DNA of 64,000 nucleotides from an uncultured Chloroflexales bacterium. GTDB taxonomy: Bacteria > Chloroflexota > Chloroflexia > Chloroflexales > Chloroflexaceae. Below are positions 1-64,000 of the stretch, one piece after another. Made by a program: the position numbers and the translations under genes. The notes under the pieces are model-generated. The model searched no databases. It was not told the origin of the DNA and worked only from the letters and a program-made list of their open reading frames with translations. The stretch's first letter is position 1, and every line of letters starts with the position of its first letter. The stretch is taken from positions 62,001 to 126,000 of the forward strand of contig CAKZSI010000008.1 of the NCBI GenBank assembly GCA_937918935.1. The letters are read 5' to 3'.

Positions 1-1
1 G

Positions 2-1206
<1,205 letters not shown>

Positions 1207-1214
1207 GTTTCAAC

Positions 1215-1254
1215 ACCGAGCAGGCCCGAAGGATGTCCTTCGAGCCTGCTCGGT
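1215..1254 (+). terminator. Long hairpin after the gmd unit
   Basis: The arms ACCGAGCAGGC (1215-1225) and GCCTGCTCGGT (1244-1254) pair perfectly. They continue through one C-A mismatch into CGAAGGA and TCCTTCG with a two-base loop, giving an 18-pair stem. No run of T follows, so it may be a transcript-end stabiliser or a bidirectional terminator rather than a classical intrinsic terminator. It lies between gmd and the convergent glycosyltransferase gene. Confidence 0.6.
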
Positions 1255-1310
1255 ATTCTGTGACCATGTGTTTCTTGAGCCGGTGCAACCCTCCCCAACG
1301 CTCCCCTCAG

Positions 1311-1351
1311 GCAGGGAGGTGGGGAAACCTGCTTTCCCCGCGGATCCCTGC
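1311..1351. repeat. Family A palindrome, copy 1, with nested arms
   Basis: The core GGGGAAA-CCTGC-TTTCCCC lies at 1321-1339. It is enclosed by a second perfect pair, GCAGGGA at 1311-1317 and TCCCTGC at 1345-1351. The same core recurs at a dozen intergenic sites in this window. Confidence 0.75.
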
Positions 1352-1354
1352 GGC

Positions 1355-1453
1355 GTTTCTCGAAACAATTCACCTGCAACGATGGCGGCACGAGCGCAGC
1401 GAGCCACACCGCTCAGCGTCCTCAGGGGATCAATCTTCCGGTCCGTGGGCTAA
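1355..1453. repeat. Family C dispersed repeat (~95 bp), copy 1
   Basis: This segment aligns with 16332-16416 and 61809-61911. Shared blocks in order are a TCGAAAC-x-ATT-like start, GCAACGATGGCGGCACGAGC, a CTCAG block, GATCAAT and TTCCGG. The end of this copy supplies the stop codon of the minus-strand glycosyltransferase (CTA at 1450-1452). Confidence 0.6.
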
Positions 1454-2496
1454 CGTTCCCCCTCCGGAGCGCCGACGGCCGCGCTCTGCGGCACGTGTTG
1501 CTCGAGCGCGTCCAGGCGGGCGTTCATCGCCCGGCGCCAGGACTCGTCATCAACCTGCATGGTTCGCACCCGGTAGAGGATCTCCTCCTGCACCCGGCGC
1601 ACCCCGCCGACCCGGTCGGCCAGCAGGCCGATCAGGAAGGTGATTAGCGCCATCAGCACCAGGATGCTGCCTACCAGCAGGGCCTGCACGTTGTCAGCCG
1701 TCAGATCGGTGATGCGCCGCCCGATAAAGACGTAAGCCGCCCGCCCCAGGAGCAGAATGCCGGGAAGAAAGAAGGCCGCGGCAATGTAACTGAAGACCTT
1801 CAGCGGTTCGTAGGTGGCGTAGGTGCGGGCGATGATGGCCGCCTGGCGCTTGATAAAGTTCCAGTTGCCCCGGTGCAGACGCGAGGGACGCTCGACGTAG
1901 TTGGTGCGGATCGGCACCGCCTGGATGGTCAGGCGGCGCTTGCCGGCCTGGATCAGGTTCTCGACCGTGTAGGAGAAGTCGGTAGTCACGAAGGTGCGCA
2001 GCGCCGCCTCGCGCGAAAGGGCGCGGAAGCCGCTAACCGTGTCCGGCACATCGGTTTCGGAGGCCCAGCGCACCACCGAACTGCCGAGGTGCTGTAGCGC
2101 CCGCTTGAGCGGGGAAAAATGCTCCAGGCTCTGCACCTGCCGGTCGCCGATCACAATGTCAGCCGTGCCGGCGACGATCGGCGCCACCAGCCGCGGGATC
2201 TCGTCGCCAGGGTACTGATTGTCGGCATCGGTGTTGACAATGACGTCGGCGCCCAGGCGCAACGCTGTGTCGATACCGGTTTGATAGGCGGTTGCCAGCC
2301 CCTTGTTGGCCGTGTGGCGCACCACATGATCGGCGCCGGCCCGCAGTGCCACTGCCGCCGTATCATCGCTGGAGCCGTCGTCGATGATCAACACCTCGAC
2401 GCAACTGATGCCTGGGATGCGGCGGGGGATGCCGGCGATCACCGTGGCGATGGTGTCGCGCTCGTTTAGCGCCGGGATCTGTACGATCAGCTTCAT
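1450..2496 (-). CDS. Family 2 glycosyltransferase, DPM1/polyprenol-phosphate sugar type
   Basis: The 348-residue protein starts MKLIVQIPALNERDTI and carries the GT-A nucleotide-binding beginning, followed by IIDDGSSDDT and the metal-binding NTDADNQY segment. It resembles dolichol- or polyprenol-phosphate mannose/glucose synthases. The C-terminal part holds two hydrophobic segments (roughly residues 225-250 and 265-290) followed by a helical tail, so the enzyme should sit at the inner membrane face. Its likely role is to load a sugar onto a lipid carrier for surface polysaccharide. The start at 2496 is preferred over a TTG at 2511 because GAGG lies eight bases upstream. The final codons run into repeat family C, so the extreme C-terminus may have been reshaped by the repeat. 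Confidence 0.88.
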   Translation of the reverse strand: MKLIVQIPALNERDTIATVIAGIPRRIPGISCVEVLIIDDGSSDDTAAVALRAGADHVVRHTANKGLATAYQTGIDTALRLGADVIVNTDADNQYPGDEIPRLVAPIVAGTADIVIGDRQVQSLEHFSPLKRALQHLGSSVVRWASETDVPDTVSGFRALSREAALRTFVTTDFSYTVENLIQAGKRRLTIQAVPIRTNYVERPSRLHRGNWNFIKRQAAIIARTYATYEPLKVFSYIAAAFFLPGILLLGRAAYVFIGRRITDLTADNVQALLVGSILVLMALITFLIGLLADRVGGVRRVQEEILYRVRTMQVDDESWRRAMNARLDALEQHVPQSAAVGAPEGER

Positions 2497-2591
2497 GGCC
2501 CATCCTCGCAACCTCGCTTCAGCGCCATTGTAGCACAGACGCCTGCCCCCGCCGCTGATGGGCCGCCTACGCCTCCCTGAGAGCCAGGCTC

Positions 2592-3680
2592 TTACTTCGG
2601 CGTCGCCTCCCCGCGAATAAAGCGCTCGGTGAAGTCGCGCGCTTCGTAGTCGGTGTACTGTCTGGGGGGCGTCTTCATAAAATAGCTGCTCGGCGCGTAC
2701 AGCGCCCCGCCGATCCCTCGATCAAGGGCCAGCTTCGCGCAGCGGATGGCATCAATGACCACCCCCGCCGAGTTCGGCGAGTCCCACACCTCCAGTTTCA
2801 ACTCCAGGTTCAACGGCACGTTGCCAAAGGTGGTCCCCTCCATGCGGATGTAGGCCCACTTCCGGTCGCCAAGCCACGGTACATAATCGCTCGGCCCGAT
2901 ATGCACCGCCTCCGGAGGCAGTTCGTAGGGCAACTGGCTGGTTACGGCGTTGGTCTTGCTGATCTTCTTGCTCTCCAGGCGCTCGCGCTCGAGCATGTTC
3001 AGGAAGTCGGTGTTCCCGCCAATGTTTAACTGGTAGGTCCGGTCGAGGCGCACCCCGCGCTCCTGGAACAGCGTCGCCAGCACGCGATGGGTGATCGTCG
3101 CGCCGACCTGGCTCTTGATGTCATCGCCAATGATCGGCAGCCCTTTCTCCTCGAAGCGCCGCCGCCAGTAGGCCTGACTGGCAATGAACACCGGCACGCA
3201 GTTGATGAACGCGCAGCCGGCTTCAAGGATCTGCTCGACGTACCACTTCGTGGCCATCTCGCTGCCCACTGGCAGGTAGGAGACTACCACGTCGGTCTCT
3301 GTACGCTTGAGAATGCCCGCGATGTCGTCGGTTGGCCCCGGCGCCTTCGTGATCACCTGGCCCAGATACTTCCCGATGCCGTCATGGGTCATGCCCCGCG
3401 AGACCGGCACGCCCAGCGCTGGAACGCTCGCAAAACGGTACGTGTTGTTCGGCGGGGCAAAGATGGCCTCGGAAAGGTCCTTGCCGACTTTGGCATCAGC
3501 GATGTCGAAGGCCGCCGAAAACTCTATGTCTCTAATGTGGTACCCACCGAGGTTAACATGCATCAACCCGGGAATCTGATCGTTTTCATCAGCGTCGCGG
3601 TAGTAGTACACCCCCTGCACCAGCGACGAGGCGCAGTTGCCGACGCCGATCATTGCCACACGGATCTTCCTGTCGTTCAC
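2592..3680 (-). CDS. ino1: myo-Inositol-3-phosphate synthase
   Basis: This NAD-dependent enzyme converts glucose 6-phosphate to 1L-myo-inositol 3-phosphate, the first step of inositol lipid and inositol thiol synthesis. The protein begins [20 protein letters not shown] with the Rossmann motif. It contains the family segments [14 protein letters not shown] and [11 protein letters not shown] and a C-terminal tyrosine-rich tail. At 362 residues it matches the short bacterial/archaeal class rather than the eukaryotic enzyme of about 550. The open frame extends 58 codons upstream, but a strong promoter at 3739-3767 lies inside that extension. The true start is therefore the GTG at 3680, with AAGG about ten bases ahead. 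No inositol monophosphatase is nearby. Confidence 0.93.
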
Positions 3681-3738
3681 CGAAGTTGGCCTTTCATCTG
3701 GACTACGGACCCAGCGTCGCAAAACATCGTGACGGGCG

Positions 3739-3767
3739 ATTATACCCCTGGCAGGTACCTTTGACAA
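3739..3767 (-). promoter_or_regulatory. Sigma-70 type promoter of ino1
   Basis: On the minus strand TTGTCA (3767-3762) and TATAAT (3744-3739) are separated by exactly 17 bases. Transcription should begin near 3732 and leave a leader of about 52 nt before the GTG start at 3680. This site fixes the ino1 start codon. Confidence 0.8.
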
Positions 3768-4061
3768 GCACCCCAAATGGCCAGGTTTTGCTTGCGCACA
3801 GCCAGGAGTACTGTCCACAAGCAGACCCTGGTACCACCGCTCGCCTTGATTCATTCAGGGCCTTCGGTGTATGCTTGGGTCGTGTGGTCAACCCGGGCGC
3901 CCTCGTTCCTTGCGCAGTCGGAGGAGGGTGGGGAACCATGGTTTCCCCACGTCCCGGCCTCAAGTGAGAGGCCGGGAGGGGTATGCCATCCCAGAACGTA
4001 ACCGGATACCCTGCGTAGCCGGTCAGGCTCCCGGCGCTCGCATCGAGTTTGGGTCACGGCC
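3768..4061. other. Spacer between ino1 and the chemosensory block
   Basis: No gene was found here. It holds a weak plus-strand promoter candidate (TTGATT at 3846-3851, 18 bases, TATGCT at 3870-3875). It also holds the family A palindrome at 3928-3950 and a hairpin at 3953-3976 (CCGGCCTC pairing with GAGGCCGG). The leader of the first cheW gene would carry both structures. Confidence 0.5.
3928..3950. repeat. Family A palindrome, copy 2
   Basis: GTGGGGAA and TTCCCCAC flank an ACCATGG centre and form a near-perfect palindrome. It lies 111 bases before the first cheW start. Confidence 0.75.
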
Positions 4062-4535
4062 ATGAGCGATTGTGCCACCCCGGTTCTTATCCCTGAAGAA
4101 GGGCAACACGGCGATCCCTCCGCCAGTCTGATTGTGCGGACCGGCATCGAATGGTACGCCCTGCCCGGCGCCTGTGTCCGCGAAGTGATCCGCTGGCGCG
4201 CACCCACGCCGGTACCCGGCACGCCGGCAGTCATCCCCGGGATCATCAATCAGCGTGGGAGCATCGTGCCGGTGGTTGACCTGCGGATCGCCCTGGGATT
4301 TCCCGCCAGCGCCCCCGAACGCTCGACGCGCTTTGTCCTTCTGCACCACGAGACCGTGGCCCTGGCCCTGCTGGTGGACGCGGTGATCGACCTCGTGCTC
4401 CTCGACGAGGATACATTCGAGCCCCCCCCCGCTGGCCGGGTGCGTCTGCTTGCGGCTGTCAGCCGTTACGAGCAGCGTCCCCTGGGGGTCATTGACCCCG
4501 GCGCGCTGATCGCCGCCGTGCAGGAGGGGCTGTAA
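4062..4535 (+). CDS. cheW: CheW-like coupling protein
   Basis: CheW scaffolds receptors to the CheA kinase. The 157-residue protein has a single CheW fold. Landmarks are the strand TGIEWYALPGACVREVIRW, then VPGTPAVIPGIINQRGSIVPVVDLR, which is the classical CheW signature and contains the NxRG-like turn. The C-terminal strands contain VALLVD-like and DPGALI segments. There is an N-terminal extension of about 20 residues. It opens a plus-strand block with an MCP, CheA, CheY, CheB and CheR, which supports the assignment. No strong Shine-Dalgarno sequence precedes the ATG at 4062. Confidence 0.9.
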   Translation: MSDCATPVLIPEEGQHGDPSASLIVRTGIEWYALPGACVREVIRWRAPTPVPGTPAVIPGIINQRGSIVPVVDLRIALGFPASAPERSTRFVLLHHETVALALLVDAVIDLVLLDEDTFEPPPAGRVRLLAAVSRYEQRPLGVIDPGALIAAVQEGL

Positions 4536-4537
4536 TG

Positions 4538-4566
4538 CGATTGTAGATTGTAGATGGTAGATTGTG
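4538..4566. repeat. Family D heptamer repeat, copy 1
   Basis: Three to four degenerate units of GTAGATT/GTAGATG follow each other directly after the cheW stop. This resembles the short tandem heptamer repeats known from cyanobacteria and Chloroflexi (from memory). Confidence 0.65.
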
Positions 4567-4594
4567 GTATGCAGGGTCGCAATGAGACCTGGCG

Positions 4595-5047
4595 ATGCTG
4601 CACTTGCAGGCTGTTGGACAGGAATTGGTGCACATGATCGGTGCGACTGCTGCCACTCTGGCCTTTGAAGTACAAACGGCCCGCCGGCGCTACTTTGTGC
4701 CCCGCGGCCACGTGGATCAGTTGGGGGCCGCTCCGCTGCCCAACGCCAGCGAAGCCCACGGTCGCCCGCTGCTGACTCGCGACCTCGGACCGTTGCTCGA
4801 TCCCGAGGACAGCGGCGCGCCCGCGCGGCAGGCCCTTACCGTGCTGCTGCGGCGGCGGACCGTGGTGCTGCGGGTGCAGCGCATCGAGAGCCTGGAGAGC
4901 GTGACGGTGCATCCCCTGGCGCCGCTGCTGCGGCGACGGTTGCGGGCGCCCTGGGTGCTCGGCGCCGTCATTCGTGATGATCAGCCGGTGCTGGTGCTCG
5001 ATATGCGCCGCATCGCCACCGACCTCGCCCTTGGCGCCGTCCTGTGA
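4595..5047 (+). CDS. Divergent CheW-like protein
   Basis: This 150-residue protein has the strand order expected of a CheW domain (FEVQTARRRYFVPRGHVDQL; LTRDLGPLL; VLLRRRTVVLRVQRIESL; GAVIRDDQPVLVLDMRRI). The conserved IPGIxNxRG signature is replaced by unrelated sequence. It is probably a degenerate or specialised coupling protein that modifies receptor or CheA contacts. It lies between cheW and the MCP. The start at 4595 is the first ATG; an ATG at 4634 with AGGAA ahead would remove 13 residues and give a more typical N-terminus. Identification rests on topology and context. Confidence 0.65.
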   Translation: MLHLQAVGQELVHMIGATAATLAFEVQTARRRYFVPRGHVDQLGAAPLPNASEAHGRPLLTRDLGPLLDPEDSGAPARQALTVLLRRRTVVLRVQRIESLESVTVHPLAPLLRRRLRAPWVLGAVIRDDQPVLVLDMRRIATDLALGAVL

Positions 5048-5120
5048 GCGGCTGCACCCTGCCGCGACGCGGAGGGTTGGAGCCGCCGGCGCCCTCTCTG
5101 GGCGAAAGGCTTTTCCTCCA

Positions 5121-5168
5121 ACAGGTAGAGTTGTGGCCAGACCAGGTTTCCCTGCCCCCTCTACCTGT
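5121..5168. repeat. Family A palindrome, copy 3, with 10-bp outer arms
   Basis: Perfect outer arms ACAGGTAGAG (5121-5130) and CTCTACCTGT (5159-5168) enclose a degenerate family A core containing AGGTTTCCCTG. The outer arms differ in sequence from those of copy 1 yet remain complementary. The element lies 72 bases before the MCP start. Confidence 0.75.
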
Positions 5169-5239
5169 TCGGGTGGAAAAAAGGTTCGAGCGAGGGCCGT
5201 GCCTCCCGCGCACAGGCTCCGTTTACCTCAGGAAAGCGT

Positions 5240-6715
5240 ATGTACCAGTCCGCTGAACGTGGTACGGCTGTGATACCCGAACACTCCCTCCTGCGCGACA
5301 ACCTGGGGGTGATGCGCCTGCTTATCGCCGGCGGCATCGTCGTTGTCGGCCTGTTCTGGGCGGTGACGATCGGCCTCTGGCTGTTCCAGACGGTCGGCAG
5401 TGTCGTCAGCGTCGTGGCGTCGCTGATCGCTGTCCTGGCTCTGCTGGTGTACCTGGGCGCCTATCACCTGCTCCGGCGCGGGCACACCCTCACCAGCCGG
5501 CGGGTGGTCTTCTTCGGCATGCTCCTCGGCGCTGCCTTCGCGGTCTTCTTGCTCGGGGGAGCCACCGGGCCCCTGGCGATGCTCTTCTTCATTCCCGTCA
5601 TCAGCGCCGGCTTGCTGGGCCATGGCCGCGATGGTCTGCATATCGCAGCCGGGGCCATCCTGATCTACACGGTCATGTTTATGGTTGAATGGGGCGCATT
5701 GTACCAGCCGATCCCACTGCCGGACTGGATATACCTCATCAACTTCGTCATTACCGGGGTCTTTCTGGCCGTGGTCGCCTGGCTCAGCGGGCGCGATCTG
5801 CTCCAGGTAGTGGCTCAGTCACAGGAGCGGGCCGAGGAGTTGCTGCACAAGACCGAGCAACTCATTGAAAAGAATTTTCAGCAGGTGGAGCTTGGCAGCG
5901 AACTGGCCGCCGCGGCTCAGGAGTTGCAGGTGGCTTCGCAACAGCAGGCCAGCGGCGCGACCGAACAGGCCAGCGCCGTGGCCCAGGTTTCAAGCACCAT
6001 CGAGGAACTGGGCAGCACCGCACGGCAGATCGCCCAGGCGGCAGAGCAGGTTGCCCAGGCCGCCCAGCAAACCCTGGAGAACCTGAGCAGCGGCCAGGAC
6101 GCAGTGGACGAGAGTATTCACGCCATGGAGCGCATCCGCGGGCGCGTCTCCGACGTGACCACCCGCGTGCTCAGCCTTGGCGAACGTTCGCAGCAGATCG
6201 GCGAGATTATTGACCTGATTGACGACATTTCTGACGAAACGCACCTGCTGGCCCTCAACGCCGCCATCGAGGCGGCCGGCGCCGGCGAGCACGGTCGCCG
6301 CTTCGCGGTGGTGGCCGCCGAAGTCAAGAGCCTGGCCAACCGCACCCTGGCCGCCGCCAAGGAGGTCAAAGGGGTCATCGCCGAGATCCGTCAGGCCACC
6401 GCGGCCGCGGTGCTGGCCGCGGAAGAGGGCAGCAAAGAGGTCGAGCGCGGCGTGGAACTGGCCCATCGTGCCGGGCAGATCATGGATAACATCGTGATGG
6501 TGGCCGAACGCACCGCCCAGAGCGCCGCCGAGATCGGCCTGGCCACGGCCCAGCAGCAAAGCGCCAGCGAACAGGTGGTCGAGACCATGCGTGAAATCGC
6601 CGAGGTGGCCCGCCAGACGGCCCTGGGCTCGCGCCAGATGGCCGAATCGGCGGCAACGCTGACAGCTATCGCCGATCGCTTGCATGGCATCGCCGTGGAG
6701 GAGCACGAGCCGTAA
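5240..6715 (+). CDS. Methyl-accepting chemotaxis protein with multi-span membrane N-terminus
   Basis: The 491-residue receptor has about six hydrophobic segments in residues 15-190 and only short loops, so no periplasmic ligand domain of usual size is present. A cytoplasmic helical signalling domain follows without an evident HAMP. The hairpin tip is recognisable at about residues 330-355 ([22 protein letters not shown]). It sits directly upstream of cheA and should be the receptor of this pathway. It may sense a membrane-borne or cytoplasmic signal such as proton-motive force or lipid state; that is inference. No CheR-binding pentapeptide is seen at the C-terminus. AGGAAAG precedes the ATG. 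Confidence 0.92.
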
Positions 6716-6756
6716 GGTCTATTCGGATAATCAGTGTATCCGGTTACATTCAGGCA

Positions 6757-6790
6757 GGGGTGCGGGGAAACCAGGTTTCCCCGCACCTCT
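6757..6790. repeat. Family A palindrome, copy 4 (perfect)
   Basis: GTGCGGGGAAACC and its exact complement flank a single A at 6760-6786, and the stem extends imperfectly outward. It lies between the MCP stop and the cheA start, 69 bases before the latter. Confidence 0.8.
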
Positions 6791-6854
6791 CCAACTAGCG
6801 GTCAAAGGTCGGGCGTTCCAGCCTGACTATCGCTCCACCCCCAGCGAGAGATGC

Positions 6855-9056
6855 ATGGACCTTGCCGCCTTCCACCAGCAGTTTCGTGAAGAGGCCGCCG
6901 AGAATGTCCGTGTGTTGCAGGACGGTTTGCTTGCCCTTGAGACGGAAGCCGGAGCGGGCCAGCGGCGAGCGACAGTAGACCGGATCTTCCGGGCTATGCA
7001 CACGATCAAAGGCTCGGCCCGCGTGCTGGGGTTCGAGCCGATCAGCCGGCTGGCCCACGCGCTTGAGAATCTGCTCGGTGAGTTGCGCCAGGAACGGCGC
7101 GTGTTTGATCGGCCCCTTGCTGACGCCCTGTTGCGCGGCGGTGATGCCATTCTTGCCCTGAGCGACGCCGCAGTGGCCGGGCGCGCCCCGCCGCTGGACG
7201 TGGAGGCGCTGATTGCCAGCCTGCCGGCGTCTGCCGAGGCCGCGACGCCCCCCGCTGCCCTGGCCTCTCCTGCCGCACCCCCTGAGCCACCCCGGGTCGC
7301 ACCCCCTTCATCACCGCGCGCCGCGGGGCAGACGGTGCGCGTGCGAGTTGACCGGCTCGACCGCATGCTCAATCTCGCCGGCGAACTGGTCGTGAGCCAG
7401 CAAACGCTGGCCAATCACGCCGACGAACTGCGCACGTTGCAAGCGGCGGTGGAGCAACAACTACACGCCCTGAGGCAGCTCGAAGCCGAGCTTGCGCGCC
7501 TGCGCTTCTCGCCGATGCAGCGGCAGGCGCTCGACCTGCGGCTGGCGGCGGCGCATGAAGCGGGCGCGCGCGCCTCCTTGCTGGTGCAACAACAGACCGA
7601 GCGTTTCAGCCGGCACACGGGGCAACACGAATTGCTGGTGCGCGATCTCGAACAGGAAGTCATGGCGGCGCGCCTGCTACCGATCGCCACCGTCTTCGGC
7701 GGCCTGCCGCGGGCCGTGCGCGACCTGGCCCAGGCCACCGGCAAACAGGTGCGTCTCTCGCTGCACGGCGAGACTGTGGAACTGGATCGCAAAGTGCTCG
7801 AAGCCATCGCCGACCCGCTGCTGCACCTGGTGCGCAATGCGGTGGACCATGGCATCGAAATGCCGGAGGAGCGCCAGGCCGCCGGCAAAGCTCCACAGGG
7901 CCACCTGACGGTACGCGCCGAGGCGGCCAGCAGCGAGGTGCGCGTCGTTGTGACTGACGACGGGCGCGGGATCGACCCGCAACATCTGCGCGAACAGGCT
8001 GCGCGCCGGGGCATTATCAGCGCCGAGAGCGCGGCGCACCTGCCCGACCACGAGGCCCTGGACCTGATCTTTGCCCCTGGATTCTCCACCGCCAGCGTCA
8101 TTACCGACATCTCCGGTCGTGGGGTAGGCATGGACGTGGTGCGCCAGAATCTGGCCGAACTGGGCGGGCGCGTGGAGGTCGAATCGCAACCTGGCCTGGG
8201 CACGAGCGTGACGCTTATCCTGCCGCTCACCCTGGTCACCACACGCATTCTGCTGGTGCGCGTGGGCCGAGACAGTTTCGCCCTGCCCGTCAGCGCCTGC
8301 CGGGGTGTCATATGGATCGATCGACAGCAGGTCCAATCCCTGGAGGGCCAGCCTATCGTCGAGCACGAAGGGCGCACGGTGGCGGTGCGTAATCTGGCGG
8401 AACTCCTCGGCACAGAAGCGCCAGCAACGAACAGCGGCGCCGGGCGAACACCCGCGGTGCTGACCGGCGGCCCGCAGCGACTGGTAGCGCTCCTGGTAGA
8501 TGAACTGCTCGATGAACGCGAAGTGGTGGTCAAGCCTCTCGGAGCGCTGCTGGCGCCGCAGCGGCGTTTCGGCGGAGCGGTGCAACTCGGTGACGGCTGC
8601 CTGGTGTTGCTGCTCAATCCAGCGCATCTGATACCGTCCGTCCGAAACACGCCTCTGGAGACGCCCGCAACCGCACCCCGCGTGCGCCGGCTCCTGGTCG
8701 CCGACGACTCATTTGCCACCCGCGAGTTGATCCGCAGCGTTTTGCAGTCTGCCGGCTATGAGGTGGTTGTGGCCGTTGACGGCGCCGACGCCCTGGAGGC
8801 GCTGCGGAGCGAGCCGATCGATCTGGTAATAAGCGACGTAGAGATGCCGCGCCTCAACGGCTTTGAACTCGTCACACGCATCCGCGCCGAACGCGAGTTT
8901 CACCACCTGCCGGTGGTGCTGGTCACCAGCCTGGCCTCCGAGGAGCATCGCCGGCGCGGGTTGGAGGCCGGCGCGCAGGCGTATATTGTCAAAAGCCAGT
9001 TCGATCAGCAGAGCCTGCTCGAGGTGATACGGCGGCTCCTCGGCGATGAACGGTAG
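6855..9056 (+). CDS. cheA: Hybrid chemotaxis histidine kinase CheA with C-terminal receiver
   Basis: CheA phosphorylates itself on an HPt histidine and passes phosphate to CheY and CheB. The 733-residue protein has an HPt domain with His49 in AMHTIKGSAR and a Pro/Ala-rich linker. A dimerisation helix follows (DRLDRMLNLAGELVVS), then the ATPase N-box HLVRNAVDHGIE and G-boxes (DDGRGID, GRGVGMD), a CheW regulatory domain, and a complete receiver (VADDSFATR and ISDVEMPRLNG). A fused receiver is typical of chemosensory kinases controlling type IV pili or gliding rather than flagella. The open frame runs further upstream through the family A palindrome; the ATG at 6855 with GAGAG ahead begins at the HPt domain and is chosen. 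Confidence 0.95.
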   Translation: MDLAAFHQQFREEAAENVRVLQDGLLALETEAGAGQRRATVDRIFRAMHTIKGSARVLGFEPISRLAHALENLLGELRQERRVFDRPLADALLRGGDAILALSDAAVAGRAPPLDVEALIASLPASAEAATPPAALASPAAPPEPPRVAPPSSPRAAGQTVRVRVDRLDRMLNLAGELVVSQQTLANHADELRTLQAAVEQQLHALRQLEAELARLRFSPMQRQALDLRLAAAHEAGARASLLVQQQTERFSRHTGQHELLVRDLEQEVMAARLLPIATVFGGLPRAVRDLAQATGKQVRLSLHGETVELDRKVLEAIADPLLHLVRNAVDHGIEMPEERQAAGKAPQGHLTVRAEAASSEVRVVVTDDGRGIDPQHLREQAARRGIISAESAAHLPDHEALDLIFAPGFSTASVITDISGRGVGMDVVRQNLAELGGRVEVESQPGLGTSVTLILPLTLVTTRILLVRVGRDSFALPVSACRGVIWIDRQQVQSLEGQPIVEHEGRTVAVRNLAELLGTEAPATNSGAGRTPAVLTGGPQRLVALLVDELLDEREVVVKPLGALLAPQRRFGGAVQLGDGCLVLLLNPAHLIPSVRNTPLETPATAPRVRRLLVADDSFATRELIRSVLQSAGYEVVVAVDGADALEALRSEPIDLVISDVEMPRLNGFELVTRIRAEREFHHLPVVLVTSLASEEHRRRGLEAGAQAYIVKSQFDQQSLLEVIRRLLGDER

Positions 9057-9179
9057 GACTACCGTTACACCCTGGCGGTATGCTGGAAGCGCTACGTGAG
9101 AAGTTGAGAGGCCGAGAGGACGTCTGGCTGTAGTGCCAATTACACATCCGTTCTCCATAGCTGAGATTGCGAGGCGGTG

Positions 9180-9542
9180 ATGACAGGAAAAATCCTGGTG
9201 GTTGACGATAGCCGGCTCGTAACCGATATTGTCAAGCTCCGGCTGGAAATGTGCGGCTACGAGGTCATGCTGGCCCATAGCGGCGAGGAGGCCCTGGAAC
9301 GCATCGCCGAAGAGGTTCCCGATCTGCTGGTGCTCGATGTGCAGATGCCAGGCATTGACGGCTACGAAGTCTGCCGCCGGCTCCGCGATGATCCCCGATT
9401 CGACGCGCTGCGTATCATTATGCTCACTTCTACTGACGACAAACACGCCGCCTTCGAAGCCGGGGTTGATGACTATCTGAACAAAGACATTGACCTGTTG
9501 AACTTGCCGAACCGGGTGAAGCTCGTGCTTGAAATGCTCTGA
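9180..9542 (+). CDS. cheY: CheY-like single-domain response regulator
   Basis: A 120-residue receiver domain with no output domain. It starts MTGKILVVDDSRLV with the acidic pair, has the phospho-acceptor Asp53 in LVLDVQMPG, the conserved Thr/Ser in IIMLTSTDD and a lysine in YLNKDID. It lies between cheA and cheB and is the likely soluble phosphate acceptor. Its output must be protein-protein contact, for example with a pilus motor. The ATG at 9180 is preferred to the overlapping GTG at 9177 because GAGGCGG sits five bases upstream. About 120 bases without a gene separate it from cheA. Confidence 0.92.
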   Translation: MTGKILVVDDSRLVTDIVKLRLEMCGYEVMLAHSGEEALERIAEEVPDLLVLDVQMPGIDGYEVCRRLRDDPRFDALRIIMLTSTDDKHAAFEAGVDDYLNKDIDLLNLPNRVKLVLEML

Positions 9543-9549
9543 GTAAGGT

Positions 9550-10692
9550 ATGGTCGCCTCATTGCGCATTCTGATCGTTGATGACTCGACCCTGATGCGG
9601 CGCGTGCTGCGCCAGTTGCTGGAGTCGGATCCAGAGATACGGGTCGTCGGCGAGGCTGGCGATGGACGGCAGGCCCTGGCCCTGGTAGCCGAACTCAAGC
9701 CCGATCTGATCATCCTGGATGTGCAGATGCCGGTAATGGATGGGGTTGAGACAACGCGGCAGATCATGGCGTATCATCCAACGCCGATCCTGGTGCTCAC
9801 CGCCACATTGTCGAACCGGGACGTTGACATTACCTTTGAAATGCTGGGCGCTGGGGCCCTTGACGTTATGGAAAAGCCTTTGCTCGGCAACCCTGTGGCG
9901 CTCGAACAGGCGCGCCAGGCGCTGGTGCACAAAGTCCGGTTGCTCTCACGGGTGCGAGTGGTGACGCACCTGCGGGGCCGGCGCAAGTGCAGGGCGAAGC
10001 CGCAACCAGTTGAAGAGGGCGACCAGGCTGAACCGCGGACGGCGCCCCTGGCCGTGCGGCGGCAGAACCTGGTCATCGAGCCGAAGGCTCGGCCGGACCT
10101 GTGCCCGGTAGTCGTGATTGGGGCCTCCACCGGGGGGCCGCGGGTAGTGCGCCAGATTCTCACCAACCTGCCGGCGGACTTTCCTGCGGCAGTTATTGTG
10201 GTGCAGCACATTGCCGACGGTTTCAGCGCGGGCATGGTCGAGTGGCTGGCGCAGAGTGTGCCGCTGCGGGTGCTGCTGGCGACCGAAGGGATGCTCATTC
10301 GCCCGGGTCACGTGCTGGTCGCACCTGATCGCTATGATTTGCTGGTGCAGCCTGACGGCACGATCCACATGAGCGGCCTGCCGCTGCTCATCCAGCGCCC
10401 CGCGATTGACATCGTGATGCAATCGGTGGCCGCAGTCTGTGCGGAGCGGGCCGTGGGGGTGTTGCTCACCGGCATGGGGCGCGACGGCGCGATCGGCATG
10501 CAGGCGATCCGGCGGGCAGGTGGATACGCTATCGCGCAGGACGGGGCATCGTGCGCCATCTTCGGCATGCCCCGCGCGGCCATCGAACTGGGGGCCATAG
10601 ATGTGGTGCTGCCCCCGCAGCAGATTGCCGCCGAACTCTGCCGGCACCTGGTGGTGGGACAATACGCCCAACGCCCCGCGCGTAACGGTTGA
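9550..10692 (+). CDS. cheB: Protein-glutamate methylesterase CheB
   Basis: CheB removes methyl groups from receptor glutamates when its receiver is phosphorylated. The 380-residue protein has an N-terminal receiver with Asp57 (LIILDVQMPVMDG) and a linker. The C-terminal esterase domain carries the triad Ser193 (IGASTGG), His220 (VVQHIADG) and Asp312 (LTGMGRDGA). It starts seven bases after the cheY stop with TAAGG just before the ATG, so the two are probably co-translated. With CheR it forms the adaptation branch for the upstream MCP. Confidence 0.95.
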   Translation: MVASLRILIVDDSTLMRRVLRQLLESDPEIRVVGEAGDGRQALALVAELKPDLIILDVQMPVMDGVETTRQIMAYHPTPILVLTATLSNRDVDITFEMLGAGALDVMEKPLLGNPVALEQARQALVHKVRLLSRVRVVTHLRGRRKCRAKPQPVEEGDQAEPRTAPLAVRRQNLVIEPKARPDLCPVVVIGASTGGPRVVRQILTNLPADFPAAVIVVQHIADGFSAGMVEWLAQSVPLRVLLATEGMLIRPGHVLVAPDRYDLLVQPDGTIHMSGLPLLIQRPAIDIVMQSVAAVCAERAVGVLLTGMGRDGAIGMQAIRRAGGYAIAQDGASCAIFGMPRAAIELGAIDVVLPPQQIAAELCRHLVVGQYAQRPARNG

Positions 10693-10799
10693 ACCCGAAC
10701 CGCGCAAGCGATTGATGGGAGCCTTTTCGGATAAACTCCTTCAGGAGGATCTGGACGGACAAAGCCCTCCCAGGAAGGCTCGTTCCTCATCAGAGGAGT

Positions 10800-10822
10800 G
10801 TGGGCGAATCTGGCTTCCCCAC
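10800..10822. repeat. Family A palindrome, copy 5 (degenerate)
   Basis: GTGGGCGAA pairs imperfectly with TTCCCCAC across a TCTGGC centre. It lies 47 bases before the cheR start, in the 176-base cheB-cheR spacer, which also holds a TCCTTCAGGAGGA hairpin. Confidence 0.6.
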
Positions 10823-10868
10823 GCCCCTGCCCGGAATAGACCTTCTGGATCATCCCGTTCGAAAGCCT

Positions 10869-12311
10869 ATGACTATCTGGCCACCTGCCAAAGAAACGCT
10901 ATCGCCGCATCACATAGTCGCCCTGCGCGACCTGGTGGCCGACTATTGCGGGGTTTACCTGGACGATACGCGCCTGGCCACGCTTGAGGCGGCAGCCCGG
11001 CGCCGCGCTGAACTGCTCCGGCAGCCAGTGCCGATCTACATGGCCGACCTGCGCGCGCGCCGCGATCCGCTGGAACTCCAGCAACTCGCCGAACTGCTGC
11101 TCAACCACGAGACGCAGTTCTTTCGTAACCGCCCGCACATGGATGCACTCCGCACCGAGGTGCTGCCCGCACTACATCAACGCCTGCCGCCGGGTCTGCC
11201 CTTGCGTATCTGGAGCGCGGGGTGCAGCACCGGGGAGGAACCCTACTCCATTGCCATCGCGGCCCTGGAGGCGCTGGGTGATCCGCCGCCGCGGCCCATC
11301 GAGATCTGGGCGACCGACCTGAGCGAGTCGGCACTGGCCAGAGCGCGGGCGGGCACGTACCGTGGGCGCACCCTCGCCAACCTGTCGGTGCAACAGCAGA
11401 TGCGCTTCTTCGAGCGGAACGGCGATGGGCTGGCGATCGGGCCGGCGGCGCGGAGACTGGTGCGCTTTGAGCAATTCAACCTGCTCGACCCCTTCCCTTC
11501 GCAGGCCCGGGGCTTGCACATCATCTTCTGCCAGAATGTGACCATTTACTTCCAGATACGCACCTGCCGGGCGCTCATGGAGCGGTTTTACCATGCGCTC
11601 GAGGAGGGCGGAACACTCTTCCTGGGCTTCTCCGAAACGTTGTGGAACATCTTTGATCGCTTCCGTTGGCGCGAGGTGGCGGGAACGTATGTCTATGTAA
11701 AGAAATCTGAGCGTCACGAAGCGCCCCGCGTCCGCCCCATACGTGGCAGGGCCGAGAGCCCTCGACCAGCAGTGCGCCGTTCCGGAACAAAGCCTGCCGC
11801 TACAGGGGCCGAGATCGTCGCGCAGGGGCGCGCCCTGCTCGCCGCTGGCAACATCCAGTCGGCGCTGGCGCTATTCGCCGAGGCCCCCCTGGCCGACCGG
11901 CATGCCCCGCAGATCCTGGCCCTGGCGGCGCGCGCCCATGCCGATCGCGGCGATCTCGATCTGGCCGCCGCTGAAGCCCACCGCGCCCTGGAACTTAACC
12001 CGCTGACCACTGAGGCGCACATGCTGATTGGCCTGATCTACGCCCGGCAGGGGCAGCACACCGCAGCGATCGAGCAGTTGGAACGGGCGCGGTACCTGGA
12101 TGGCGACTCACCGGTGATCGCCTTTCACCTGGCCGAGAGTTATCGCCAGGCGGGGCGCTTCGAGAGCGCGCTGCGCGAGTATCGCAGCGCCCTCAAACAC
12201 CTGGCCGCCCTGCCGCCGGATCATGTGATTGACGGGGTAGCCTCGGGATGGTTGACCGAAACCTGCCGGCGCTACGAGGCATTGTTGAATGGCGAAAGCC
12301 GCCGCGGATAA
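10869..12311 (+). CDS. cheR: Chemotaxis methyltransferase CheR with C-terminal TPR repeats
   Basis: CheR methylates receptor glutamates using S-adenosylmethionine. The 480-residue protein has a helical N-domain with NHETQFFRN, the SAM-binding WSAGCSTGEEPYS, and FCQNVTIYF, where most homologues have FCRNVxIYF. After a basic linker at about residues 290-320 there are roughly three TPR units. TPR-fused CheR proteins are known in non-flagellar chemosensory systems, where the TPRs bind other components. The open frame extends 23 codons upstream through a family A repeat; the ATG at 10869 gives the normal family N-terminus. The stop is two bases before the next start. Confidence 0.94.
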   Translation: MTIWPPAKETLSPHHIVALRDLVADYCGVYLDDTRLATLEAAARRRAELLRQPVPIYMADLRARRDPLELQQLAELLLNHETQFFRNRPHMDALRTEVLPALHQRLPPGLPLRIWSAGCSTGEEPYSIAIAALEALGDPPPRPIEIWATDLSESALARARAGTYRGRTLANLSVQQQMRFFERNGDGLAIGPAARRLVRFEQFNLLDPFPSQARGLHIIFCQNVTIYFQIRTCRALMERFYHALEEGGTLFLGFSETLWNIFDRFRWREVAGTYVYVKKSERHEAPRVRPIRGRAESPRPAVRRSGTKPAATGAEIVAQGRALLAAGNIQSALALFAEAPLADRHAPQILALAARAHADRGDLDLAAAEAHRALELNPLTTEAHMLIGLIYARQGQHTAAIEQLERARYLDGDSPVIAFHLAESYRQAGRFESALREYRSALKHLAALPPDHVIDGVASGWLTETCRRYEALLNGESRRG

Positions 12312-12313
12312 CG

Positions 12314-13447
12314 ATGAAGCCGCTCAGCGTACCACCGGCCATGCGCAAAGGCATTGCAGGGCGCCAGCCGACCTCTCGCGTACCGACCCTCCTGGGACAT
12401 CAGGGGGTGGTTCCGCGCCGCCGCCCGCGCCCCGCCTCCGCGGGCCGACCGGCGGAGAGCCCCCCGCCCCTGACTGCCGAGCAGCAGCGCCGCGCCGCCG
12501 AACTCGAGCAGGAGTTGCAACTCGCCCGCGACCTGCAACAGGGATTGCTCCTGGAAGCCGCTCCACGGCTGCCCGGGTGGGAAGTTGCCGCAGTATCGCT
12601 GCCCGCCCGTGATCTGGGCGGGGATCTGTACGATTTCATACGCCTGGATGGGCACACGCAGGGGATCATGATCGGCGATGTGAGCGGTAAGGGGCTGGCC
12701 GCCGCACTGCGTATGGCCGTCGCGCGAACCGTGTTTCGCCACGAGGCGCGCCGGGGCGATCCGCCAGGGGCGACCCTGGCGTCCGTCAATCGAGGCGTGC
12801 TGAGCGAGATTCCCCAGGGCATGGTGACGATGCTCTATGCCCGGCTCGACACCGCGCAGGGGCTGTTGCGTATTGCCAACGCCGGGCACACCTTCCCGCT
12901 GATCGTCAACGGCCAGGTGCAAGAACTGGAGCTTTCCGGGTTGCCATTGGGCGTGGATCCCGACAGCGACTACAGCGAAGCCTCGGCCACCCTGGGGCCC
13001 GGCGATAGCGTGGTGCTGTACACCGACGGCGTGCCCGAAGCCGAAAACCGCAGCGGAGCGCTCTTCAGCTTTGAGCGACTGCAGGCGCTGATCGAGGCCC
13101 ATCGCCACCTCAAACCGCGGGCGCTGGTCGCGCTGTTGCTGCACGAACTGCGCGCCTGGAGCGATGGCGCGCAGAGCGACGATGTAACCATGGTCGTCTT
13201 GCGGCGCCGTTTCAGCCGTTTGAGCGCCGAACTGCAAAGCATCGCCGCCGATGTGCTCGGCGGCGAGCGAGCCGATGGTTTCTGGACTGAGGCCCTGGGA
13301 CTGGTCGGCGCCACGCATGCCGACGAGGCCCAGACCTGGATCGCCGTCTTGCCCGAGGTGCTGAAACTGGCCCAGAGCCGCTACGGGCGGGGCCTCGCCC
13401 GCGAACTGCACCAGCAACTGCGCATCGCTACCGAGGATTATCGCTGA
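12314..13447 (+). CDS. SpoIIE/RsbU-type PP2C serine phosphatase
   Basis: The 377-residue protein has a basic, Pro-rich N-terminal region and a short coiled coil (ELEQELQLARDLQQGLL). A PPM/SpoIIE phosphatase domain follows with GGDLYDF, GDVSGKG and GDSVVLYTDGVPEAEN, which carry the metal-binding aspartates. The C-terminal 80 residues form a helical domain of unknown role. RsbU-like phosphatases dephosphorylate STAS proteins in partner-switching systems, and an RsbW/RsbV pair lies 2 kb downstream. The start two bases after the cheR stop implies coupling between chemosensory and partner-switching functions; this is inference from position. Confidence 0.88.
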   Translation: MKPLSVPPAMRKGIAGRQPTSRVPTLLGHQGVVPRRRPRPASAGRPAESPPPLTAEQQRRAAELEQELQLARDLQQGLLLEAAPRLPGWEVAAVSLPARDLGGDLYDFIRLDGHTQGIMIGDVSGKGLAAALRMAVARTVFRHEARRGDPPGATLASVNRGVLSEIPQGMVTMLYARLDTAQGLLRIANAGHTFPLIVNGQVQELELSGLPLGVDPDSDYSEASATLGPGDSVVLYTDGVPEAENRSGALFSFERLQALIEAHRHLKPRALVALLLHELRAWSDGAQSDDVTMVVLRRRFSRLSAELQSIAADVLGGERADGFWTEALGLVGATHADEAQTWIAVLPEVLKLAQSRYGRGLARELHQQLRIATEDYR

Positions 13448-13457
13448 TCTGGAGGGA

Positions 13458-13493
13458 TGCGGGGAGGCGTCGCCTCCCCGCAACGTTCCCAAC
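13458..13493. repeat. Family B hairpin repeat, unit 1 of a direct pair
   Basis: TGCGGGGAGGCG and its exact complement flank a single T (12-1-12), followed by ACGTTCCCAAC. The same 36 bases recur exactly at 13531-13566. Confidence 0.8.
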
Positions 13494-13530
13494 TCCTCGG
13501 CGGCCAGGTCAAGGTCTGTGAACTGGAGAA

Positions 13531-13566
13531 TGCGGGGAGGCGTCGCCTCCCCGCAACGTTCCCAAC
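13531..13566. repeat. Family B hairpin repeat, unit 2 of a direct pair
   Basis: This is an exact copy of 13458-13493, 73 bases downstream. It is preceded by a similar CTGGAG context, which suggests a local duplication. Confidence 0.8.
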
Positions 13567-13720
13567 CGCGCCGTCGGTGTGAACGCCGTCTAAACGAGTT
13601 ACGCGGTCGCCGCCCAACGGGGAGACCCGCAGAGCCCGCGGCCCTCCTCGCATCCGTCGTTCCCCGCCTGCGGCGCTCTGTAATTGACAAAACAACCAGA
13701 TAAGCGCAGGGGGCGTGTTA

Positions 13721-13749
13721 TGTCGTAGTCAACTACGGCATGGTATAGT
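13721..13749 (+). promoter_or_regulatory. Extended -10 promoter with inverted-repeat operator candidate
   Basis: TGG-TATAGT (13741-13749) is an extended -10 element 42 bases before the TPR gene. The -35 position is poor. An inverted repeat CGTAGT-CA-ACTACG (13724-13737) lies in the spacer, where an activator or repressor could bind. Confidence 0.55.
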
Positions 13750-13790
13750 GAAACCACCACACCTGCGGGCCGGCTTGCCGAGACGGTTGG

Positions 13791-15425
13791 ATGGGAAAAG
13801 CCATGGCGGTAAACGATCAACTGCAGTTCATGCCGCTCGACCTTGATACATTCGCCGGAAGTGAGCGGTTCATGGCGGGCACGCGCCTGGGCGCAGCGTT
13901 CAGTCAAGGCATACGTTCTTACCTGCGCGCAGCCTACCCCGAAGCGATTGAACACTTCAAGGCGGCGCTCATCGCCGCCTACGTTGACGGCGAAGAGCAG
14001 GCCCAGATCTACGAGCGCGAGCGAGCTATCATCTACCTCTACATTGGCAACGCGCTGGCTTTTCAAGAAGACTGGGACGGCGCCTTGCGCGAATACCTCG
14101 AAGCCGTCCAGACCGACGCGCAACTGGCCGAGGCCCACTACAACCTGGGTGTGGCCTTTGCGGCGCTGAACCAGATCGATCGGGCGATCGCCGCCTTCAA
14201 AGAGACCCTGGAGCACAACCCGAGTCTCTACGAAGCCCATTTTGCCCTGGGACGCTGCTATCAGAAGATTGACGATGCCGGACGTGCCTACATCCACTAC
14301 AACAGCGCGTGTAATGCTCGCCCCCAGGCAGCCGAGCCGCGCTACTACATGGGCCTGATGCATCAGAGCCACGGCGCCCACGAACTGGCCCAACGCTGCT
14401 TTGCCGAGGCTCTCCGCGTCGAACCAACCTTCGTCTCACCCGACCCGGAGCCGGGTGAAAACGTTCTTGTCACCCGGAGCGAAGAAGAGGTCGCGCAGTG
14501 GTATTACCGGCTCAGCAATGCGCTGAAACAACAGCATTACGAAGAGGAGGCGGAGCGGATCTATCGAGCACTGCTGCAATGGCGGCCCCAGGAGTACCTG
14601 GCGCACTATCTGCTCGGCAATCTGCTGGCCCGCCAGCAGCGCTGGGACGAGGCGCTGGAAGAGTACCGGCAGGTTCCAGCCCACCATAGCCACTATGTTG
14701 ACGCGCGGCTACGGATGAGCGCGGTGCTGCGGCTACAAAAACAGCCCCGTGAGGCCTATGACTTGCTCTTTGCATGCGCACGCCTCTATCCCAACAATGG
14801 GCGGCTCTTCTTGAGCATGGGGAAACTGCTCTACGATATGGGTATGAACTTGCAGGCCATGCGCGCGTTTGAGCGCGCGGTGGAACTTCTACCCAGCGAT
14901 CCGCAGGCGCACTATCTGCTGGGCTTTGTCTATACCGTTCTTGGACGGGAACAGTGGGCGCTGGCGGCCTGGCGTAAGGCCGTGGAACTGTCCCCCGACG
15001 CCCATTCCCTGCGTTACGATCTTGGCTATATGTATGTGCGGCGGGGGCTTTACAAACTCGCCGTGACCGAGTTCCAGCACGTGCTCAACCACTGGCCCGA
15101 AGACATTGAGACAACCTTTATGCTCGGGTTGTGTTACCGGGAGATTCTGGAGCCAGAGAAGGCCATCCCGCTGTTTGAGAAGGTATTGCGCCGGAACACA
15201 CGCCACGTTCAGGCACTGTACTACCTGGGGGCGTGCTACCTGCAGATCGGTAACACGCCGCTGGGCAAGGCCTACCTGCGGCGCTACGATCATCTGGTGC
15301 GGCAGATGCCGGTCGTTGCCCGTCCCGCGGTTCGAGGCCAGCCAGCGAAAGACAACCCCAACGGTGCGTCACCCCAGGCCGCTGGCGGCGACGCACGCGA
15401 TACCGCTGCCAACGGGGTTCGTTGA
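13791..15425 (+). CDS. TPR-repeat protein
   Basis: The 544-residue protein is made almost entirely of tetratricopeptide repeats, about twelve units from residue 40 to 510. Examples of the Leu/Tyr/Ala pattern are AEAHYNLGVAFAALNQIDRA and QALYYLGACYLQIGNTPLGK. The last 35 residues are polar and probably disordered. There is no signal peptide or membrane segment, so it should be a cytoplasmic scaffold. It lies between the phosphatase and the RsbW/RsbV pair and has its own promoter candidate. A second ATG at 13803 is an alternative start. Its partner proteins cannot be predicted. Confidence 0.85.
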   Translation: MGKAMAVNDQLQFMPLDLDTFAGSERFMAGTRLGAAFSQGIRSYLRAAYPEAIEHFKAALIAAYVDGEEQAQIYERERAIIYLYIGNALAFQEDWDGALREYLEAVQTDAQLAEAHYNLGVAFAALNQIDRAIAAFKETLEHNPSLYEAHFALGRCYQKIDDAGRAYIHYNSACNARPQAAEPRYYMGLMHQSHGAHELAQRCFAEALRVEPTFVSPDPEPGENVLVTRSEEEVAQWYYRLSNALKQQHYEEEAERIYRALLQWRPQEYLAHYLLGNLLARQQRWDEALEEYRQVPAHHSHYVDARLRMSAVLRLQKQPREAYDLLFACARLYPNNGRLFLSMGKLLYDMGMNLQAMRAFERAVELLPSDPQAHYLLGFVYTVLGREQWALAAWRKAVELSPDAHSLRYDLGYMYVRRGLYKLAVTEFQHVLNHWPEDIETTFMLGLCYREILEPEKAIPLFEKVLRRNTRHVQALYYLGACYLQIGNTPLGKAYLRRYDHLVRQMPVVARPAVRGQPAKDNPNGASPQAAGGDARDTAANGVR

Positions 15426-15515
15426 CGGCTGCCCCTCTCTGTTACATTCTGGTGATACGCCGTGCGTACAATCAGCCTCGGACATACGTCCGCGCGCTAC
15501 GGAACGAGGTCGGAT

Positions 15516-15941
15516 ATGGAGCGTGTAGAGCTCAACATCCCTTCGAACCCGATCTTCGAGCGGGTGGTACGCGCCAGCGCCGCAGAAGTAGGCAGTGCCA
15601 TCGGGTTTTCGGAGGAGCGGGTTGAGGACCTGAAACTCGCCATTAGCGAGGCGGTAAACAACGCCATTGACCACGGCAATCGGCGTGAAGCTGGAAAACT
15701 GGTGGCCGTGGTCTTCGAAATCGACGGTGAGAAGCTGGAAATCCGGATCAGCGATCAGGGAAACGGTCTCGAGCGGTTTGACTCCTCGCGGCGGGTTGTT
15801 GATGAGCAGAGCCTTGAGAGCGGCCACCTGCGTGGCTTTGGAATGTATCTGATCAGCGAACTGGTTGATCACCTGGAAGTAAGCACATCGCACCGAGGTA
15901 CGGTGCTTACCCTGCGGCTCTATCGGAGGGAGGGGCCATGA
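15516..15941 (+). CDS. rsbW: RsbW-type anti-sigma factor / serine kinase
   Basis: The 141-residue protein has a GHKL ATPase domain. The N-box is in LKLAISEAVNNAIDHGN, the G1 box in ISDQGNGLERFD and the G2 box in LRGFGMYLISELVD. Members of this family bind a sigma factor or other target and phosphorylate a STAS antagonist. The ATG at 15516 with GAGGT six bases ahead is chosen; an upstream in-frame ATG would add 18 unusual residues. The stop overlaps the STAS gene start as ATGA, so kinase and antagonist are made together. No sigma factor gene is visible in the window. Confidence 0.9.
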   Translation: MERVELNIPSNPIFERVVRASAAEVGSAIGFSEERVEDLKLAISEAVNNAIDHGNRREAGKLVAVVFEIDGEKLEIRISDQGNGLERFDSSRRVVDEQSLESGHLRGFGMYLISELVDHLEVSTSHRGTVLTLRLYRREGP

Positions 15942-16264
15942 GCGACATCATCCTGCGGGAGGAGTTCGGCGACGTCGCCATCCTACACATCGCCAGCACC
16001 AGCGTCGACGCGATCTCCGCTGCGGCAATCGCCGCAGAATGCCAGGAGATGCGCCCGGTGACCGTGCTCGATTTTAGTGAGGTCTCGTTCATCAACTCGG
16101 CGGGCATCTCAGCCTTGCTCAAGTTTGTCGTAACGGCGCGGAAGTCCGGCTTTAAACTCTTCGCCATGAACGTGAGCCCACACCACCAGAAAATCTTCAA
16201 AATGGTAGAGATGTTGCGCTTTATGCCGATCATCGAAGCTCACGATCTGGCAGCGTATCGGTAG
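15938..16264 (+). CDS. rsbV: STAS-domain anti-anti-sigma factor
   Basis: A 108-residue single STAS domain. The phospho-acceptor loop reads SFINSAGISALL, with Ser54 at the position of the target serine; most homologues have DSSG or DSAG here. It overlaps rsbW by four bases. In partner switching, the dephosphorylated form captures the kinase and frees its target. The SpoIIE-type phosphatase at 12314 is the obvious candidate to reset it. Confidence 0.9.
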   Translation: MSDIILREEFGDVAILHIASTSVDAISAAAIAAECQEMRPVTVLDFSEVSFINSAGISALLKFVVTARKSGFKLFAMNVSPHHQKIFKMVEMLRFMPIIEAHDLAAYR

Positions 16265-16331
16265 AAAGCGGCGGTTTCGCTGCGCGGCCTGTTGCGTACC
16301 CGCCTGGAGAAAGTGCGACGGGCACAGCCCT

Positions 16332-16416
16332 CCGCAACATTGATGGCGGCACGAGCACCGCACGCCCTACGCCTCAGTGTCCTCAGTCGATCAAGCATTC
16401 CGGCCAGTGCTCTAAC
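16332..16416. repeat. Family C dispersed repeat, copy 2
   Basis: It aligns with copies at 1355 and 61809. Shared landmarks are CCGCAAC, GATGGCGGCACGAGC, CTCAGTGTCCTCAG, GATCAAGCATTCCGG and AGTGCTCTAA. It lies 67 bases after the rsbV stop in a gene-free spacer. Confidence 0.65.
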
Positions 16417-16478
16417 CATCCTGAGGACCTCACAGTTCTGGTTGACCTGTAAGGTCTTTTCGTTTCCTCTCTCCAGTA

Positions 16479-16487
16479 TGGTATAGT
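16479..16487 (+). promoter_or_regulatory. Extended -10 promoter ahead of lone receiver gene
   Basis: TGG-TATAGT lies 74 bases before the GTG start at 16561. No good -35 element is found at 17 bases. Confidence 0.5.
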
Positions 16488-16560
16488 AAGCAATATGGCG
16501 TGCCAGCCCGTTGGCGCCGCGAATGTTTGCGAGAAGCGGGCATTCCTCTGTTGATGTTTT

Positions 16561-16959
16561 GTGAGTCTTGATCAAAGCGAGGCCAGCGTGTCGCCAACGG
16601 TGATGATTGTAGAGGACGACCCTTCCACCAGGCGCCTCTACCGGTTTCTGCTCGTTAATAGTGGGTATACCGTTGTTGAGGCCGAAGATGGCATCGCCGC
16701 GTTCGAGCACCTTCAGAAGACCGCGGTTGATGTGATCATTACTGACATGAACATGCCTCGCATGGGAGGAATAGAACTGGTGCGCACGTTGCGCCAGAAC
16801 CACTCCGATGTCTATGTGATCATGGTCACCGCGTTTGGCACGCCCGATACGGAGAAAAACGCCTACCGCGCCGGGGTCAACGAGTATCTGACCAAGCCCT
16901 TTGAGTTTGAGGAGCTTGAACGCCGCGTGAAGGATTTTTTTGCCCGTCGTAAGGTCTGA
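16561..16959 (+). CDS. Single-domain response regulator
   Basis: The 132-residue protein is one receiver domain. It has the acidic pair in MIVEDDPSTRR, the phospho-acceptor Asp62 in IITDMNMPRMGG, a conserved Thr in MVTAFGTPDT and Lys in YLTKPFEF. After the receiver only ten basic residues follow, so there is no output domain. It starts at a GTG; the first 12 residues are outside the fold, so a later start is possible. It ends the plus-strand signalling block and may act with the RsbW/V pair or an unlinked kinase. Confidence 0.88.
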   Translation: MSLDQSEASVSPTVMIVEDDPSTRRLYRFLLVNSGYTVVEAEDGIAAFEHLQKTAVDVIITDMNMPRMGGIELVRTLRQNHSDVYVIMVTAFGTPDTEKNAYRAGVNEYLTKPFEFEELERRVKDFFARRKV

Positions 16960-17128
16960 CACGTAGCGTCGCCCGTCAGGGTGTACCTTGATGTTAGGAG
17001 GGTGTCGCGTCCTCTCGCGCCCCCGAAAACGCCCGCCCCTACGAAACCTGCAACCGCATGCCTCCGCGACCTCCACAACCCCCACAGCCCCCGCCGCGAC
17101 GAGGAGTAGTCGTAGTCTCAAAATCGCG

Positions 17129-18100
17129 CTAGCAGTGACTTTCCCACAGCCGCAGCAGCAGCGATGGGTCGAGATTGCCCCCACAGAGCACCACGCCCAC
17201 CCGACGGCACGCCGGCGGCAGCAGCCCGCCCAGCACCGCCGCCAGGCCGACCGCGCCGGTTGGCTCGGTCACGAGCTTGAGGCGCAGGAGAATGAAACGG
17301 AGCGCCTCGAGCACCGCCTCATCGCTCACTACCAGGATCCGCTCGACGTGCCGCTGCATAATCGGGAACGTGAGTTCTCCGGGTGAGGTAGTGCGAATAC
17401 CGTCGGCAATGGTGGTCGGGGGCGCAATGGTCACACGTTCGCCCCGCTCAAGCGACTGCCGCCCGTCGTCGGCGCCTTCGGTTTCCACGCCAAAGATGCG
17501 CATGGTTGGGGCCAGGCTCCTGGCGGCCACCGCGCAGCCGCCGATCAGCCCGCCTCCGCCTACCGGGATCACCAGCGCATCAAGCCCACCCACCTGATCC
17601 AGCAGTTCCAGCGCCACGGTTCCCTGTCCGGCAATAATATGCGGATGATCGTAGGGTGGAATAACCGTCATTCCCCGTTCTTCGGCAATCGCCCGGGCGA
17701 AGGTATCACGATCCACCGTGGAGCGTTCGAAGATCGCCACCTCGGCGCCATAGCCCCTGGTGGCCGCCAGTTTTACCGGTGGAGCATCGTCGGGCATGCA
17801 GATCACCGTGGGCACGCCGAGCAACTTCGCCGCCAGGGCCACCCCCTGGGCGTGATTGCCGCTGCTGAAGGCCACGACACCGCGCATCCGCTGCTCGGGT
17901 GGCAACCGACTGATGGCATTGTAGGCCCCCCGGAACTTGAACGAGCCGCCCCGTTGGAAGTTCTCGCACTTGAGCCAGATCTCGCGACCGGTGAGTTCGT
18001 TCAGGGTACGGCTGGTATGCACCGGAGTAACGTTGGCGATGCCCCCTAGCCGTTCCGCCGCGTCACGTACATCTTCGAGATTGATTGCCAGACCGCTCAT
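17129..18100 (-). CDS. Threonine ammonia-lyase (threonine/serine dehydratase), short form
   Basis: This PLP enzyme deaminates threonine to 2-oxobutanoate. The 323-residue protein has the cofactor lysine Lys55 in GGSFKFRGAY, the SSGNHAQGVAL substrate loop and the phosphate-binding PVGGGGLIGG. It lacks the C-terminal ACT regulatory domain of biosynthetic IlvA, so it matches the catabolic TdcB or serine-racemase-like class. GGAGAGGAG stands just ahead of the ATG. It is transcribed away from the YcxB-like gene. Feedback control by isoleucine is not expected from the domain content. Confidence 0.88.
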   Translation of the reverse strand: MSGLAINLEDVRDAAERLGGIANVTPVHTSRTLNELTGREIWLKCENFQRGGSFKFRGAYNAISRLPPEQRMRGVVAFSSGNHAQGVALAAKLLGVPTVICMPDDAPPVKLAATRGYGAEVAIFERSTVDRDTFARAIAEERGMTVIPPYDHPHIIAGQGTVALELLDQVGGLDALVIPVGGGGLIGGCAVAARSLAPTMRIFGVETEGADDGRQSLERGERVTIAPPTTIADGIRTTSPGELTFPIMQRHVERILVVSDEAVLEALRFILLRLKLVTEPTGAVGLAAVLGGLLPPACRRVGVVLCGGNLDPSLLLRLWESHC

Positions 18101-18152
18101 GGATCTCCTCTCCGGCGCTCTCTCACGTGGCGAGAACAGCCGCGGTTCCGCG

Positions 18153-18158
18153 TATAAT
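18153..18158 (+). promoter_or_regulatory. -10 box ahead of YcxB-like gene
   Basis: A perfect TATAAT lies 112 bases before the ATG at 18271. The -35 region is weak, so the site is uncertain. Confidence 0.4.
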
Positions 18159-18203
18159 AGAAGGCCAGGCGGCTGCGCCGCCCAATTACCAGAGGGGTGT
18201 CAT

Positions 18204-18220
18204 GGGAGGGCGTCGCCCTC
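18204..18220. repeat. Family B hairpin in the YcxB-like leader
   Basis: GAGGGCG and CGCCCTC flank a single T. The hairpin lies in the leader of the gene starting at 18271. Confidence 0.6.
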
Positions 18221-18270
18221 TTCCTCTTACACCCGCCCAGCGAGCGCCTCTGCGACGACGGGATGTTGTC

Positions 18271-18762
18271 ATGGTCATCGAAAGCACCATTTCTCGTAAG
18301 GAGTTTCTACGGCATGCCCTGAGCCGGTACTTCCGACGCCCGGGGTTTTACCTCTATGCTTTCGTCGCCGCCACGCTTACAGCGTATGGCTTCTTCGCAC
18401 CCAACGCGCCGACGCTCCTCTACCTGGCCGCCTGGCTGCCGCTGCTGGTCTACGCCATCGTGGGATGGATCATCATTACCCGGCGCAGCCGCGATACCAG
18501 TTTGCCGATCTACCTGCCAACTCGCTATGAGTTTGATAAGCGCGGCGTGGAAATGAGTTCGCGTCAGGGGCGCAGCACCTTCGCGTGGGACGAGTTTCGC
18601 GCCTGGCGCAAGGCCGAGGGGGTGTATGAGCTCACCCTCCGCACCGGCCAGGTGCTGATTATCACACAGCGCGCCCTCTCGCCGCGCCAGGCCTCCGCCC
18701 TGGAAGAGTTGCTCAAGAAGCAGATCACGCCGCGCCCCGAGCCGGGCGTGTTCGATACGTGA
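18271..18762 (+). CDS. YcxB-like membrane protein
   Basis: The 163-residue protein has two transmembrane segments (about residues 25-45 and 50-70) followed by a C-terminal cytoplasmic domain. The run TFAWDEFRAWRKAEGVYEL and then ITQRALSPRQASALEELL match the YcxB-like/bPH-type C-terminal domain found in many short bacterial membrane proteins. Its function is not known. It stops ten bases before the alpha-glucosidase start, so the two are likely co-transcribed. The frame extends far upstream, but those residues cross the -10 box and a family B hairpin, so the ATG at 18271 is chosen. Confidence 0.8.
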   Translation: MVIESTISRKEFLRHALSRYFRRPGFYLYAFVAATLTAYGFFAPNAPTLLYLAAWLPLLVYAIVGWIIITRRSRDTSLPIYLPTRYEFDKRGVEMSSRQGRSTFAWDEFRAWRKAEGVYELTLRTGQVLIITQRALSPRQASALEELLKKQITPRPEPGVFDT

Positions 18763-18772
18763 GGACACGGCC

Positions 18773-20374
18773 ATGCGCACAACCCTTCACTGGTGGCAGA
18801 CGGGCACGGTCTACCAGATCTATCCCTGGAGCTTCCAGGACAGCAACGACGACGGCATTGGCGATCTGCCCGGTATCGCCTCACGGCTGGATTATCTGGA
18901 GTGGCTCGGAATTGACGCCATCTGGATCTCACCGATCTTCCCCTCGCCCATGGCCGATTTTGGCTACGATGTCGCTGATTACACCGGCATCGACCCCCGC
19001 TTCGGGACCATGGAGGATTTCGACCGCCTCCTCGCTGCCGTGCATGCCCACGGGCTAAAGCTCTTGCTCGACCTGGTACCCAATCATACCTCTGACGAGC
19101 ATCCATGGTTCCGCCAGTCACGCAGCGCGCGCGACAACCCTTATCGTGACTGGTACATCTGGCGCGATCCGGCCCCTGGCGGCGGCCCGCCTAATAACTG
19201 GCTCAGCCATTTCGGCGGCCCGGCCTGGACGTTCGATCCCGCCACCGGCCAGTACTACCTGCACCTCTTCGATCCCAGACAGCCCGACCTCAACTGGCGC
19301 AACCCCGCCGTTCGCCAGGCGATCTACGACGTCATGCGCTTCTGGTTCCGCAAAGGGGTGGATGGCTTTCGGGTTGATGTCATCTGGATGCTGATCAAGC
19401 ATCCAGATCTGCCCGACAATCCCCCCGACCCGAACTGGACACCCGCACAGCCGCCCTATCATCGCCTGCTGCGCGTCTACGACCAGCATCAGCCTGAGAT
19501 TCACGCGGTGATCCGCGAGATGCGCGCCGTGGCCGATGAATTTGAGGATCGGGTACTGATCGGCGAAATCTACAAGCCGGTGGAGGAACTGGTGACGTAC
19601 TACGGCGCCAATCTGGACGAAGTGCACCTGCCGTTCAACTTCAACCTGATTACCTTACCCGAATGGAGCGCCGCAAGTGTGCGCGATCTGGTCGAACGTT
19701 ACGAACGGGCCCTGCCCCCTGGCGCCTGGCCTGACTGGGTGCTTGGCAACCACGACCGGTCGCGCGTCGCCTCACGCCTCGGCCCCGCGCGCGCCCGCGT
19801 TGCCCAGATGTTGCTGCTCACGCTGCGAGGCACGCCAACGCTCTACTACGGCGATGAGATCGGCATGGAAGATGTGCCCATTCCTCCCGAACGAGTACTG
19901 GACCCGCTGGGCATTCGCGTTCCCGGGCATGGCCGCGACCCCGTGCGCACCCCGATGCAGTGGGACGACAGCCCCGGCGCCGGCTTTACCCGTGGCGAAC
20001 CATGGCTGCCTCTCGCCGCCGATGCCCGACAACGCAACGTGGCGGCGCAACGCGCCGATCCCCACTCTATGCTGGCCCTCGTGCGCCATCTGCTCGAGCT
20101 ACGACAGGCCTCCCCCGCGCTGAATGCCGGCAGCTATCGCAGCGTTGAGACTGGCAATCCCGACGTCTGCGCCTACCTGCGCGCCCGTGGCCCCGAACGC
20201 CTGCTGGTGGCGCTCAACTTTGCCGAACGCCCCTGCCAGATCGATCTACGACACGTCGCTCCTGAAGGCGCCATCGCTGCCTGCACCGCCATGGATCGCG
20301 CCGGCCACGTTTCCCTGGCATCCCTCGACCTGCGTCCTCACGAGGGTCTGGTGCTCGATGTGCTGACCCCGTAA
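18773..20374 (+). CDS. GH13 alpha-glucosidase / oligo-1,6-glucosidase
   Basis: The 533-residue enzyme belongs to glycoside hydrolase family 13 and should release glucose from malto- or isomalto-oligosaccharides in the cytoplasm; no signal peptide is seen. Family regions are visible: DLVPNHTSDEH, DGFRVDVIWM with nucleophile Asp202, VLIGEIYKP with acid/base Glu265, and LGNHDRSR with Asp328. The spacing is that of the oligo-1,6-glucosidase/alpha-glucosidase group. GAGG precedes the ATG. A long hairpin follows at 20502. Trehalose synthase activity is a less likely alternative because the extra domain is absent. Confidence 0.92.
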   Translation: MRTTLHWWQTGTVYQIYPWSFQDSNDDGIGDLPGIASRLDYLEWLGIDAIWISPIFPSPMADFGYDVADYTGIDPRFGTMEDFDRLLAAVHAHGLKLLLDLVPNHTSDEHPWFRQSRSARDNPYRDWYIWRDPAPGGGPPNNWLSHFGGPAWTFDPATGQYYLHLFDPRQPDLNWRNPAVRQAIYDVMRFWFRKGVDGFRVDVIWMLIKHPDLPDNPPDPNWTPAQPPYHRLLRVYDQHQPEIHAVIREMRAVADEFEDRVLIGEIYKPVEELVTYYGANLDEVHLPFNFNLITLPEWSAASVRDLVERYERALPPGAWPDWVLGNHDRSRVASRLGPARARVAQMLLLTLRGTPTLYYGDEIGMEDVPIPPERVLDPLGIRVPGHGRDPVRTPMQWDDSPGAGFTRGEPWLPLAADARQRNVAAQRADPHSMLALVRHLLELRQASPALNAGSYRSVETGNPDVCAYLRARGPERLLVALNFAERPCQIDLRHVAPEGAIAACTAMDRAGHVSLASLDLRPHEGLVLDVLTP

Positions 20375-20409
20375 TACCATTTTGGATTCGTAGATTTTAG
20401 ATTTCCCGA
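20375..20409. repeat. Family D heptamer repeat, copy 2
   Basis: The segment contains TTTGGATTCG-TAGATTT-TAGATTT immediately after the alpha-glucosidase stop. It closely resembles the copy at 61663 (shared ATACCATTTTGGAT). Confidence 0.65.
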
Positions 20410-20501
20410 CATGGCGTCTCAATCAGACCTGACAATGAAGCATATGTTATCTGATCAATAGGACCTGGTATAACTTCGTTCCCCGCAGCCCGGCCCCGAG
20501 G

Positions 20502-20546
20502 CAAGGGAGGGTCTGAGAGAGCGTCGCTCTCCCAGACCCTCCCTTG
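20502..20546 (+). terminator. 22-bp hairpin with weak T-rich tail
   Basis: Two 22-base arms beginning CAAGGGAGGGTCTG pair with a single mismatch around a one-base loop. TTTCGTTTCG follows. It is probably the terminator of the 18271-20374 unit and is the longest family B hairpin in the window. Confidence 0.65.
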
Positions 20547-20719
20547 TTTCGTTTCGACGTCGAGCGGCGAAGCCAGGATGCGAGGTGGCTGCATGCGTAT
20601 CGCCACGCCCCGGTGCACGGTACATAAGCGAACCGTGTTGATCAAGGCGTCTGAGACAGGCGAGGGTCATGTCCGGCGCATTGTCAGACGGCTCGACCCT
20701 CGACTGTAGCGTCGTCGCG

Positions 20720-20748
20720 CCCAATCCAAAATCTCCAATCGCAGATAG
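20720..20748. repeat. Family D heptamer repeat, copy 3 (inverted)
   Basis: CCAATCCAAAATCTCCAATCGC is the complement type of the heptamer repeat. It lies about 30 bases before the DUF11-protein start. Confidence 0.6.
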
Positions 20749-20774
20749 CAACCCAGTGCCGGAGGTTCGCGTCT

Positions 20775-23700
20775 ATGCCATTGTTTCGTTGCCTCCTCGC
20801 CCCGCATCATCGCCACAGGAAGGCCTCGGAGGCGCTCACCGCCTTACTGGCCGTCCTGGCCCTCCTGCCGCTACTGATCGTTCTGCCCCCCCCACAGAAA
20901 GCTGCGGCTCAAGACGGCCTGCCTTCTGGCAGCGCCGCCTCCCCCGTCGCCATTCCCTGCCTGGCCGCGCCAACCTACGCCGTTGCCCGCAGCGATGATA
21001 CGATCTTCGATCAACACACCGACATACCAGCAATCTTACAGGTATCTCCATCCACTACCCGCGCTTTGACCCCTCTGGGATCGCGTCCGCCGGGCAGCCC
21101 GGCGAGCGCGCGCGTCCAGGACGGCATCGGCGCCGTCTACGGTCTGGCCTACGACGACGGAGCGCTGAGCGGAACGCCGCGTCTCTTCGCCGCCGCCCAT
21201 CTGCGCCGCTTCACTGCCTTCGGTCCTGGCGGTCCCGGCGCCATCTACGCCATCAACCCCGCCACGGGGGCCTGGTCACTTTTCGCCACCGTCCCCGGCA
21301 ATCACTGGGACCGCAGCGGCAACGATGCGCACGACAGCGCCGCCACTGCGCGAACCGGCACGAGTGGTCTGGGCGGCATCGCCATGCACCCTGAAGGACG
21401 CTACCTGTTTATCGTCAATATCTCCGAGCGGCGCATCGAGCGCCTGGATGTCACCACCGGGGCTTTTCTCCCCCCCATGTCGCTGGCCGGCGCCTACACC
21501 GCCATCGGGCAGGATGCCGCCGAAACCTACCCCTTCGCAATCGCCTTTACGCCGCAGCCAGTCAACGACGCCCCGGCCATGCTCGTTGGCTTCACCAATC
21601 GCCGCACCGCTACCGTCTTTGTTGCCACGTTCTACCGCAGCCCCATCGGCAGTTGGAACTGGGGCGCATCGCTCACGCAGAACCTTCGCAGCAACACAAT
21701 GCTCGATCGGCTGGATGGCACGTCCATTTACAACATTATTATCACATCACCCTGGAACGGCATCGGCGGGAATGGGGCCGCCTGGAACCCCTGGGCCGAT
21801 GCTGAGGGCGATATGGCGCGAATAAACGATACCATCGTGCACCCTCAACCTGTTCTAACCGATCTGGTGTTCACTCCCGACGGGCAGACTCTCTTCCTCG
21901 GCATTCGCGATCGGGCGGGCGACCAGCTCTTCTTCCGTAGCCCACCGCCCGGCGGCTACCAGGTTACTTCCCAGGGTGACACCCTTGTATACCGCTGGAG
22001 TGGCAGCGAATGGGCGCCTGTAAGCGTCTCCCGCACCGACCCGCTCAACCGCGCGCCCGGCGATAGCCGCACCTGGCCGGCCCACCGTTACGATGTCTTT
22101 GCCGATAACCTGCACCACTTCGCCGTGGGTGTCACACCTCCCCACACCGAAAACCACATCGGCGGCCTGGCCACTATGCCTACGGAGGCCGATCCAGCCC
22201 AGGCTCAGGTGGCCGCGACCCAACTGTTCGGCGTTAACCAGGCGGCGGTGAGCTTCTATGCCGGTAGTGGCGGCCAGGAAAGCGCCGTTCAGACCATCGT
22301 TGGTCATGCCACTCCCACCAAAGCCGCCGCTCTGGGAGATATCGAACCTCTCTGCGCATACGCCTACGTCCAGGGTGTGGTATGGGACGACACCAACCGC
22401 GACGGTGTCCGCCAGGACGGCGAACCGCGCCGCGTCAACGTACCCGTTGAACTTACCGATGCTACCGGCACGGTCCTGGCCACCGTCACCACCGACGCCC
22501 AGGGGCACTACCGCTTCGCCGCACCACCGAACCGGGATTTGCGCGTCCGCATTGCGCCAGCGGCCTTCGCCGCGGGTGGCGCGCTTCACGGCTTTACCTA
22601 CACTACGCCCAACGCAAGTAGTGACCTGACCCGTGACAGCGACGCCGGACTACAGGGCATCATCCTCGCCGGCACACGCAGCGACCTGCTGAGTGGCTCG
22701 CTCCACGACCGCGAAGCCGCTCGCCTGGCACGCCAGGAGGACCGCCGCACCCTGGATCTGGGCGTGTACGCCGGGCTAGACCTGACCATCTCACTCAACG
22801 CTCCGTCCCAGGTGCGCGCTGGCGATCCGTTTCCCTACGACGTCACCATTCGCAACCTGACCACGACAGGCGGCGCGGCCAATGTTCAGGTTATGCTAAC
22901 CCTGCCGCCGGGCGTGGAGCGCCAGGATGGCGAGTCGCCAATCATCTGGAACGTCGGTACGCTCGAAGCGGGCGAGGTGCGCACCTATCGCGCCTGGGCG
23001 CGCGCCCCGCAGCCGGTCAGGCCCCCATCGGTCACCGCCACGGCGCGTGTTACTACCAGCACACCCGAAACCGATTACAGCAACAACGAAGCCGCTGCTA
23101 CAACCACTATCCGGGCGCCTGATACAGTGGTGGAAATCATTACCCCTGATCGCGTGCTGGTTGACACACCGTTCCATGCGCTGCTTCAGGCGGGCAACCA
23201 GATTACCGACGCTCTCGCCCGCGCCGATAATGCGGTGCTCACCGTCTCGCTCTCCAGCGGGCTGGTCTTTGACGATGACGGCCAATCTACCCGCACCTTC
23301 AACCTGGGTACGCTCGGGCCGGGCGAATGGCGCAACTTCTGGCTGCCCCTACGACCAACGCTGCCCGTTTCTGACCCGGCGAATCCGCCGCTCGTAACCA
23401 TCAGCGCCCGCATCACCACAGCCACACCGGAGTGGACCCTGCTCAACAACCAGGCTGCAGCCACGGTGGGCATCGTTGCCCCCGATCTTGTACTGACCAA
23501 GAGCGCCCCTCCAGAGGTGCTGGTCGGAAGCGATTTGACCTACACGTTGACGGTACGGAACCGTGGCAGTAGCGTTGCCTGGAGTCCCAGGCTCAGTGAC
23601 CCGTTGCCTGCCGGGGTAACCTTCGTGGGCGTGGATCATCCGGCCTGCGCCTACGACGCGGCTGCCCACACCGTACAGTGCGCGTGGAACGACCAGCGTC

Positions 23701-25340
23701 TCGATGAAGTCACCAACTTCCATATTACCGTCCGTCCGACGGTGGACGCGGAAGAGATCCTCAGGAACACGGCTACGGTCACGACAACCACTGCTGGCGA
23801 CCCACCAGGCAACAACACGGCCACCACCACCACGCGCGTACTCTTCCCCGACGTTGCCATCAGCCTGGCGCTGAACCCATCACCGCTGCCGGTGGGCGAG
23901 TGGGGCAACCTGGTGGTTACGGCGGTGAACTCCGGCACGGGGACGGCCAGTGATCCGACCATCGACCTGAACCTGGACGATGGCGCAATCCTGGGGCGCC
24001 TGCCCGCCCAGTGTATGCTTACCGGCCCACTCAGCGTGCGCTGTGCGGCCCGCGACCTGCGTCCGAACGGCAGCGAGGTCTGGACACTGCGCATCCCTGT
24101 CCGTCTGCCTGCCACGCCCGCCGATGCGGCCACGTTCCCCGCCGATGCGATCAGCGCCCGGGGGAGCATCAGCACAGGCACCCCGGAACGACCCGCGGAT
24201 CGCGCCAACAACACTGCGGGAACGACTGCGGAGGTCATCCGTCCCAACGTCTACGTCACGGCTCAGGGACCGACGGCGATCATCGGTTGGGGCAGCGTCT
24301 ATGCCTACGAGGTCGACTACGGCAACCTCTACCGCCTACGCCCCGACCTGACTCGCGCGGCAACCGGCGTAACCATGCGCATCACCCTTCCGTCCGACGT
24401 GCAGTTCCGTCGCGCCAGCATCACTCCTGACCGCGTGAGCGGCCAGGTGCTGGAGTGGAACCTGGGCACGCTGGCCCCACGCTTCCAGTCGCCCCAACCA
24501 TTGACCCTCGTGGTGCAGACTGATGTACCAGCGGGCCGGACGCTGCGCATGGAGGCGCTGATCGCCACTCTCACGCCAGGCGATGACCCCGCCGACAACC
24601 GCGCCGTGGTGGAGACGCCGGTCGATCCGCCGCCGACTGTCGAACAGGGCCGGGCGCGCATCCGATTGGCGATCAACTCGGAGTTCGACCCGCTGACCGG
24701 GGGCGCCAACCCGACCGACGCGGTCTACATGACCGAAGGGACACAGTTTGCCTGGCCCGCCGGAGAGACGCTGCGCTACACGCCACGTCTGACTGAGATC
24801 ACCTTCCCCAACGAGTGGGATCCGCTGCTGCTCTTCCCGCACTACGAGTACCGGGCAACAATCACCGGCTGGCGCGTGACCGGCTACCAGGACGACCGTG
24901 GCGTCTGGCACGACCCGCGCGTGGGAGCCGGAATGACAGGTTGCGCCCTGTCGCCAGCCGGATGGCCGGGATGCATACACACCTACCTCGGTGGGGCGAC
25001 CCTGGCGGAGATCCGCACCAACCGCCCCGTGCGCGAAGACGAGATCTCCCGGCAGGCCCATGTGTACTGGAGCCAGACACCCCTCCCGGCGTTCAGCGGG
25101 CAGCGGGGGCATGCCTACGGGCTGGAGCGACTCGCCCCGGTCGGCATTCGCGTGGCGGTAGACGCCGAGGTGTGGATCGTGAACACAGCTCCAGACCCCG
25201 ACAACTTGTGGGACGGGGAGCCGCCAGAGATAACGGTCGCACCGCTGCCGCCGCCCCAGCAGCAGCTCTACGAAGAGACCTTTACGGTAAACCTGGTTGC
25301 CCCGCGCAGCGTCGTGGGGCCGGGGAGCCTGCCACGCTGA
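20775..25340 (+). CDS. Large secreted DUF11/SdrD-like repeat protein
   Basis: The 1521-residue protein has a basic N-terminus and hydrophobic core ending PPPQKAAAQ, a likely signal peptide of about 45 residues. Residues 60-530 look like a beta-propeller-type region (AVYGLAYDDG, GLGGIAMHPEGRYLFIVN). Residue 533 begins an SdrD B-like module (QGVVWDDTNRDGVRQDGE). At least five DUF11-like Ig modules begin near 669, 781, 903, 1025 and 1156 (PDLVLTKSAPPEVLVGSD is a clear example). No sortase or membrane anchor is seen. It ends 13 bases before a TadE-like gene, so it is probably a surface or adhesive partner of the Tad system. GGAGG precedes the ATG. Confidence 0.85.
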   Translation: MPLFRCLLAPHHRHRKASEALTALLAVLALLPLLIVLPPPQKAAAQDGLPSGSAASPVAIPCLAAPTYAVARSDDTIFDQHTDIPAILQVSPSTTRALTPLGSRPPGSPASARVQDGIGAVYGLAYDDGALSGTPRLFAAAHLRRFTAFGPGGPGAIYAINPATGAWSLFATVPGNHWDRSGNDAHDSAATARTGTSGLGGIAMHPEGRYLFIVNISERRIERLDVTTGAFLPPMSLAGAYTAIGQDAAETYPFAIAFTPQPVNDAPAMLVGFTNRRTATVFVATFYRSPIGSWNWGASLTQNLRSNTMLDRLDGTSIYNIIITSPWNGIGGNGAAWNPWADAEGDMARINDTIVHPQPVLTDLVFTPDGQTLFLGIRDRAGDQLFFRSPPPGGYQVTSQGDTLVYRWSGSEWAPVSVSRTDPLNRAPGDSRTWPAHRYDVFADNLHHFAVGVTPPHTENHIGGLATMPTEADPAQAQVAATQLFGVNQAAVSFYAGSGGQESAVQTIVGHATPTKAAALGDIEPLCAYAYVQGVVWDDTNRDGVRQDGEPRRVNVPVELTDATGTVLATVTTDAQGHYRFAAPPNRDLRVRIAPAAFAAGGALHGFTYTTPNASSDLTRDSDAGLQGIILAGTRSDLLSGSLHDREAARLARQEDRRTLDLGVYAGLDLTISLNAPSQVRAGDPFPYDVTIRNLTTTGGAANVQVMLTLPPGVERQDGESPIIWNVGTLEAGEVRTYRAWARAPQPVRPPSVTATARVTTSTPETDYSNNEAAATTTIRAPDTVVEIITPDRVLVDTPFHALLQAGNQITDALARADNAVLTVSLSSGLVFDDDGQSTRTFNLGTLGPGEWRNFWLPLRPTLPVSDPANPPLVTISARITTATPEWTLLNNQAAATVGIVAPDLVLTKSAPPEVLVGSDLTYTLTVRNRGSSVAWSPRLSDPLPAGVTFVGVDHPACAYDAAAHTVQCAWNDQRLDEVTNFHITVRPTVDAEEILRNTATVTTTTAGDPPGNNTATTTTRVLFPDVAISLALNPSPLPVGEWGNLVVTAVNSGTGTASDPTIDLNLDDGAILGRLPAQCMLTGPLSVRCAARDLRPNGSEVWTLRIPVRLPATPADAATFPADAISARGSISTGTPERPADRANNTAGTTAEVIRPNVYVTAQGPTAIIGWGSVYAYEVDYGNLYRLRPDLTRAATGVTMRITLPSDVQFRRASITPDRVSGQVLEWNLGTLAPRFQSPQPLTLVVQTDVPAGRTLRMEALIATLTPGDDPADNRAVVETPVDPPPTVEQGRARIRLAINSEFDPLTGGANPTDAVYMTEGTQFAWPAGETLRYTPRLTEITFPNEWDPLLLFPHYEYRATITGWRVTGYQDDRGVWHDPRVGAGMTGCALSPAGWPGCIHTYLGGATLAEIRTNRPVREDEISRQAHVYWSQTPLPAFSGQRGHAYGLERLAPVGIRVAVDAEVWIVNTAPDPDNLWDGEPPEITVAPLPPPQQQLYEETFTVNLVAPRSVVGPGSLPR

Positions 25341-25353
25341 AGAGGAGCAAGGA

Positions 25354-25779
25354 ATGAACCAACTGACACGAGGCTGGTTCCGCACCCGGGGACAGGCCCT
25401 CGTCGAGACGCTGCTGGCGCTGCCGATCCTGCTACTGCTGGTCCTGGGATTGATCGGGCTGGGACAGATCCTGCTGGCGAACTATACGGTGACGCAGGCA
25501 GCGCGGGCCGCGGCGCATCAGGCGGCAATCGCCGGGGGCGGGTCGGCAGGGGAAACCGTGGCCCGGACTACCGCACAGCAGGTCATTGCCGCGGGGGTTG
25601 GGATGGAACCCGAGCAAGCCCAGATCGCGGTGACGTGTGCCGCGCCATGCCGGCGCTACGCGCCGATTACCGTGACGGTGCGTTACCAGGGGGAGTTCTG
25701 GGCGCCACTACCGCCGCTCTTCACAGCTTTCGAAGTTCGGGCGGAGGCGGTGCGGGCCGCCGAGCGCGACCAGCATTAG
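25354..25779 (+). CDS. tadE: TadE-like pseudopilin
   Basis: The 141-residue protein begins MNQLTRGWFRTRGQALVETL, the short basic leader and GQALVE motif of TadE proteins. One transmembrane helix follows (LPILLLLVLGLIGLGQILL) and then a small extracytoplasmic domain with a CAAPC pair of cysteines. TadE/F proteins are minor pseudopilins processed by the prepilin peptidase TadV. AGGAG precedes the ATG at 25354. The gene is 13 bases after the DUF11 protein and is followed by a second TadE/G-like gene. Confidence 0.87.
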   Translation: MNQLTRGWFRTRGQALVETLLALPILLLLVLGLIGLGQILLANYTVTQAARAAAHQAAIAGGGSAGETVARTTAQQVIAAGVGMEPEQAQIAVTCAAPCRRYAPITVTVRYQGEFWAPLPPLFTAFEVRAEAVRAAERDQH

Positions 25780-25820
25780 CGGCTCACCGCAGTGGTTTGC
25801 AGGGTCTCAGCGGGAAGGTT

Positions 25821-25841
25821 CGGGAGTGCCTGGCCCTCCCG
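25821..25841. repeat. Family B-like inverted repeat between two TadE genes
   Basis: CGGGAG and CTCCCG flank a TGCCTGGCC centre. It lies in the 143-base spacer between the two pseudopilin genes. Confidence 0.4.
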
Positions 25842-25922
25842 AAATAAAACTACCCGCCACAAGCAGGGTGGTGAACCATTAGACCGTGCCAGGGGAAGCA
25901 ACCCTGGAAGGAAGGAGGAGCT

Positions 25923-26474
25923 ATGCGAAGAGAGAAAGCCGCCCGACGGCGCGCTCCGGGCCAGGCGCTTGTCCTGGTGGCGGTGATGCTACCAGTGCTG
26001 ATGGCCTTTGTGTTGCTGGTCGTGGAGGTGGCTGAACGCTGGATACAGGTGGCCATGCTGGAAGACGCGCTGCAACAGGCCACTCGCTCAGCGGTGCAGA
26101 CGATGGACTATGCCGCCTTCGCACGCAACGCCACAGGCCTGCGGGCAACGACGGCCTGCACGCAGGTGCGCCGGACCGACGCGGCAGCGGCGGCATGCCA
26201 GGCCGTGATTGACCAGGCATCGGCCTACTTTCGTGCCAACCTGCGCGGGGTGCGCGGGTTGGCAGAGGACCCGGAGACGCTGGCCGACCGGGTGACGTGG
26301 ACCGTCCTGCCCGCCGGGGGCACGTGTAACTACAGCAGCGCCCAGGCGCGCCCCGTCACCGAGGCAACGCCGCTGCTGTGCGCCGAGGTGCGCCCAATGA
26401 TGCAGGGGATTGTTGGGTGGGGCCATTTTACGCCCCTGATCCTGGCTGGAGAGACGCTGGAACCCATTCGTTAA
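25923..26474 (+). CDS. TadG/TadE-like pilus assembly protein
   Basis: The 183-residue protein starts with a strongly basic stretch and GQALVLVAVMLPVLMAFVLL, the pattern of TadG/TadE N-terminal membrane helices. The rest is extracytoplasmic, with four cysteines (in TACTQV, AACQAV, GTCNY, LLCAEV) that could form disulfides. It is shorter than true TadG and lacks a von Willebrand domain, so it is best called TadE/G-like. GGAAGGAGGAG precedes the ATG at 25923, one of the strongest ribosome binding sites in the window, which suggests high expression. Confidence 0.8.
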   Translation: MRREKAARRRAPGQALVLVAVMLPVLMAFVLLVVEVAERWIQVAMLEDALQQATRSAVQTMDYAAFARNATGLRATTACTQVRRTDAAAAACQAVIDQASAYFRANLRGVRGLAEDPETLADRVTWTVLPAGGTCNYSSAQARPVTEATPLLCAEVRPMMQGIVGWGHFTPLILAGETLEPIR

Positions 26475-26491
26475 GACGGAGGAACGATCCG

Positions 26492-27361
26492 ATGACGACA
26501 CTCACACCGACCTCGGCGCCGCTAAGCCAGGCCCTCGCCCGCAAGCGCGGCAACCCGCTGCCCGCGGTGTTGCTTGGCTTCGGGCTGATTATCGCTGTGG
26601 CCTTCGCGGCCCTTGGCTACCTGGAGAGCCAGAAGACGGAGACCCTGGTGGTGCTGGTCCGTGACGTGCCCTATGGCAGGCAGATCACGGCCGAGGACAT
26701 CAACCTGATCCAACTGCCACTTCACCGCCCCGCACAACTCGCCGGCATCAGTGACCCGGCCGCCGTGGTGGGCCACTACGCCGCGCGCGACCTGGGCGCG
26801 AACGATCTGGTGCAGGCCCCCATGCTGCTGGCCGAACCACCCACGCAACCGGTATACCCCAATGGGCAGGCACTGTCGCCCGACATGGTACCGCTGCCCT
26901 TCTCAACCGCAACCATCGGCCCGCTGAGCCATCGCGACCGGGTGAATATCGGCTTCAACGACCGCAGCGGCGCCCCTGATCTGTGCGACCGGGCAAAACG
27001 CAGCACCGAAGGAGAGGCCCCTTCGCTGGTTCCATCCACTGGCGGAACCGTCCAGCCGCGGCCCTACGCCTGCCGCCTGCTGAGTTCGGTGCGGGTGCTT
27101 TATGTGGATGAGGCCGCCGGGGTGGCCTACCTGGAACTCACCCCCTACCAGGCCCATACGATCTGGGCGCTTCAGGCCGCTGGTCTTGAGTTGTGGGGCG
27201 AGCGTTACGGAGCAACCTCCGCGCCCCTCAACACCCTCGATCGGCTCGACATCGGCCAGGTCAGCGTCGAACGTCTCGATGCGCCGGCTGTAGCCGATCC
27301 CGCGGCCACTGCGACGCTCCCCGGCGCAGGCAGCCCCGTTCCTGGAAGCTCTCAACCGTAG
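26492..27361 (+). CDS. cpaB: CpaB/RcpC-like Flp pilus assembly protein
   Basis: The 289-residue protein has one N-terminal transmembrane helix (AVLLGFGLIIAVAFAALGYL) and then a SAF-type domain starting VLVRDVPYGRQITAEDINLIQL. A beta-rich RcpC-like part follows (VRVLYVDEAAGVAYLELTP). CpaB stabilises the outer secretin in Gram-negative Tad systems. The end is Pro/Ala-rich. The ATG at 26492 with GGAGGAACG ahead is chosen over an upstream in-frame start inside the previous gene. The gap to the previous stop is 17 bases, so the genes are in one operon. Confidence 0.86.
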   Translation: MTTLTPTSAPLSQALARKRGNPLPAVLLGFGLIIAVAFAALGYLESQKTETLVVLVRDVPYGRQITAEDINLIQLPLHRPAQLAGISDPAAVVGHYAARDLGANDLVQAPMLLAEPPTQPVYPNGQALSPDMVPLPFSTATIGPLSHRDRVNIGFNDRSGAPDLCDRAKRSTEGEAPSLVPSTGGTVQPRPYACRLLSSVRVLYVDEAAGVAYLELTPYQAHTIWALQAAGLELWGERYGATSAPLNTLDRLDIGQVSVERLDAPAVADPAATATLPGAGSPVPGSSQP

Positions 27362-27390
27362 ACACCGGCGGAAAACCCTCCCATCGGGTA

Positions 27391-27419
27391 GGGGAGGGGA
27401 AACGCGGTTTCCCCTCCCC
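27391..27419. repeat. Family A palindrome, copy 6 (perfect)
   Basis: GGGGAGGGGAAAC and GTTTCCCCTCCCC flank a GCG centre, a perfect 13-pair stem. It lies 38 bases before the next start codon and would form in the pilus-operon mRNA. Confidence 0.85.
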
Positions 27420-27456
27420 CTCCAACCGGCTACTGCTTCACTCCAGGAGAACCGCA

Positions 27457-28695
27457 ATGCACCACGACGATCTTGACGCCGGCATTCCATTCCCGGCGTG
27501 GGAACCACCCCGCCAGGATCCGGGCGCGGCCAGGGCCCTGGCCAACGAACTGCGCAGCTTCGTGCGTAGCGGGCGCCTCCGCGATTGCTGGCGCCTGCCG
27601 CCCGAAGAGGTGTTTGACCTGGTTGGGGTTGGCGGAGACCTGCTGATGGAAAACGAATCGGCGCGCGTGGACTGGTACGGCCCGCTGGAACTGTGGCGCG
27701 ATCCCGAACACGAGGTCTCCGACATCCTCTACAACGGCTCACCCGAAGACCCTTTCTTCGTCGTCCAGCGCGGCGCCATGCTCAACACCGGCGTGACGGC
27801 GCACCCTGCATGGATCACGTGGACCCAGCGCCAGTTGCTGCTGCGGAGCTTCCGTCTGGAGCCCTACGAAGACTGGCCCGCGCCGATGATGCAAGGGGTG
27901 GCAGATGGCTTGCGCTTCGCCATCACCCGGCCGCCAGTTTCACGCGCCGGGGGCAGCCTGGCCATCCGCCTGCTCCCCGAGCGCTGGCGCACCCTCGACG
28001 ATCTGGTGCAGGCCGGGATGCTGACCCGCGAGGCCAGTGACCTGTTGCTGGAGGCGCTCGCCAGCGGTGCTTCGGTGCTGGTGGCCGGACCAACCGGCTG
28101 CGGCAAGACAACGCTCACGGCGGGGTTTACCCAGGCAATCGGGGAGCGGATGCGGCTGGTGTTTGTTGAGGATGGTGGCGAACTGCCCCGCGGGCCAAAT
28201 AGCCTGCACATCGAGGTGACCGAAGAAGCGGCTTTCAGCCAGGCGGTGAAGTTCGCCCTGCGGCAGAAACCCGGTTACATCATCGTCGGGGAGGTGCGCG
28301 GCGGCGAGGCCATGGCCATGCTCCAGGCCGCCGCCACGGGGCATCCCGGCATCGGCACCATCCACGCCGGCAGTGTCCAGGGGGCGCTACGTAATCTGGA
28401 GCGCATGGCCATGATCGGCCTGGCAGCGGAAGCCAGCGGCGGCGGGCAGGCGGCGGCCCAGATCGTGCGCGGGCTGATCACCTCGGATGTCGTCAACTTG
28501 ATCGTGGTGCAGATCGGCCGCACGCCCCGCGGGCGCCGGGCTGTGGTGGCGATCGAGGAAGTGCTGCGCCAGGGCGCCCAGGGCCAGAGCGGCGACGTGT
28601 TTCCCACCAATCCGCTCTTCCGCTACGATACCCGCGCGGACTGCCTGTTGCGGGTGGGAAACGTCAACGGCGCCTGGGGGCTGGGACGCCTGTAG
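27457..28695 (+). CDS. cpaF: CpaF/TadA-type secretion ATPase, first copy
   Basis: This hexameric ATPase powers pilus assembly or secretion at the inner membrane. The 412-residue protein has the Walker A motif GPTGCGKT at 211-218. It also has an Asp box (VFVEDGGELP), a Walker B region with Glu279 in YIIVGEVRGGEA, and a His box (GHPGIGTIHAGS), all canonical. The N-terminal 200 residues form the family N-domain. AGGAGA precedes the ATG at 27457. A second, more divergent ATPase of the same family lies only 1.5 kb downstream, with TadZ between them. Confidence 0.92.
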   Translation: MHHDDLDAGIPFPAWEPPRQDPGAARALANELRSFVRSGRLRDCWRLPPEEVFDLVGVGGDLLMENESARVDWYGPLELWRDPEHEVSDILYNGSPEDPFFVVQRGAMLNTGVTAHPAWITWTQRQLLLRSFRLEPYEDWPAPMMQGVADGLRFAITRPPVSRAGGSLAIRLLPERWRTLDDLVQAGMLTREASDLLLEALASGASVLVAGPTGCGKTTLTAGFTQAIGERMRLVFVEDGGELPRGPNSLHIEVTEEAAFSQAVKFALRQKPGYIIVGEVRGGEAMAMLQAAATGHPGIGTIHAGSVQGALRNLERMAMIGLAAEASGGGQAAAQIVRGLITSDVVNLIVVQIGRTPRGRRAVVAIEEVLRQGAQGQSGDVFPTNPLFRYDTRADCLLRVGNVNGAWGLGRL

Positions 28696-28697
28696 CC

Positions 28698-28736
28698 CCG
28701 GGCGGGAGGGTCTGGGATGGTGGCGCCCCTCCCGGG
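28698..28736. repeat. Family B-like inverted repeat
   Basis: CGGGAGGG (28703-28710) pairs with CCCTCCCG (28727-28734) across a 16-base loop. The flanking CCGGG and CCCGG bases add further pairing options. Confidence 0.5.
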
Positions 28737-28803
28737 CAACCTCTGTATCATCACAGCGCGCGGTAGACCGGCAACAAATGAGGTCTATTCGTGGAGGATG
28801 GTA

Positions 28804-30069
28804 ATGGAACTGGTGATTTTCTCAGCCATGGACGGATTGCAGGCGCATCTCGAGCAGTACGGCGACCTGGCCGTCCTCGTCCCTTCGCGGCTGGAGCAAG
28901 TGGTTCGTCTGCTGGAAGATGACCACCCACCCGAGGCGCTGTACCTTGACGATACGCGCCCTGCGGCGCTGCCCGACCTCTGGCGCGTCATCACCCTGGC
29001 CCGCCGGGTTGGCGCGCGCGTGCTGGTGAACTTTAGCGGGCCGACCCGTGGAGCCCTCAACGATGCCCAGGCCGCCGGCCTGCCGGCCCTGAGCGAGCGC
29101 GACCCCGCTCGCATCGCGGCCTGGCTCGCCGAAGAGTTGCGCCTGAATCAGACTACATCTCCACGCCTGGCAATGGTCGCCATTGGCGCAGCCAAAGGCG
29201 GCATCGGCAAGACCTTTGCTACCTGCGTGCTGGCCGAGGGACTGCGGCGGCGCGGGCTGCGCGTGCTCGTGTGGGACAGCGACATCTCCAACCCCGGGCT
29301 GGTACCGGCCTTTCGCATCCCCTCCAGCGCGCCGTCTTACCTGCACCTGATCCAGCGTGGTCCGGCCTCCTGGGGGCCTGATGGCATCCGTCCATTTATC
29401 TATCAGCCCGAGCACACGCGCGGCAGCGCGACGGGCTGGGGAGCGATCGATTTCCTGATTGGCTCGCATGCCGTGGCGCGGGCCGAGAACGACGTGCGGC
29501 TGCCCGACTGGCAGGGCTTCTACGAAGGCGTCGCCCGTCTGGAGGGTTACGATCTGGTGCTGATTGACACGCCACCCGATTATTTGCGCCGGCCGTATGC
29601 CACCCACGTACTTCAGCGGGGCGGCGCGGTGGTGCTCCCCGCGCCGCCCGGCGCGCGCGAGCGGATGGGCGTCGGCCATCTGCTCGACCATCTGCGGGAG
29701 CACGCCCCGGAGCGTCTGGAGCAGTGCATGCTGCTCTTCATGGAGCCGGAACGGGGGGTGACGGCGACGGTGAAAGAAGTGGCCGCACTCTTCGCCCGGC
29801 GCTACCCTCAGGTGAACAGCCTGGGCGCTCTGCCCCGCGCTCCCCGGCTGGCCAGTCTGGCCGATGAGCACGACGGATACATCTCGATGCTCGACATCGG
29901 ACCGCACGGCCCGTTCACTGCTGCCGTGCATCAGGTGGTAAACACCCTCTGCGGGCGGCTGGGGCTGACACCGACCCTGCCGATGCCCCGCTCCAGCCTC
30001 TGGGCGCGCCTCAACGCCAGGCTGCGCGGCGAGGGCGCACCGGCCCCCCGTTCGCCCGCGGTTGCCTGA
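28804..30069 (+). CDS. tadZ: TadZ/CpaE-like ParA-family ATPase
   Basis: The 421-residue protein has an atypical receiver-like N-terminal domain (about residues 1-110; ELVIFSAMDGL, then ALYLDDTRPAAL). A MinD/ParA-type ATPase follows with the deviant Walker A AKGGIGKT, Lys131 being the signature lysine. The switch region is LVLIDTPPDYL. TadZ proteins place the Tad apparatus in the cell, often at poles. GGAGG lies directly against an ATG at 28798, leaving the next in-frame ATG at 28804 with correct spacing; the latter is therefore the start. It lies between the two CpaF-type ATPase genes. Confidence 0.88.
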   Translation: MELVIFSAMDGLQAHLEQYGDLAVLVPSRLEQVVRLLEDDHPPEALYLDDTRPAALPDLWRVITLARRVGARVLVNFSGPTRGALNDAQAAGLPALSERDPARIAAWLAEELRLNQTTSPRLAMVAIGAAKGGIGKTFATCVLAEGLRRRGLRVLVWDSDISNPGLVPAFRIPSSAPSYLHLIQRGPASWGPDGIRPFIYQPEHTRGSATGWGAIDFLIGSHAVARAENDVRLPDWQGFYEGVARLEGYDLVLIDTPPDYLRRPYATHVLQRGGAVVLPAPPGARERMGVGHLLDHLREHAPERLEQCMLLFMEPERGVTATVKEVAALFARRYPQVNSLGALPRAPRLASLADEHDGYISMLDIGPHGPFTAAVHQVVNTLCGRLGLTPTLPMPRSSLWARLNARLRGEGAPAPRSPAVA

Positions 30070-30105
30070 TGTGGATGCGTCCGGCACGCGCGGGAGGTCG
30101 TGACA

Positions 30106-30137
30106 GGGGCGTAGGGAAACCTGCATTCCTCACCCCC
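30106..30137. repeat. Family A palindrome, copy 7 (degenerate)
   Basis: GTAGGGAAA pairs imperfectly with ATTCCTCAC within a GGGG...CCCC frame. It lies 66 bases before the second ATPase start. Confidence 0.55.
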
Positions 30138-30152
30138 CTTGCGACCGACCAG

Positions 30153-30187
30153 GTCCAATCGCAAATCCAAAATCGGCTATCCGAAAT
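30153..30187. repeat. Family D heptamer repeat, copy 4 (inverted)
   Basis: The run GTCCAATCGCAAATCCAAAA continues with TCGGCTATCC. It directly precedes the start region of the second CpaF-type gene, next to a family A palindrome. Confidence 0.6.
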
Positions 30188-30202
30188 GCGCCAGGAGTTG
30201 AC

Positions 30203-32200
30203 ATGTCCACATCCCCCTACCGGCCCCTGCTGGTGATCGAAGACGGCGGTCTCGCCGCTCTGAGACCGGTGCCGGCCCGGGAGCGACGGCCCGAGCCGAT
30301 CAACGACCCCAACATCCTGCAGGTGGTGCGCGATGCCCTCCGCGACCGCATCAGCGCCGAATTGCTCGATCCGGTCGCCCCCGCCGCCACCCGTAACCCC
30401 GAGGTCTTGCGGGTGCTCCGCACCGAGATCGGTGCGCAGATCGAACGCGGCTACGGACCCCTGCGCGACCTGCCGACCGATGAAGGCAGCCTGCTGCGGC
30501 TCTTTCAGGACGCCCTGGGTTGGGGGCCGGCCCAGCCCTACCTCGACGATGAGCGCGTCCAGGAGGTAAAGATCATTGGCGACGTGATCATGGTGCAGGA
30601 AGAGGGCGGCGACTTCACCATCGCGCCCGAACGCTTCGCGAACCCGCGCGAGGCTCTCGACCGCGCCTTGCTGCTCGCGGCGCGGCTCAACGTGCCCCTG
30701 GATCGTTCGCGTCCCCAGGACACGCTGCCGCTGGCCCACGGGACGCGTATGCACGTCACCATCCCGCCCTGCACCCCCGAGGACACGGCGCTGATCTGCA
30801 TCCGGCGGGGGCGCCGCTACGCATGGAGCCTCGATGATGTGCTCAGACGCGACGCCTGTAGCCTCGCGGTTGGCGCTCTGCTCCGGCTGCTGGTGCGCGC
30901 CCGCTGCTCGTTTCTCATCGCTGGCGAGACCGGCAGCGGCAAGACCGCCCTGCTGGAAGCGATCATCAATTCCTGGCCCGGCGAGCCGCACGTCATTACC
31001 ATCGAGGATAACACCCTGGAGATCAACGTCCGCCACCGGGCCTGGACCCGCGAACTCGTCCAGACGACAGTCGAGCGGGGGGCCTTCGGGCGCGCCGCCC
31101 GCGAGGTGCTGCGGCAGACGCCTTCGCTCGTCGCACCGGGCGAAACCCGCGCCGAAGAGGCCGGGGCCATTCTCGCGGTGGCAGTGAGCGGGCACGCCGT
31201 GGTCACGACTATTCACGCCCGTTCCGCCGCCCGCGCAGTGCAGCGATTCGCCGACTGTGCGGCCATGCCCGGCGCCTACATCTACGAGGGGCGCCGCGAC
31301 AACGCGCTGGAGGATTTCTGCGATAACTTCCACGTGGTCATCCACCTGGAAAAAACTGCGGGCCGGCGCTACATCAGCGAGGTGGCCCTCCTCGACGGCG
31401 CCGAAGCCGGTGGCGAGCGGCCACGCCCGCGGCTGATCGAACTGGCACACGCCGAGGTTGCAGGCGACGACCTGACCTGGCGCGTCGCCGCCCGCGTCGA
31501 GGGTGAGACCCTGGTCTGGGACGGCCCCGAGCGCACCCCTGCTGCGCTGCGGCGGCGGCTGGAACTGCTGCGCCTCCAGACGCCAACGCCGGTTGCCGCC
31601 ACCAGCCAGGTGGCGGTGGAGATCAGCGTCGCCCGGGCCGATACCGCGACGAGCGCCGGTGAGACGGGGCAGGCCCTGGCGATCCTCGAACGAGCCTGGC
31701 GCGACCGGCGCGATGAGCGGCTGGTTGCCGCCGCCCAACGGGCCATCCAGATCGACCTGAGCCTGGCGCAACGTCTGGGGGGGCAGGCCCGGGCTACCGA
31801 ATCGGCTGTGCGGGAGGCGCTGGCGGCCCGCAACTGGCCGGAGGCGCGCGCGGCCTATGCGACGCTTGCTGCCAGCCTGCCGCTCTTCGCCGCCCATACG
31901 CCTCCAGGCGGCTGGGCGGCTCTCGAAGCCCTGATCGCCGCTGGCGAGGAGAACGACCGGGTGGCCGTTGAACGGGTCGCGCAGGCCCGCACAGCCCTGG
32001 AGCGGTCGCGTCCCCACGATGCCGCCGACCTGCTCGCGTCGTTCGACCCGGGGCGTCTCTCGCCGCCGGTCGCGCTGGATCTGCTCCAGACGCGGCGCAA
32101 GGCCTTGCTGGCCCTGCAAGCGAGCGGAGAAGTTGGTGCGGCGGCCCTGGCCCCGGTTGAGGCGACCATCAGCGCCCTTGAGCAGAGGAGGAACGTATGA
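30203..32200 (+). CDS. Divergent CpaF/TadA-type ATPase with long C-terminal extension
   Basis: The 665-residue protein has an N-domain (DERVQEVKIIGDVIMVQEEG) and the Walker A GETGSGKTA from residue 241. An Asp box (HVITIEDNTLEIN) and a His box (GHAVVTTIHARS) are present. The Walker B region is unusual: SLVAPGETR, with Glu314 kept but Ala-Pro in place of the usual hydrophobic-Gly pair. After about residue 440 there are some 220 extra residues, Ala/Leu/Arg-rich and helical, that look like a TPR or coiled scaffold (EARAAYATLAASLPLFAAHT). It could be a second motor, for example for retraction, or a paired subunit. AGGAG precedes the ATG; the stop overlaps tadB as ATGA. Confidence 0.85.
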   Translation: MSTSPYRPLLVIEDGGLAALRPVPARERRPEPINDPNILQVVRDALRDRISAELLDPVAPAATRNPEVLRVLRTEIGAQIERGYGPLRDLPTDEGSLLRLFQDALGWGPAQPYLDDERVQEVKIIGDVIMVQEEGGDFTIAPERFANPREALDRALLLAARLNVPLDRSRPQDTLPLAHGTRMHVTIPPCTPEDTALICIRRGRRYAWSLDDVLRRDACSLAVGALLRLLVRARCSFLIAGETGSGKTALLEAIINSWPGEPHVITIEDNTLEINVRHRAWTRELVQTTVERGAFGRAAREVLRQTPSLVAPGETRAEEAGAILAVAVSGHAVVTTIHARSAARAVQRFADCAAMPGAYIYEGRRDNALEDFCDNFHVVIHLEKTAGRRYISEVALLDGAEAGGERPRPRLIELAHAEVAGDDLTWRVAARVEGETLVWDGPERTPAALRRRLELLRLQTPTPVAATSQVAVEISVARADTATSAGETGQALAILERAWRDRRDERLVAAAQRAIQIDLSLAQRLGGQARATESAVREALAARNWPEARAAYATLAASLPLFAAHTPPGGWAALEALIAAGEENDRVAVERVAQARTALERSRPHDAADLLASFDPGRLSPPVALDLLQTRRKALLALQASGEVGAAALAPVEATISALEQRRNV

Positions 32201-33126
32201 ACGCGCTGACCACCCATCCCCAATCGGCCTGGCTGGTGACGGCAACCGCGCCGGCCCTGGCCGCCGCGGCCATCCTCGTTACCGCCTTGCTGCTGCGCCG
32301 GCCCCTGGCGCTCCTCGTGGCCGAAGCGCAATACCGCCGCCGGCGACCGCCGAAGCACCTGACCATCGCGCCGGCACTGGTGTGGACGCCCGAGACCCTC
32401 GCCCCTGAGCGTCTGGTAGCCTGGTGCCTGGGGCTTGCCCTGGGTCTGGCCATAGCACTTGCGCTGATCGCGCCCCTGCACCTGGCCCTGTTGCTGGGCG
32501 CGCCTCTGACCGTCCTGGCCGGCTGGGGGCTGCTCGTCGCGGCGGAACGTCGCTACGTGGCCCGCCTGGAGTCGGAACTAACGGCGGCGGTGGGGCGCCT
32601 GGGCGCGCTGCTCAAAGGCGGGGCCAGCCTGCGCATCGCCCTGGAGCAGATCGTCGCCGAGTTGCCCGCCGGCCCCCTGCGCGCCGAGTGGAGCTTCCTG
32701 ATCACCCGTCAGGGGGCGCCCCTGAACGACGGCATCGCCACCCCTCAGCAGGTCATCGCCGCCCTGGCCGATCAGACCCCCTCGCGCCGCCATGCCACTC
32801 TGCTCAACCACCTCGGGGCAGCGGCGGCTCAGCCCCTCGACGTGCTGGCGCGCCGTTGCGAGGCGGCCTACGAGGCGCTGCAGGCCAGCGAGCGGCGCCG
32901 CGACGAAGTGGCCACCGAACTGGCTCAGGTGCGCTACAGCGGCGTGGCGGTCGGCCTGGCCGGGATTGGCATGGCGCTGTACCTCGTCTGGAGCCAGTGG
33001 GAGCGGATGGTGCAGGCCTATTCGACCCCTGCCGGCCTGCTGGTGGGCCCGCTGGTGATTGGCGCCCTGGTTTTGCCAATCATTGGTGGGATGCTGCTCG
33101 CCCGTTTCGAGGATATTGATTATTGA
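32197..33126 (+). CDS. tadB: TadB-like inner-membrane platform protein
   Basis: The 309-residue protein has an N-terminal transmembrane helix and paired helices near residues 80-115 (GLALGLAIALALIAPLHLALL). A T2SSF-type cytoplasmic helical domain follows (GRLGALLKGGASLRIALEQI), with further membrane spans at the C-terminus. TadB and TadC form the membrane platform on which the ATPase acts. It overlaps the preceding ATPase by ATGA, which suggests a fixed stoichiometry with that ATPase. AGAGGAGGAACG precedes the start. Confidence 0.88.
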   Translation: MNALTTHPQSAWLVTATAPALAAAAILVTALLLRRPLALLVAEAQYRRRRPPKHLTIAPALVWTPETLAPERLVAWCLGLALGLAIALALIAPLHLALLLGAPLTVLAGWGLLVAAERRYVARLESELTAAVGRLGALLKGGASLRIALEQIVAELPAGPLRAEWSFLITRQGAPLNDGIATPQQVIAALADQTPSRRHATLLNHLGAAAAQPLDVLARRCEAAYEALQASERRRDEVATELAQVRYSGVAVGLAGIGMALYLVWSQWERMVQAYSTPAGLLVGPLVIGALVLPIIGGMLLARFEDIDY

Positions 33127-33153
33127 CCCCGCGCTTCACAATTCGCGTATGAG

Positions 33154-33192
33154 CGGGGGGGGCGGGGCAACCTGGTTTCCCTACACCCCTCC
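33154..33192. repeat. Family A palindrome, copy 8 (degenerate)
   Basis: GGGGCGGGGCAACC pairs with GGTTTCCCTACACCCC imperfectly. It lies 74 bases before tadC. A separate hairpin-forming CCTCACCC...GGGTGAGG pair follows at about 33214-33240. Confidence 0.6.
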
Positions 33193-33265
33193 ACACCACA
33201 GAAACATGCCGATCCTCACCCGGACGGGGAGAGGGTGAGGACCATACTTACCCGGAGAAACTGTT

Positions 33266-34060
33266 ATGCCCAATCTCCTGATCGTCCCCGGAGCGCCGTA
33301 CTGGTTGCTAGCACTGGCCGGCGCGCTGCTGGCGTTGCTCGGCCTGACGTTGAGACGCGGCACCCTATCGCCCGCGCTGGCGCTTTTCCGCGCCGAACGG
33401 TTCGATGCGACCGGGCGACTGGTTGCCGGCCAGGTCGCGGGGGGCGCTATGGCGTCGTTGCTGCTCCTGGCCGCCAGTGTAGGCGGGGCGCGCGATGCGA
33501 CACGCGCCTTGCTCCTCTGCGGCGCACTGGGGGCCTATCTCGGTCTGGGGTTGCTGCTCCCCCGGCTGCCGGAGCGGCGCCGCGAGCGTGAGGCCGCGGC
33601 CCTGCGCCGGCTCACGCCGGGTTTTGTAGCCTTCGTGCGCGTGGCCCTGGGCAGCTTCGAAGCCCCGATCGAGATCATGCGCCGCTACGTGGCGCGCCCT
33701 TACCCGCGCCTCGCGCCGATGCAGGCCCTGGTCAGCGAGGCATTGCAACTGAGCGCCGATCTGCGCCTGCGCCCCTTCGCCGCCCTGGCCCACGCCACCC
33801 GTGACCGCGGCTGTCGCGAACTGCTCGATGTCGCGCGAGCACTGGCGCAGGCCGAAGCCGAGGGCAGTCCGGTCGAGGGCGTTCTGGCGGCCCACCAGGC
33901 GACGTTGACGTTGATCCTGCAAGGAGAGTTCAAACGTGCCGTGCGGCGGCGCACCCTCTACCTCCTGCTGATGGTCGCCATCAGCCTGGTGGTGGGTATT
34001 CTGATTAACCTGCTCTTCGTGATGACCGCCGGTGGCAGCCTGTTCACCCGCCTGGGGTGA
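33266..34060 (+). CDS. tadC: TadC-like inner-membrane platform protein
   Basis: The 264-residue protein has two N-terminal transmembrane segments (WLLALAGALLALLGLTL and AGGAMASLLLLAASV). A T2SSF-like helical domain and a C-terminal span (LLLMVAISLVVGILINLLFV) follow. It is the partner of TadB and the last gene of the Tad locus. CGGAGAAA precedes the ATG. Its 3' end overlaps by 17 bases the convergent GT87-like gene, so no terminator fits between them. Confidence 0.86.
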   Translation: MPNLLIVPGAPYWLLALAGALLALLGLTLRRGTLSPALALFRAERFDATGRLVAGQVAGGAMASLLLLAASVGGARDATRALLLCGALGAYLGLGLLLPRLPERRREREAAALRRLTPGFVAFVRVALGSFEAPIEIMRRYVARPYPRLAPMQALVSEALQLSADLRLRPFAALAHATRDRGCRELLDVARALAQAEAEGSPVEGVLAAHQATLTLILQGEFKRAVRRRTLYLLLMVAISLVVGILINLLFVMTAGGSLFTRLG

Positions 34061-36335
34061 CGCCCACCGGCGCTTCGCCAGACGCGGTGGCCCGCTCGTT
34101 CGGTGCGACGACCACGGGCCGCCGCGCCGCCAGGAGCGCCGCTCCAGACAGAAAGCCAAGGAGCAGCATGCCGTATAGCTTGTAAGAGATGCCCAGCAGA
34201 CTCAACACGCCTGTCACGGTTCCGTTAAAGAACGACCACTGGTTGCCGTAGGCGATCAGGGCAAAGCTCAAGCCGAGTACCAGCAAGTATCCCAGGGGGG
34301 CCTGTTGTCCCCACAGGTGCAACAGCAGGGCGGCGAAGGGGATCACCAGCAGGGTCTCGTAGTGCATCCAGGCAGCCGGGACGCACAGGACCATGAGCAG
34401 CAGAAAGAGGCCGTATTGCAGCGCGAAGGCCGGGCTACGCCGGTCGGCCGGGATCAGGGCCAGGGCGCACACCACCAGCGCCACGCTTGCCGATAGCGCC
34501 GTGCCCAGCAGTCGCAACGTCTGGTCCTGAAAAATCGTTGCTGACATCGGTGAGGCCGCCAGCCGGGCGATAAAGCCTGAGAGGGTCTGGTTCTCGATCC
34601 AGGACGTGGTGCCGCCGATCTTCGGCAAGACGTCAAACAGGTAGACGCGGTGCACCTCCCAGCCCATCACCGCGACGGCAATGCCGTTGAAGAGCAGCAT
34701 GCCCAGGGCAAAGCCCCACAACCCGGCCCATCGGCGCTTGAGCACGAAGAAGGCGAGGAGCACTACCGGATAGAGCTTGAACAGGGCGCCGAGGGCCACC
34801 AGCGCCCCCGCGAGGCCATCGCGCTCCTCACGCAGCGCCCAGAGCGCCATCGTCAGCACGAACAACAGCACCAGGTCAATTTGCCCGAAGGCGATGGTGT
34901 CAGCCAGAGGGCGAAAATTGAACACGATCAGCACGGCCGCGGTACTCAACGAGATCAGAGGGAGGCGCCACATCCGCAACCAGAGCAGGGCCGTGGCGAT
35001 GATCAGAACGACGTTCATGACCCGGTGGGCCAGCAGCACGCTCTGGCCATCGAAGGCGCGCACCAGCGGCACGAAGAACATCCCATAGAACGGCGGCACC
35101 TTGAAGACGTGGCCGAAATGATTGGTCGCAACTGCTTCCAGATCGTAGAGCGAGCCGCCATTCACCCAGGCGCGTGCGCCACGAAAGAGTATCCAGAAGT
35201 CGGGCGCCTGGCGGGTGAAGGCGTACCACAGGCTCCAGCCCAGATGCGTCCCCGCGGCGACAGCCAGCACCACCAGGGCGATCCGCGCGCCACGGGTTCG
35301 CCCTTCGCCCGGGGGCAGCCGGCGGCCGCGCAGCACCCACCAGAGCGGCCAACCCACCCCCAGCGCGCCCGCCAGCCCCACGCCTACACCGACGGTCCAG
35401 GGCGAGGGGCCAAGGGCAGTAGCGCCATCCCAGACCATGAAACGCTGGTAGAGGACGGCCATCCAGTAGGCGATGGCGAGCGCGATCGCGGCGTGCTCCC
35501 CCGCAACCAGCAACCGGGCGCCTGATCCAGCGGGGTGTCCGGGGTCTACAGAGGCCAGTGGCACGATAAGACGAACGATAGAAACTCCCAGGCAGGCAAT
35601 GGCTGCCACCGCGGCAAAGTGCCCAGGGTAGGGCAGCACCTCCAGGGGACGGGCCGCGACGCCCAGGGCGATGAGGGCCGCCCCGATGCCCGTGCTAATT
35701 AGCGCCAGGCGACTGCCAGCCCCGGCGAGGCGCAACGTGGCGTAGGTGAGCGCACCAATGCCAATCGCACACAGGGCGAGCCAGGGGCCCGGCAGCGAGG
35801 CGCCACGTAGGGGGATGAGGGTGGTATCAAAAACTACCACCCCCAGGTGGCGCCCGTCGTTTACGACCAGAGGCGCATCGCTCTGGAGACGAACCTGCAT
35901 CACGCCGCGGGCGGAGAACTGCGACGGGAGAAGCACACGGTAGCTCCGCGGAAAATAGCCCTGCAGAACAAGCGCAGTCACCTCGGCCTCATCTACGGTC
36001 AGCCTTACGATCAAGGGATCGGTACGCTCGGGACGGCTGTCAAGCAACGTCAGTTCGAGAACGGAGGGAGCGCCAGTGGGTGGCCGGGGCAAGAGCAAGG
36101 TCGAGTCTCCATCGGTCCAGCGCATGGAACCCCAGACCGACTGCTCGGGTTCATGGAACCCGCGGACGAAGCGATGATCGTTGCCTCCTACGTTGATGGT
36201 AAGGGGCCAGACGACGGCAGAGGCCGCCCAGAGGAGGGCCAGAGCGATGGCGGCGGCCAGGAGCGCACGGAGCGCCTCGGCCAGCGACTGGGCGAGCGTG
36301 ACCATGCTGGTCGGCGTATCAGATGCAGCTTTCAT
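34044..36335 (-). CDS. GT87-like polytopic membrane glycosyltransferase
   Basis: The 763-residue protein begins with a membrane helix and then an extracytoplasmic beta-rich domain of about 170 residues (residues 45-195). Roughly ten or more further transmembrane segments follow. The run RQAPDFWILFRGARAWVNGGSLYD resembles the first loop of GT87/GT-C polyprenol-phosphate-mannose-dependent transferases, where an acidic residue is catalytic. It would transfer sugars from a lipid carrier outside the membrane; its donor could be made by the GT2 at 1450. The family is clear; the acceptor is unknown. A minus-strand TATAAT at 36385-36380 lies 45 bases ahead of the start. Confidence 0.8.
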   Translation of the reverse strand: MKAASDTPTSMVTLAQSLAEALRALLAAAIALALLWAASAVVWPLTINVGGNDHRFVRGFHEPEQSVWGSMRWTDGDSTLLLPRPPTGAPSVLELTLLDSRPERTDPLIVRLTVDEAEVTALVLQGYFPRSYRVLLPSQFSARGVMQVRLQSDAPLVVNDGRHLGVVVFDTTLIPLRGASLPGPWLALCAIGIGALTYATLRLAGAGSRLALISTGIGAALIALGVAARPLEVLPYPGHFAAVAAIACLGVSIVRLIVPLASVDPGHPAGSGARLLVAGEHAAIALAIAYWMAVLYQRFMVWDGATALGPSPWTVGVGVGLAGALGVGWPLWWVLRGRRLPPGEGRTRGARIALVVLAVAAGTHLGWSLWYAFTRQAPDFWILFRGARAWVNGGSLYDLEAVATNHFGHVFKVPPFYGMFFVPLVRAFDGQSVLLAHRVMNVVLIIATALLWLRMWRLPLISLSTAAVLIVFNFRPLADTIAFGQIDLVLLFVLTMALWALREERDGLAGALVALGALFKLYPVVLLAFFVLKRRWAGLWGFALGMLLFNGIAVAVMGWEVHRVYLFDVLPKIGGTTSWIENQTLSGFIARLAASPMSATIFQDQTLRLLGTALSASVALVVCALALIPADRRSPAFALQYGLFLLLMVLCVPAAWMHYETLLVIPFAALLLHLWGQQAPLGYLLVLGLSFALIAYGNQWSFFNGTVTGVLSLLGISYKLYGMLLLGFLSGAALLAARRPVVVAPNERATASGEAPVGVTPGG

Positions 36336-36379
36336 AAGACGTGGGGCAATCTACCCTCATACTGTGCGCTGGCCGTCCG

Positions 36380-36385
36380 ATTATA
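36380..36385 (-). promoter_or_regulatory. -10 box of the GT87-like gene
   Basis: A perfect TATAAT on the minus strand lies 45 bases ahead of the start codon. The -35 position shows only weak matches. Confidence 0.45.
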
Positions 36386-36465
36386 ACGTAATCTCGCACC
36401 CTGTTTGACCAGGGAACACAGCACTGATGCGAACTCCGTCTTCGCCAGCAGGGTTTAGCTCTCCC

Positions 36466-36615
36466 TTGTCACTTTGCCCCTGGGGGGGTGCGGGGGCCTG
36501 CGGCCCCCGAAGATCTTCCCTTCCTGGCACAGCGAAAACGCGCCGTACCAGGAAGAGGTCGGAGAGGTGTAGCCCCTCTGAACCTCCTGGCAGCGGAAGC
36601 TGCGGCCAGTGACAA
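36466..36615. repeat. Multi-hairpin element closed by terminal inverted repeats
   Basis: TTGTCACT (36466-36473) pairs with AGTGACAA (36608-36615). Inside are GGGGGCC-TGC-GGCCCCC (36492-36508) and CTTCCTGG (36520-36527) with CCAGGAAG (36548-36555). AGAGG/CCTCT (36563-36579) and GCAGC-GGAA-GCTGC (36590-36603), with a GNRA-type loop, complete the set. It could be a small RNA, a MITE-like element or a chance cluster. Confidence 0.5.
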
Positions 36616-36707
36616 AGAAGAGTCAGGGCGACGTAGCCACCCGATAACGAGTTCAGGAGCTTGCCCCAAAGACCTTGCATCAGCCCTGAACGCAGCATGA
36701 TCCTGGC

Positions 36708-36736
36708 TTAACAACAGCCGCTGCTTCCGGTACAAT
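36708..36736 (+). promoter_or_regulatory. Promoter of the GH5-like gene
   Basis: TTAACA (36708-36713), 17 bases, TACAAT (36731-36736). The predicted start is near 36743, 45 bases before the ATG at 36788. Confidence 0.65.
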
Positions 36737-36787
36737 GCCGGAGTTGCATCAACAATGCCGCTACAATACAGCTCACCTGGAGAATAC

Positions 36788-37930
36788 ATGACCCATCATC
36801 GAAGCACCCATTTTGCTCGCCCGTTGTTCCTCCTGACCTTCGTCGCCACGCTGCTGCTCGTCGCTCCGCTTGCGGCCGCGCCCGGCAATCTCCAACCTGA
36901 TCCCCCGCAGACGCGCCTGCCGCGTATGACGGTCGATGGTGACAGGCTGATCGCCAGTGGAACACCCTTCGAGGTACGCGGGGTGAACTACACCCATACG
37001 ACGAGGACCCCGCCGGGTTGCCCGGAGTTGCACTTCGGCGCGGATAGCCGTTGCCCATGGGATCAGGCGGCGATTGATGCCGACTTCGAAAGGATGCGGG
37101 CGCTGGGGGTGAACACGGTACGGGTGTTCCTCAACTACTACGCCTTCGGCGGGGCCCGCGCCGACACGCCGGGCTATGCGATTGAACCGGCGCTTGACCA
37201 CCTGGAGGCGCTGGTGGAGAGCGCCAACCGGCGCGGGATGTATGTCATGCCCGTGCTGCTGGCAAAGTATCCGCAGGATCAATTTACCCCGGAGGGCTTC
37301 GACCGCGCCCTGGACTGGCACGTGCGACCCGTGGTCGGGCGTCTGGCTGGAAGCAGCGGCATACTGGCCTGGGATCTGTTCAACGAGCCCGACATCGGCA
37401 GCCCGATCGATCAGCGCTGCTGGGATTGGGACAATGGCGACTTTCCCCTCTGCCTCCAACTGGCAGAAGCGCGGATCGCCTTTCTCACGCGGCTCCACTA
37501 CGAAGTGAAGTGGATCGATCCGGCGCAGATGACCACCATCGGCATGGCCTTCGCCAAGAGCTACTTCCGTCCAGATGCGGCGCCTTCGCCACTGGCCGGG
37601 TTGGTGGATTTCTACTCCTTTCACTATTACGATGACGAACCCTATGACTCCGGGCGCTACGTCGCCCACTGGTACTACGGCGAAGGGTTGCCGCGTGATC
37701 TGGAACGCGGCATCGCCGAGTTGCGCGCTCTGCGCCGGGGCAAGCCGGTGGTCGTCAGCGAACTGGGCTTTCCCAGTGGGGAGGAACACCGTCGCGACAC
37801 AGGCCAGCTACGCCGCGACCTGCGCATCGGGCTACAGGCAAGCCGCGACGCCGGGGCCACGGGTGTGATCCTCTGGCCGTTCCAGCCCACCCCGGAGGAA
37901 CTGGTCGGCGATCTGTTTACGGCGCCGTAG
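36788..37930 (+). CDS. Secreted GH5-like glycoside hydrolase
   Basis: The 380-residue protein has a signal peptide (basic start, then LFLLTFVATLLLVAPLAAAPG). A TIM-barrel hydrolase of the GH5/cellulase clan follows. The acid/base Glu200 is in WDLFNEPDIG and the nucleophile Glu325 in PVVVSELGFPSG; both are in the family order. The opening FEVRGVNYTH is typical of GH5-type mannanases and cellulases. Substrate cannot be read from sequence. It may be exported to trim or degrade beta-linked polysaccharide. The ATG at 36788 has GGAG eight bases ahead and is preferred to 36755 because it begins the signal peptide. Confidence 0.85.
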   Translation: MTHHRSTHFARPLFLLTFVATLLLVAPLAAAPGNLQPDPPQTRLPRMTVDGDRLIASGTPFEVRGVNYTHTTRTPPGCPELHFGADSRCPWDQAAIDADFERMRALGVNTVRVFLNYYAFGGARADTPGYAIEPALDHLEALVESANRRGMYVMPVLLAKYPQDQFTPEGFDRALDWHVRPVVGRLAGSSGILAWDLFNEPDIGSPIDQRCWDWDNGDFPLCLQLAEARIAFLTRLHYEVKWIDPAQMTTIGMAFAKSYFRPDAAPSPLAGLVDFYSFHYYDDEPYDSGRYVAHWYYGEGLPRDLERGIAELRALRRGKPVVVSELGFPSGEEHRRDTGQLRRDLRIGLQASRDAGATGVILWPFQPTPEELVGDLFTAP

Positions 37931-37945
37931 TGATGAGCGTTGGGA

Positions 37946-37970
37946 CGTGGGGAAAGCTAGTTTCCCCACG
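37946..37970. repeat. Family A palindrome, copy 9 (perfect)
   Basis: CGTGGGGAAA and TTTCCCCACG flank GCTAG. It stands between the convergent GH5-like and radical SAM genes, where it could help end both transcripts. Confidence 0.8.
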
Positions 37971-38022
37971 CTCCTCCGACCGGGGTTGGGGGCGCTGGCG
38001 CGAGCCGGTGTTCCTCCAGGGA

Positions 38023-39075
38023 TCAGAGCCCCAGCACCTCACGCACCAGCGGGTACAGGGAACTCTCGCGAAGCGCCACTGGATCGATCCTTCCCGCGTA
38101 GACCTGATCGGCCAGGGCTCGCTCCTTCATCGCGACCAGTTCGCGCCCCTGCACGCGATCGCGGAACGCGCCGTGCTTGAGCAGCAGGGCCGCCTCGTTG
38201 CGCGGCGCAAGCCGCCTGGCAAACATGCGGTGCGGTGCGCGCGCCTCCACGCCGAGACCATCGCAGCGGTCAAGCAACTCGCGGTCAATCTCCTGGCGGT
38301 AGATCGGGTTGACCATGGGCTGATCGCGGTAGAGATCACGGTAGTAACTGACCGGATAGTTACCCAGCCGGGCCAGTAACTCATTGATGCGTATCCAGTG
38401 TTGCGCGTTCGGAATATGGAGGTAATCCCAGACGACAAAGTCGACTTCGGCGTCGGCGCAGGCCCGCACCAGCGAGCGCAGCGCGTTCTGGCGGTCGGTG
38501 ACATAGGGGATAATCGGTACGATCGCCACCCCTACCGGCACACCGGCGCGCTTCAACTCACGCAGCATTTCCAGCCGCAACGCGGGCGAGGGAGCCTTGC
38601 CCTCCAGCCGTTCACTCAGGTGTGGATCAGCGGTCACCAGAGTGGTCATCACCACGGCCAGGCTACGCTCGTTCATACGCTGGAGCAGGGGCTTATCCTC
38701 CAGCACCAGGGCGCTCTTGGTGAGCAGCAGGCAGGGCTGTTCCCGTTCGGCAAGCACCTGCAGCGTCTGCCGGGTGAGGCGGTAGATCTGCTCTGCGGGT
38801 TGGTACGGATCGCTGAGGGCGGTGATGGCGATCAAGTCGCCGCGATCTACGCCTTGCAGTTCGACAGCAAGGCGCTGCGGCAGGTCGAGTGGAACGAAAA
38901 TCCGTTCGTTCAGCGGCCGTTCCTGGTAGATCCAGCTATCGCAGTAAGGGCAGCCTAACTCGCAGCCAGTGTAGATGCTAAGCGTGTAGCTGGAGAGAAA
39001 AAACTCATTAATCGTTGGCCGCCGCGGACTCAGGCACGGGCGCTCTGACAGCGTCTCGCGAATGTAATAGGCCAT
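38023..39075 (-). CDS. Radical SAM protein, SplB/Rv2578c-like
   Basis: The 350-residue protein has a radical SAM cluster motif with Cys38, Cys42 and Cys45 in YTGCELGCPYCDSWIY (C-x3-C-x2-C). The partial TIM barrel (SDPYQPAE, TKSALVLEDKPLL) is that of the spore photoproduct lyase-like group widespread in non-sporulating bacteria. The substrate is unknown; a nucleic-acid role is often suggested for the family. The ATG at 39075 with AGGTG ahead is chosen, as the upstream open frame is low-complexity and basic. A divergent promoter pair separates it from the GT2 gene. Confidence 0.82.
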   Translation of the reverse strand: MAYYIRETLSERPCLSPRRPTINEFFLSSYTLSIYTGCELGCPYCDSWIYQERPLNERIFVPLDLPQRLAVELQGVDRGDLIAITALSDPYQPAEQIYRLTRQTLQVLAEREQPCLLLTKSALVLEDKPLLQRMNERSLAVVMTTLVTADPHLSERLEGKAPSPALRLEMLRELKRAGVPVGVAIVPIIPYVTDRQNALRSLVRACADAEVDFVVWDYLHIPNAQHWIRINELLARLGNYPVSYYRDLYRDQPMVNPIYRQEIDRELLDRCDGLGVEARAPHRMFARRLAPRNEAALLLKHGAFRDRVQGRELVAMKERALADQVYAGRIDPVALRESSLYPLVREVLGL

Positions 39076-39119
39076 AGGGCACCTGTCCGCCCCTGCGGAT
39101 TGCATCGCAACTCTATTGG

Positions 39120-39147
39120 ATTGTAACAGCATCCGGGCAATCCGCAA
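39120..39147 (-). promoter_or_regulatory. Promoter of the radical SAM gene
   Basis: On the minus strand TTGCGG (39147-39142), 16 bases, TACAAT (39125-39120). The predicted start is about 38 bases before the ATG at 39075. Confidence 0.55.
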
Positions 39148-39154
39148 GGGCGCC

Positions 39155-39183
39155 TTGCGCCTCCGGCGCATCGGCGCTACAAT
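39155..39183 (+). promoter_or_regulatory. Promoter of the GT2 gene, nearly leaderless
   Basis: TTGCGC (39155-39160), 17 bases, TACAAT (39178-39183). Transcription would begin near 39190, only about three bases before the ATG at 39193. Confidence 0.55.
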
Positions 39184-39192
39184 CGCGCTGCT

Positions 39193-40212
39193 ATGAGCCA
39201 CGGAGCACCCCTCGTCGCGGCAATCGTCGTCAGTTACAATACCGCCGCCCTGCTACGCCACTGCCTGGCCTCGCTGCGCGATTGTACGGTTCCGCTGCGC
39301 GTGATTGTGGTAGACAACGCCTCGCGTGACGGCAGCGCGGCCCTGGTGCGCAGCGAGTTCCATGAAGTGGAACTACTCGCCCTGGAACACAACCGCGGAT
39401 TCGCCGGGGGCATCGCGGCTGGTCTGGCCCATCTCGAAGGCCGGACTGCGGGCGCATGCGCCGATGACACCGCAGGCCCCTTCCCGGGCAGGTCAATCTC
39501 CCGTTTCCATCTCTCGACCCCCTACGTGCTCATCCTCAATCCTGACACCGTGGTACATCCTGGCGCAATCGAGCACATGGTCGCCTTCCTGGAGGCCCAC
39601 CCGCGGGTCGGATTGGTGGGACCGCGGCTGCTCAACCCCGATGGCACGCCACAACCAGCGGCGTTTCGCTTTCCGACCCTGCTGATGACCGCGCTCGACC
39701 TGTTCCCGCCGGGCGAGGTACTGCCGGGGCGGCTGTATGGCTCCTGGTGGCACGGCCGCTACCCGCAGGAGCGCAGCGAGGCGCCTTTCCCGATCGATCA
39801 TCCGCTTGGCGCATGCATGCTCACCCGCGCCGAAGTGCTGGCCACTGTCGGCGCCCTGGACGAGGCGTACTTCATGTACAGCGAAGAGATCGAATGGTGC
39901 TGGCGCATCCGGCAAGCCGGCTGGGCGATCTGGCAGGTCCCGGCAGCACGGGTGACCCACGTGGGCGGCGCAGCAACCAGCCAGGTGCGCTGGCCGATAC
40001 TGGTGGCGCTCTGGCAGAGTCGTGACCGGTTCGCCGCCATGCGCGGCCCGGCCTGGCGCCTTGCCGTGCATCGAGCCATCGTGCGCGCCGGCATGGTGCG
40101 TCTGACCCTTCGGGCCTGGCGCGTCTATCTGCGAGGGCGCATTGATCGAAACGAACTGCGCGCGCGCCTGCTGGCGTATGGGCGGATCATTCGATATCTG
40201 ATGGGGAAATGA
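39193..40212 (+). CDS. Family 2 glycosyltransferase, rhamnosyltransferase-like
   Basis: The 339-residue protein begins AAIVVSYNTAALLRHCLASL and has the VDNASRDGS donor-binding segment. The metal-binding site is in LNPDTVVHPGAI, and a WCWRIRQAGW segment is typical of GT2 enzymes resembling rhamnosyl- and N-acetylglucosaminyl-transferases. No membrane helix is obvious, so it should work at the cytoplasmic face. It has an insertion rich in Ala and Gly near residue 80 that is not usual for the family. The last codons and the stop lie in a family A palindrome. Confidence 0.87.
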   Translation: MSHGAPLVAAIVVSYNTAALLRHCLASLRDCTVPLRVIVVDNASRDGSAALVRSEFHEVELLALEHNRGFAGGIAAGLAHLEGRTAGACADDTAGPFPGRSISRFHLSTPYVLILNPDTVVHPGAIEHMVAFLEAHPRVGLVGPRLLNPDGTPQPAAFRFPTLLMTALDLFPPGEVLPGRLYGSWWHGRYPQERSEAPFPIDHPLGACMLTRAEVLATVGALDEAYFMYSEEIEWCWRIRQAGWAIWQVPAARVTHVGGAATSQVRWPILVALWQSRDRFAAMRGPAWRLAVHRAIVRAGMVRLTLRAWRVYLRGRIDRNELRARLLAYGRIIRYLMGK

Positions 40213-40230
40213 GGAAACCAGGTTTTCCCA
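40203..40230. repeat. Family A palindrome, copy 10, spanning a stop codon
   Basis: GGGGAAATGAGGAAACC pairs imperfectly with GGTTTTCCCACACCCC. It includes the TGA of the GT2 gene at 40210-40212. Confidence 0.6.
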
Positions 40231-40687
40231 CACCCCTGCCCCCTGGCCGCGACCCGGAGGGTTGCGGCCAGGGGAATCGCTCCTGCGTTGTGGCGAGTGT
40301 ATGGAACTTCTTGCATCCGTAGCATTCCAATGCTATAGTAGCAGGGAACTGGCAGCAACCGTTGAGTTGGCGGCCTCAAGGTAATGACATGCCGGTATCT
40401 GAACAGGATTATCAGATGTATGAGGTGGAGCCAGGGAGATTTCCCGGTGTTGCGCTTGTTCCTCTACCCCTGGTCACCGGTAACGCGCGCCGACGGCACG
40501 ATGCGATGACTGGCGCTGTTGGGCCAATGAGCACCACACGCCCGCGTAGTCATCGCGCCCTGGCTGGCGTTCTGCGACCGCTGACGCTGCACATCACGCG
40601 CAGCGCCCCGATAGGTAGCCCCGCGCCAACCCCGAAGTATCTCCTGTCTGCCTTACGACCTACAACACAGGAGCAGATCAACAACCA
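40213..40687. other. 475-bp spacer ahead of the NYN gene
   Basis: It holds a hairpin of CCCCTGGCCGC (40240-40250) with GCGGCCAGGGG (40264-40274), a strong promoter at 40311-40339 and a long 340-nt leader. One poor open frame starts inside the leader. No other gene was seen. Confidence 0.6.
40311..40339 (+). promoter_or_regulatory. Promoter of the NYN gene with palindromic spacer
   Basis: TTGCAT (40311-40316), 17 bases, TATAGT (40334-40339). A perfect palindrome TAGCATT-CC-AATGCTA (40320-40335) fills the spacer and overlaps the -10 box, a natural repressor site. Confidence 0.7.
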
Positions 40688-40748
40688 ATGTACGAGCAAC
40701 GGCGACCCGACGTCGCAGTCTTTATTGACTTCGAGAACGTCTACGTAA
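40389..40748 (+). CDS. Doubtful leader open frame
   Basis: A 119-codon frame opens with ATG after an AAGG site and ends inside the NYN gene. The first 30 residues are plausible (MPVSEQDYQMYEVEPGRF), but the rest is low-complexity and resembles no protein family. It could be a short regulatory leader peptide or nothing. It overlaps the NYN start by 61 bases, which would couple or block its translation. Confidence 0.2.
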   Translation: MPVSEQDYQMYEVEPGRFPGVALVPLPLVTGNARRRHDAMTGAVGPMSTTRPRSHRALAGVLRPLTLHITRSAPIGSPAPTPKYLLSALRPTTQEQINNQCTSNGDPTSQSLLTSRTST

Positions 40749-42571
40749 GTGTCCGCGACAAGCTGAACGCAAATCCGAATTTTGAGGCCATTATGGACCG
40801 CTGCGGCGATCTTGGCCGCGTGGTCATCTCCCGGGCCTACGCTGACTGGTACCGCTACCCCCGCGTCACGAGCGCCCTCTACGCCAACGCGATTGAGCCG
40901 ATCTACGTGGCGACCTACTACTACGACAAGGACATGGGGCGCACCGGTCGGGCGATTAAGAACAGCGTCGATATGAACCTGTGCATCGACGCGATGAAGA
41001 CGCTGTTCACCAATCCCAACATCAGCCGGTTCGTGCTGGTAACCGGCGACCGCGATTTCATCCCCCTGGTCAACAGCATCCGCCAGCAGGGGAAGGAAGT
41101 CTACATCATCGGTATCGGCGGGGCGGCAAGCACGCACCTGGCCCAGAGCGCCGATGAGTTCGTGTTCTACGAGCAACTGGTTGGCAAGACGCCGGGCGGT
41201 TCCGCCGCTGCTACGGCAATTGCCAGCCGTGCGACCGAATTGAGCCGCAGCCCCGATCCGGTTCTTGAGCCGCCCCGCGAAGCGGTCGTTGAGTCTTCCC
41301 CCACGCCAGGCGCTGAACCCGATATCTACGATGTCCTGGTGGAGGCCATCCACCTGGTGCGTAAGCGTGGCTATGTCTCCACCCTGGGATCGATCAAGCT
41401 GGTGATGAAAGAACTGATGGGCGGCGACTTCAAGGAGAGCCGCTACCGCGATCTCAATGGGCGTCCCTTCGCGAAGTTCAAGGACTTCGTGGTTGACGCC
41501 GAGAAACGCGGCAAGGTACAGATCTTTACGAACGGCACGGTCAACGAGGTCTTCCTCCCCGGAGAGGACCCGTATAAGCTCTCCCAGTTCGCCGCCGCCC
41601 TCAGCGAAGAACTGCCGGTCGAGCCGGTGGTGGATACGAGCGTCTTGACCAATGGCCGTAAGGAGACGTCACGCACGATCAGCGCCGCGATTGTCGTGGA
41701 ATCGGGCGCTACCACGGGCGGGCGTCGCCGCCGCCGCCGCTCGCGCCGCAGCCAGAACACCGGCGTGCCAGCGGAGCCGCTCGATGCCCAGGAGGTTGAT
41801 GCCGACCTCGATGAGCTTGACTATACGCCGCCTATCGAGGAGGAACCAGAGGTGTTGGGGGAAGGGATCTTCGCCCTCGATGAACTCGAGCAGTCGGTTG
41901 AAGATTTCGCCCTCAGGGTCGAGCATCTGGCCGAGGAAATCGCCTACGCGGTGGAGCACCTGGAAGGAGAGTTTGGCAACCTTGCGGAGATCGTGCTGCC
42001 CGAGGAACACGCCCTCGATGTGACACTCGCCGAGGCGCCTGCCGAAACCTCGGGCGCAGCCATCGAGGAGTTCGGATTGGAATTCCTGTCGGCGTCGGCT
42101 CCGGAATCGGTCGCCGCAGCCGAACCAGCGGCGCCCACACTCGATGAGGGCGTCACTGAGCCGCTGACGCCCACCGAAACCCCCGATCAGCCCGCCCCTG
42201 AAGCTGTAACTCTCGTGCTCGATGAGGGTCTGGTCGAGGGGCAGGCGCTTGCTGAGATGATCCCGACGCCTGACGAGGCGATGACCGAAACCACGCCTGA
42301 AGGTGATGAGAGCGGCGATACGTTCGAACTGCTTGAACCGATCGCCTTTAGCGATGAAGAGTGGAGGATCTTCCGCGAGATGATGGCCAGTTTCACCCGG
42401 CCCGTCTCTTTCCAACAGATCTTTGATACACTCCGCGAACAGCGCAAGGAGCATAATCTGGCCCGCACCAATGAGCAGTTGCGCTCGATGGTCAAGCAGG
42501 CGATCAATTCCGGCATGCTCGAGCGGACCGGCCGCGGGAAGCGGGTCTACTATACAATGAAAGCGGAGTAA
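40688..42571 (+). CDS. NYN-domain putative RNase with LOTUS and winged-helix modules
   Basis: The 627-residue protein starts with a NYN (LabA/DUF88) PIN-like nuclease domain. Asp14 and Asn17 (FIDFENVYV), Asp95 (SVDMNL) and Asp121/Asp123 (VTGDRDFIP) make the expected acidic site. From about residue 210 there is an OST-HTH/LOTUS-like domain (IYDVLVEAIHLVRKRGYV) and then an Arg-rich patch (GGRRRRRRSRRSQ). A long acidic, Pro/Thr-rich low-complexity region follows. A second winged-helix-like module closes the protein (FQQIFDTLREQRKEHN; SGMLERTGRGKRVYY). It probably binds and cuts structured RNA; the target is unknown. It has a strong regulated-looking promoter and a 340-nt leader. Confidence 0.85.
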   Translation: MYEQRRPDVAVFIDFENVYVSVRDKLNANPNFEAIMDRCGDLGRVVISRAYADWYRYPRVTSALYANAIEPIYVATYYYDKDMGRTGRAIKNSVDMNLCIDAMKTLFTNPNISRFVLVTGDRDFIPLVNSIRQQGKEVYIIGIGGAASTHLAQSADEFVFYEQLVGKTPGGSAAATAIASRATELSRSPDPVLEPPREAVVESSPTPGAEPDIYDVLVEAIHLVRKRGYVSTLGSIKLVMKELMGGDFKESRYRDLNGRPFAKFKDFVVDAEKRGKVQIFTNGTVNEVFLPGEDPYKLSQFAAALSEELPVEPVVDTSVLTNGRKETSRTISAAIVVESGATTGGRRRRRRSRRSQNTGVPAEPLDAQEVDADLDELDYTPPIEEEPEVLGEGIFALDELEQSVEDFALRVEHLAEEIAYAVEHLEGEFGNLAEIVLPEEHALDVTLAEAPAETSGAAIEEFGLEFLSASAPESVAAAEPAAPTLDEGVTEPLTPTETPDQPAPEAVTLVLDEGLVEGQALAEMIPTPDEAMTETTPEGDESGDTFELLEPIAFSDEEWRIFREMMASFTRPVSFQQIFDTLREQRKEHNLARTNEQLRSMVKQAINSGMLERTGRGKRVYYTMKAE

Positions 42572-42592
42572 CTATCCGCTGCTGGAGCCAGT

Positions 42593-43255
42593 GTGATTGT
42601 GAAGATCTGCGGCCTGCGTCGCGCTGACCACGCCAGCGCTGCCGCTGCGGCCGGGGCGGATTGGATCGGTCTGGTTTTTGCGGCGAGCAAACGGCAGGTG
42701 AGTGTAGCGGAAGCCAGCGCCATCGCCACGGCGTTGCGCGAAGGCGTCACTCCACCGCCGTTGCTCGCCGGTCTCTTTGTGAACGAAGCCCCCGCCACGA
42801 TTACCGCTATCGCCCACGCCGTGGGTCTCGACCTGATCCAGTTGAGTGGCGATGAGCCGGTCGAGTACGCCGACGCGCTGCCGTTGCCCGTCCTCAAGGC
42901 CATCCGGCTCACCGGCGCGCCGACCGAGCAGGCCTGGATCGCGCGGGCGCAACGCGAACAGCCGGAGCGCGAAGCTGTCTCCGCCCGAACTCCGCCACGG
43001 GTGTTGCTGCTGGTGGACGCCCACGTGCCCGGGGCCTACGGCGGTACCGGCACGCCGGCCGACTGGTCGCGGGCCGCCGCCCTCGCTGCCCAGACGCCGT
43101 TGCTCCTGGCGGGGGGGCTGCATCCTGCCAATGTGGCCCGGGCCATCGCTACGGTACGGCCCATCGGCGTTGACGTGAGCAGCGGTGTCGAAACCGACGG
43201 CGTCAAGGATCCAGCCAGGATCGAGGCCTTCATTGCGGCAGTACGCTCAGCCTAG
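42593..43255 (+). CDS. trpF: Phosphoribosylanthranilate isomerase
   Basis: TrpF performs the Amadori rearrangement in tryptophan synthesis. The 220-residue TIM barrel begins VKICGLRRADHA, with the catalytic Cys6, and has the catalytic Asp142 in LLVDAHVPGAYGGTG. The phosphate-binding LAGGLHPANV and GVDVSSGVET segments are also present. It starts at a GTG with GGAG eight bases ahead, 21 bases after the NYN stop, so it is likely read through from the NYN promoter. trpB is 2 kb downstream; other trp genes are absent from the window. Confidence 0.95.
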   Translation: MIVKICGLRRADHASAAAAAGADWIGLVFAASKRQVSVAEASAIATALREGVTPPPLLAGLFVNEAPATITAIAHAVGLDLIQLSGDEPVEYADALPLPVLKAIRLTGAPTEQAWIARAQREQPEREAVSARTPPRVLLLVDAHVPGAYGGTGTPADWSRAAALAAQTPLLLAGGLHPANVARAIATVRPIGVDVSSGVETDGVKDPARIEAFIAAVRSA

Positions 43256-43298
43256 AACACGTTCCCCGGCGCGGGCGATCATCCGCGCCCTTCAGGCC

Positions 43299-44717
43299 AT
43301 GGGCGGTCTGGCACTGCTTGCCCTGGCGCTGCGGTGGGTGTTTCTCCGGCTGCGGCGGGTGGTGCTGCGGCCCACAGCGTATACCACGTCCCCCATTGGC
43401 CCCGACGCTATCAACCCGCGGCAGCGCCGCATCGTTGTGAGTGACCTGCACCTCGGCGGCGGTGACCATCTCGATGATTTCGACAATGACGCGGCGCTGA
43501 TCGCCTTCCTCGACCACTACGTGTGTGGCGAACCTACGGACTTGATCCTGGCCGGCGATACCATCGAGTTTCTCCAGGTACGCCTGCCCGACCTCGAGGA
43601 TGACGAGTACAGCGACACCGCCGCCGCGCGGCGCATCGAGGCGGTGATCCGTGCCCATGCCGGGGTCTTCGAGGCCCTGGGGCGCTTTGTCGCCCGGCCC
43701 GGGGCGCAACTTACCGTGTTGATCGGCAATCACGACTTCGAGTTGCACTACCCCGCCGCCAAGGCCTGTCTGCGCGCGGCTCTTGGCCTCGCACCCGACG
43801 ACCCGCGCCTGCGCTTCGGGGTCAGCTACCACGGGGGCGGCATCTACATCGTGCACGGCAACCAGTTCGATGGCTGGAACCGCTTTGTTCACTTCGATGG
43901 CATTACCGAGCCGTTTGAGGTTGTGCGCGGCACGCAGATGGTCAAAGAGGTTATCAATGACCTGGAAGACGAGCCGCTGGCAATCGCGCCGTTGATTGAT
44001 AATGTCAAGCCCTCCTCGGCGCTTTTCTGGTACCTGCTGGCGCTGCCACAGTTGCGCACCCCGGCGGCGCGGCGCTTCCTGGCTCGCGGGGTCGCCGGCT
44101 TCTTACAGGTTGTGGCCTGGCCCGAACCGCACCAGATGCCGATCACCGGCGAAGGTCCTGGTGGAATGTTGAGCGCCCCGGCGCTGCGCGGCGTCTGGCG
44201 CTGGGCGGCGAGCATTCGCCGCGGACGTGTGGCGCGCCATCGTGAAGTGGCGCGCCAGGTTGGCATGGTCGCCAGCGCGGTTGAACCGCCTGACGACATG
44301 ATTGACCAGGTGCAGAGCGAGGCGACGCGCCAGGTGGCCCGCGAGGTGCGCGCCTTCAATGACCGCTTCGCCCGTGAGATGCTGCGCATTGCCCGCAGTC
44401 CCGACCATCGGAATGACACCCTGTTTGTCTGCGGCCATACCCACCTGGCCTGCATCGTGCCCCTCGGGATGGGCCAGTACTACATCAATACCGGCACGTG
44501 GACCGAGATTATCTACGATATCGCGACGATGCGCCGCCAGGAACAACGCTTTCCTTTTCTTGAGATTACCTACCCCGATGGCCCACAACCGCGGGCGCGC
44601 CTGCTGGTGTGGATCGATCCGGAAACGCCACCCCAACCCTGGCGCGAAGGTTCGGTGTTGCGCCTGCCCCGGTCAGGCCCGCCAACAGCCTCACGGACCA
44701 TCGCTGATCGGGTATAA
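43299..44717 (+). CDS. Calcineurin-like metallophosphoesterase
   Basis: The 472-residue protein begins with a hydrophobic helix (ALLALALRWVFLRLRRVVL), possibly a membrane anchor. Metallophosphoesterase motifs follow in order: VSDLHLGGGD (Asp49, His51), LAGDTIEF, IGNHDFELHYP and, near the end, CGHTHLA. A helical insertion of about 150 residues lies between the GNHD and GHTH motifs. Substrate is unknown; related enzymes act on UDP-sugars, cyclic nucleotides or lipid phosphates. The start is uncertain: the trpF stop is at 43255 and the ATG at 43299 has only a weak ribosome binding site. Confidence 0.82.
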   Translation: MGGLALLALALRWVFLRLRRVVLRPTAYTTSPIGPDAINPRQRRIVVSDLHLGGGDHLDDFDNDAALIAFLDHYVCGEPTDLILAGDTIEFLQVRLPDLEDDEYSDTAAARRIEAVIRAHAGVFEALGRFVARPGAQLTVLIGNHDFELHYPAAKACLRAALGLAPDDPRLRFGVSYHGGGIYIVHGNQFDGWNRFVHFDGITEPFEVVRGTQMVKEVINDLEDEPLAIAPLIDNVKPSSALFWYLLALPQLRTPAARRFLARGVAGFLQVVAWPEPHQMPITGEGPGGMLSAPALRGVWRWAASIRRGRVARHREVARQVGMVASAVEPPDDMIDQVQSEATRQVAREVRAFNDRFAREMLRIARSPDHRNDTLFVCGHTHLACIVPLGMGQYYINTGTWTEIIYDIATMRRQEQRFPFLEITYPDGPQPRARLLVWIDPETPPQPWREGSVLRLPRSGPPTASRTIADRV

Positions 44718-44718
44718 T
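44713..44718 (+). promoter_or_regulatory. -10 box ahead of the Trm112-like gene
   Basis: A perfect TATAAT overlaps the stop of the phosphoesterase gene, 83 bases before the next ATG. The -35 position is weak. Confidence 0.4.
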
Positions 44719-44800
44719 GCGGAAACATAGTGCGCCTGTGCTTCCAGTCCCGGCTCGCGGGCGCATGTCGCCCGTTCCAGTCAGTCAGGAGGAAAAGCTT

Positions 44801-45139
44801 ATGAAAGTTCTCGTTCGCATTCTCGGCGTTGCCGCTCTGGTCGCGCTGGCAGTGGTCATTTTCCGTGCCATTCGCCAGTACCGCGAGGACAGCGTCTTTG
44901 ATCTGGCCCCCGCTCCCGCCAGCGGCGATGGTCAGCGGCGCAGCATCAGCCCCGAACTGCTGAGCATTCTCGCCGATCCCGGCGACAAGGGGCCGGTCGA
45001 ACTGATGACCGACAGCAACGGCAAGGAGTGGCTGGTGAACCGTCGCAACGGGTACCGCTACCCGGTTGAGGACGGCATTCCGATTATGCTGCTTGAAGAG
45101 GGCGAGAAGAACAAGGACGAGAGCCTGATTCAACGGTAA
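44801..45139 (+). CDS. Membrane-anchored Trm112/UPF0434-like protein
   Basis: The 112-residue protein has an N-terminal transmembrane helix ([17 protein letters not shown]). A Trm112-like domain follows: [20 protein letters not shown], then the [18 protein letters not shown] ending that is diagnostic for the family. The zinc cysteines of some Trm112 proteins are missing, as is usual in the bacterial UPF0434 group. A membrane anchor on this domain is unusual. AGGAGG stands eight bases before the ATG. The function of bacterial members is uncertain. Confidence 0.78.
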
Positions 45140-45260
45140 GTCAAGGTTCAGACCTGAGCGTTTGACAGTCGCTCCATCGTTGCTCACAACCAGCCTGTGG
45201 AGGTGTGGATCTGACGGTCAGGCTCATTTGAAACGCGCTTACGGAAGTGAGTTCACGTGC

Positions 45261-46457
45261 ATGGCAATCGCGTCTGAGTCTCGGCGGACCGGTCGCTTTG
45301 GTCCGTATGGCGGGCGATATGTGCCCGAAACATTGATGCCCGCCGTAACCGCCCTTGAGGCGGCCTACGCGGCGGCATCGGCCGATCCGTCGTTCTGGGA
45401 CGAACTGGGCCATCTGCACCGCACCTACACTGGCCGGCCCACGCCGCTGAGCTACGCCGCCCGCCTGACCGCCCACTGCGGGGGGGCGAAGATCTACCTC
45501 AAACGCGAGGATCTGGCCCATACCGGCGCCCACAAAATCAACAACGCCCTGGGCCAGGGGTTGCTCGCCCGGCGCATGGGCAAGCGCCGGGTGATCGCCG
45601 AGACCGGGGCCGGCCAGCACGGCGTCGCCACTGCAACCGTCTGCGCCCTGCTGGGTCTGGAGTGCGTGGTGTACATGGGCGCCGAAGATATGGCCCGGCA
45701 GCGGCCGAATGTCTTTCGGATGCGTCTGCTGGGGGCCGAAGTGCGCGGCGTGGATAGCGGCTCGCGCACCCTCAAGGACGCAATTAACGAGGCCATGCGC
45801 GACTGGGTGACTAACCCCGAGAGCTACTACCTCCTCGGCTCGGCCCTCGGCCCGCACCCCTACCCTACCATGGTGCGCGACTTCCAGAGCGTGATCGGGC
45901 GCGAGGCCCGCGAGCAGATCCTGGCCGCCGAGGGCCGCCTCCCCGACGTGATCGTGGCCTGTGTGGGCGGCGGCTCCAATGCCATCGGGATCTTTCACCC
46001 CTTCCTCGACGATGCGAGCGTGGCGCTCCGCGGGGTGGAGGCCGGCGGGCGCGGCCCGCGCCTGGGCGACCACGCGGCCCGCTTTCTCGGCGCCAGTCCC
46101 GGGGTGCTCCAGGGCACCTACTCCTACGTCTTGCAAGACGACGACGGCCAGATCGCCCTCACCCACTCGATCTCCGCCGGTCTGGATTACGCCAGCGTCG
46201 GCCCGGAACACGCCTGGCTCCACGATACCGGCCGCGCGAGCTACACCAGCGCCGACGATGAGGAAGCCCTCGACGCCTTCGAGTTGTGCGCGCGCCTGGA
46301 GGGCATCATCCCCGCCCTCGAAAGCGCCCACGCTGTCGCTGAGGCCCTCAAGCTCGCCCCACGACTGGGACCCGACCAGATTATCGTGGTTAACCTGTCC
46401 GGTCGCGGCGATAAGGATATTTTCACCGTCGCCGAGGCCCTGGGGGTAGCGATCTGA
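45261..46457 (+). CDS. trpB: Tryptophan synthase beta chain
   Basis: TrpB joins indole and serine using PLP. The 398-residue protein begins [15 protein letters not shown]. The cofactor lysine is Lys92 in [15 protein letters not shown]-type context ([12 protein letters not shown]), and the [19 protein letters not shown] and [14 protein letters not shown] segments are standard. This is the TrpB1 type that pairs with TrpA, but no trpA follows. The ATG at 45261 gives the normal N-terminus. A TTGACA at 45162 has no matching -10 box. The stop codon lies within a family B repeat. Confidence 0.96.
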
Positions 46458-46482
46458 GGCGCGAGGGCTTCGCCCTGCGAAC
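46452..46482. repeat. Family B hairpin overlapping the trpB stop, copy a
   Basis: ATCTGAGGCG is followed by AGGGC-TTC-GCCCT and GCGAAC. The TGA of trpB is part of the repeat. A close copy lies at 46524-46557. Confidence 0.65.
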
Positions 46483-46523
46483 GCACCGCGGCACCCGGCC
46501 CGGACGGCTCGTGCGACCAGTGG

Positions 46524-46557
46524 CAATCTGAGGCGGGAGGGCTTCGCCCCCCCCGAA
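46524..46557. repeat. Family B hairpin, copy b
   Basis: AATCTGAGGCGGGAGGGCTTCG continues with CCCC and CGAAC, matching copy a 72 bases upstream. It lies just before the lipid kinase start. Confidence 0.65.
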
Positions 46558-46567
46558 CCCTCCCCGT

Positions 46568-47488
46568 ATGAAGACCTGTGTCATCCTCAACCCCGCCGCG
46601 GGCCGGGGGGCCGCTGGCAGGGCACGCTACGAACTGGAACAGGCCCTGCGCCGCGCCGGGGTGGACTATACGCTGATGGTCACCCATGCTCGCGGCGGGG
46701 CGGTCGAACTGGCCGCCCAGGCGGTCGAGCAGGGCTTTGGCTGTGTCGCCGCCGCCGGGGGCGATGGCACGGTCAACGAAGTGGTCAACGGCATCCTGGC
46801 GGCGCGCCAGGCCGGCGCGGGCGATGCCGCCCTCGGCCTGCTGCCGCTCGGTACCGGCTGCGACTTCGCGAAGATGTTCCCCGGCTTCGACACCGGCGGT
46901 TTGCCCGGCATGGCCTATCGCCTCGCCGCCGGGAGAATGACCAGCGTTGACGTTGGCGCGATCAGCGTGGAGAGTGGCGGCCTCGAACTGCACCGGGTCT
47001 TCATTAACGGCCTCGGCGCGGGCATTGACGCCCAGGTGGCCGTTGAGGTCCAGAACCTGCCCGGGCTGACCGGCCTTGCCGCCTACATCGTCGCCTCGCT
47101 GCGGGCCCTGGCAACTTACAAGCCCGCAGTGATGAGCGTGCGCTACGACGGCAAAGAAGTCCATAAACGGCTCTTCTTCGCTACCGTCGCCAGTGGACGC
47201 TGGCAGGGCGGCGGCTTCCTCCTCACCCCTGCGGCCAGGCTCGATGATGAACTGCTCGACCTGTGCATCGTGCCGAAACTGCGCCTCGACGAGGTGATCC
47301 GCTACTATCCGAGGCTGTTCGACGGCAGTCACGTCGAACTGCGCCAGATCATCACCGCCACTGTTCAGCGGGTCGAGATTGCCTCGCCTGCGCCGTTCCC
47401 CGTGGCGACCGACGGAGAGGTGCTGACCACCGACGCCCGGCGCGTGTGCGTGGACGTGCTGCCACGCGCCATGCGCGTGGTGGTGTAG
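46568..47488 (+). CDS. Diacylglycerol-kinase-like lipid kinase (YegS/DgkB family)
   Basis: The 306-residue protein has the DAGK catalytic fold: CVILNPAAGRGAAGRA at the N-terminus and AAGGDGTVNEVVNGIL with the GGDGT nucleotide loop near residue 64. LPLGTGCDFAKMFPGF is the family's GTxNDxAR-like segment with a changed end. It should phosphorylate a lipid such as diacylglycerol, or a related molecule, at the membrane. It has no transmembrane helix. The ribosome binding site is weak because the family B repeat lies directly ahead. Confidence 0.88.
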   Translation: MKTCVILNPAAGRGAAGRARYELEQALRRAGVDYTLMVTHARGGAVELAAQAVEQGFGCVAAAGGDGTVNEVVNGILAARQAGAGDAALGLLPLGTGCDFAKMFPGFDTGGLPGMAYRLAAGRMTSVDVGAISVESGGLELHRVFINGLGAGIDAQVAVEVQNLPGLTGLAAYIVASLRALATYKPAVMSVRYDGKEVHKRLFFATVASGRWQGGGFLLTPAARLDDELLDLCIVPKLRLDEVIRYYPRLFDGSHVELRQIITATVQRVEIASPAPFPVATDGEVLTTDARRVCVDVLPRAMRVVV

Positions 47489-47491
47489 CGG

Positions 47492-47520
47492 TTGCCGGGC
47501 GCGGCCAGTTCTGCTATACT
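47492..47520 (+). promoter_or_regulatory. Promoter of the ParB-like gene
   Basis: TTGCCG (47492-47497), 17 bases, TATACT (47515-47520), with TGC directly ahead of the -10 box (extended -10). Transcription should begin near 47527, 38 bases before the ATG at 47565. Confidence 0.75.
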
Positions 47521-47564
47521 CCGCCGTGGCACAAATGTTTTGCATTCAGCGGAGTGTCTTTCCT

Positions 47565-48629
47565 ATGCAGTTGCTTTACCTTGATCCGCGCCAGCTTGAG
47601 GCCGACCCCGACGGGGTGCGCGAGGATATGGGCGACATTGCCGGCCTCGCCGCCACTATTGCCGAGCAGGGCCTGTTGCAACCTCTCGGGGTGATCAGCG
47701 TGGGCGGGGGGCGCTACCGCGTGGTCTACGGCGGGCGGCGCCGGGCAGCCGCCGAGCGCCTGGGGCTGGAGAAGGTGCCCTGCATCGTGCTCGACGCCGA
47801 TGATCCCGACCTGTTGCTGCGCCAGTTGATCGAGAACGTTCAGCGCGAGGATCTGAATGACCTGGAGCAGGCACGGGCCTTCGCCCGCCTGCGGGCGCGG
47901 ATCGTCGAAGAACGGGGCAGGCTCCCCGACCACGAACTTGACGAGGCGGTCGGCGTTGCCGTAGGTCTGAGCGGGCGCACCGTGCGCCGCTACCTGGGGT
48001 TGCTCGAACTCCCCGACGAGGTGCAGCAGTTGATCCGCCGCCGCGAACTGAACGTCACCCAGGCCCAGCACCTGCGCCGCGTCGCCAACCCGCGCACCCA
48101 GATTGAACTGGCGCGCTTCGCGGTTGACGAGGGGCTGTCGGCAGCCGAGTTGAGCCGCCTGGTGGCCTACTTCGCCGCCAATCCTAACCTGACCCTGGAG
48201 ACGGCATTGCAGGCCCTTGAGGCAGGTGAGCAGTTACGCACCACCCCCTCCGGGCCAGAGGTGCAGATCAGTGGCGGGCCTCTGGGGAGGACCAGCGTGA
48301 GCGCGGTGGACCGCGAGGAATCGGACGCCGACCTGTGGGCGGACGAGGAGATGGGCGAGGAGGCCAGCCCCTACCTGGGTGTCGAGGACGAGACGATCGA
48401 GAACCAGCCGCGCAACAAGGCACGGGTGTTCCGCATCCGCTCCCTCGACCAGATGGTGGATGAGACCGACCGGCTGACGCGCGCCTATGCCGAGGGCGAC
48501 CTGGTGAAGTGGGTCAGGCACGACGAGGACGCGCCATTCAAGCTGCGGCTGCTACTCAAGCAACTCGAGAGCCTGACCCGCGGATTACGGGACCTGGCGC
48601 GCCAGCAAGGGTGGGAAGTGGAGGAGTAA
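47565..48629 (+). CDS. ParB/Spo0J-family protein
   Basis: The 354-residue protein has the ParB N-domain: LYLDPRQLEADPDGVRED, EQGLLQPLGV, VVYGGRRRAAAERLGL (the arginine-rich CTP-binding box) and ENVQREDLNDLEQA. A helix-turn-helix region follows (GLSGRTVRRYLGLLELPDEV). The C-terminal 130 residues are acidic, then helical. It could be a chromosome or plasmid partition protein or a nucleoid-occlusion-like factor. No parA, gidAB or oriC signature lies beside it, so it may be a paralogue. The start at 47565 agrees with the strong promoter at 47492-47520. Confidence 0.85.
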   Translation: MQLLYLDPRQLEADPDGVREDMGDIAGLAATIAEQGLLQPLGVISVGGGRYRVVYGGRRRAAAERLGLEKVPCIVLDADDPDLLLRQLIENVQREDLNDLEQARAFARLRARIVEERGRLPDHELDEAVGVAVGLSGRTVRRYLGLLELPDEVQQLIRRRELNVTQAQHLRRVANPRTQIELARFAVDEGLSAAELSRLVAYFAANPNLTLETALQALEAGEQLRTTPSGPEVQISGGPLGRTSVSAVDREESDADLWADEEMGEEASPYLGVEDETIENQPRNKARVFRIRSLDQMVDETDRLTRAYAEGDLVKWVRHDEDAPFKLRLLLKQLESLTRGLRDLARQQGWEVEE

Positions 48630-48632
48630 GAC

Positions 48633-48665
48633 GATTTCAGATTGTAGATTTTGGATTGCCGATAA
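48633..48665. repeat. Family D heptamer repeat, copy 5
   Basis: The units CAGATT-GTAGATT-TTGGATT follow directly after the ParB-like stop. Confidence 0.65.
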
Positions 48666-48719
48666 GGGGGCATGTTCCGCAGAGGACGCACCCTCACCGC
48701 CCCGGAGGAGTGGGGCAGG

Positions 48720-48995
48720 TCATCCCTGGACCGAGCGACGCTTCGCGAGCAGGAAGGCCTCGGCGCCGCAGGCGCGGGCATAGGTGAGAGCCAGCTCGGC
48801 CAGGGGGCCATCCTCACCGTCGAGGTAGGCGCGCACCGCGGGAAGGAGGGCCAGCGCCGCTTCGGCGATGGCGGGCTTGAGGCGCACCCCGGGGCGCTGC
48901 GCAGCCAGCACGGCGCCGTAAAGCACCGCGCGGTCGGCTTCGCGGGCCAGATCGGCAGGGGTTGCCCCGGTGCGGCAGGGTGGTTCCTGGCTCAT
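48720..48995 (-). CDS. Small helical protein coupled to the CsoR/CstR-family gene
   Basis: This 91-residue protein overlaps the end of the upstream repressor gene as ATGA, so it is very likely translated. It is Ala/Leu/Arg-rich and helical (AREADRAVLYGAVLAAQRPG; AIAEAALALLPAVRAYLDG). It has two cysteines (Cys7 in EPPCRTG and one in YARACGAEA). There is no signal peptide, membrane helix or known motif that I recognise. Its place behind a probable thiol-sensing repressor and thioredoxin suggests a role in sulfur or metal stress, but this is only an inference from position. Confidence 0.6.
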   Translation of the reverse strand: MSQEPPCRTGATPADLAREADRAVLYGAVLAAQRPGVRLKPAIAEAALALLPAVRAYLDGEDGPLAELALTYARACGAEAFLLAKRRSVQG

Positions 48996-49282
48996 CGGGC
49001 CCCCTGGAACAACTCGATCAACTCGGCGATGACCTGATCACGGACAAGCTCATCGTCACCCAGACAATTCCGGGCGTAGCACTGCAGCACCTGGCTACTG
49101 ACGCTGGCCAGGGCCGATTTGATCGCCGCCACCTGAGTGACAATCTCGCGGCAATCACGACCCTCATCAACCATGCGCTGCACACCGCGCACCTGGCCTT
49201 CGATACGGCGCAGCCGTAACAGGATATCCTCCCGCCGCTCCGGCGAAAGGGTGCGCGCAGGGTTGGCTTGCGGCTCAAGCAT
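48992..49282 (-). CDS. CsoR/RcnR/CstR-family repressor, probably CstR-like
   Basis: The 96-residue all-helical protein has the family features RRIEGQVRGVQRMVDEGRDC and QVAAIKSALASV. Copper-sensing CsoR uses Cys, His, Cys, with the second and third ligands 25 and 29 residues after the first. Here Cys44 and Cys73 keep the 29-residue spacing, but the His position is Tyr69, preceded by an extra Cys68. Loss of the His with both cysteines kept is the pattern of persulfide-sensing CstR proteins. AAGGAGGT precedes the ATG at 49282. It lies downstream of trxA in the same direction, and a matching operator lies at the trxA promoter. Confidence 0.85.
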   Translation of the reverse strand: MLEPQANPARTLSPERREDILLRLRRIEGQVRGVQRMVDEGRDCREIVTQVAAIKSALASVSSQVLQCYARNCLGDDELVRDQVIAELIELFQGAR

Positions 49283-49389
49283 AGTGACCTCCTTGTCAAT
49301 TGCGGTGTGCAGCGACGGGCGCCAGCGGGTATTCGCCCGTGCCGCCGTTCTGAGCACCTATCTCAAAACCCTGGAGACGACGCAAGAGC

Positions 49390-49404
49390 AATACACACTG
49401 TATT
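49390..49404. promoter_or_regulatory. Inverted repeat ahead of the repressor gene
   Basis: AATACA-CAC-TGTATT is a perfect 6-3-6 inverted repeat between trxA and the CstR-like gene. It differs from the GTACCCC-type operator at trxA, so its role is open. Confidence 0.35.
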
Positions 49405-49408
49405 TTCT

Positions 49409-49427
49409 GGGAGGGCAAAGCCCTCCC
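49409..49427. repeat. Family B hairpin between trxA and the CstR-like gene
   Basis: GGGAGGGC and GCCCTCCC flank AAA. In a trxA read-through transcript this hairpin could reduce expression of the downstream repressor. Confidence 0.7.
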
Positions 49428-49538
49428 AGACCCTCCCCGCCGGCAGGTTTGTAGCACCATGGGACCTGATCTCGGCGAGGCTTCCAGCGGGGCCTCGACC
49501 CTCCGCGTCGCACCTACAGGGAACATCTCATTGGAGTA

Positions 49539-49865
49539 TTAGCTCAGCACTTTATCGAACACTTCGCGATACTGGGCCTCGGAGCGGGAACCGACCAGTC
49601 GCCCGACCTCCTGGCCGTTCTTAAAAATGATTAGCGTTGGGATGCCCTGAATGCCCAGATTACTGGCGTGCCGGATTTCTTCGTCGGTATTGACCTTGGC
49701 GATGGTCAGACGCCCTTCATACTCAGTAGCGAGCTTGTCGAGGATTGGCGCAATTGCCCGGCAGGGAGCGCACCACGGCGCCCAGAAATCAACAACCACC
49801 GGCTTGTCGGCCTGGAGCACCTTCTCCTCAAAATCAGCGTCTGTTACCACGATCGGCTTGGCCAT
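49539..49865 (-). CDS. trxA: Thioredoxin
   Basis: The 108-residue protein has the thioredoxin fold. The active site WAPWCAPC places Cys32 and Cys35 at the usual positions, with Ala in place of the usual Gly between them. The cis-proline is in GIPTLIIFKNGQEVG. It reduces disulfides and can also reduce persulfides. The ATG at 49865 with AGGAGGG ahead is chosen. The gene has one of the best promoters in the window, covered by a palindrome of CsoR/CstR operator type. The CstR-like repressor follows 256 bases downstream. Confidence 0.95.
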   Translation of the reverse strand: MAKPIVVTDADFEEKVLQADKPVVVDFWAPWCAPCRAIAPILDKLATEYEGRLTIAKVNTDEEIRHASNLGIQGIPTLIIFKNGQEVGRLVGSRSEAQYREVFDKVLS

Positions 49866-49922
49866 TCCGCTGCCCTCCTCTATGGACCACCCGCGGTCCG
49901 GAACGTGTGCATGCAAATCTTT

Positions 49923-49943
49923 GAGTACCCCCACGGGGTACTC
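49923..49943 (-). promoter_or_regulatory. CsoR/CstR-type operator at the trxA transcription start
   Basis: GAGTACCCC (49923-49931) and GGGGTACTC (49935-49943) are perfect inverted half-sites with a three-base spacer. They abut the -10 box and cover the predicted start site, so a bound repressor would block initiation. G/C tracts flanked by TA are the known operator type of this repressor family (from memory). No second copy was found in the window. Confidence 0.65.
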
Positions 49944-49971
49944 ATTATACCGCGCCAGGGCGGGCTGTCAA
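49944..49971 (-). promoter_or_regulatory. Consensus promoter of trxA
   Basis: On the minus strand a perfect TTGACA (49971-49966) and a perfect TATAAT (49949-49944) are 16 bases apart. The predicted leader to the ATG at 49865 is about 72 nt. Confidence 0.85.
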
Positions 49972-50106
49972 TCGCGTACTGTTCAGATTTACCACAGAGC
50001 ACGCAGAGGATGAGCCTTTTGAAGCCGTTTGTGCCCCTCGGCGCTCTTTACGGTACGAACGAGTTCGGTAGATGTCACGACTATCGTCAATCGCCGTGTT
50101 CGCCTG

Positions 50107-50115
50107 TGCTATACT
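50107..50115 (+). promoter_or_regulatory. Extended -10 promoter candidate of the UPF0173 gene
   Basis: TGC-TATACT lies 173 bases ahead of the ATG. The -35 is weak. The leader would contain the hairpin cluster 50156-50253. Confidence 0.5.
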
Positions 50116-50155
50116 GAGTCCACGGGTATTGACCAGCACCCATACGGGCGGAGTT

Positions 50156-50253
50156 GCGGGAAACCCTGGTTTCCCCGCAGGTTGCGCGAAAGGTTTCCTG
50201 GGAGGGCTGTGCCCTCCCCAACCCTCTCTCCGGCGGGGAAACCCTGTTTCCCC
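50156..50253. repeat. Composite of family A-B-A hairpins
   Basis: A family A copy lies at 50156-50180. A family B copy, GGGAGGGC-TGT-GCCCTCCC, lies at 50200-50218. A second family A copy, GGGGAAA-CCCTG-TTTCCCC, lies at 50235-50253. Three hairpins in a row stand 35 bases before the UPF0173 start. Confidence 0.75.
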
Positions 50254-50287
50254 ATGTTCAGGCTAGTGTGTCGTTAAGGAGGCAACG

Positions 50288-51019
50288 ATGACCACGATCG
50301 GCAAAGATGTGACGATCACCTGGGTCGGCCACGGCACCTTCCATATCACGACCCCTGAGGGGAAGAACATTCTGATCGACGCCTGGGTTGACGGAAACCC
50401 CGCCTGTCCCGAGCCACTGAAGGCTCGCGTGCGCCAGAACCTCGCGGCCATCTTCCTGACCCACGGCCATTTCGACCACATCGGCGACGTGCAGGCCCTC
50501 GCACAAGATACCGGCGCCACCCTTGTCTGCCAGTTCGACATGGTTCCCTATCTGGAATCCAGGGGCATTTCGAGTGACAGACTGATCGGCATGAACATGG
50601 GCGGTACAGTTACCGTCGCCGATGTGCACGCCACCCTGACCGTCGCCCACCACTCCAGCACGATCTACGAAAACGGCCAGATCATCAACCTGGGCGCCCC
50701 GGCGGGCTACGTGCTGCGCTTCAGCAATGGCTTCACCGTCTACCACACTGGAGACACCTGCGTAACCATGGATATGCAGATCATCAGTGATCTGTACAAA
50801 CCAGATCTGGCTATTTTGCCGATCGGCGATCACTTTACCATGGACCCGCGCCAGGCTGCCTATGCCTTGAAATTGATCGGTGCGCACTATGCTATTCCCG
50901 AGCATTTCGCCACCTTCCCCGTCCTGAAAGGAACACCTGAGGCCCTGGTAGAAGCATGCAAAGAGTTTGGCGTCACGACCCAGATCATCGCCCTTAAACC
51001 GGGCGAGTCGGTGGCTTGA
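50288..51019 (+). CDS. UPF0173 metallo-beta-lactamase-fold hydrolase
   Basis: The 243-residue protein has the metallo-beta-lactamase fold: ITWVGHGTFHI at the N-terminus, the zinc motif LTHGHFDHIGD, AHHSSTIY, HTGDTCV, and a C-terminal PEHFATFP. It is the stand-alone form grouped as UPF0173 (YtkL-like), of unknown substrate. There is no signal peptide. AAGGAGGCAACG precedes the ATG. The gene diverges from trxA and may share control from the same spacer. Confidence 0.9.
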   Translation: MTTIGKDVTITWVGHGTFHITTPEGKNILIDAWVDGNPACPEPLKARVRQNLAAIFLTHGHFDHIGDVQALAQDTGATLVCQFDMVPYLESRGISSDRLIGMNMGGTVTVADVHATLTVAHHSSTIYENGQIINLGAPAGYVLRFSNGFTVYHTGDTCVTMDMQIISDLYKPDLAILPIGDHFTMDPRQAAYALKLIGAHYAIPEHFATFPVLKGTPEALVEACKEFGVTTQIIALKPGESVA

Positions 51020-51384
51020 GGGTCCTGGCCCGATGCGAAAGGTTTTGTGATAGGCAAGACGCCAGCTCAACCCTCACCCTCCCTCCATCCCCCCTCTCTC
51101 TCGCTTCAGGCGGGAGAGAGGGGGCAAAGAGAACTTAACTTACGCGCGAACGCCGCTTCCACCGCTTTCGGACGCTCCCACGCACGGCTCTGGTCTCCCT
51201 CTCCCGTGCGCGGGAGAGGGGCAGGAGGTGCGGGTGAACCAGCGCATCCCAACACCATACACCACACGTGCGCTCATGCGTTCTTGCCACGCCCAAAGCG
51301 GGAGAGAGACAGACGCCGGCCGCAACGCAGCGACGCCGGACGCCTCACGAGGTTCGGGCCTGCACAACTGTTTAGGATGACGAT
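51020..51384. other. 365-bp spacer with two perfect hairpins
   Basis: No gene was found. One hairpin pairs CCCCTCTCTC (51091-51100) with GAGAGAGGGG (51114-51123). A second pairs CCCTCTCCCG (51197-51206) with CGGGAGAGGG (51211-51220) around TGCG. No clear promoter was found for the next gene. Confidence 0.55.
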
Positions 51385-52695
51385 ATGCGCGGTCTACGAG
51401 TGTTGCTATTTGTCGTCGTCGTGGTTCTGAGCGCACTGCCCTCGGCAAACCTGCAGGCCCAGGGCGAGCAACGCTGCTTCCGCGAAACCGGCCAGTGCAT
51501 CAGCGGGGCCATCCGGCGCTACTGGGAACAGAATGGCGCGCTGGCGGTCTTCGGGTTCCCGATTTCGCCGCTGCGCCTGGAAACGATCGAGAACTGGACC
51601 GGGCCGGTCCAGTGGTTCGAGCGCGACCGGCTGGAGGATCACTCTGCTGAAGGTCAGGGGGTGCTGGCGGGGCGTCTCGGCGTAGAGTACCTGGCGCGGC
51701 AGGGTCGCCCGTGGCAGTTCCGGCCTCCGGGCGAGCCGCTCCCCGGCTGCCGGCTGTTCCCCGAAACGGGCTACTACCTCTGCGGCGGCTTTCGCGCCCA
51801 CTGGGAGCGCAACGGCGGGCTGGCGCGCTTCGGCTTTCCGATCACCGATGAGATTACCGAGGTCATCGAGGGGCGCACGCTCGCGGTGCAGTACTTTGAG
51901 CGCCGGCGCATGGAGTACCATCCCCAGAATCGCCCGCCGTTTGACATTTTGCTCGGGCTACTGGGCCGTGAGTTGCTCCTGGGAGGCCCGCCGATCGCGC
52001 CGACGCCCGTGCCGCCTACGCCAACGCCCGCACCGCCTACGCCGATTGTTCCGCAGATCCTGCTCGACGAACCGACCGAGGGCGCGGTGGTCAGCAGCCC
52101 GGTGCGTTTGAGCGGCCGCACCAGTCGCGCTCCCGCCGACAATCGGTTGTTCTTCCGTTTCACCGAGCCGAACGGCGCCGAACTGGCACGGGGCACGTTC
52201 CCGGTGCTCGACCAGCGCTTCTCCCAGTACGTGGCCTATACGGCGCCCGTCGGCAACACGGTGATTATCGAACTGAGCGAGGTTGACCCGCGCACCGGGA
52301 CGGTGGTTGCCAGCACGCGGCGCAGCGTGCGCTACGCGCCCACCACCGCCCAGCAAATCACCATCGAGCAACCGGTGGACGGCAGCAGGGTCGGCACGGC
52401 CGTGCAACTGCGCGGCCGCACCGCCATCTTCCCGTCCGAGGGCGATCTGTACATCACCGCTTTTGATACGCGCGGCACAGTCGTGTACACGGTCATTGCA
52501 ACCGTGCGGGGCATCCCCGGCCAGGCGGTTGATTTTGTGATAGACTTAAATCTGCCCGACCAGGGCGGTCGTCTGGTGACGATCGAGGTCGCCGACATCA
52601 ACGCGCGCGGCGATCTCCTGGCGCGGGCCACGGTCAACGTGTTCGCCGGAACGGCCTATCCCGCTCCCCGCGCGTCAGCCGGGTCGGCGCCCTGA
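51385..52695 (+). CDS. Secreted protein with paired WxxNGG repeats and Ig-like domains
   Basis: The 436-residue protein has a signal peptide (LRVLLFVVVVVLSALPSANLQA). Two tandem repeats of about 100 residues follow, each with a Cys-Gly-Ala/Phe start, YWEQNGALAVFGFPIS or HWERNGGLARFGFPIT, and an AVQYFER-like end, similar to LGFP-type wall-binding repeats. A Pro/Thr hinge (PTPTPAPPTP) leads to two Gmad2-like Ig domains (LDEPTEGAVVSSPVRLSGR; IEQPVDGSRVGTAVQLRGR). It is probably attached to the cell surface. It sits 27 bases ahead of glyA but seems functionally unrelated. Confidence 0.8.
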   Translation: MRGLRVLLFVVVVVLSALPSANLQAQGEQRCFRETGQCISGAIRRYWEQNGALAVFGFPISPLRLETIENWTGPVQWFERDRLEDHSAEGQGVLAGRLGVEYLARQGRPWQFRPPGEPLPGCRLFPETGYYLCGGFRAHWERNGGLARFGFPITDEITEVIEGRTLAVQYFERRRMEYHPQNRPPFDILLGLLGRELLLGGPPIAPTPVPPTPTPAPPTPIVPQILLDEPTEGAVVSSPVRLSGRTSRAPADNRLFFRFTEPNGAELARGTFPVLDQRFSQYVAYTAPVGNTVIIELSEVDPRTGTVVASTRRSVRYAPTTAQQITIEQPVDGSRVGTAVQLRGRTAIFPSEGDLYITAFDTRGTVVYTVIATVRGIPGQAVDFVIDLNLPDQGGRLVTIEVADINARGDLLARATVNVFAGTAYPAPRASAGSAP

Positions 52696-52722
52696 CGTCG
52701 TGGCAGCATCGAAGGAGGAACC

Positions 52723-53976
<1,254 letters not shown>

Positions 53977-54013
53977 CGGGGCGAGATCAGGGCGCATGAC
54001 GCTCTCGCCACTG

Positions 54014-54128
54014 CTCCGTGGAGATGTGGAAGTGTAAAAACCACACGATCCGGTTCAAGCCTGCTGAAAGCTAGCGCCTTCACCTCTACATCTCCGTAGG
54101 ACCAGTTCGTGGAGTTAAAAGCCGGATC
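54014..54128. other. Structured segment downstream of glyA, pseudoknot-like order
   Basis: Box 1 at 54018-54034 (GTGGAGATGTGGAAGTG) pairs with 54081-54097 with one mismatch and a few G-T pairs. Box 2 GATCCGG (54047-54053) pairs with CCGGATC (54122-54128). The order box1-box2-box1'-box2' is that of an H-type pseudoknot. No T tract follows, so it is not an ordinary terminator. Confidence 0.45.
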
Positions 54129-54154
54129 ATGAGCTAGTTTACCTCGCGCGTCTC

Positions 54155-55591
54155 CTACCACACCTCTGACGGGGGCTTCAAGAGGCGCGCCACGAGGCTC
54201 AGGGCCACGCCCAGGGCGCCGACGAGGACGAGGATCAGGCCGACCAGGCGCTGCCGCTGGTCGAGGGTGGCACGCAGGTTCAGCGCGTTGCTCTGGCGGG
54301 TGGTGTCGCCAAGGGCGGCAAACTCGGCGGCGGCGCCATCGGCGGCGGCGCGGGCCTCGGGGTAGCGGAAGGTTCGGGCCAGTTCGCTGGCCGCGGCCAG
54401 TTGGGCGCTGGCGCGGAGGCCACGGGTGGCGCGCTGTTCGTAAATCGCCAGCACCTCGGCCTGGCGCGTATCGTTGAGTTTGCCGTAGGCGGTGCGCGCC
54501 GCCTCGATGAGTGCCAGGGCACGCTCGTAGTCGGCGGCTTCGAGGGCCACGCGGGCGCGCTCGGCCAGTTCTTCGGCGCGCATCCCTGCCTGGCCGCGCA
54601 CCAGCAACGCCTCGGCCTCGTCCAGCACTTCGAGCGGCTGTGTGTCGGCCTGTCGGCGCAGCCACTCCAGTGTCTGCTGCAACTCCTCCACCGCGGCGGC
54701 GTAGTTGCCCCGGGCCACCAGGTCACGTGCCAGTGCCAGATCGTACCGCTCCACGGCACTCCGGCGGTAGCCCCCGTCCAGATACGCTGGCAACCAGTCG
54801 CGCCATTCGGCTTCGAGTTCGGTAGGGGTGCGCCCGTAAACCTGCTCGAGGGCCGAACGGTAGCTGCTGCTGCGGGCGCTGGCGCGGAGGAACTCGCGGA
54901 ACCGCGCGAACCCGTCGCGATCCACAAGAAAGGCCACCACCGAGAGCGTCTGCGGGTAGGCCACCTCGGGGGCGCCATAGATCTGCTCGCGGTAGTCGAA
55001 GGCAGTCCAGGGCAGCAGGCGGCCCTGATCGCGCGCGACGCGCAGCATGGTCACCCGGCGCTCCAGTTCGCCGGAGGCATGCTCCATATACTGGGCCAGA
55101 CCCTCCTGAAAGCCGGTGTTCAGACGATTCTCGCTCAACTCGGCGGCAATGATGTGCGTCAGTTCATGGCGCACATTGTTGCGCACCTCGACCTCGGTCT
55201 GCTGGGCGGTGCGCTCAACGATAACGACCAGTTCGCGCCGCTGGAAGTCGGCGTGGGCGATCACCCCCGGGACATTCCGCGCTGCGGGGTTCACCTGGTA
55301 GTAGTCCTCACTGGTCGGATAGAGCCGCAGGGTCAGAGGAGGGGCGGTACGGAAGCCAAAGGCGGCGGCGAGTTCCAGGTAGATCTCGTCAGCCCAGGCA
55401 GCGTAGCGCCCGGCCTCCGTCTCGTTGCCAGGAGCATAGAGAATCGTGAAATAACTCGTGGCGCGTTCGCGCCAGGGCGAGCCGGGTTGCGCCGCGGCCA
55501 TGCCCGGAACCATAAGTATCGTGATGAGCGCCACGAACAGCGGCGCGAGCAAGCGTCGCAGGCGTTCCACAGGGTTTTCCCGTATGCGCAA
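54155..55591 (-). CDS. Secreted MA-family (gluzincin) metallopeptidase-like protein
   Basis: The 478-residue protein has a signal peptide (FVALITILMVPGMAAAQ). A peptidase-MA-like domain follows with the zinc motif HELTH near residue 142 and a downstream GFQEGLAQYME glutamate. After residue 250 it is helical and TPR-like (YDLALARDLVARGNYAAAVE; ALEAADYERALALIEAARTA). It ends with a transmembrane helix (VGLILVLVGALGVALSLVARLL) and a short tail, so it is anchored with the peptidase outside. It probably cleaves cell-envelope proteins. It lies 119 bases after dnaB in the same direction. Confidence 0.82.
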   Translation of the reverse strand: MRIRENPVERLRRLLAPLFVALITILMVPGMAAAQPGSPWRERATSYFTILYAPGNETEAGRYAAWADEIYLELAAAFGFRTAPPLTLRLYPTSEDYYQVNPAARNVPGVIAHADFQRRELVVIVERTAQQTEVEVRNNVRHELTHIIAAELSENRLNTGFQEGLAQYMEHASGELERRVTMLRVARDQGRLLPWTAFDYREQIYGAPEVAYPQTLSVVAFLVDRDGFARFREFLRASARSSSYRSALEQVYGRTPTELEAEWRDWLPAYLDGGYRRSAVERYDLALARDLVARGNYAAAVEELQQTLEWLRRQADTQPLEVLDEAEALLVRGQAGMRAEELAERARVALEAADYERALALIEAARTAYGKLNDTRQAEVLAIYEQRATRGLRASAQLAAASELARTFRYPEARAAADGAAAEFAALGDTTRQSNALNLRATLDQRQRLVGLILVLVGALGVALSLVARLLKPPSEVW

Positions 55592-55710
55592 CCCCAGGGT
55601 TGCGCTACATTACACTCCCCCGCCTCATCCACCTCCAGTGTACCAGATTCTGCGGAGCCGTGCCGCCGGGAGCGCCGCCGCCGCGCTCTCGCGAACCCTC
55701 CCCTTTACTG

Positions 55711-57042
55711 TCAGTACCCCTCCGGAGCGCGGTAGCGTTCCAGGTTCTGGAAACGGGTGGTGCGCGGCTCGAAGCGCAGGGGGATGACGCCCAGGGGGCC
55801 GTTGCGGTGCTTGGCGATGTGGATCTCGGCGATGCCTTTTTTGTCGGTGTCTTTGTCGTAGAGTTCTTCGCGGTAGATGAACATCACGATGTCAGCGTCC
55901 TGCTCAATGCTCCCCGACTCGCGCAGATCGCTCAGCATGGGCACGTGGCTCTGGCGCCCCTCAACGGCGCGGGAGAGTTGCGAGAGAGCGATCACCGGCA
56001 CATTGAGTTCGCGGGCAAGCGATTTGAGGCCGCGGCTGATCTCGGTCACTTCCTGCACCCGGTTGTCGCTGCGGCGGCCCGACATGAGTTGCAGGTAATC
56101 AATCATCAACAGATCCACACCGACCTCGGCAGCCAGGCGTCGGGCCTTGGAGCGCACCTCGGTGATGCTCAGGCCGGGGGAGTCCTCGATGTAGATCGGC
56201 AACTCCGAGAGCACACCCATGCCCTCGAAGGCCAGATTAAGCTCGTCACTGCGCAGATTGCCGGTGCGCAGCCGCTGCATATCAATACCGGTGTGCATCG
56301 CCAGGACCCGCTGCACCAACTGGTCGCGGCTCATCTCCAGGCTGAAGATGCCCACGGTGGCGTTGCTCAGAAAAGCCACGTTGTAGGCCAGCGAGAGGGC
56401 CAGGGAGGTTTTGCCGACACTCGGCCGGGCCGCCAGGATGATCAGGTCGCTGGGTTGCAGGCCGCCGGTTAGCCCATCGAGATCGGGGTAGCCGGTGGCG
56501 ACGCCGGCTACCTCGCCGCGGCGCTCCTGGAGGCTCTCGATCTGCGTGAACAACTGGTTGACGACCTGGCCGATAGCCACGAAGTCCTGGGTGCTACGGC
56601 GCTGCGAGACGTTGAACAGTTCGGCCTCGGCCCGATCCAGGGTCACGTCGAGATCGGCGGTCTCATCGTAGCCAAGAGCGGCGATCTTGCCGCCGGCCTC
56701 GATCAGGCGGCGCAGCACGGCGGTGCGTTCGACGACGCGGGCGTAGTACTCGATATGCACCGCCGTGGGCACCTCGGCGGCCAGGTCGCTCAGGTACCCC
56801 AGGCCGCCAACCAGTTCCAGCCGTTCCTGGCGGCGCAACTCCGCCGCAACGGTGGCGAGATCGGGCGGTTCGCGACGGTTGTAGCAGGCCAGCATAGCCT
56901 CGTAGATCAGGGCGTGCTTTTCGAGGTAGAAGTACTCGGATGGTAGCCAGGGTGCGATGGTGATAATCGCATCCCGTTCCAGCAGGATGGCGCCAAGCGT
57001 GGCGCGCTCGGCCTGGAGGTCGAACGGCACGGAGCGATCCAT
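55711..57042 (-). CDS. dnaB: Replicative DNA helicase
   Basis: DnaB unwinds DNA at the replication fork. The 443-residue protein has the N-terminal helical DnaB domain (PFDLQAERATLGAILLERDA) and the RecA-like motor. Walker A is ILAARPSVGKTSLALSLAYN, with Val at the position that is usually Met. Walker B is VDLLMIDYLQLM and the arginine-rich end is VALSQLSRAVEGR. No intein is present. GGGGGAAG lies ahead of the ATG. It follows rplI in the same direction, a common bacterial arrangement, but has its own promoter candidate. Confidence 0.96.
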   Translation of the reverse strand: MDRSVPFDLQAERATLGAILLERDAIITIAPWLPSEYFYLEKHALIYEAMLACYNRREPPDLATVAAELRRQERLELVGGLGYLSDLAAEVPTAVHIEYYARVVERTAVLRRLIEAGGKIAALGYDETADLDVTLDRAEAELFNVSQRRSTQDFVAIGQVVNQLFTQIESLQERRGEVAGVATGYPDLDGLTGGLQPSDLIILAARPSVGKTSLALSLAYNVAFLSNATVGIFSLEMSRDQLVQRVLAMHTGIDMQRLRTGNLRSDELNLAFEGMGVLSELPIYIEDSPGLSITEVRSKARRLAAEVGVDLLMIDYLQLMSGRRSDNRVQEVTEISRGLKSLARELNVPVIALSQLSRAVEGRQSHVPMLSDLRESGSIEQDADIVMFIYREELYDKDTDKKGIAEIHIAKHRNGPLGVIPLRFEPRTTRFQNLERYRAPEGY

Positions 57043-57165
57043 AGCTTCTTCCCCCGCTTTTCCACCCCGTTCCCCGGTTTATCCAGAGCGTTTCCACAGC
57101 AGGTACAGAAACGACGATGTGCCACGGCACTGCCGCGGCACATCCATGAACGGATGTTCAGTTGT

Positions 57166-57196
57166 ATTTTAGCACAGATGTATTACACTACAGTAA
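57166..57196 (-). promoter_or_regulatory. Promoter candidate of dnaB
   Basis: On the minus strand an extended -10 TGC-TAAAAT (57174-57166) has a TTACTG 19 bases upstream. The leader to the ATG at 57042 would be about 117 nt. Confidence 0.45.
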
Positions 57197-57284
57197 CAGC
57201 CGGGACGAGTGCGAAAACCGGGCGGCCCCGCGCCCCTGCCTCAGGCGCCCTTCCCGCGAGCCCGGCGTTCCCCACGCCTCTGCC

Positions 57285-57785
57285 TCATGCCTGTTCGGCA
57301 GCGGTTTCGGGCTCGAACGTTGCGGTGTCGGGGAGGCCGCCCTCACCGGCGACGACCACGTTCACGACTGGCTCAACGCCGCTCATCAGGCGCACAGTCA
57401 CCGAGTAGGTTCCGGTGCGCTTGATCGGCTCATCAAGCTCGATTTTGCGGCGATCCACCTCCACGCCGAGTTGCGCAGCCATCTGTTCGGCAATATCGCT
57501 GCTGGTGACCGAACCGTAGAGTCGGTCCTGCTCGCCTACTTTCACGGTAAAGGTAACCGTGCGACCATTGATGCGCGCGGCGACGGCTTCGGCATCGCGG
57601 CGCACGGACTCGATGCGCCGGTGCTCCGCAGCGAGCCGCTGTTCGGCCTGCTTGATCTGGCCGCGGGTGGCAAGCACCGCGTAGCCCTTCGGAATTAAAT
57701 AATTGCGCCCAAAGCCACCAGAGACATCTTTGATTTCCCCGGCTTTGCCCAGGTGCTCAACATCCTGGAGCAGAATGACCTTCAT
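57285..57785 (-). CDS. rplI: Ribosomal protein bL9
   Basis: bL9 binds 23S rRNA near the L1 stalk. The 166-residue protein begins MKVILLQDVEHLGKAGEIKDVSGGFGRNYLIPKG-like (KVILLQDVEHLGKAG, then DVSGGFGRNYLIPKGYAVLA), the universal N-domain, followed by the long connecting helix and the C-domain. It carries an extra acidic tail of about 15 residues. The usual partners rpsF, ssb and rpsR are not adjacent. The leader is long, about 190 nt, and contains a family B hairpin. The start has only a GTGGGCG-type binding site. Confidence 0.96.
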   Translation of the reverse strand: MKVILLQDVEHLGKAGEIKDVSGGFGRNYLIPKGYAVLATRGQIKQAEQRLAAEHRRIESVRRDAEAVAARINGRTVTFTVKVGEQDRLYGSVTSSDIAEQMAAQLGVEVDRRKIELDEPIKRTGTYSVTVRLMSGVEPVVNVVVAGEGGLPDTATFEPETAAEQA

Positions 57786-57868
57786 TTTTGCGCCCACGGT
57801 GCCACCCCTCGAACATGTAAGCGGTGCATCGGGCAAGTCCCCTTCCACAGGTCAGGGGAGAGGGTTTT

Positions 57869-57889
57869 CGGGAGGGTTTCGCCCTCCCG
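57869..57889. repeat. Family B hairpin in the rplI leader
   Basis: CGGGAGGG (57869-57876) pairs with CCCTCCCG (57882-57889) across TTTCG. It is 84 bases ahead of the rplI start. Confidence 0.65.
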
Positions 57890-57982
57890 AACCCTCCTGT
57901 TCAAACACCTGCCAGATGCACCAGTAAGATTCAGACCTGTCTGACAGCCCAGAAGCGCGGTGCGCGCCCTGCAATGACGGGT

Positions 57983-58012
57983 ATGATACCACAGGGGGCG
58001 GAGGGGCGTCAA
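57983..58012 (-). promoter_or_regulatory. Promoter of rplI
   Basis: On the minus strand TTGACG (58012-58007), 18 bases, TATCAT (57988-57983), with TGG ahead of the -10 (extended). The predicted leader is about 190 nt. Confidence 0.65.
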
Positions 58013-58152
58013 TCGCGGATCACTTGCCCGGGGCCTGAGCAACGTCGTGGTTCGGAGCTAAGGCCAGACCCGTCAGGTGCGGCAATGCGGCGTGCCAATC
58101 ACCAGAGGCTCACCGCGATGGCCGCACCTGACAGGTTTGTTTCGATGCTGCA

Positions 58153-59994
58153 TTAGCCCTGTACCTGCCAGATCTGCGCTCCCACCGCCGGCAGGCCGGC
58201 GAGGGGCAGCCAGCCGCCATGCACGCTGGTCTCGACGCCGCTGAGGAGGTCGTGCAGGCGTATCCCGTCGGGCAGGCCGCCGTGGCGCACCGGCAGGTGG
58301 GCCAGGCCATCGTCGCCGCGCCGCGCGACGATGATCAGCCGCTCGTCGGGGGTCTCACGCAGGTAGGCCAGGGTGTGCCCGCTGGCGTAGAGAAGCTGGA
58401 AGCCCCCCTCGCGCAGGGCGGGTGAGGCGCGCCGCAACCGCGCCAGGCGCTGGTAAAAGGCCCGCAGGTCGTGATCCCACTCGCGTTCGTCCCAGGGCAT
58501 GGTGCGCCGGCACTCGGGGTCGCCGTTGCCCGCGAGGCCGACTTCGTCGCCGTAGTAGACGCAGGGCGCACCGGGATAGGTGAAGAGCAGCGTCACGGCC
58601 ACCCGCAGGCGCCGGGGGTCATGTTCGAGAACGGTCCGCACCCGGGGGGTATCGTGGCTCCCGAGGAGGTTGAACTGCTGGACGGCGATCTGCCAGGGTA
58701 TGGCGGCGCGAAAGGCGGTCAACTGAGCAGCCAGAGCTGCGGTGGGTAATGGGTGTGGATCGCTCCAGGGCTGCGGCGCCCTGCCGCCCCCAAGCCAGTT
58801 CCAGACCGGGAAGGTGAAACCCTGGTAGTTCATCGTGGCGTCGAGTTCGTCGCCCTGGAGGTGGGGCGTTCCATCGAAGAAGTGCTCGCCCAGCAGGTAG
58901 GCGGCGGGGTTCTCATTCTTGACGGCCCGGCGAATGCCGCGGCCGAGCTTATGGCCCAGGTTCCAGGGGCCCTGCCGTCCGAGCATATTGGCCACATCGA
59001 TGCGCCAGCCGTCAATACTGTAGGGCGGGCGCATCCACCGGCGCATAAGCGCGTCGGGGCCGGCATACATCAGTTCGCGCAGCCGCTCGCTGCGGTAATT
59101 GAGCTTCGGCAGGCTGCGCACACCGAGCCAGCACTCGTATTGGTCGGGATGGTGGTGGAAGGTGAAAAACTCGGCCTCGGGGGCCCGGGGGTCGGCCAGG
59201 GCGGCCTGGAACCAGGGATGCGTACTGCCGCAGTGGTTTGGCACGATGTCGAGCACCAGGCGCATCGCGCGGGCGCTGAGGGCGGCCCGTAGACCAGCCA
59301 GAGCCGCGTTACCGCCGAAGTGCGGGTCCACCCGGGTGTAATCGGCCACATCGTACTTATGGCTGCTCGGCGCGGTAAAGATCGGGTTGAGGTAGAGCGC
59401 CGTCACGCTAAGATCCTGGAGGTAATCGAGACGCTCGACAATCCCCTGGAGGTCGCCGCCATAGAACTCGCAGGCGCCGTGGCCCTTGCGCGGCGGCGCG
59501 CCCCAGGGCCGGGCCGCCACCGGGCGGCCGTAGCAGAGGTACTCGCCGTCGCCCACGTTGTTCGCGGGATCGCCATCGGCGAAGCGGTCGGGGAAAATCT
59601 GGTAGAACACGCTGTCGCGCACCCAGTCCGGCGCTTCGTAGCCAGCGAGCAGCACGAAGTCGTTGGCATCGGTAGGGTTGTGCAGCCAGACCCCCGCGGC
59701 GTTGTACCAGCGGTTGCCTTCGCGCGTGCGCAGCAAGAAGCGATAGCCGGTGCGGCGCATAGTCAATCTCAGGCCGGCCTGCCACCAGCGACAGACGCCC
59801 TCGACGCCCGCCGGCTCCATCGCCACGATCGCCTCTTCGCCATCGGGACAGGCGCGGAGGAAGACGGCCTCTACGGGAGCATCAACATCAGCCCGCAGCC
59901 AGAGACGCGCGCTGTCGCCCACGGCCAGGCCCGCGCGCTGCACGTAGCGCGGCGAGCCGTCGTGATGAATGGAATGGGACCAGTTGGGGAGCAT
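58153..59994 (-). CDS. GH13 cyclomaltodextrinase / neopullulanase-like alpha-glycosidase
   Basis: The 613-residue enzyme has an N-terminal CBM34-like beta-domain (about residues 1-125) that in relatives shapes the active site of a dimer. A GH13 barrel follows: VRDSVFYQIFPDRFADGDP, LDIVPNHCGSTHPWF, GWRIDVANMLG with nucleophile Asp333, LLGEHFFDG with the acid/base Glu, and LLGSHDTPRVR. No signal peptide is present, so it should cleave imported malto-oligosaccharides or cyclodextrins. It complements the alpha-glucosidase at 18773. The ribosome binding site is weak. Confidence 0.9.
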   Translation of the reverse strand: MLPNWSHSIHHDGSPRYVQRAGLAVGDSARLWLRADVDAPVEAVFLRACPDGEEAIVAMEPAGVEGVCRWWQAGLRLTMRRTGYRFLLRTREGNRWYNAAGVWLHNPTDANDFVLLAGYEAPDWVRDSVFYQIFPDRFADGDPANNVGDGEYLCYGRPVAARPWGAPPRKGHGACEFYGGDLQGIVERLDYLQDLSVTALYLNPIFTAPSSHKYDVADYTRVDPHFGGNAALAGLRAALSARAMRLVLDIVPNHCGSTHPWFQAALADPRAPEAEFFTFHHHPDQYECWLGVRSLPKLNYRSERLRELMYAGPDALMRRWMRPPYSIDGWRIDVANMLGRQGPWNLGHKLGRGIRRAVKNENPAAYLLGEHFFDGTPHLQGDELDATMNYQGFTFPVWNWLGGGRAPQPWSDPHPLPTAALAAQLTAFRAAIPWQIAVQQFNLLGSHDTPRVRTVLEHDPRRLRVAVTLLFTYPGAPCVYYGDEVGLAGNGDPECRRTMPWDEREWDHDLRAFYQRLARLRRASPALREGGFQLLYASGHTLAYLRETPDERLIIVARRGDDGLAHLPVRHGGLPDGIRLHDLLSGVETSVHGGWLPLAGLPAVGAQIWQVQG

Positions 59995-60116
59995 TGAGGT
60001 GTGTCCATTTCAAGTGAAAAGCTGCACCTCACCCTCCCCCGCCGCGCTGCGCTCGGCGCCCCCTCCTGCTCCACCAATGGTGGAGCAGGAGGGGGCCGAG
60101 GGATGGGTGAGGACAA

Positions 60117-61622
60117 TCACCCCAGCGCCGCAATGGCGGCGTCGAGGCGCGCGAGCACCCGCTCGCGGCCAAGGGCGGCAAGCATGTCGAAGAGGGGCGG
60201 GGCGACAGCGCGCCCGGAGACAGCCACACGGAGCGCACCGAAGAGCTGGCCGGGTTTGCGCTCCAGGCGTGTACACAACTCGCGCAGGGCCACCTCCAGC
60301 GCCTCGGGGGTCCAGAGTTCCAGGTCATGCAGGGTGGCGTGAGCGGCTCGCAGCATCGCCGCGGTCTGCGGGGCGTCCAGCCCCCTGGGAACGAGGGAGG
60401 CAGGGGCATAGCCATCGGGGCCGGGCCGCGGCTCACGGAAGAAGAACTCGAGCAGGCCGGGGGCCTCGCTCAACTCCTCCAGCCGCTCGTGGATCAAGGG
60501 CACGAGGCGCACCACATAGGCGCGCTCGGCCTCGGAGGGCGGATCGCCGATCAGCCCGGCGGCGGCGAGGAAGGGCAAGAGGCGTTCCGCGAGATCCTCG
60601 GGAGCGAGTTTGCGGATATAGATGCCATTGATATCGCGCAGCTTCTCGGGGTTCCAGCGAGCGGGGCTGGCCTGCACCCGATCGATGGTGAACCGCTCGA
60701 TCAACTCGTCACGGCTCATAATCTCGGTCTTATCGTCGAAGCTCCATCCTTGCAGGGCCAGGTAGTTCATCATCGCCTCAGGCAGATAGCCCCGCTCCCA
60801 GAAGCGATTGGTGGCCACATCATCCTTGCGCTTGGAAAGCTTGCCCTTCCCGTCCTGGCGCAGGATCACCGGCAGATGGGCGAAGACCGGCGGTTTCCAG
60901 CCGAAGGCCTGGTAGAGCAACAGGTGATAAGGCGTAGAAGGCACCCACTCCTCGGCCCGCAGCACGTGGGTGATGCGCATCAGATGATCGTCTACCAGAT
61001 GGGCAAAGTGGTAGACGGGCATACCGCTGGTCTTTATCAGCACAATATCCTGCAACTGATCGTTCTGCACCGTAATCCCCTCGGCGCCGCGCACCAGATC
61101 GGTGAAGGTGGTCTGACCTGTCAGGGGAGTCTTGAGGCGAATGGTGTAGGGTTTGCCGGTGGCGGCCAGTTCGCGCTGCCGTTCGAGGGGCCAGTCGCGT
61201 TCGAGGCCGCGGAAGCGGAACGCCTTGACGCCGCGCATCTCGGCATCGGCGCGGAGTTGGGCCAGTTCCTCCTCGGTAGTGAAGGACATATAGGCATGGC
61301 CCGACTCGAGCAACTGCGCGCTGTACACCTGGTAGATGCCCTGGTCGAAGCGCAGCGACTGGATGTAGGGACCATACGGGCCGCCGATATCCGGGCCCTC
61401 GTCCCATTCGATGCCGACCCAGCGCAGGGAGGCCATAATATCATCGGCGGCGCCGGGCACATAGCGCTTCTCATCGGTATCCTCGATGCGGAGGATGAAC
61501 TGCCCGCCGTAGTGACGGGCGAAGAGCCAGTTAAACAGGGCGGTGCGCACGCCGCCAATGTGCAGGTACCCGGTGGGACTGGGGGCGAAACGCACCCGAA
61601 CCGGAGGGGTAATCTCAATCAT
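60117..61622 (-). CDS. gltX: Glutamyl-tRNA synthetase
   Basis: The 501-residue class I synthetase has the HIGH-type motif PSPTGYLHIGGVRTALFNWL (residues 14-33). The KMSKS-type motif is KLSKR at 261-265, in GKGKLSKRKDD. A helical anticodon-binding region forms the C-terminal third. It charges tRNA-Glu, and possibly tRNA-Gln if the amidotransferase route is used. GCGGAG precedes the ATG. The promoter lies inside a family D repeat. Confidence 0.97.
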   Translation of the reverse strand: MIEITPPVRVRFAPSPTGYLHIGGVRTALFNWLFARHYGGQFILRIEDTDEKRYVPGAADDIMASLRWVGIEWDEGPDIGGPYGPYIQSLRFDQGIYQVYSAQLLESGHAYMSFTTEEELAQLRADAEMRGVKAFRFRGLERDWPLERQRELAATGKPYTIRLKTPLTGQTTFTDLVRGAEGITVQNDQLQDIVLIKTSGMPVYHFAHLVDDHLMRITHVLRAEEWVPSTPYHLLLYQAFGWKPPVFAHLPVILRQDGKGKLSKRKDDVATNRFWERGYLPEAMMNYLALQGWSFDDKTEIMSRDELIERFTIDRVQASPARWNPEKLRDINGIYIRKLAPEDLAERLLPFLAAAGLIGDPPSEAERAYVVRLVPLIHERLEELSEAPGLLEFFFREPRPGPDGYAPASLVPRGLDAPQTAAMLRAAHATLHDLELWTPEALEVALRELCTRLERKPGQLFGALRVAVSGRAVAPPLFDMLAALGRERVLARLDAAIAALG

Positions 61623-61660
61623 GCGCGGGCTCCGCTGGGGGAAATATCAGACACCCTGGC

Positions 61661-61669
61661 ATTATACCA
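61661..61669 (-). promoter_or_regulatory. Extended -10 promoter of gltX within a family D repeat
   Basis: On the minus strand TGG-TATAAT is a perfect extended -10, 38 bases ahead of the gltX ATG. The upstream A/T-rich heptamer repeat occupies the -35 and UP-element region. Confidence 0.6.
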
Positions 61670-61694
61670 TTTTGGATCGTGGATTTTGGAATGC
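61663..61694. repeat. Family D heptamer repeat, copy 6
   Basis: The plus strand reads ATACCATTTTGGATCG-TGGATTTTGGA, very like the copy at 20375. It supplies the gltX -10 region on the opposite strand. Confidence 0.65.
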
Positions 61695-61808
61695 CATAGA
61701 TAGCATACCGGTGAGACCAGCGATGATGCCAATCAACAGGTCCCGGCATCATACGTTGTAGGCGAGCCGGGTTGCCCCGGCCCTCGCCTGAAGGTTGCGG
61801 ACCTATAG

Positions 61809-61911
61809 CGTTGCTCGAAACGATTGATCCGCAACGACGGCAGCGCGCACGCAGTGAGCCACACGGCGGAGGGGCCTCAGTCGCTCAATCATTCCGGTCA
61901 GTGCTCTTAGG
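61809..61911. repeat. Family C dispersed repeat, copy 3
   Basis: It aligns with 1355-1453 and 16332-16416. Landmarks are CTCGAAACGATTGATCCGCA, CGAGCCACAC-like GTGAGCCACAC, CTCAGTCGCTCAATCATTCC and AGTGCTCTTA. Its end supplies the LOG-gene stop codon (TTA at 61907-61909). Confidence 0.65.
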
Positions 61912-62452
61912 GGCCGCGCTCGAGCAGTTCCATCAATTCCGGAACGCTTGAGGTCACCGTAAACAGGTGAAAATGATCTGGATGGATGAATCCGGAGGCA
62001 CGGGCGTGCTCAAAAAACTGGAGCAGAGGTTGGAAGAACCCCGCGGTATCGAGCAGATAGATCGGCTTATTATGGTAGCGCAACTGGCGCAGGGTAAGCG
62101 TTTCGACGGTCTCCTCGATGGTGCCAAAACCGCCAGGGAGGGCGACGAAGGAGTCGGAGCGCTCGAACATAAGCGCCTTACGTTCGCGGAGGGTTTCGGT
62201 GATGATCAACTCGCTCGCTTCGGTAAAACCCTGTTCGCGTTCGAGCAGGGCGCGGGGAATGACCCCGATCACCTGACCGCCCACGGCAACAGCGGCGCGG
62301 GCCGCCACGCCCATCAGGCCCACGTTCCCGCCGCCATAAACCAGCCGCCACCCACGTGCTGCCACCGCCTGGCCGAGCGCCGCCGCATCGGCGGCGAATG
62401 CCGGGTTCGTGCCGGAATGGGAGCCACAGTACAGACAGATCGAGCGCTTCAT
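61907..62452 (-). CDS. LOG-family phosphoribohydrolase-like protein
   Basis: The 181-residue protein has the LOG (lysine decarboxylase-like) Rossmann fold: SICLYCGSHSG, YGGGNVGLMGVAA and the signature LPGGFGTIEETVETLT (PGGxGTxxE). Family members release the base from nucleoside 5'-monophosphates; the true substrate is not known here. The GGAGG lies directly against an ATG at 62458, so the start is the next ATG at 62452, with correct spacing. Its 3' end falls in repeat family C. Confidence 0.9.
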   Translation of the reverse strand: MKRSICLYCGSHSGTNPAFAADAAALGQAVAARGWRLVYGGGNVGLMGVAARAAVAVGGQVIGVIPRALLEREQGFTEASELIITETLRERKALMFERSDSFVALPGGFGTIEETVETLTLRQLRYHNKPIYLLDTAGFFQPLLQFFEHARASGFIHPDHFHLFTVTSSVPELMELLERGP

Positions 62453-62643
62453 AGACATCCTCCACTGTGGGGCAATCGCCACCCCACACTCGCACGCAGG
62501 CTGGCGCGACAGACGCGCTGACCGATGATACGGTTCGTATTGTACACCAGGGTTGATGTGCACACAGGAGCAACCGGCTTTCTCCGTACGACCGATGCAA
62601 CGTGTTGTAGAGAGGCGGCGGAAATAGAAATAGGAGACCGATA

Positions 62644-62652
62644 TGCTATAAT
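62644..62652 (+). promoter_or_regulatory. Extended -10 promoter of the DNA methylase gene
   Basis: TGC-TATAAT lies 59 bases ahead of the ATG at 62711. The -35 position is weak, as is common for extended -10 promoters. Confidence 0.6.
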
Positions 62653-62710
62653 CCTGCCTCAGTATTGCCTTCGGCTCATGCCGGTATGGTGGCGGGCCAG
62701 CCCGGGTCAT

Positions 62711-63589
62711 ATGGAGCTTGCGGTGCCTGCGCGTCCCTTCTTAAAGTGGGCCGGCGGCAAGGGGCAACTCTTACCCGAGTTGACCCTGCGCCTGCCCGGA
62801 CAGTTCCAGCGTTATCACGAACCGTTCGTCGGGGGCGGGGCGCTCTTCTTTCACCTCTGGAACAGCGGCAGGCTGCGCCATTCCGCGGTGTTGAGCGACT
62901 CCAATCCCGAGTTGATCGCCTGCTACGAGGCCGTGCGCGATGAAGTCGAGGAATTGATCGATCTCTTGCTGGAACTGCGCCCACACTTTGGCGATCGCGA
63001 GTTCTTCTACGAGATCCGCGGATGGGACCGGCGCCCCGACTTCCTGCAGCGCCCCCGGGTCGAGCGAGCAGCGCGAACAATCTTTCTCAACCGCACCTGT
63101 TATAACGGGCTGTACCGTCTCAATAACCGCGGCCAGTTCAACGCCCCCTTTGGCAATTACCGCAACCCGCTGATTGTCGATCCCGAGAACATGCGCGAAG
63201 TAAGCCGCGCCCTGCAGCACGTCGAGCTTTTTGTAAGCGACTTCAGCGCGGTGCTGCAGCGGGCCCTGCCGGGCGACTTCGTCTACTTCGACCCGCCCTA
63301 CGTTCCGCTCAGCACAACCGCCTCATTTACCGCCTATACCCACCAGGGCTTCACAGAAGCCGAGCAGCGCCGGCTGGCCGAGGTGTTTCTGGCCCTCGCC
63401 GGGCAGGGCTGCTTCGTGATGCTCAGCAATTCCTACACCGAGCTTGCCCGTTCCCTCTACGCCGGGCAACCGGTGCATGAAAGTCTCTATGCCAGCCGAA
63501 AGATCAATTGTGATGGTCGCAAACGCGGCACAGTTGCTGAGTTGATCGTTTGCAGTTACGAGCCAGCCGTAATGGCTTCTTCGCTGTAA
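62711..63589 (+). CDS. Dam-type DNA adenine N6-methyltransferase (D12 class)
   Basis: The 292-residue protein has the D12-class order: FLKWAGGKGQLLPEL at the N-terminus, PFVGGGALFFHL (SAM binding, FxGxG type), NRTCYNGLYRLNNRGQFNAPFG, and the catalytic DPPY at 194-197. It methylates adenine in a short site, with GATC as the commonest target of the class. No restriction endonuclease or specificity subunit lies beside it, so it is an orphan within this window. An upstream in-frame ATG at 62678 is an alternative start. An intrinsic terminator follows. Confidence 0.92.
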   Translation: MELAVPARPFLKWAGGKGQLLPELTLRLPGQFQRYHEPFVGGGALFFHLWNSGRLRHSAVLSDSNPELIACYEAVRDEVEELIDLLLELRPHFGDREFFYEIRGWDRRPDFLQRPRVERAARTIFLNRTCYNGLYRLNNRGQFNAPFGNYRNPLIVDPENMREVSRALQHVELFVSDFSAVLQRALPGDFVYFDPPYVPLSTTASFTAYTHQGFTEAEQRRLAEVFLALAGQGCFVMLSNSYTELARSLYAGQPVHESLYASRKINCDGRKRGTVAELIVCSYEPAVMASSL

Positions 63590-63691
63590 CTCCGTTTGAT
63601 GACAATTTATTCATTCATCAAACATCTGGCTCTCCGGGCGCAATCGCGTCCTGATGGGCTGGAACGGGAGATTCCCGCCTCGCGCCTCGTC

Positions 63692-63720
63692 GTCAGATCC
63701 CGGCATCTGACCTTATTTTT
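63692..63720 (+). terminator. Intrinsic terminator of the DNA methylase gene
   Basis: GTCAGAT (63692-63698) pairs with ATCTGAC (63705-63711) around CCCGGC and is followed by CTTATTTTT. This is the clearest Rho-independent terminator in the window. Confidence 0.8.
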
Positions 63721-63745
63721 GCTACGTCAGGTTACACTTTTTTAC

Positions 63746-63774
63746 TTGCAAGTGTCGTAGCCAACTGCTATACT
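63746..63774 (+). promoter_or_regulatory. Outward-facing promoter at the window end
   Basis: TTGCAA (63746-63751), 17 bases, TATACT (63769-63774), with TGC ahead of the -10. The -35 lies inside a perfect palindrome ACTTGCAAGT (63744-63753). It drives a gene that begins near or beyond the window edge. Confidence 0.7.
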
Positions 63775-63921
63775 ATCTTTGCTTCGCTTGCTTCGCACAT
63801 GTTGAATGTGCATCAACTGCAAATCTCACCGTTCAGCAACAGGAATATACCGATTTCTTACTATTCACGGCCGCGTATGTTGGTGTAACGACACTTCGCG
63901 CTTATTGACGCATCACTTTCT

Positions 63922-64000
63922 ATGAGTTGTTACCCTTCAACAGAAACGGCACATCCGCCTGGTCGCCTGATCTACGGCCTCACCCGGCAAGGTCGAAGCA
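63922..64000 (+). CDS. Possible start of a gene cut by the window end
   Basis: An ATG opens a frame that stays open to the last base (26 codons, MSCYPSTETAHPPGRLIYGL). It lies about 140 nt downstream of a strong promoter, which supports it. No good Shine-Dalgarno sequence precedes it and the family cannot be recognised from so few residues. Confidence 0.3.
   Translation, partial: MSCYPSTETAHPPGRLIYGLTRQGRS

Follow-up and report, generated by a model that had tools for sequence, protein, structure and literature searches.

The window, by which we mean the whole 64,000-nucleotide stretch that was analysed, carries on its minus strand a thioredoxin gene, trxA, followed by a gene for a CsoR-family repressor and a gene for a 91-aa protein (Table 1). 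The product of trxA scores above the TIGR01068 cut-off (120.5 bits vs 96.8, NCBIfam), which identifies it as a thioredoxin, and the csoR-like gene has an ATG start with AAGGAGGT upstream. The sequence bears out the layout proposed in a first-pass annotation of this DNA, namely a TTGACA-16-TATAAT promoter for trxA, a CsoR-family gene downstream in the same direction, and a 91-residue open reading frame joined to the latter by ATGA. The gap between trxA and csoR is 256 bp long in the window, as against about 20-110 bp in most other members of the host's family. Near-identical inverted repeats, TGGGAGGGC-N3-GCCCTCCCA, are found in the gaps around trxA, at 49408-49428 and 50199-50219; they likely represent a dispersed element, to which the gap between trxA and csoR owes its greater width. 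We infer that trxA and csoR are co-transcribed, with the gap lying within the operon transcript, and we go no further than that because these 256 bp carry a strong inverted repeat.

Table 1. Features of the trxA-csoR locus, in window positions.
Feature	Position	Strand	Evidence
-35 of trxA, TTGACA	49966..49971	-	sequence
-10 of trxA, TATAAT, 16-bp spacer	49944..49949	-	sequence
Predicted operator palindrome, GAGTACCCC-N3-GGGGTACTC	49923..49943		sequence; conservation at trxA and trxB
Conserved core within the palindrome, TACCCC-N3-GGGGTA	49926-49940		conservation in relatives
trxA, thioredoxin, 108 aa, WCAPC active site	49539..49865	-	PF00085, E 8.1e-33; TIGR01068
trxA-csoR intergenic gap, inverted repeat at 49408-49428	49283..49538	-	sequence
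CsoR-family repressor, 96 aa, Cys44/Cys68/Tyr69/Cys73	48992..49282	-	PF02583, E 2.9e-26
91-aa protein, ATGA overlap with csoR, Cys7 and Cys76 invariant	48720..48995	-	conservation; AlphaFold2

The repressor belongs to the CsoR/RcnR (DUF156) family, with 92.1 bits for PF02583 against a curated cut-off of 22.8, and its gene is the single PF02583 gene found in the genome. Cys44, Cys68, Tyr69 and Cys73 are where the first-pass annotation had placed them, and alignment with the CsoR protein 4m1p pairs Tyr69 with the ligand His and Cys73 with the second Cys. Instead of the Cys-His-Cys copper ligands of CsoR, the protein thus has Cys44-Tyr69-Cys73, which is the residue pattern of CstR: two Cys at the CsoR positions and another residue for the His. 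All four residues are kept across the host's family, the ligand His being replaced by Tyr in all members seen. As for other sensors of the family, FrmR formaldehyde sensors need Pro2 at the N terminus; residue 2 is Leu here and the NF008464 score is 49 bits against a cut-off of 133, and we rejected that assignment. The RcnR nickel/cobalt sensor was likewise rejected, with 33 bits for NF011613 against a cut-off of 138.

The perfect palindrome that had been reported at trxA is indeed present, with two arms of nine nucleotides directly after the -10. Since it abuts the -10, the transcription start site should fall under it, according to our prediction. Its form, C and G runs flanked by TA at the putative target promoter, is that of CsoR/RcnR (DUF156) operators. 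The window has a single exact copy of the palindrome, and 100 shuffles gave none. In pattern searches of the 4.6-Mb genome, the inner core GTACCCC-N(0-8)-GGGGTAC has one occurrence, and the full palindrome with up to three mismatches has 15 sites vs 16 for a reversed control; as such loose matches do not exceed background, the only distinctive occurrence of the full palindrome is the one at trxA.

The arrangement is conserved in relatives, which were drawn from 301 Chloroflexota genomes. Every host-family best match of the repressor that we fetched sits just 3' of a thioredoxin gene, and the trxA-csoR order is kept across the host's family and also in two relatives that belong to another one. 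At one locus (L021), csoR is preceded by two tandem thioredoxin genes. In relatives too, the palindrome comes after a -35/-10 pair, and in most of them the core TACCCC-N3-GGGGTA follows the -10. We scored candidate operators by the number of matches among the 12 fixed positions of this core. At least 11 of the 12 are matched at trxA in 20 of 25 host-family loci, two of which come from one genome (L034, L148), and dinucleotide shuffles would yield 0.04; the same holds for 13 of 15 additional trxA-csoR loci, almost all of them in other families, where shuffles would yield 0.02. These counts describe a footprint rather than a probability, because related genomes are not independent. Absence of the palindrome from trxA in relatives that keep the repressor, an outcome sought as evidence against the first-pass annotation, is not what we found. 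In Firmicutes and some Chloroflexota, the genes are in csoR-trxA order or divergent, and an operator often precedes csoR.

A second candidate target is trxB. A scan of the host's family revealed perfect core sites upstream of the thioredoxin reductase gene in two genomes. When trxB genes, which are unlinked to trxA, were collected across the family with TIGR01292, their upstream regions had a site with at least 11 matches in 19 of 30 genomes, compared with 0.03 in shuffles; about a third of the trxB promoters have no site at that threshold. The host genome itself carries ATACCCGCAGGGGGTACC, with one mismatch, at G000:C25:23141, some 130 bp ahead of the FAD-binding motif of trxB, and in the host genus a second, weaker site lies behind the trxB -10. 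As the host genome has seven one-mismatch sites vs a background of five, the case for its own trxB site rests on conservation at the trxB genes of relatives. Candidate sites with promoter context in this genome are those at trxA and trxB. The five other one-mismatch sites appear to lie inside genes or at background, and a wider regulon was accordingly discarded. The usual targets of CstR are the genes for rhodanese, persulfide dioxygenase (PDO), SQR and the sulfite exporter TauE; we saw none of these next to the repressor gene, nor at any one-mismatch site in the host genome. The predicted regulon is the thioredoxin system, trxA and trxB. Another conserved motif resembling a palindrome, TAATCTAGATTACAGAC, comes immediately after the operator in many trxB promoters (L173-L175, L178, L180, L183, L188, L191, L194) and is perhaps the site of a second regulator.

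We estimate with a probability of roughly 0.7 that this CsoR-family repressor, devoid of a copper site, controls the thioredoxin system as a cysteine switch, acting through the trxA/trxB operator. The conserved operator, the predicted regulon, the loss of the copper ligand and the conserved cysteines are in favour of this reading, and they lend support to the first-pass proposal of a His-less, CstR-like repressor with an operator on trxA. In the circuit that we infer, with its binding, chemistry, exact signal, autoregulation and feedback, the reduced repressor would bind TACCCC-N3-GGGGTA just behind the trxA -10 and near the trxB promoter and thereby block transcription. Upon thiol stress, most likely caused by sulfane sulfur in the form of persulfide or polysulfide, with disulfide or oxidant stress as a close alternative, Cys44 would be modified and would form a link with Cys68 or Cys73 in an adjacent subunit. 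The repressor would then leave the DNA, with induction of trxB and of trxA-csoR, the latter joined in some genera by the 91-aa gene. The thioredoxin system would remove the persulfides or disulfides and probably re-reduce the repressor, closing the loop. Such feedback is suggested by SqrR, whose polysulfide link is reduced by thioredoxin (PMC10044876). Overall, the findings speak for cysteine chemistry rather than copper as the mode of sensing; persulfide is the leading candidate signal, but they do not tell it apart from stress caused by disulfides or oxidants.

The alternative that survives best keeps the cysteine switch and changes its signal: disulfide or peroxide stress would create an inter-subunit disulfide between Cys44 and Cys68 or Cys73, leading to the induction of trxA and trxB. 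We regard this as possible, though we hold it only tentatively. It would account for a predicted regulon that consists of the general disulfide-reducing pair and includes none of the usual CstR targets. In a repressor tree built with FastTree, whose support is moderate, the host-family clade (0.61) is grouped at 0.77 with a Tyr/Phe/Val-type clade linked to OsmC genes, which we named from sequence reading; the OsmC family is known for thiol peroxidases. An OsmC-like gene follows a His-less CsoR gene at L029, L037, L101, L106, L213 and L222, and at L106 trxA follows as well. There is precedent as well. The CsoR-like TTHA1953 of Thermus thermophilus represses a thioredoxin gene, and oxidation of its cysteines by Cu(II) or H2O2 lowers its affinity for DNA, while NaHS has no effect (PMC10318464). 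In Nostoc, thioredoxin is under redox-dependent repression by the ArsR-family RexT (PMC8960804). On the other hand, characterized His-less, two-Cys CsoR-like proteins answer polysulfide, as exemplified by ScCsoR of Streptomyces, which polysulfide releases from DNA (PMC7533328). YrkD, whose target cluster includes a thioredoxin-like gene, is likewise on the side of persulfide (PMC9918477). Furthermore, at L026, on the minus strand of that locus, the gene of a distant Cys-Tyr-Cys homologue has next to it, on its 3' side, one for a metallo-beta-lactamase/rhodanese protein that, by eye, reads as a persulfide dioxygenase. The lifestyle of the host is also relevant: its genome harbours two type II reaction-centre genes (Photo_RC, G000:C63:5886-7582), and the bacterium, a member of the Chloroflexus group, is therefore probably an anoxygenic phototroph that may live with sulfide.

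The first-pass annotation went further and made the 91-aa protein a functional accessory of a CstR-type persulfide sensor for trxA. The residue pattern and the operator fit a sensor of that type, and in all nine host-family genomes that have the 91-aa gene it follows csoR, with Cys7 and Cys76 invariant. Nevertheless, this reading appears unlikely. The protein is absent from 32 of 41 host-family genomes, many of which have the full trxA-csoR-operator unit, and when co-occurrence was surveyed, most host-family genomes with trxA-csoR turned out to be without it. Elsewhere in the order, outside the host's family, its gene has unrelated neighbours: it adjoins a PPK2-like gene or is flanked by clpP and a 2-oxoacid oxidoreductase-like gene, as named from sequence reading. 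Given this absence and these neighbours, a dedicated accessory role was rejected as a general rule. The 91-aa protein is a conserved family, with no dedicated partnership with the CsoR-family repressor. The family spans the order, occurs in 28 of 158 genomes of the class and has no Pfam model (L301-L316); searches of Pfam and NCBIfam found no family for the window protein. AlphaFold2 predicts four helices with a mean pLDDT of 92.7. Foldseek gave no fold match with an E value below 3, and profile searches yielded no solved relative. A Taz2 domain was considered and rejected, the best VIA-align Z score being 5.0 for what is a common helical arrangement.

That a copper-responsive CsoR induces thioredoxin against copper-driven thiol damage is very improbable. 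The window repressor shares its fold family and operator style with CsoR copper repressors, and the host genome has no second CsoR, but the window repressor differs from them by its Tyr in place of the copper-site His, by the lack of copper genes and by an operator unlike that of its relatives' copper paralogue. In members of the host's family, a separate Cys-His-Cys CsoR is encoded beside copZ-copA and has a longer, different operator, e.g. TATACCCCTCCCCCCAGGGGAGGGGTATAG. In several relatives, a long operator of the copper CsoR such as ACCCCCTCCCCCGGGGGAGGGGGT lies just behind a TATACT -10 (L152, L155-L157, L264, L267). We surveyed the neighbours of about 200 homologues, scoring copper linkage within about 2.2 kb. 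None of the 45 Cys-Tyr-Cys genes is beside copper genes, 28 of them being beside trx and 6 beside OsmC, compared with copZ or copA adjoining 58 of 114 Cys-His-Cys genes. The copper-linked homologues (n=58) have the His in all cases and Cys68 in two; the trxA-linked ones (n=40) have Cys44 in all cases, Cys68 in 31 and the copper His in 9. Residues, neighbour genes and the separate copper paralogue together led us to set copper sensing aside. Seven trxA-csoR repressors of other families do retain Cys-His-Cys, a point in favour of copper that also indicates that the circuit needs no loss of the copper site. As for the idea that the palindrome serves another regulator or a transcript structure rather than the CsoR-family repressor, it has next to nothing to recommend it, given that the palindrome has the form typical of the family (TAC, C-run, G-run, GTA), tracks csoR-linked trxA across families, recurs at the unlinked trxB and shares its gene cluster with the only CsoR found in the genome.

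Among the trxA-linked genes of other families, six have lost Cys73 and possess Cys68. These Cys73-less repressors group separately from the host's family in the FastTree phylogeny, in a second trxA-linked clade with a support of 0.95. The separation of the two clades suggests two origins of trxA linkage and Cys68, the support being moderate.

Precedents exist for a thioredoxin-type gene under the control of a CsoR-family protein. CstR and CstR-like proteins, such as Staphylococcus aureus CstR, Bacillus licheniformis YrkD and ScCsoR, belong like the window repressor to the CsoR/DUF156 family, have two Cys at the CsoR positions with the ligand His replaced, and use a TACC...GGTA palindrome near the promoter; the YrkD cluster includes a gene for a thioredoxin-like protein, YdfQ (PMC9918477, PMC7533328). 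The window repressor differs from them by having Tyr in place of the His, a position occupied by Asn in the pneumococcal protein of 7mq1, by its extra Cys68, and by its predicted regulon of trxA and trxB in place of rhodanese, PDO, SQR and TauE. TTHA1953 is similar as a CsoR-like protein with two Cys whose oxidation weakens DNA binding and which represses a thioredoxin gene (SoxW), but its operator has no C/G runs, its regulon is that of Sox sulfur oxidation and its targets are far from its own gene (PMC10318464). RexT of Nostoc sp. PCC 7120 is likewise a small repressor that comes from a metal-sensor family and now acts as a redox switch on a thioredoxin gene, with the differences that it has an ArsR-SmtB fold, forms a vicinal disulfide and responds to H2O2 (PMC8960804). 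In Escherichia coli, sulfane sulfur induces, through OxyR, the thioredoxin-type genes trxC and grxA, whose products remove sulfane sulfur; OxyR, however, is a LysR-family activator, and no CsoR-family repressor is involved (PMC6831875). In the open-licence literature, we found no published report of the trxA/trxB circuit proposed here, and the literature searched held no account of how the thioredoxin system is regulated in Chloroflexus-group anoxygenic phototrophs.

We lean slightly towards the view that these repressors form a distinct CsoR-family class of thiol switches for the thioredoxin system (trxA and trxB) in Chloroflexota. At least two CsoR lineages would each have gained a Cys one residue before the old copper His, which would then have been free to change. 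In the same bacterial family, a copper CsoR would operate beside them with a different, longer operator, and one fold would thus serve two insulated circuits. The presence of two operator types in one bacterial family suggests how paralogous repressors remain insulated from each other. The shared operator of trxA and trxB, together with the natural variation of the residues, with Cys44 constant, Cys68 or Cys73 as its partner and the His variable, makes it possible to test how a metal sensor may become a thiol sensor.
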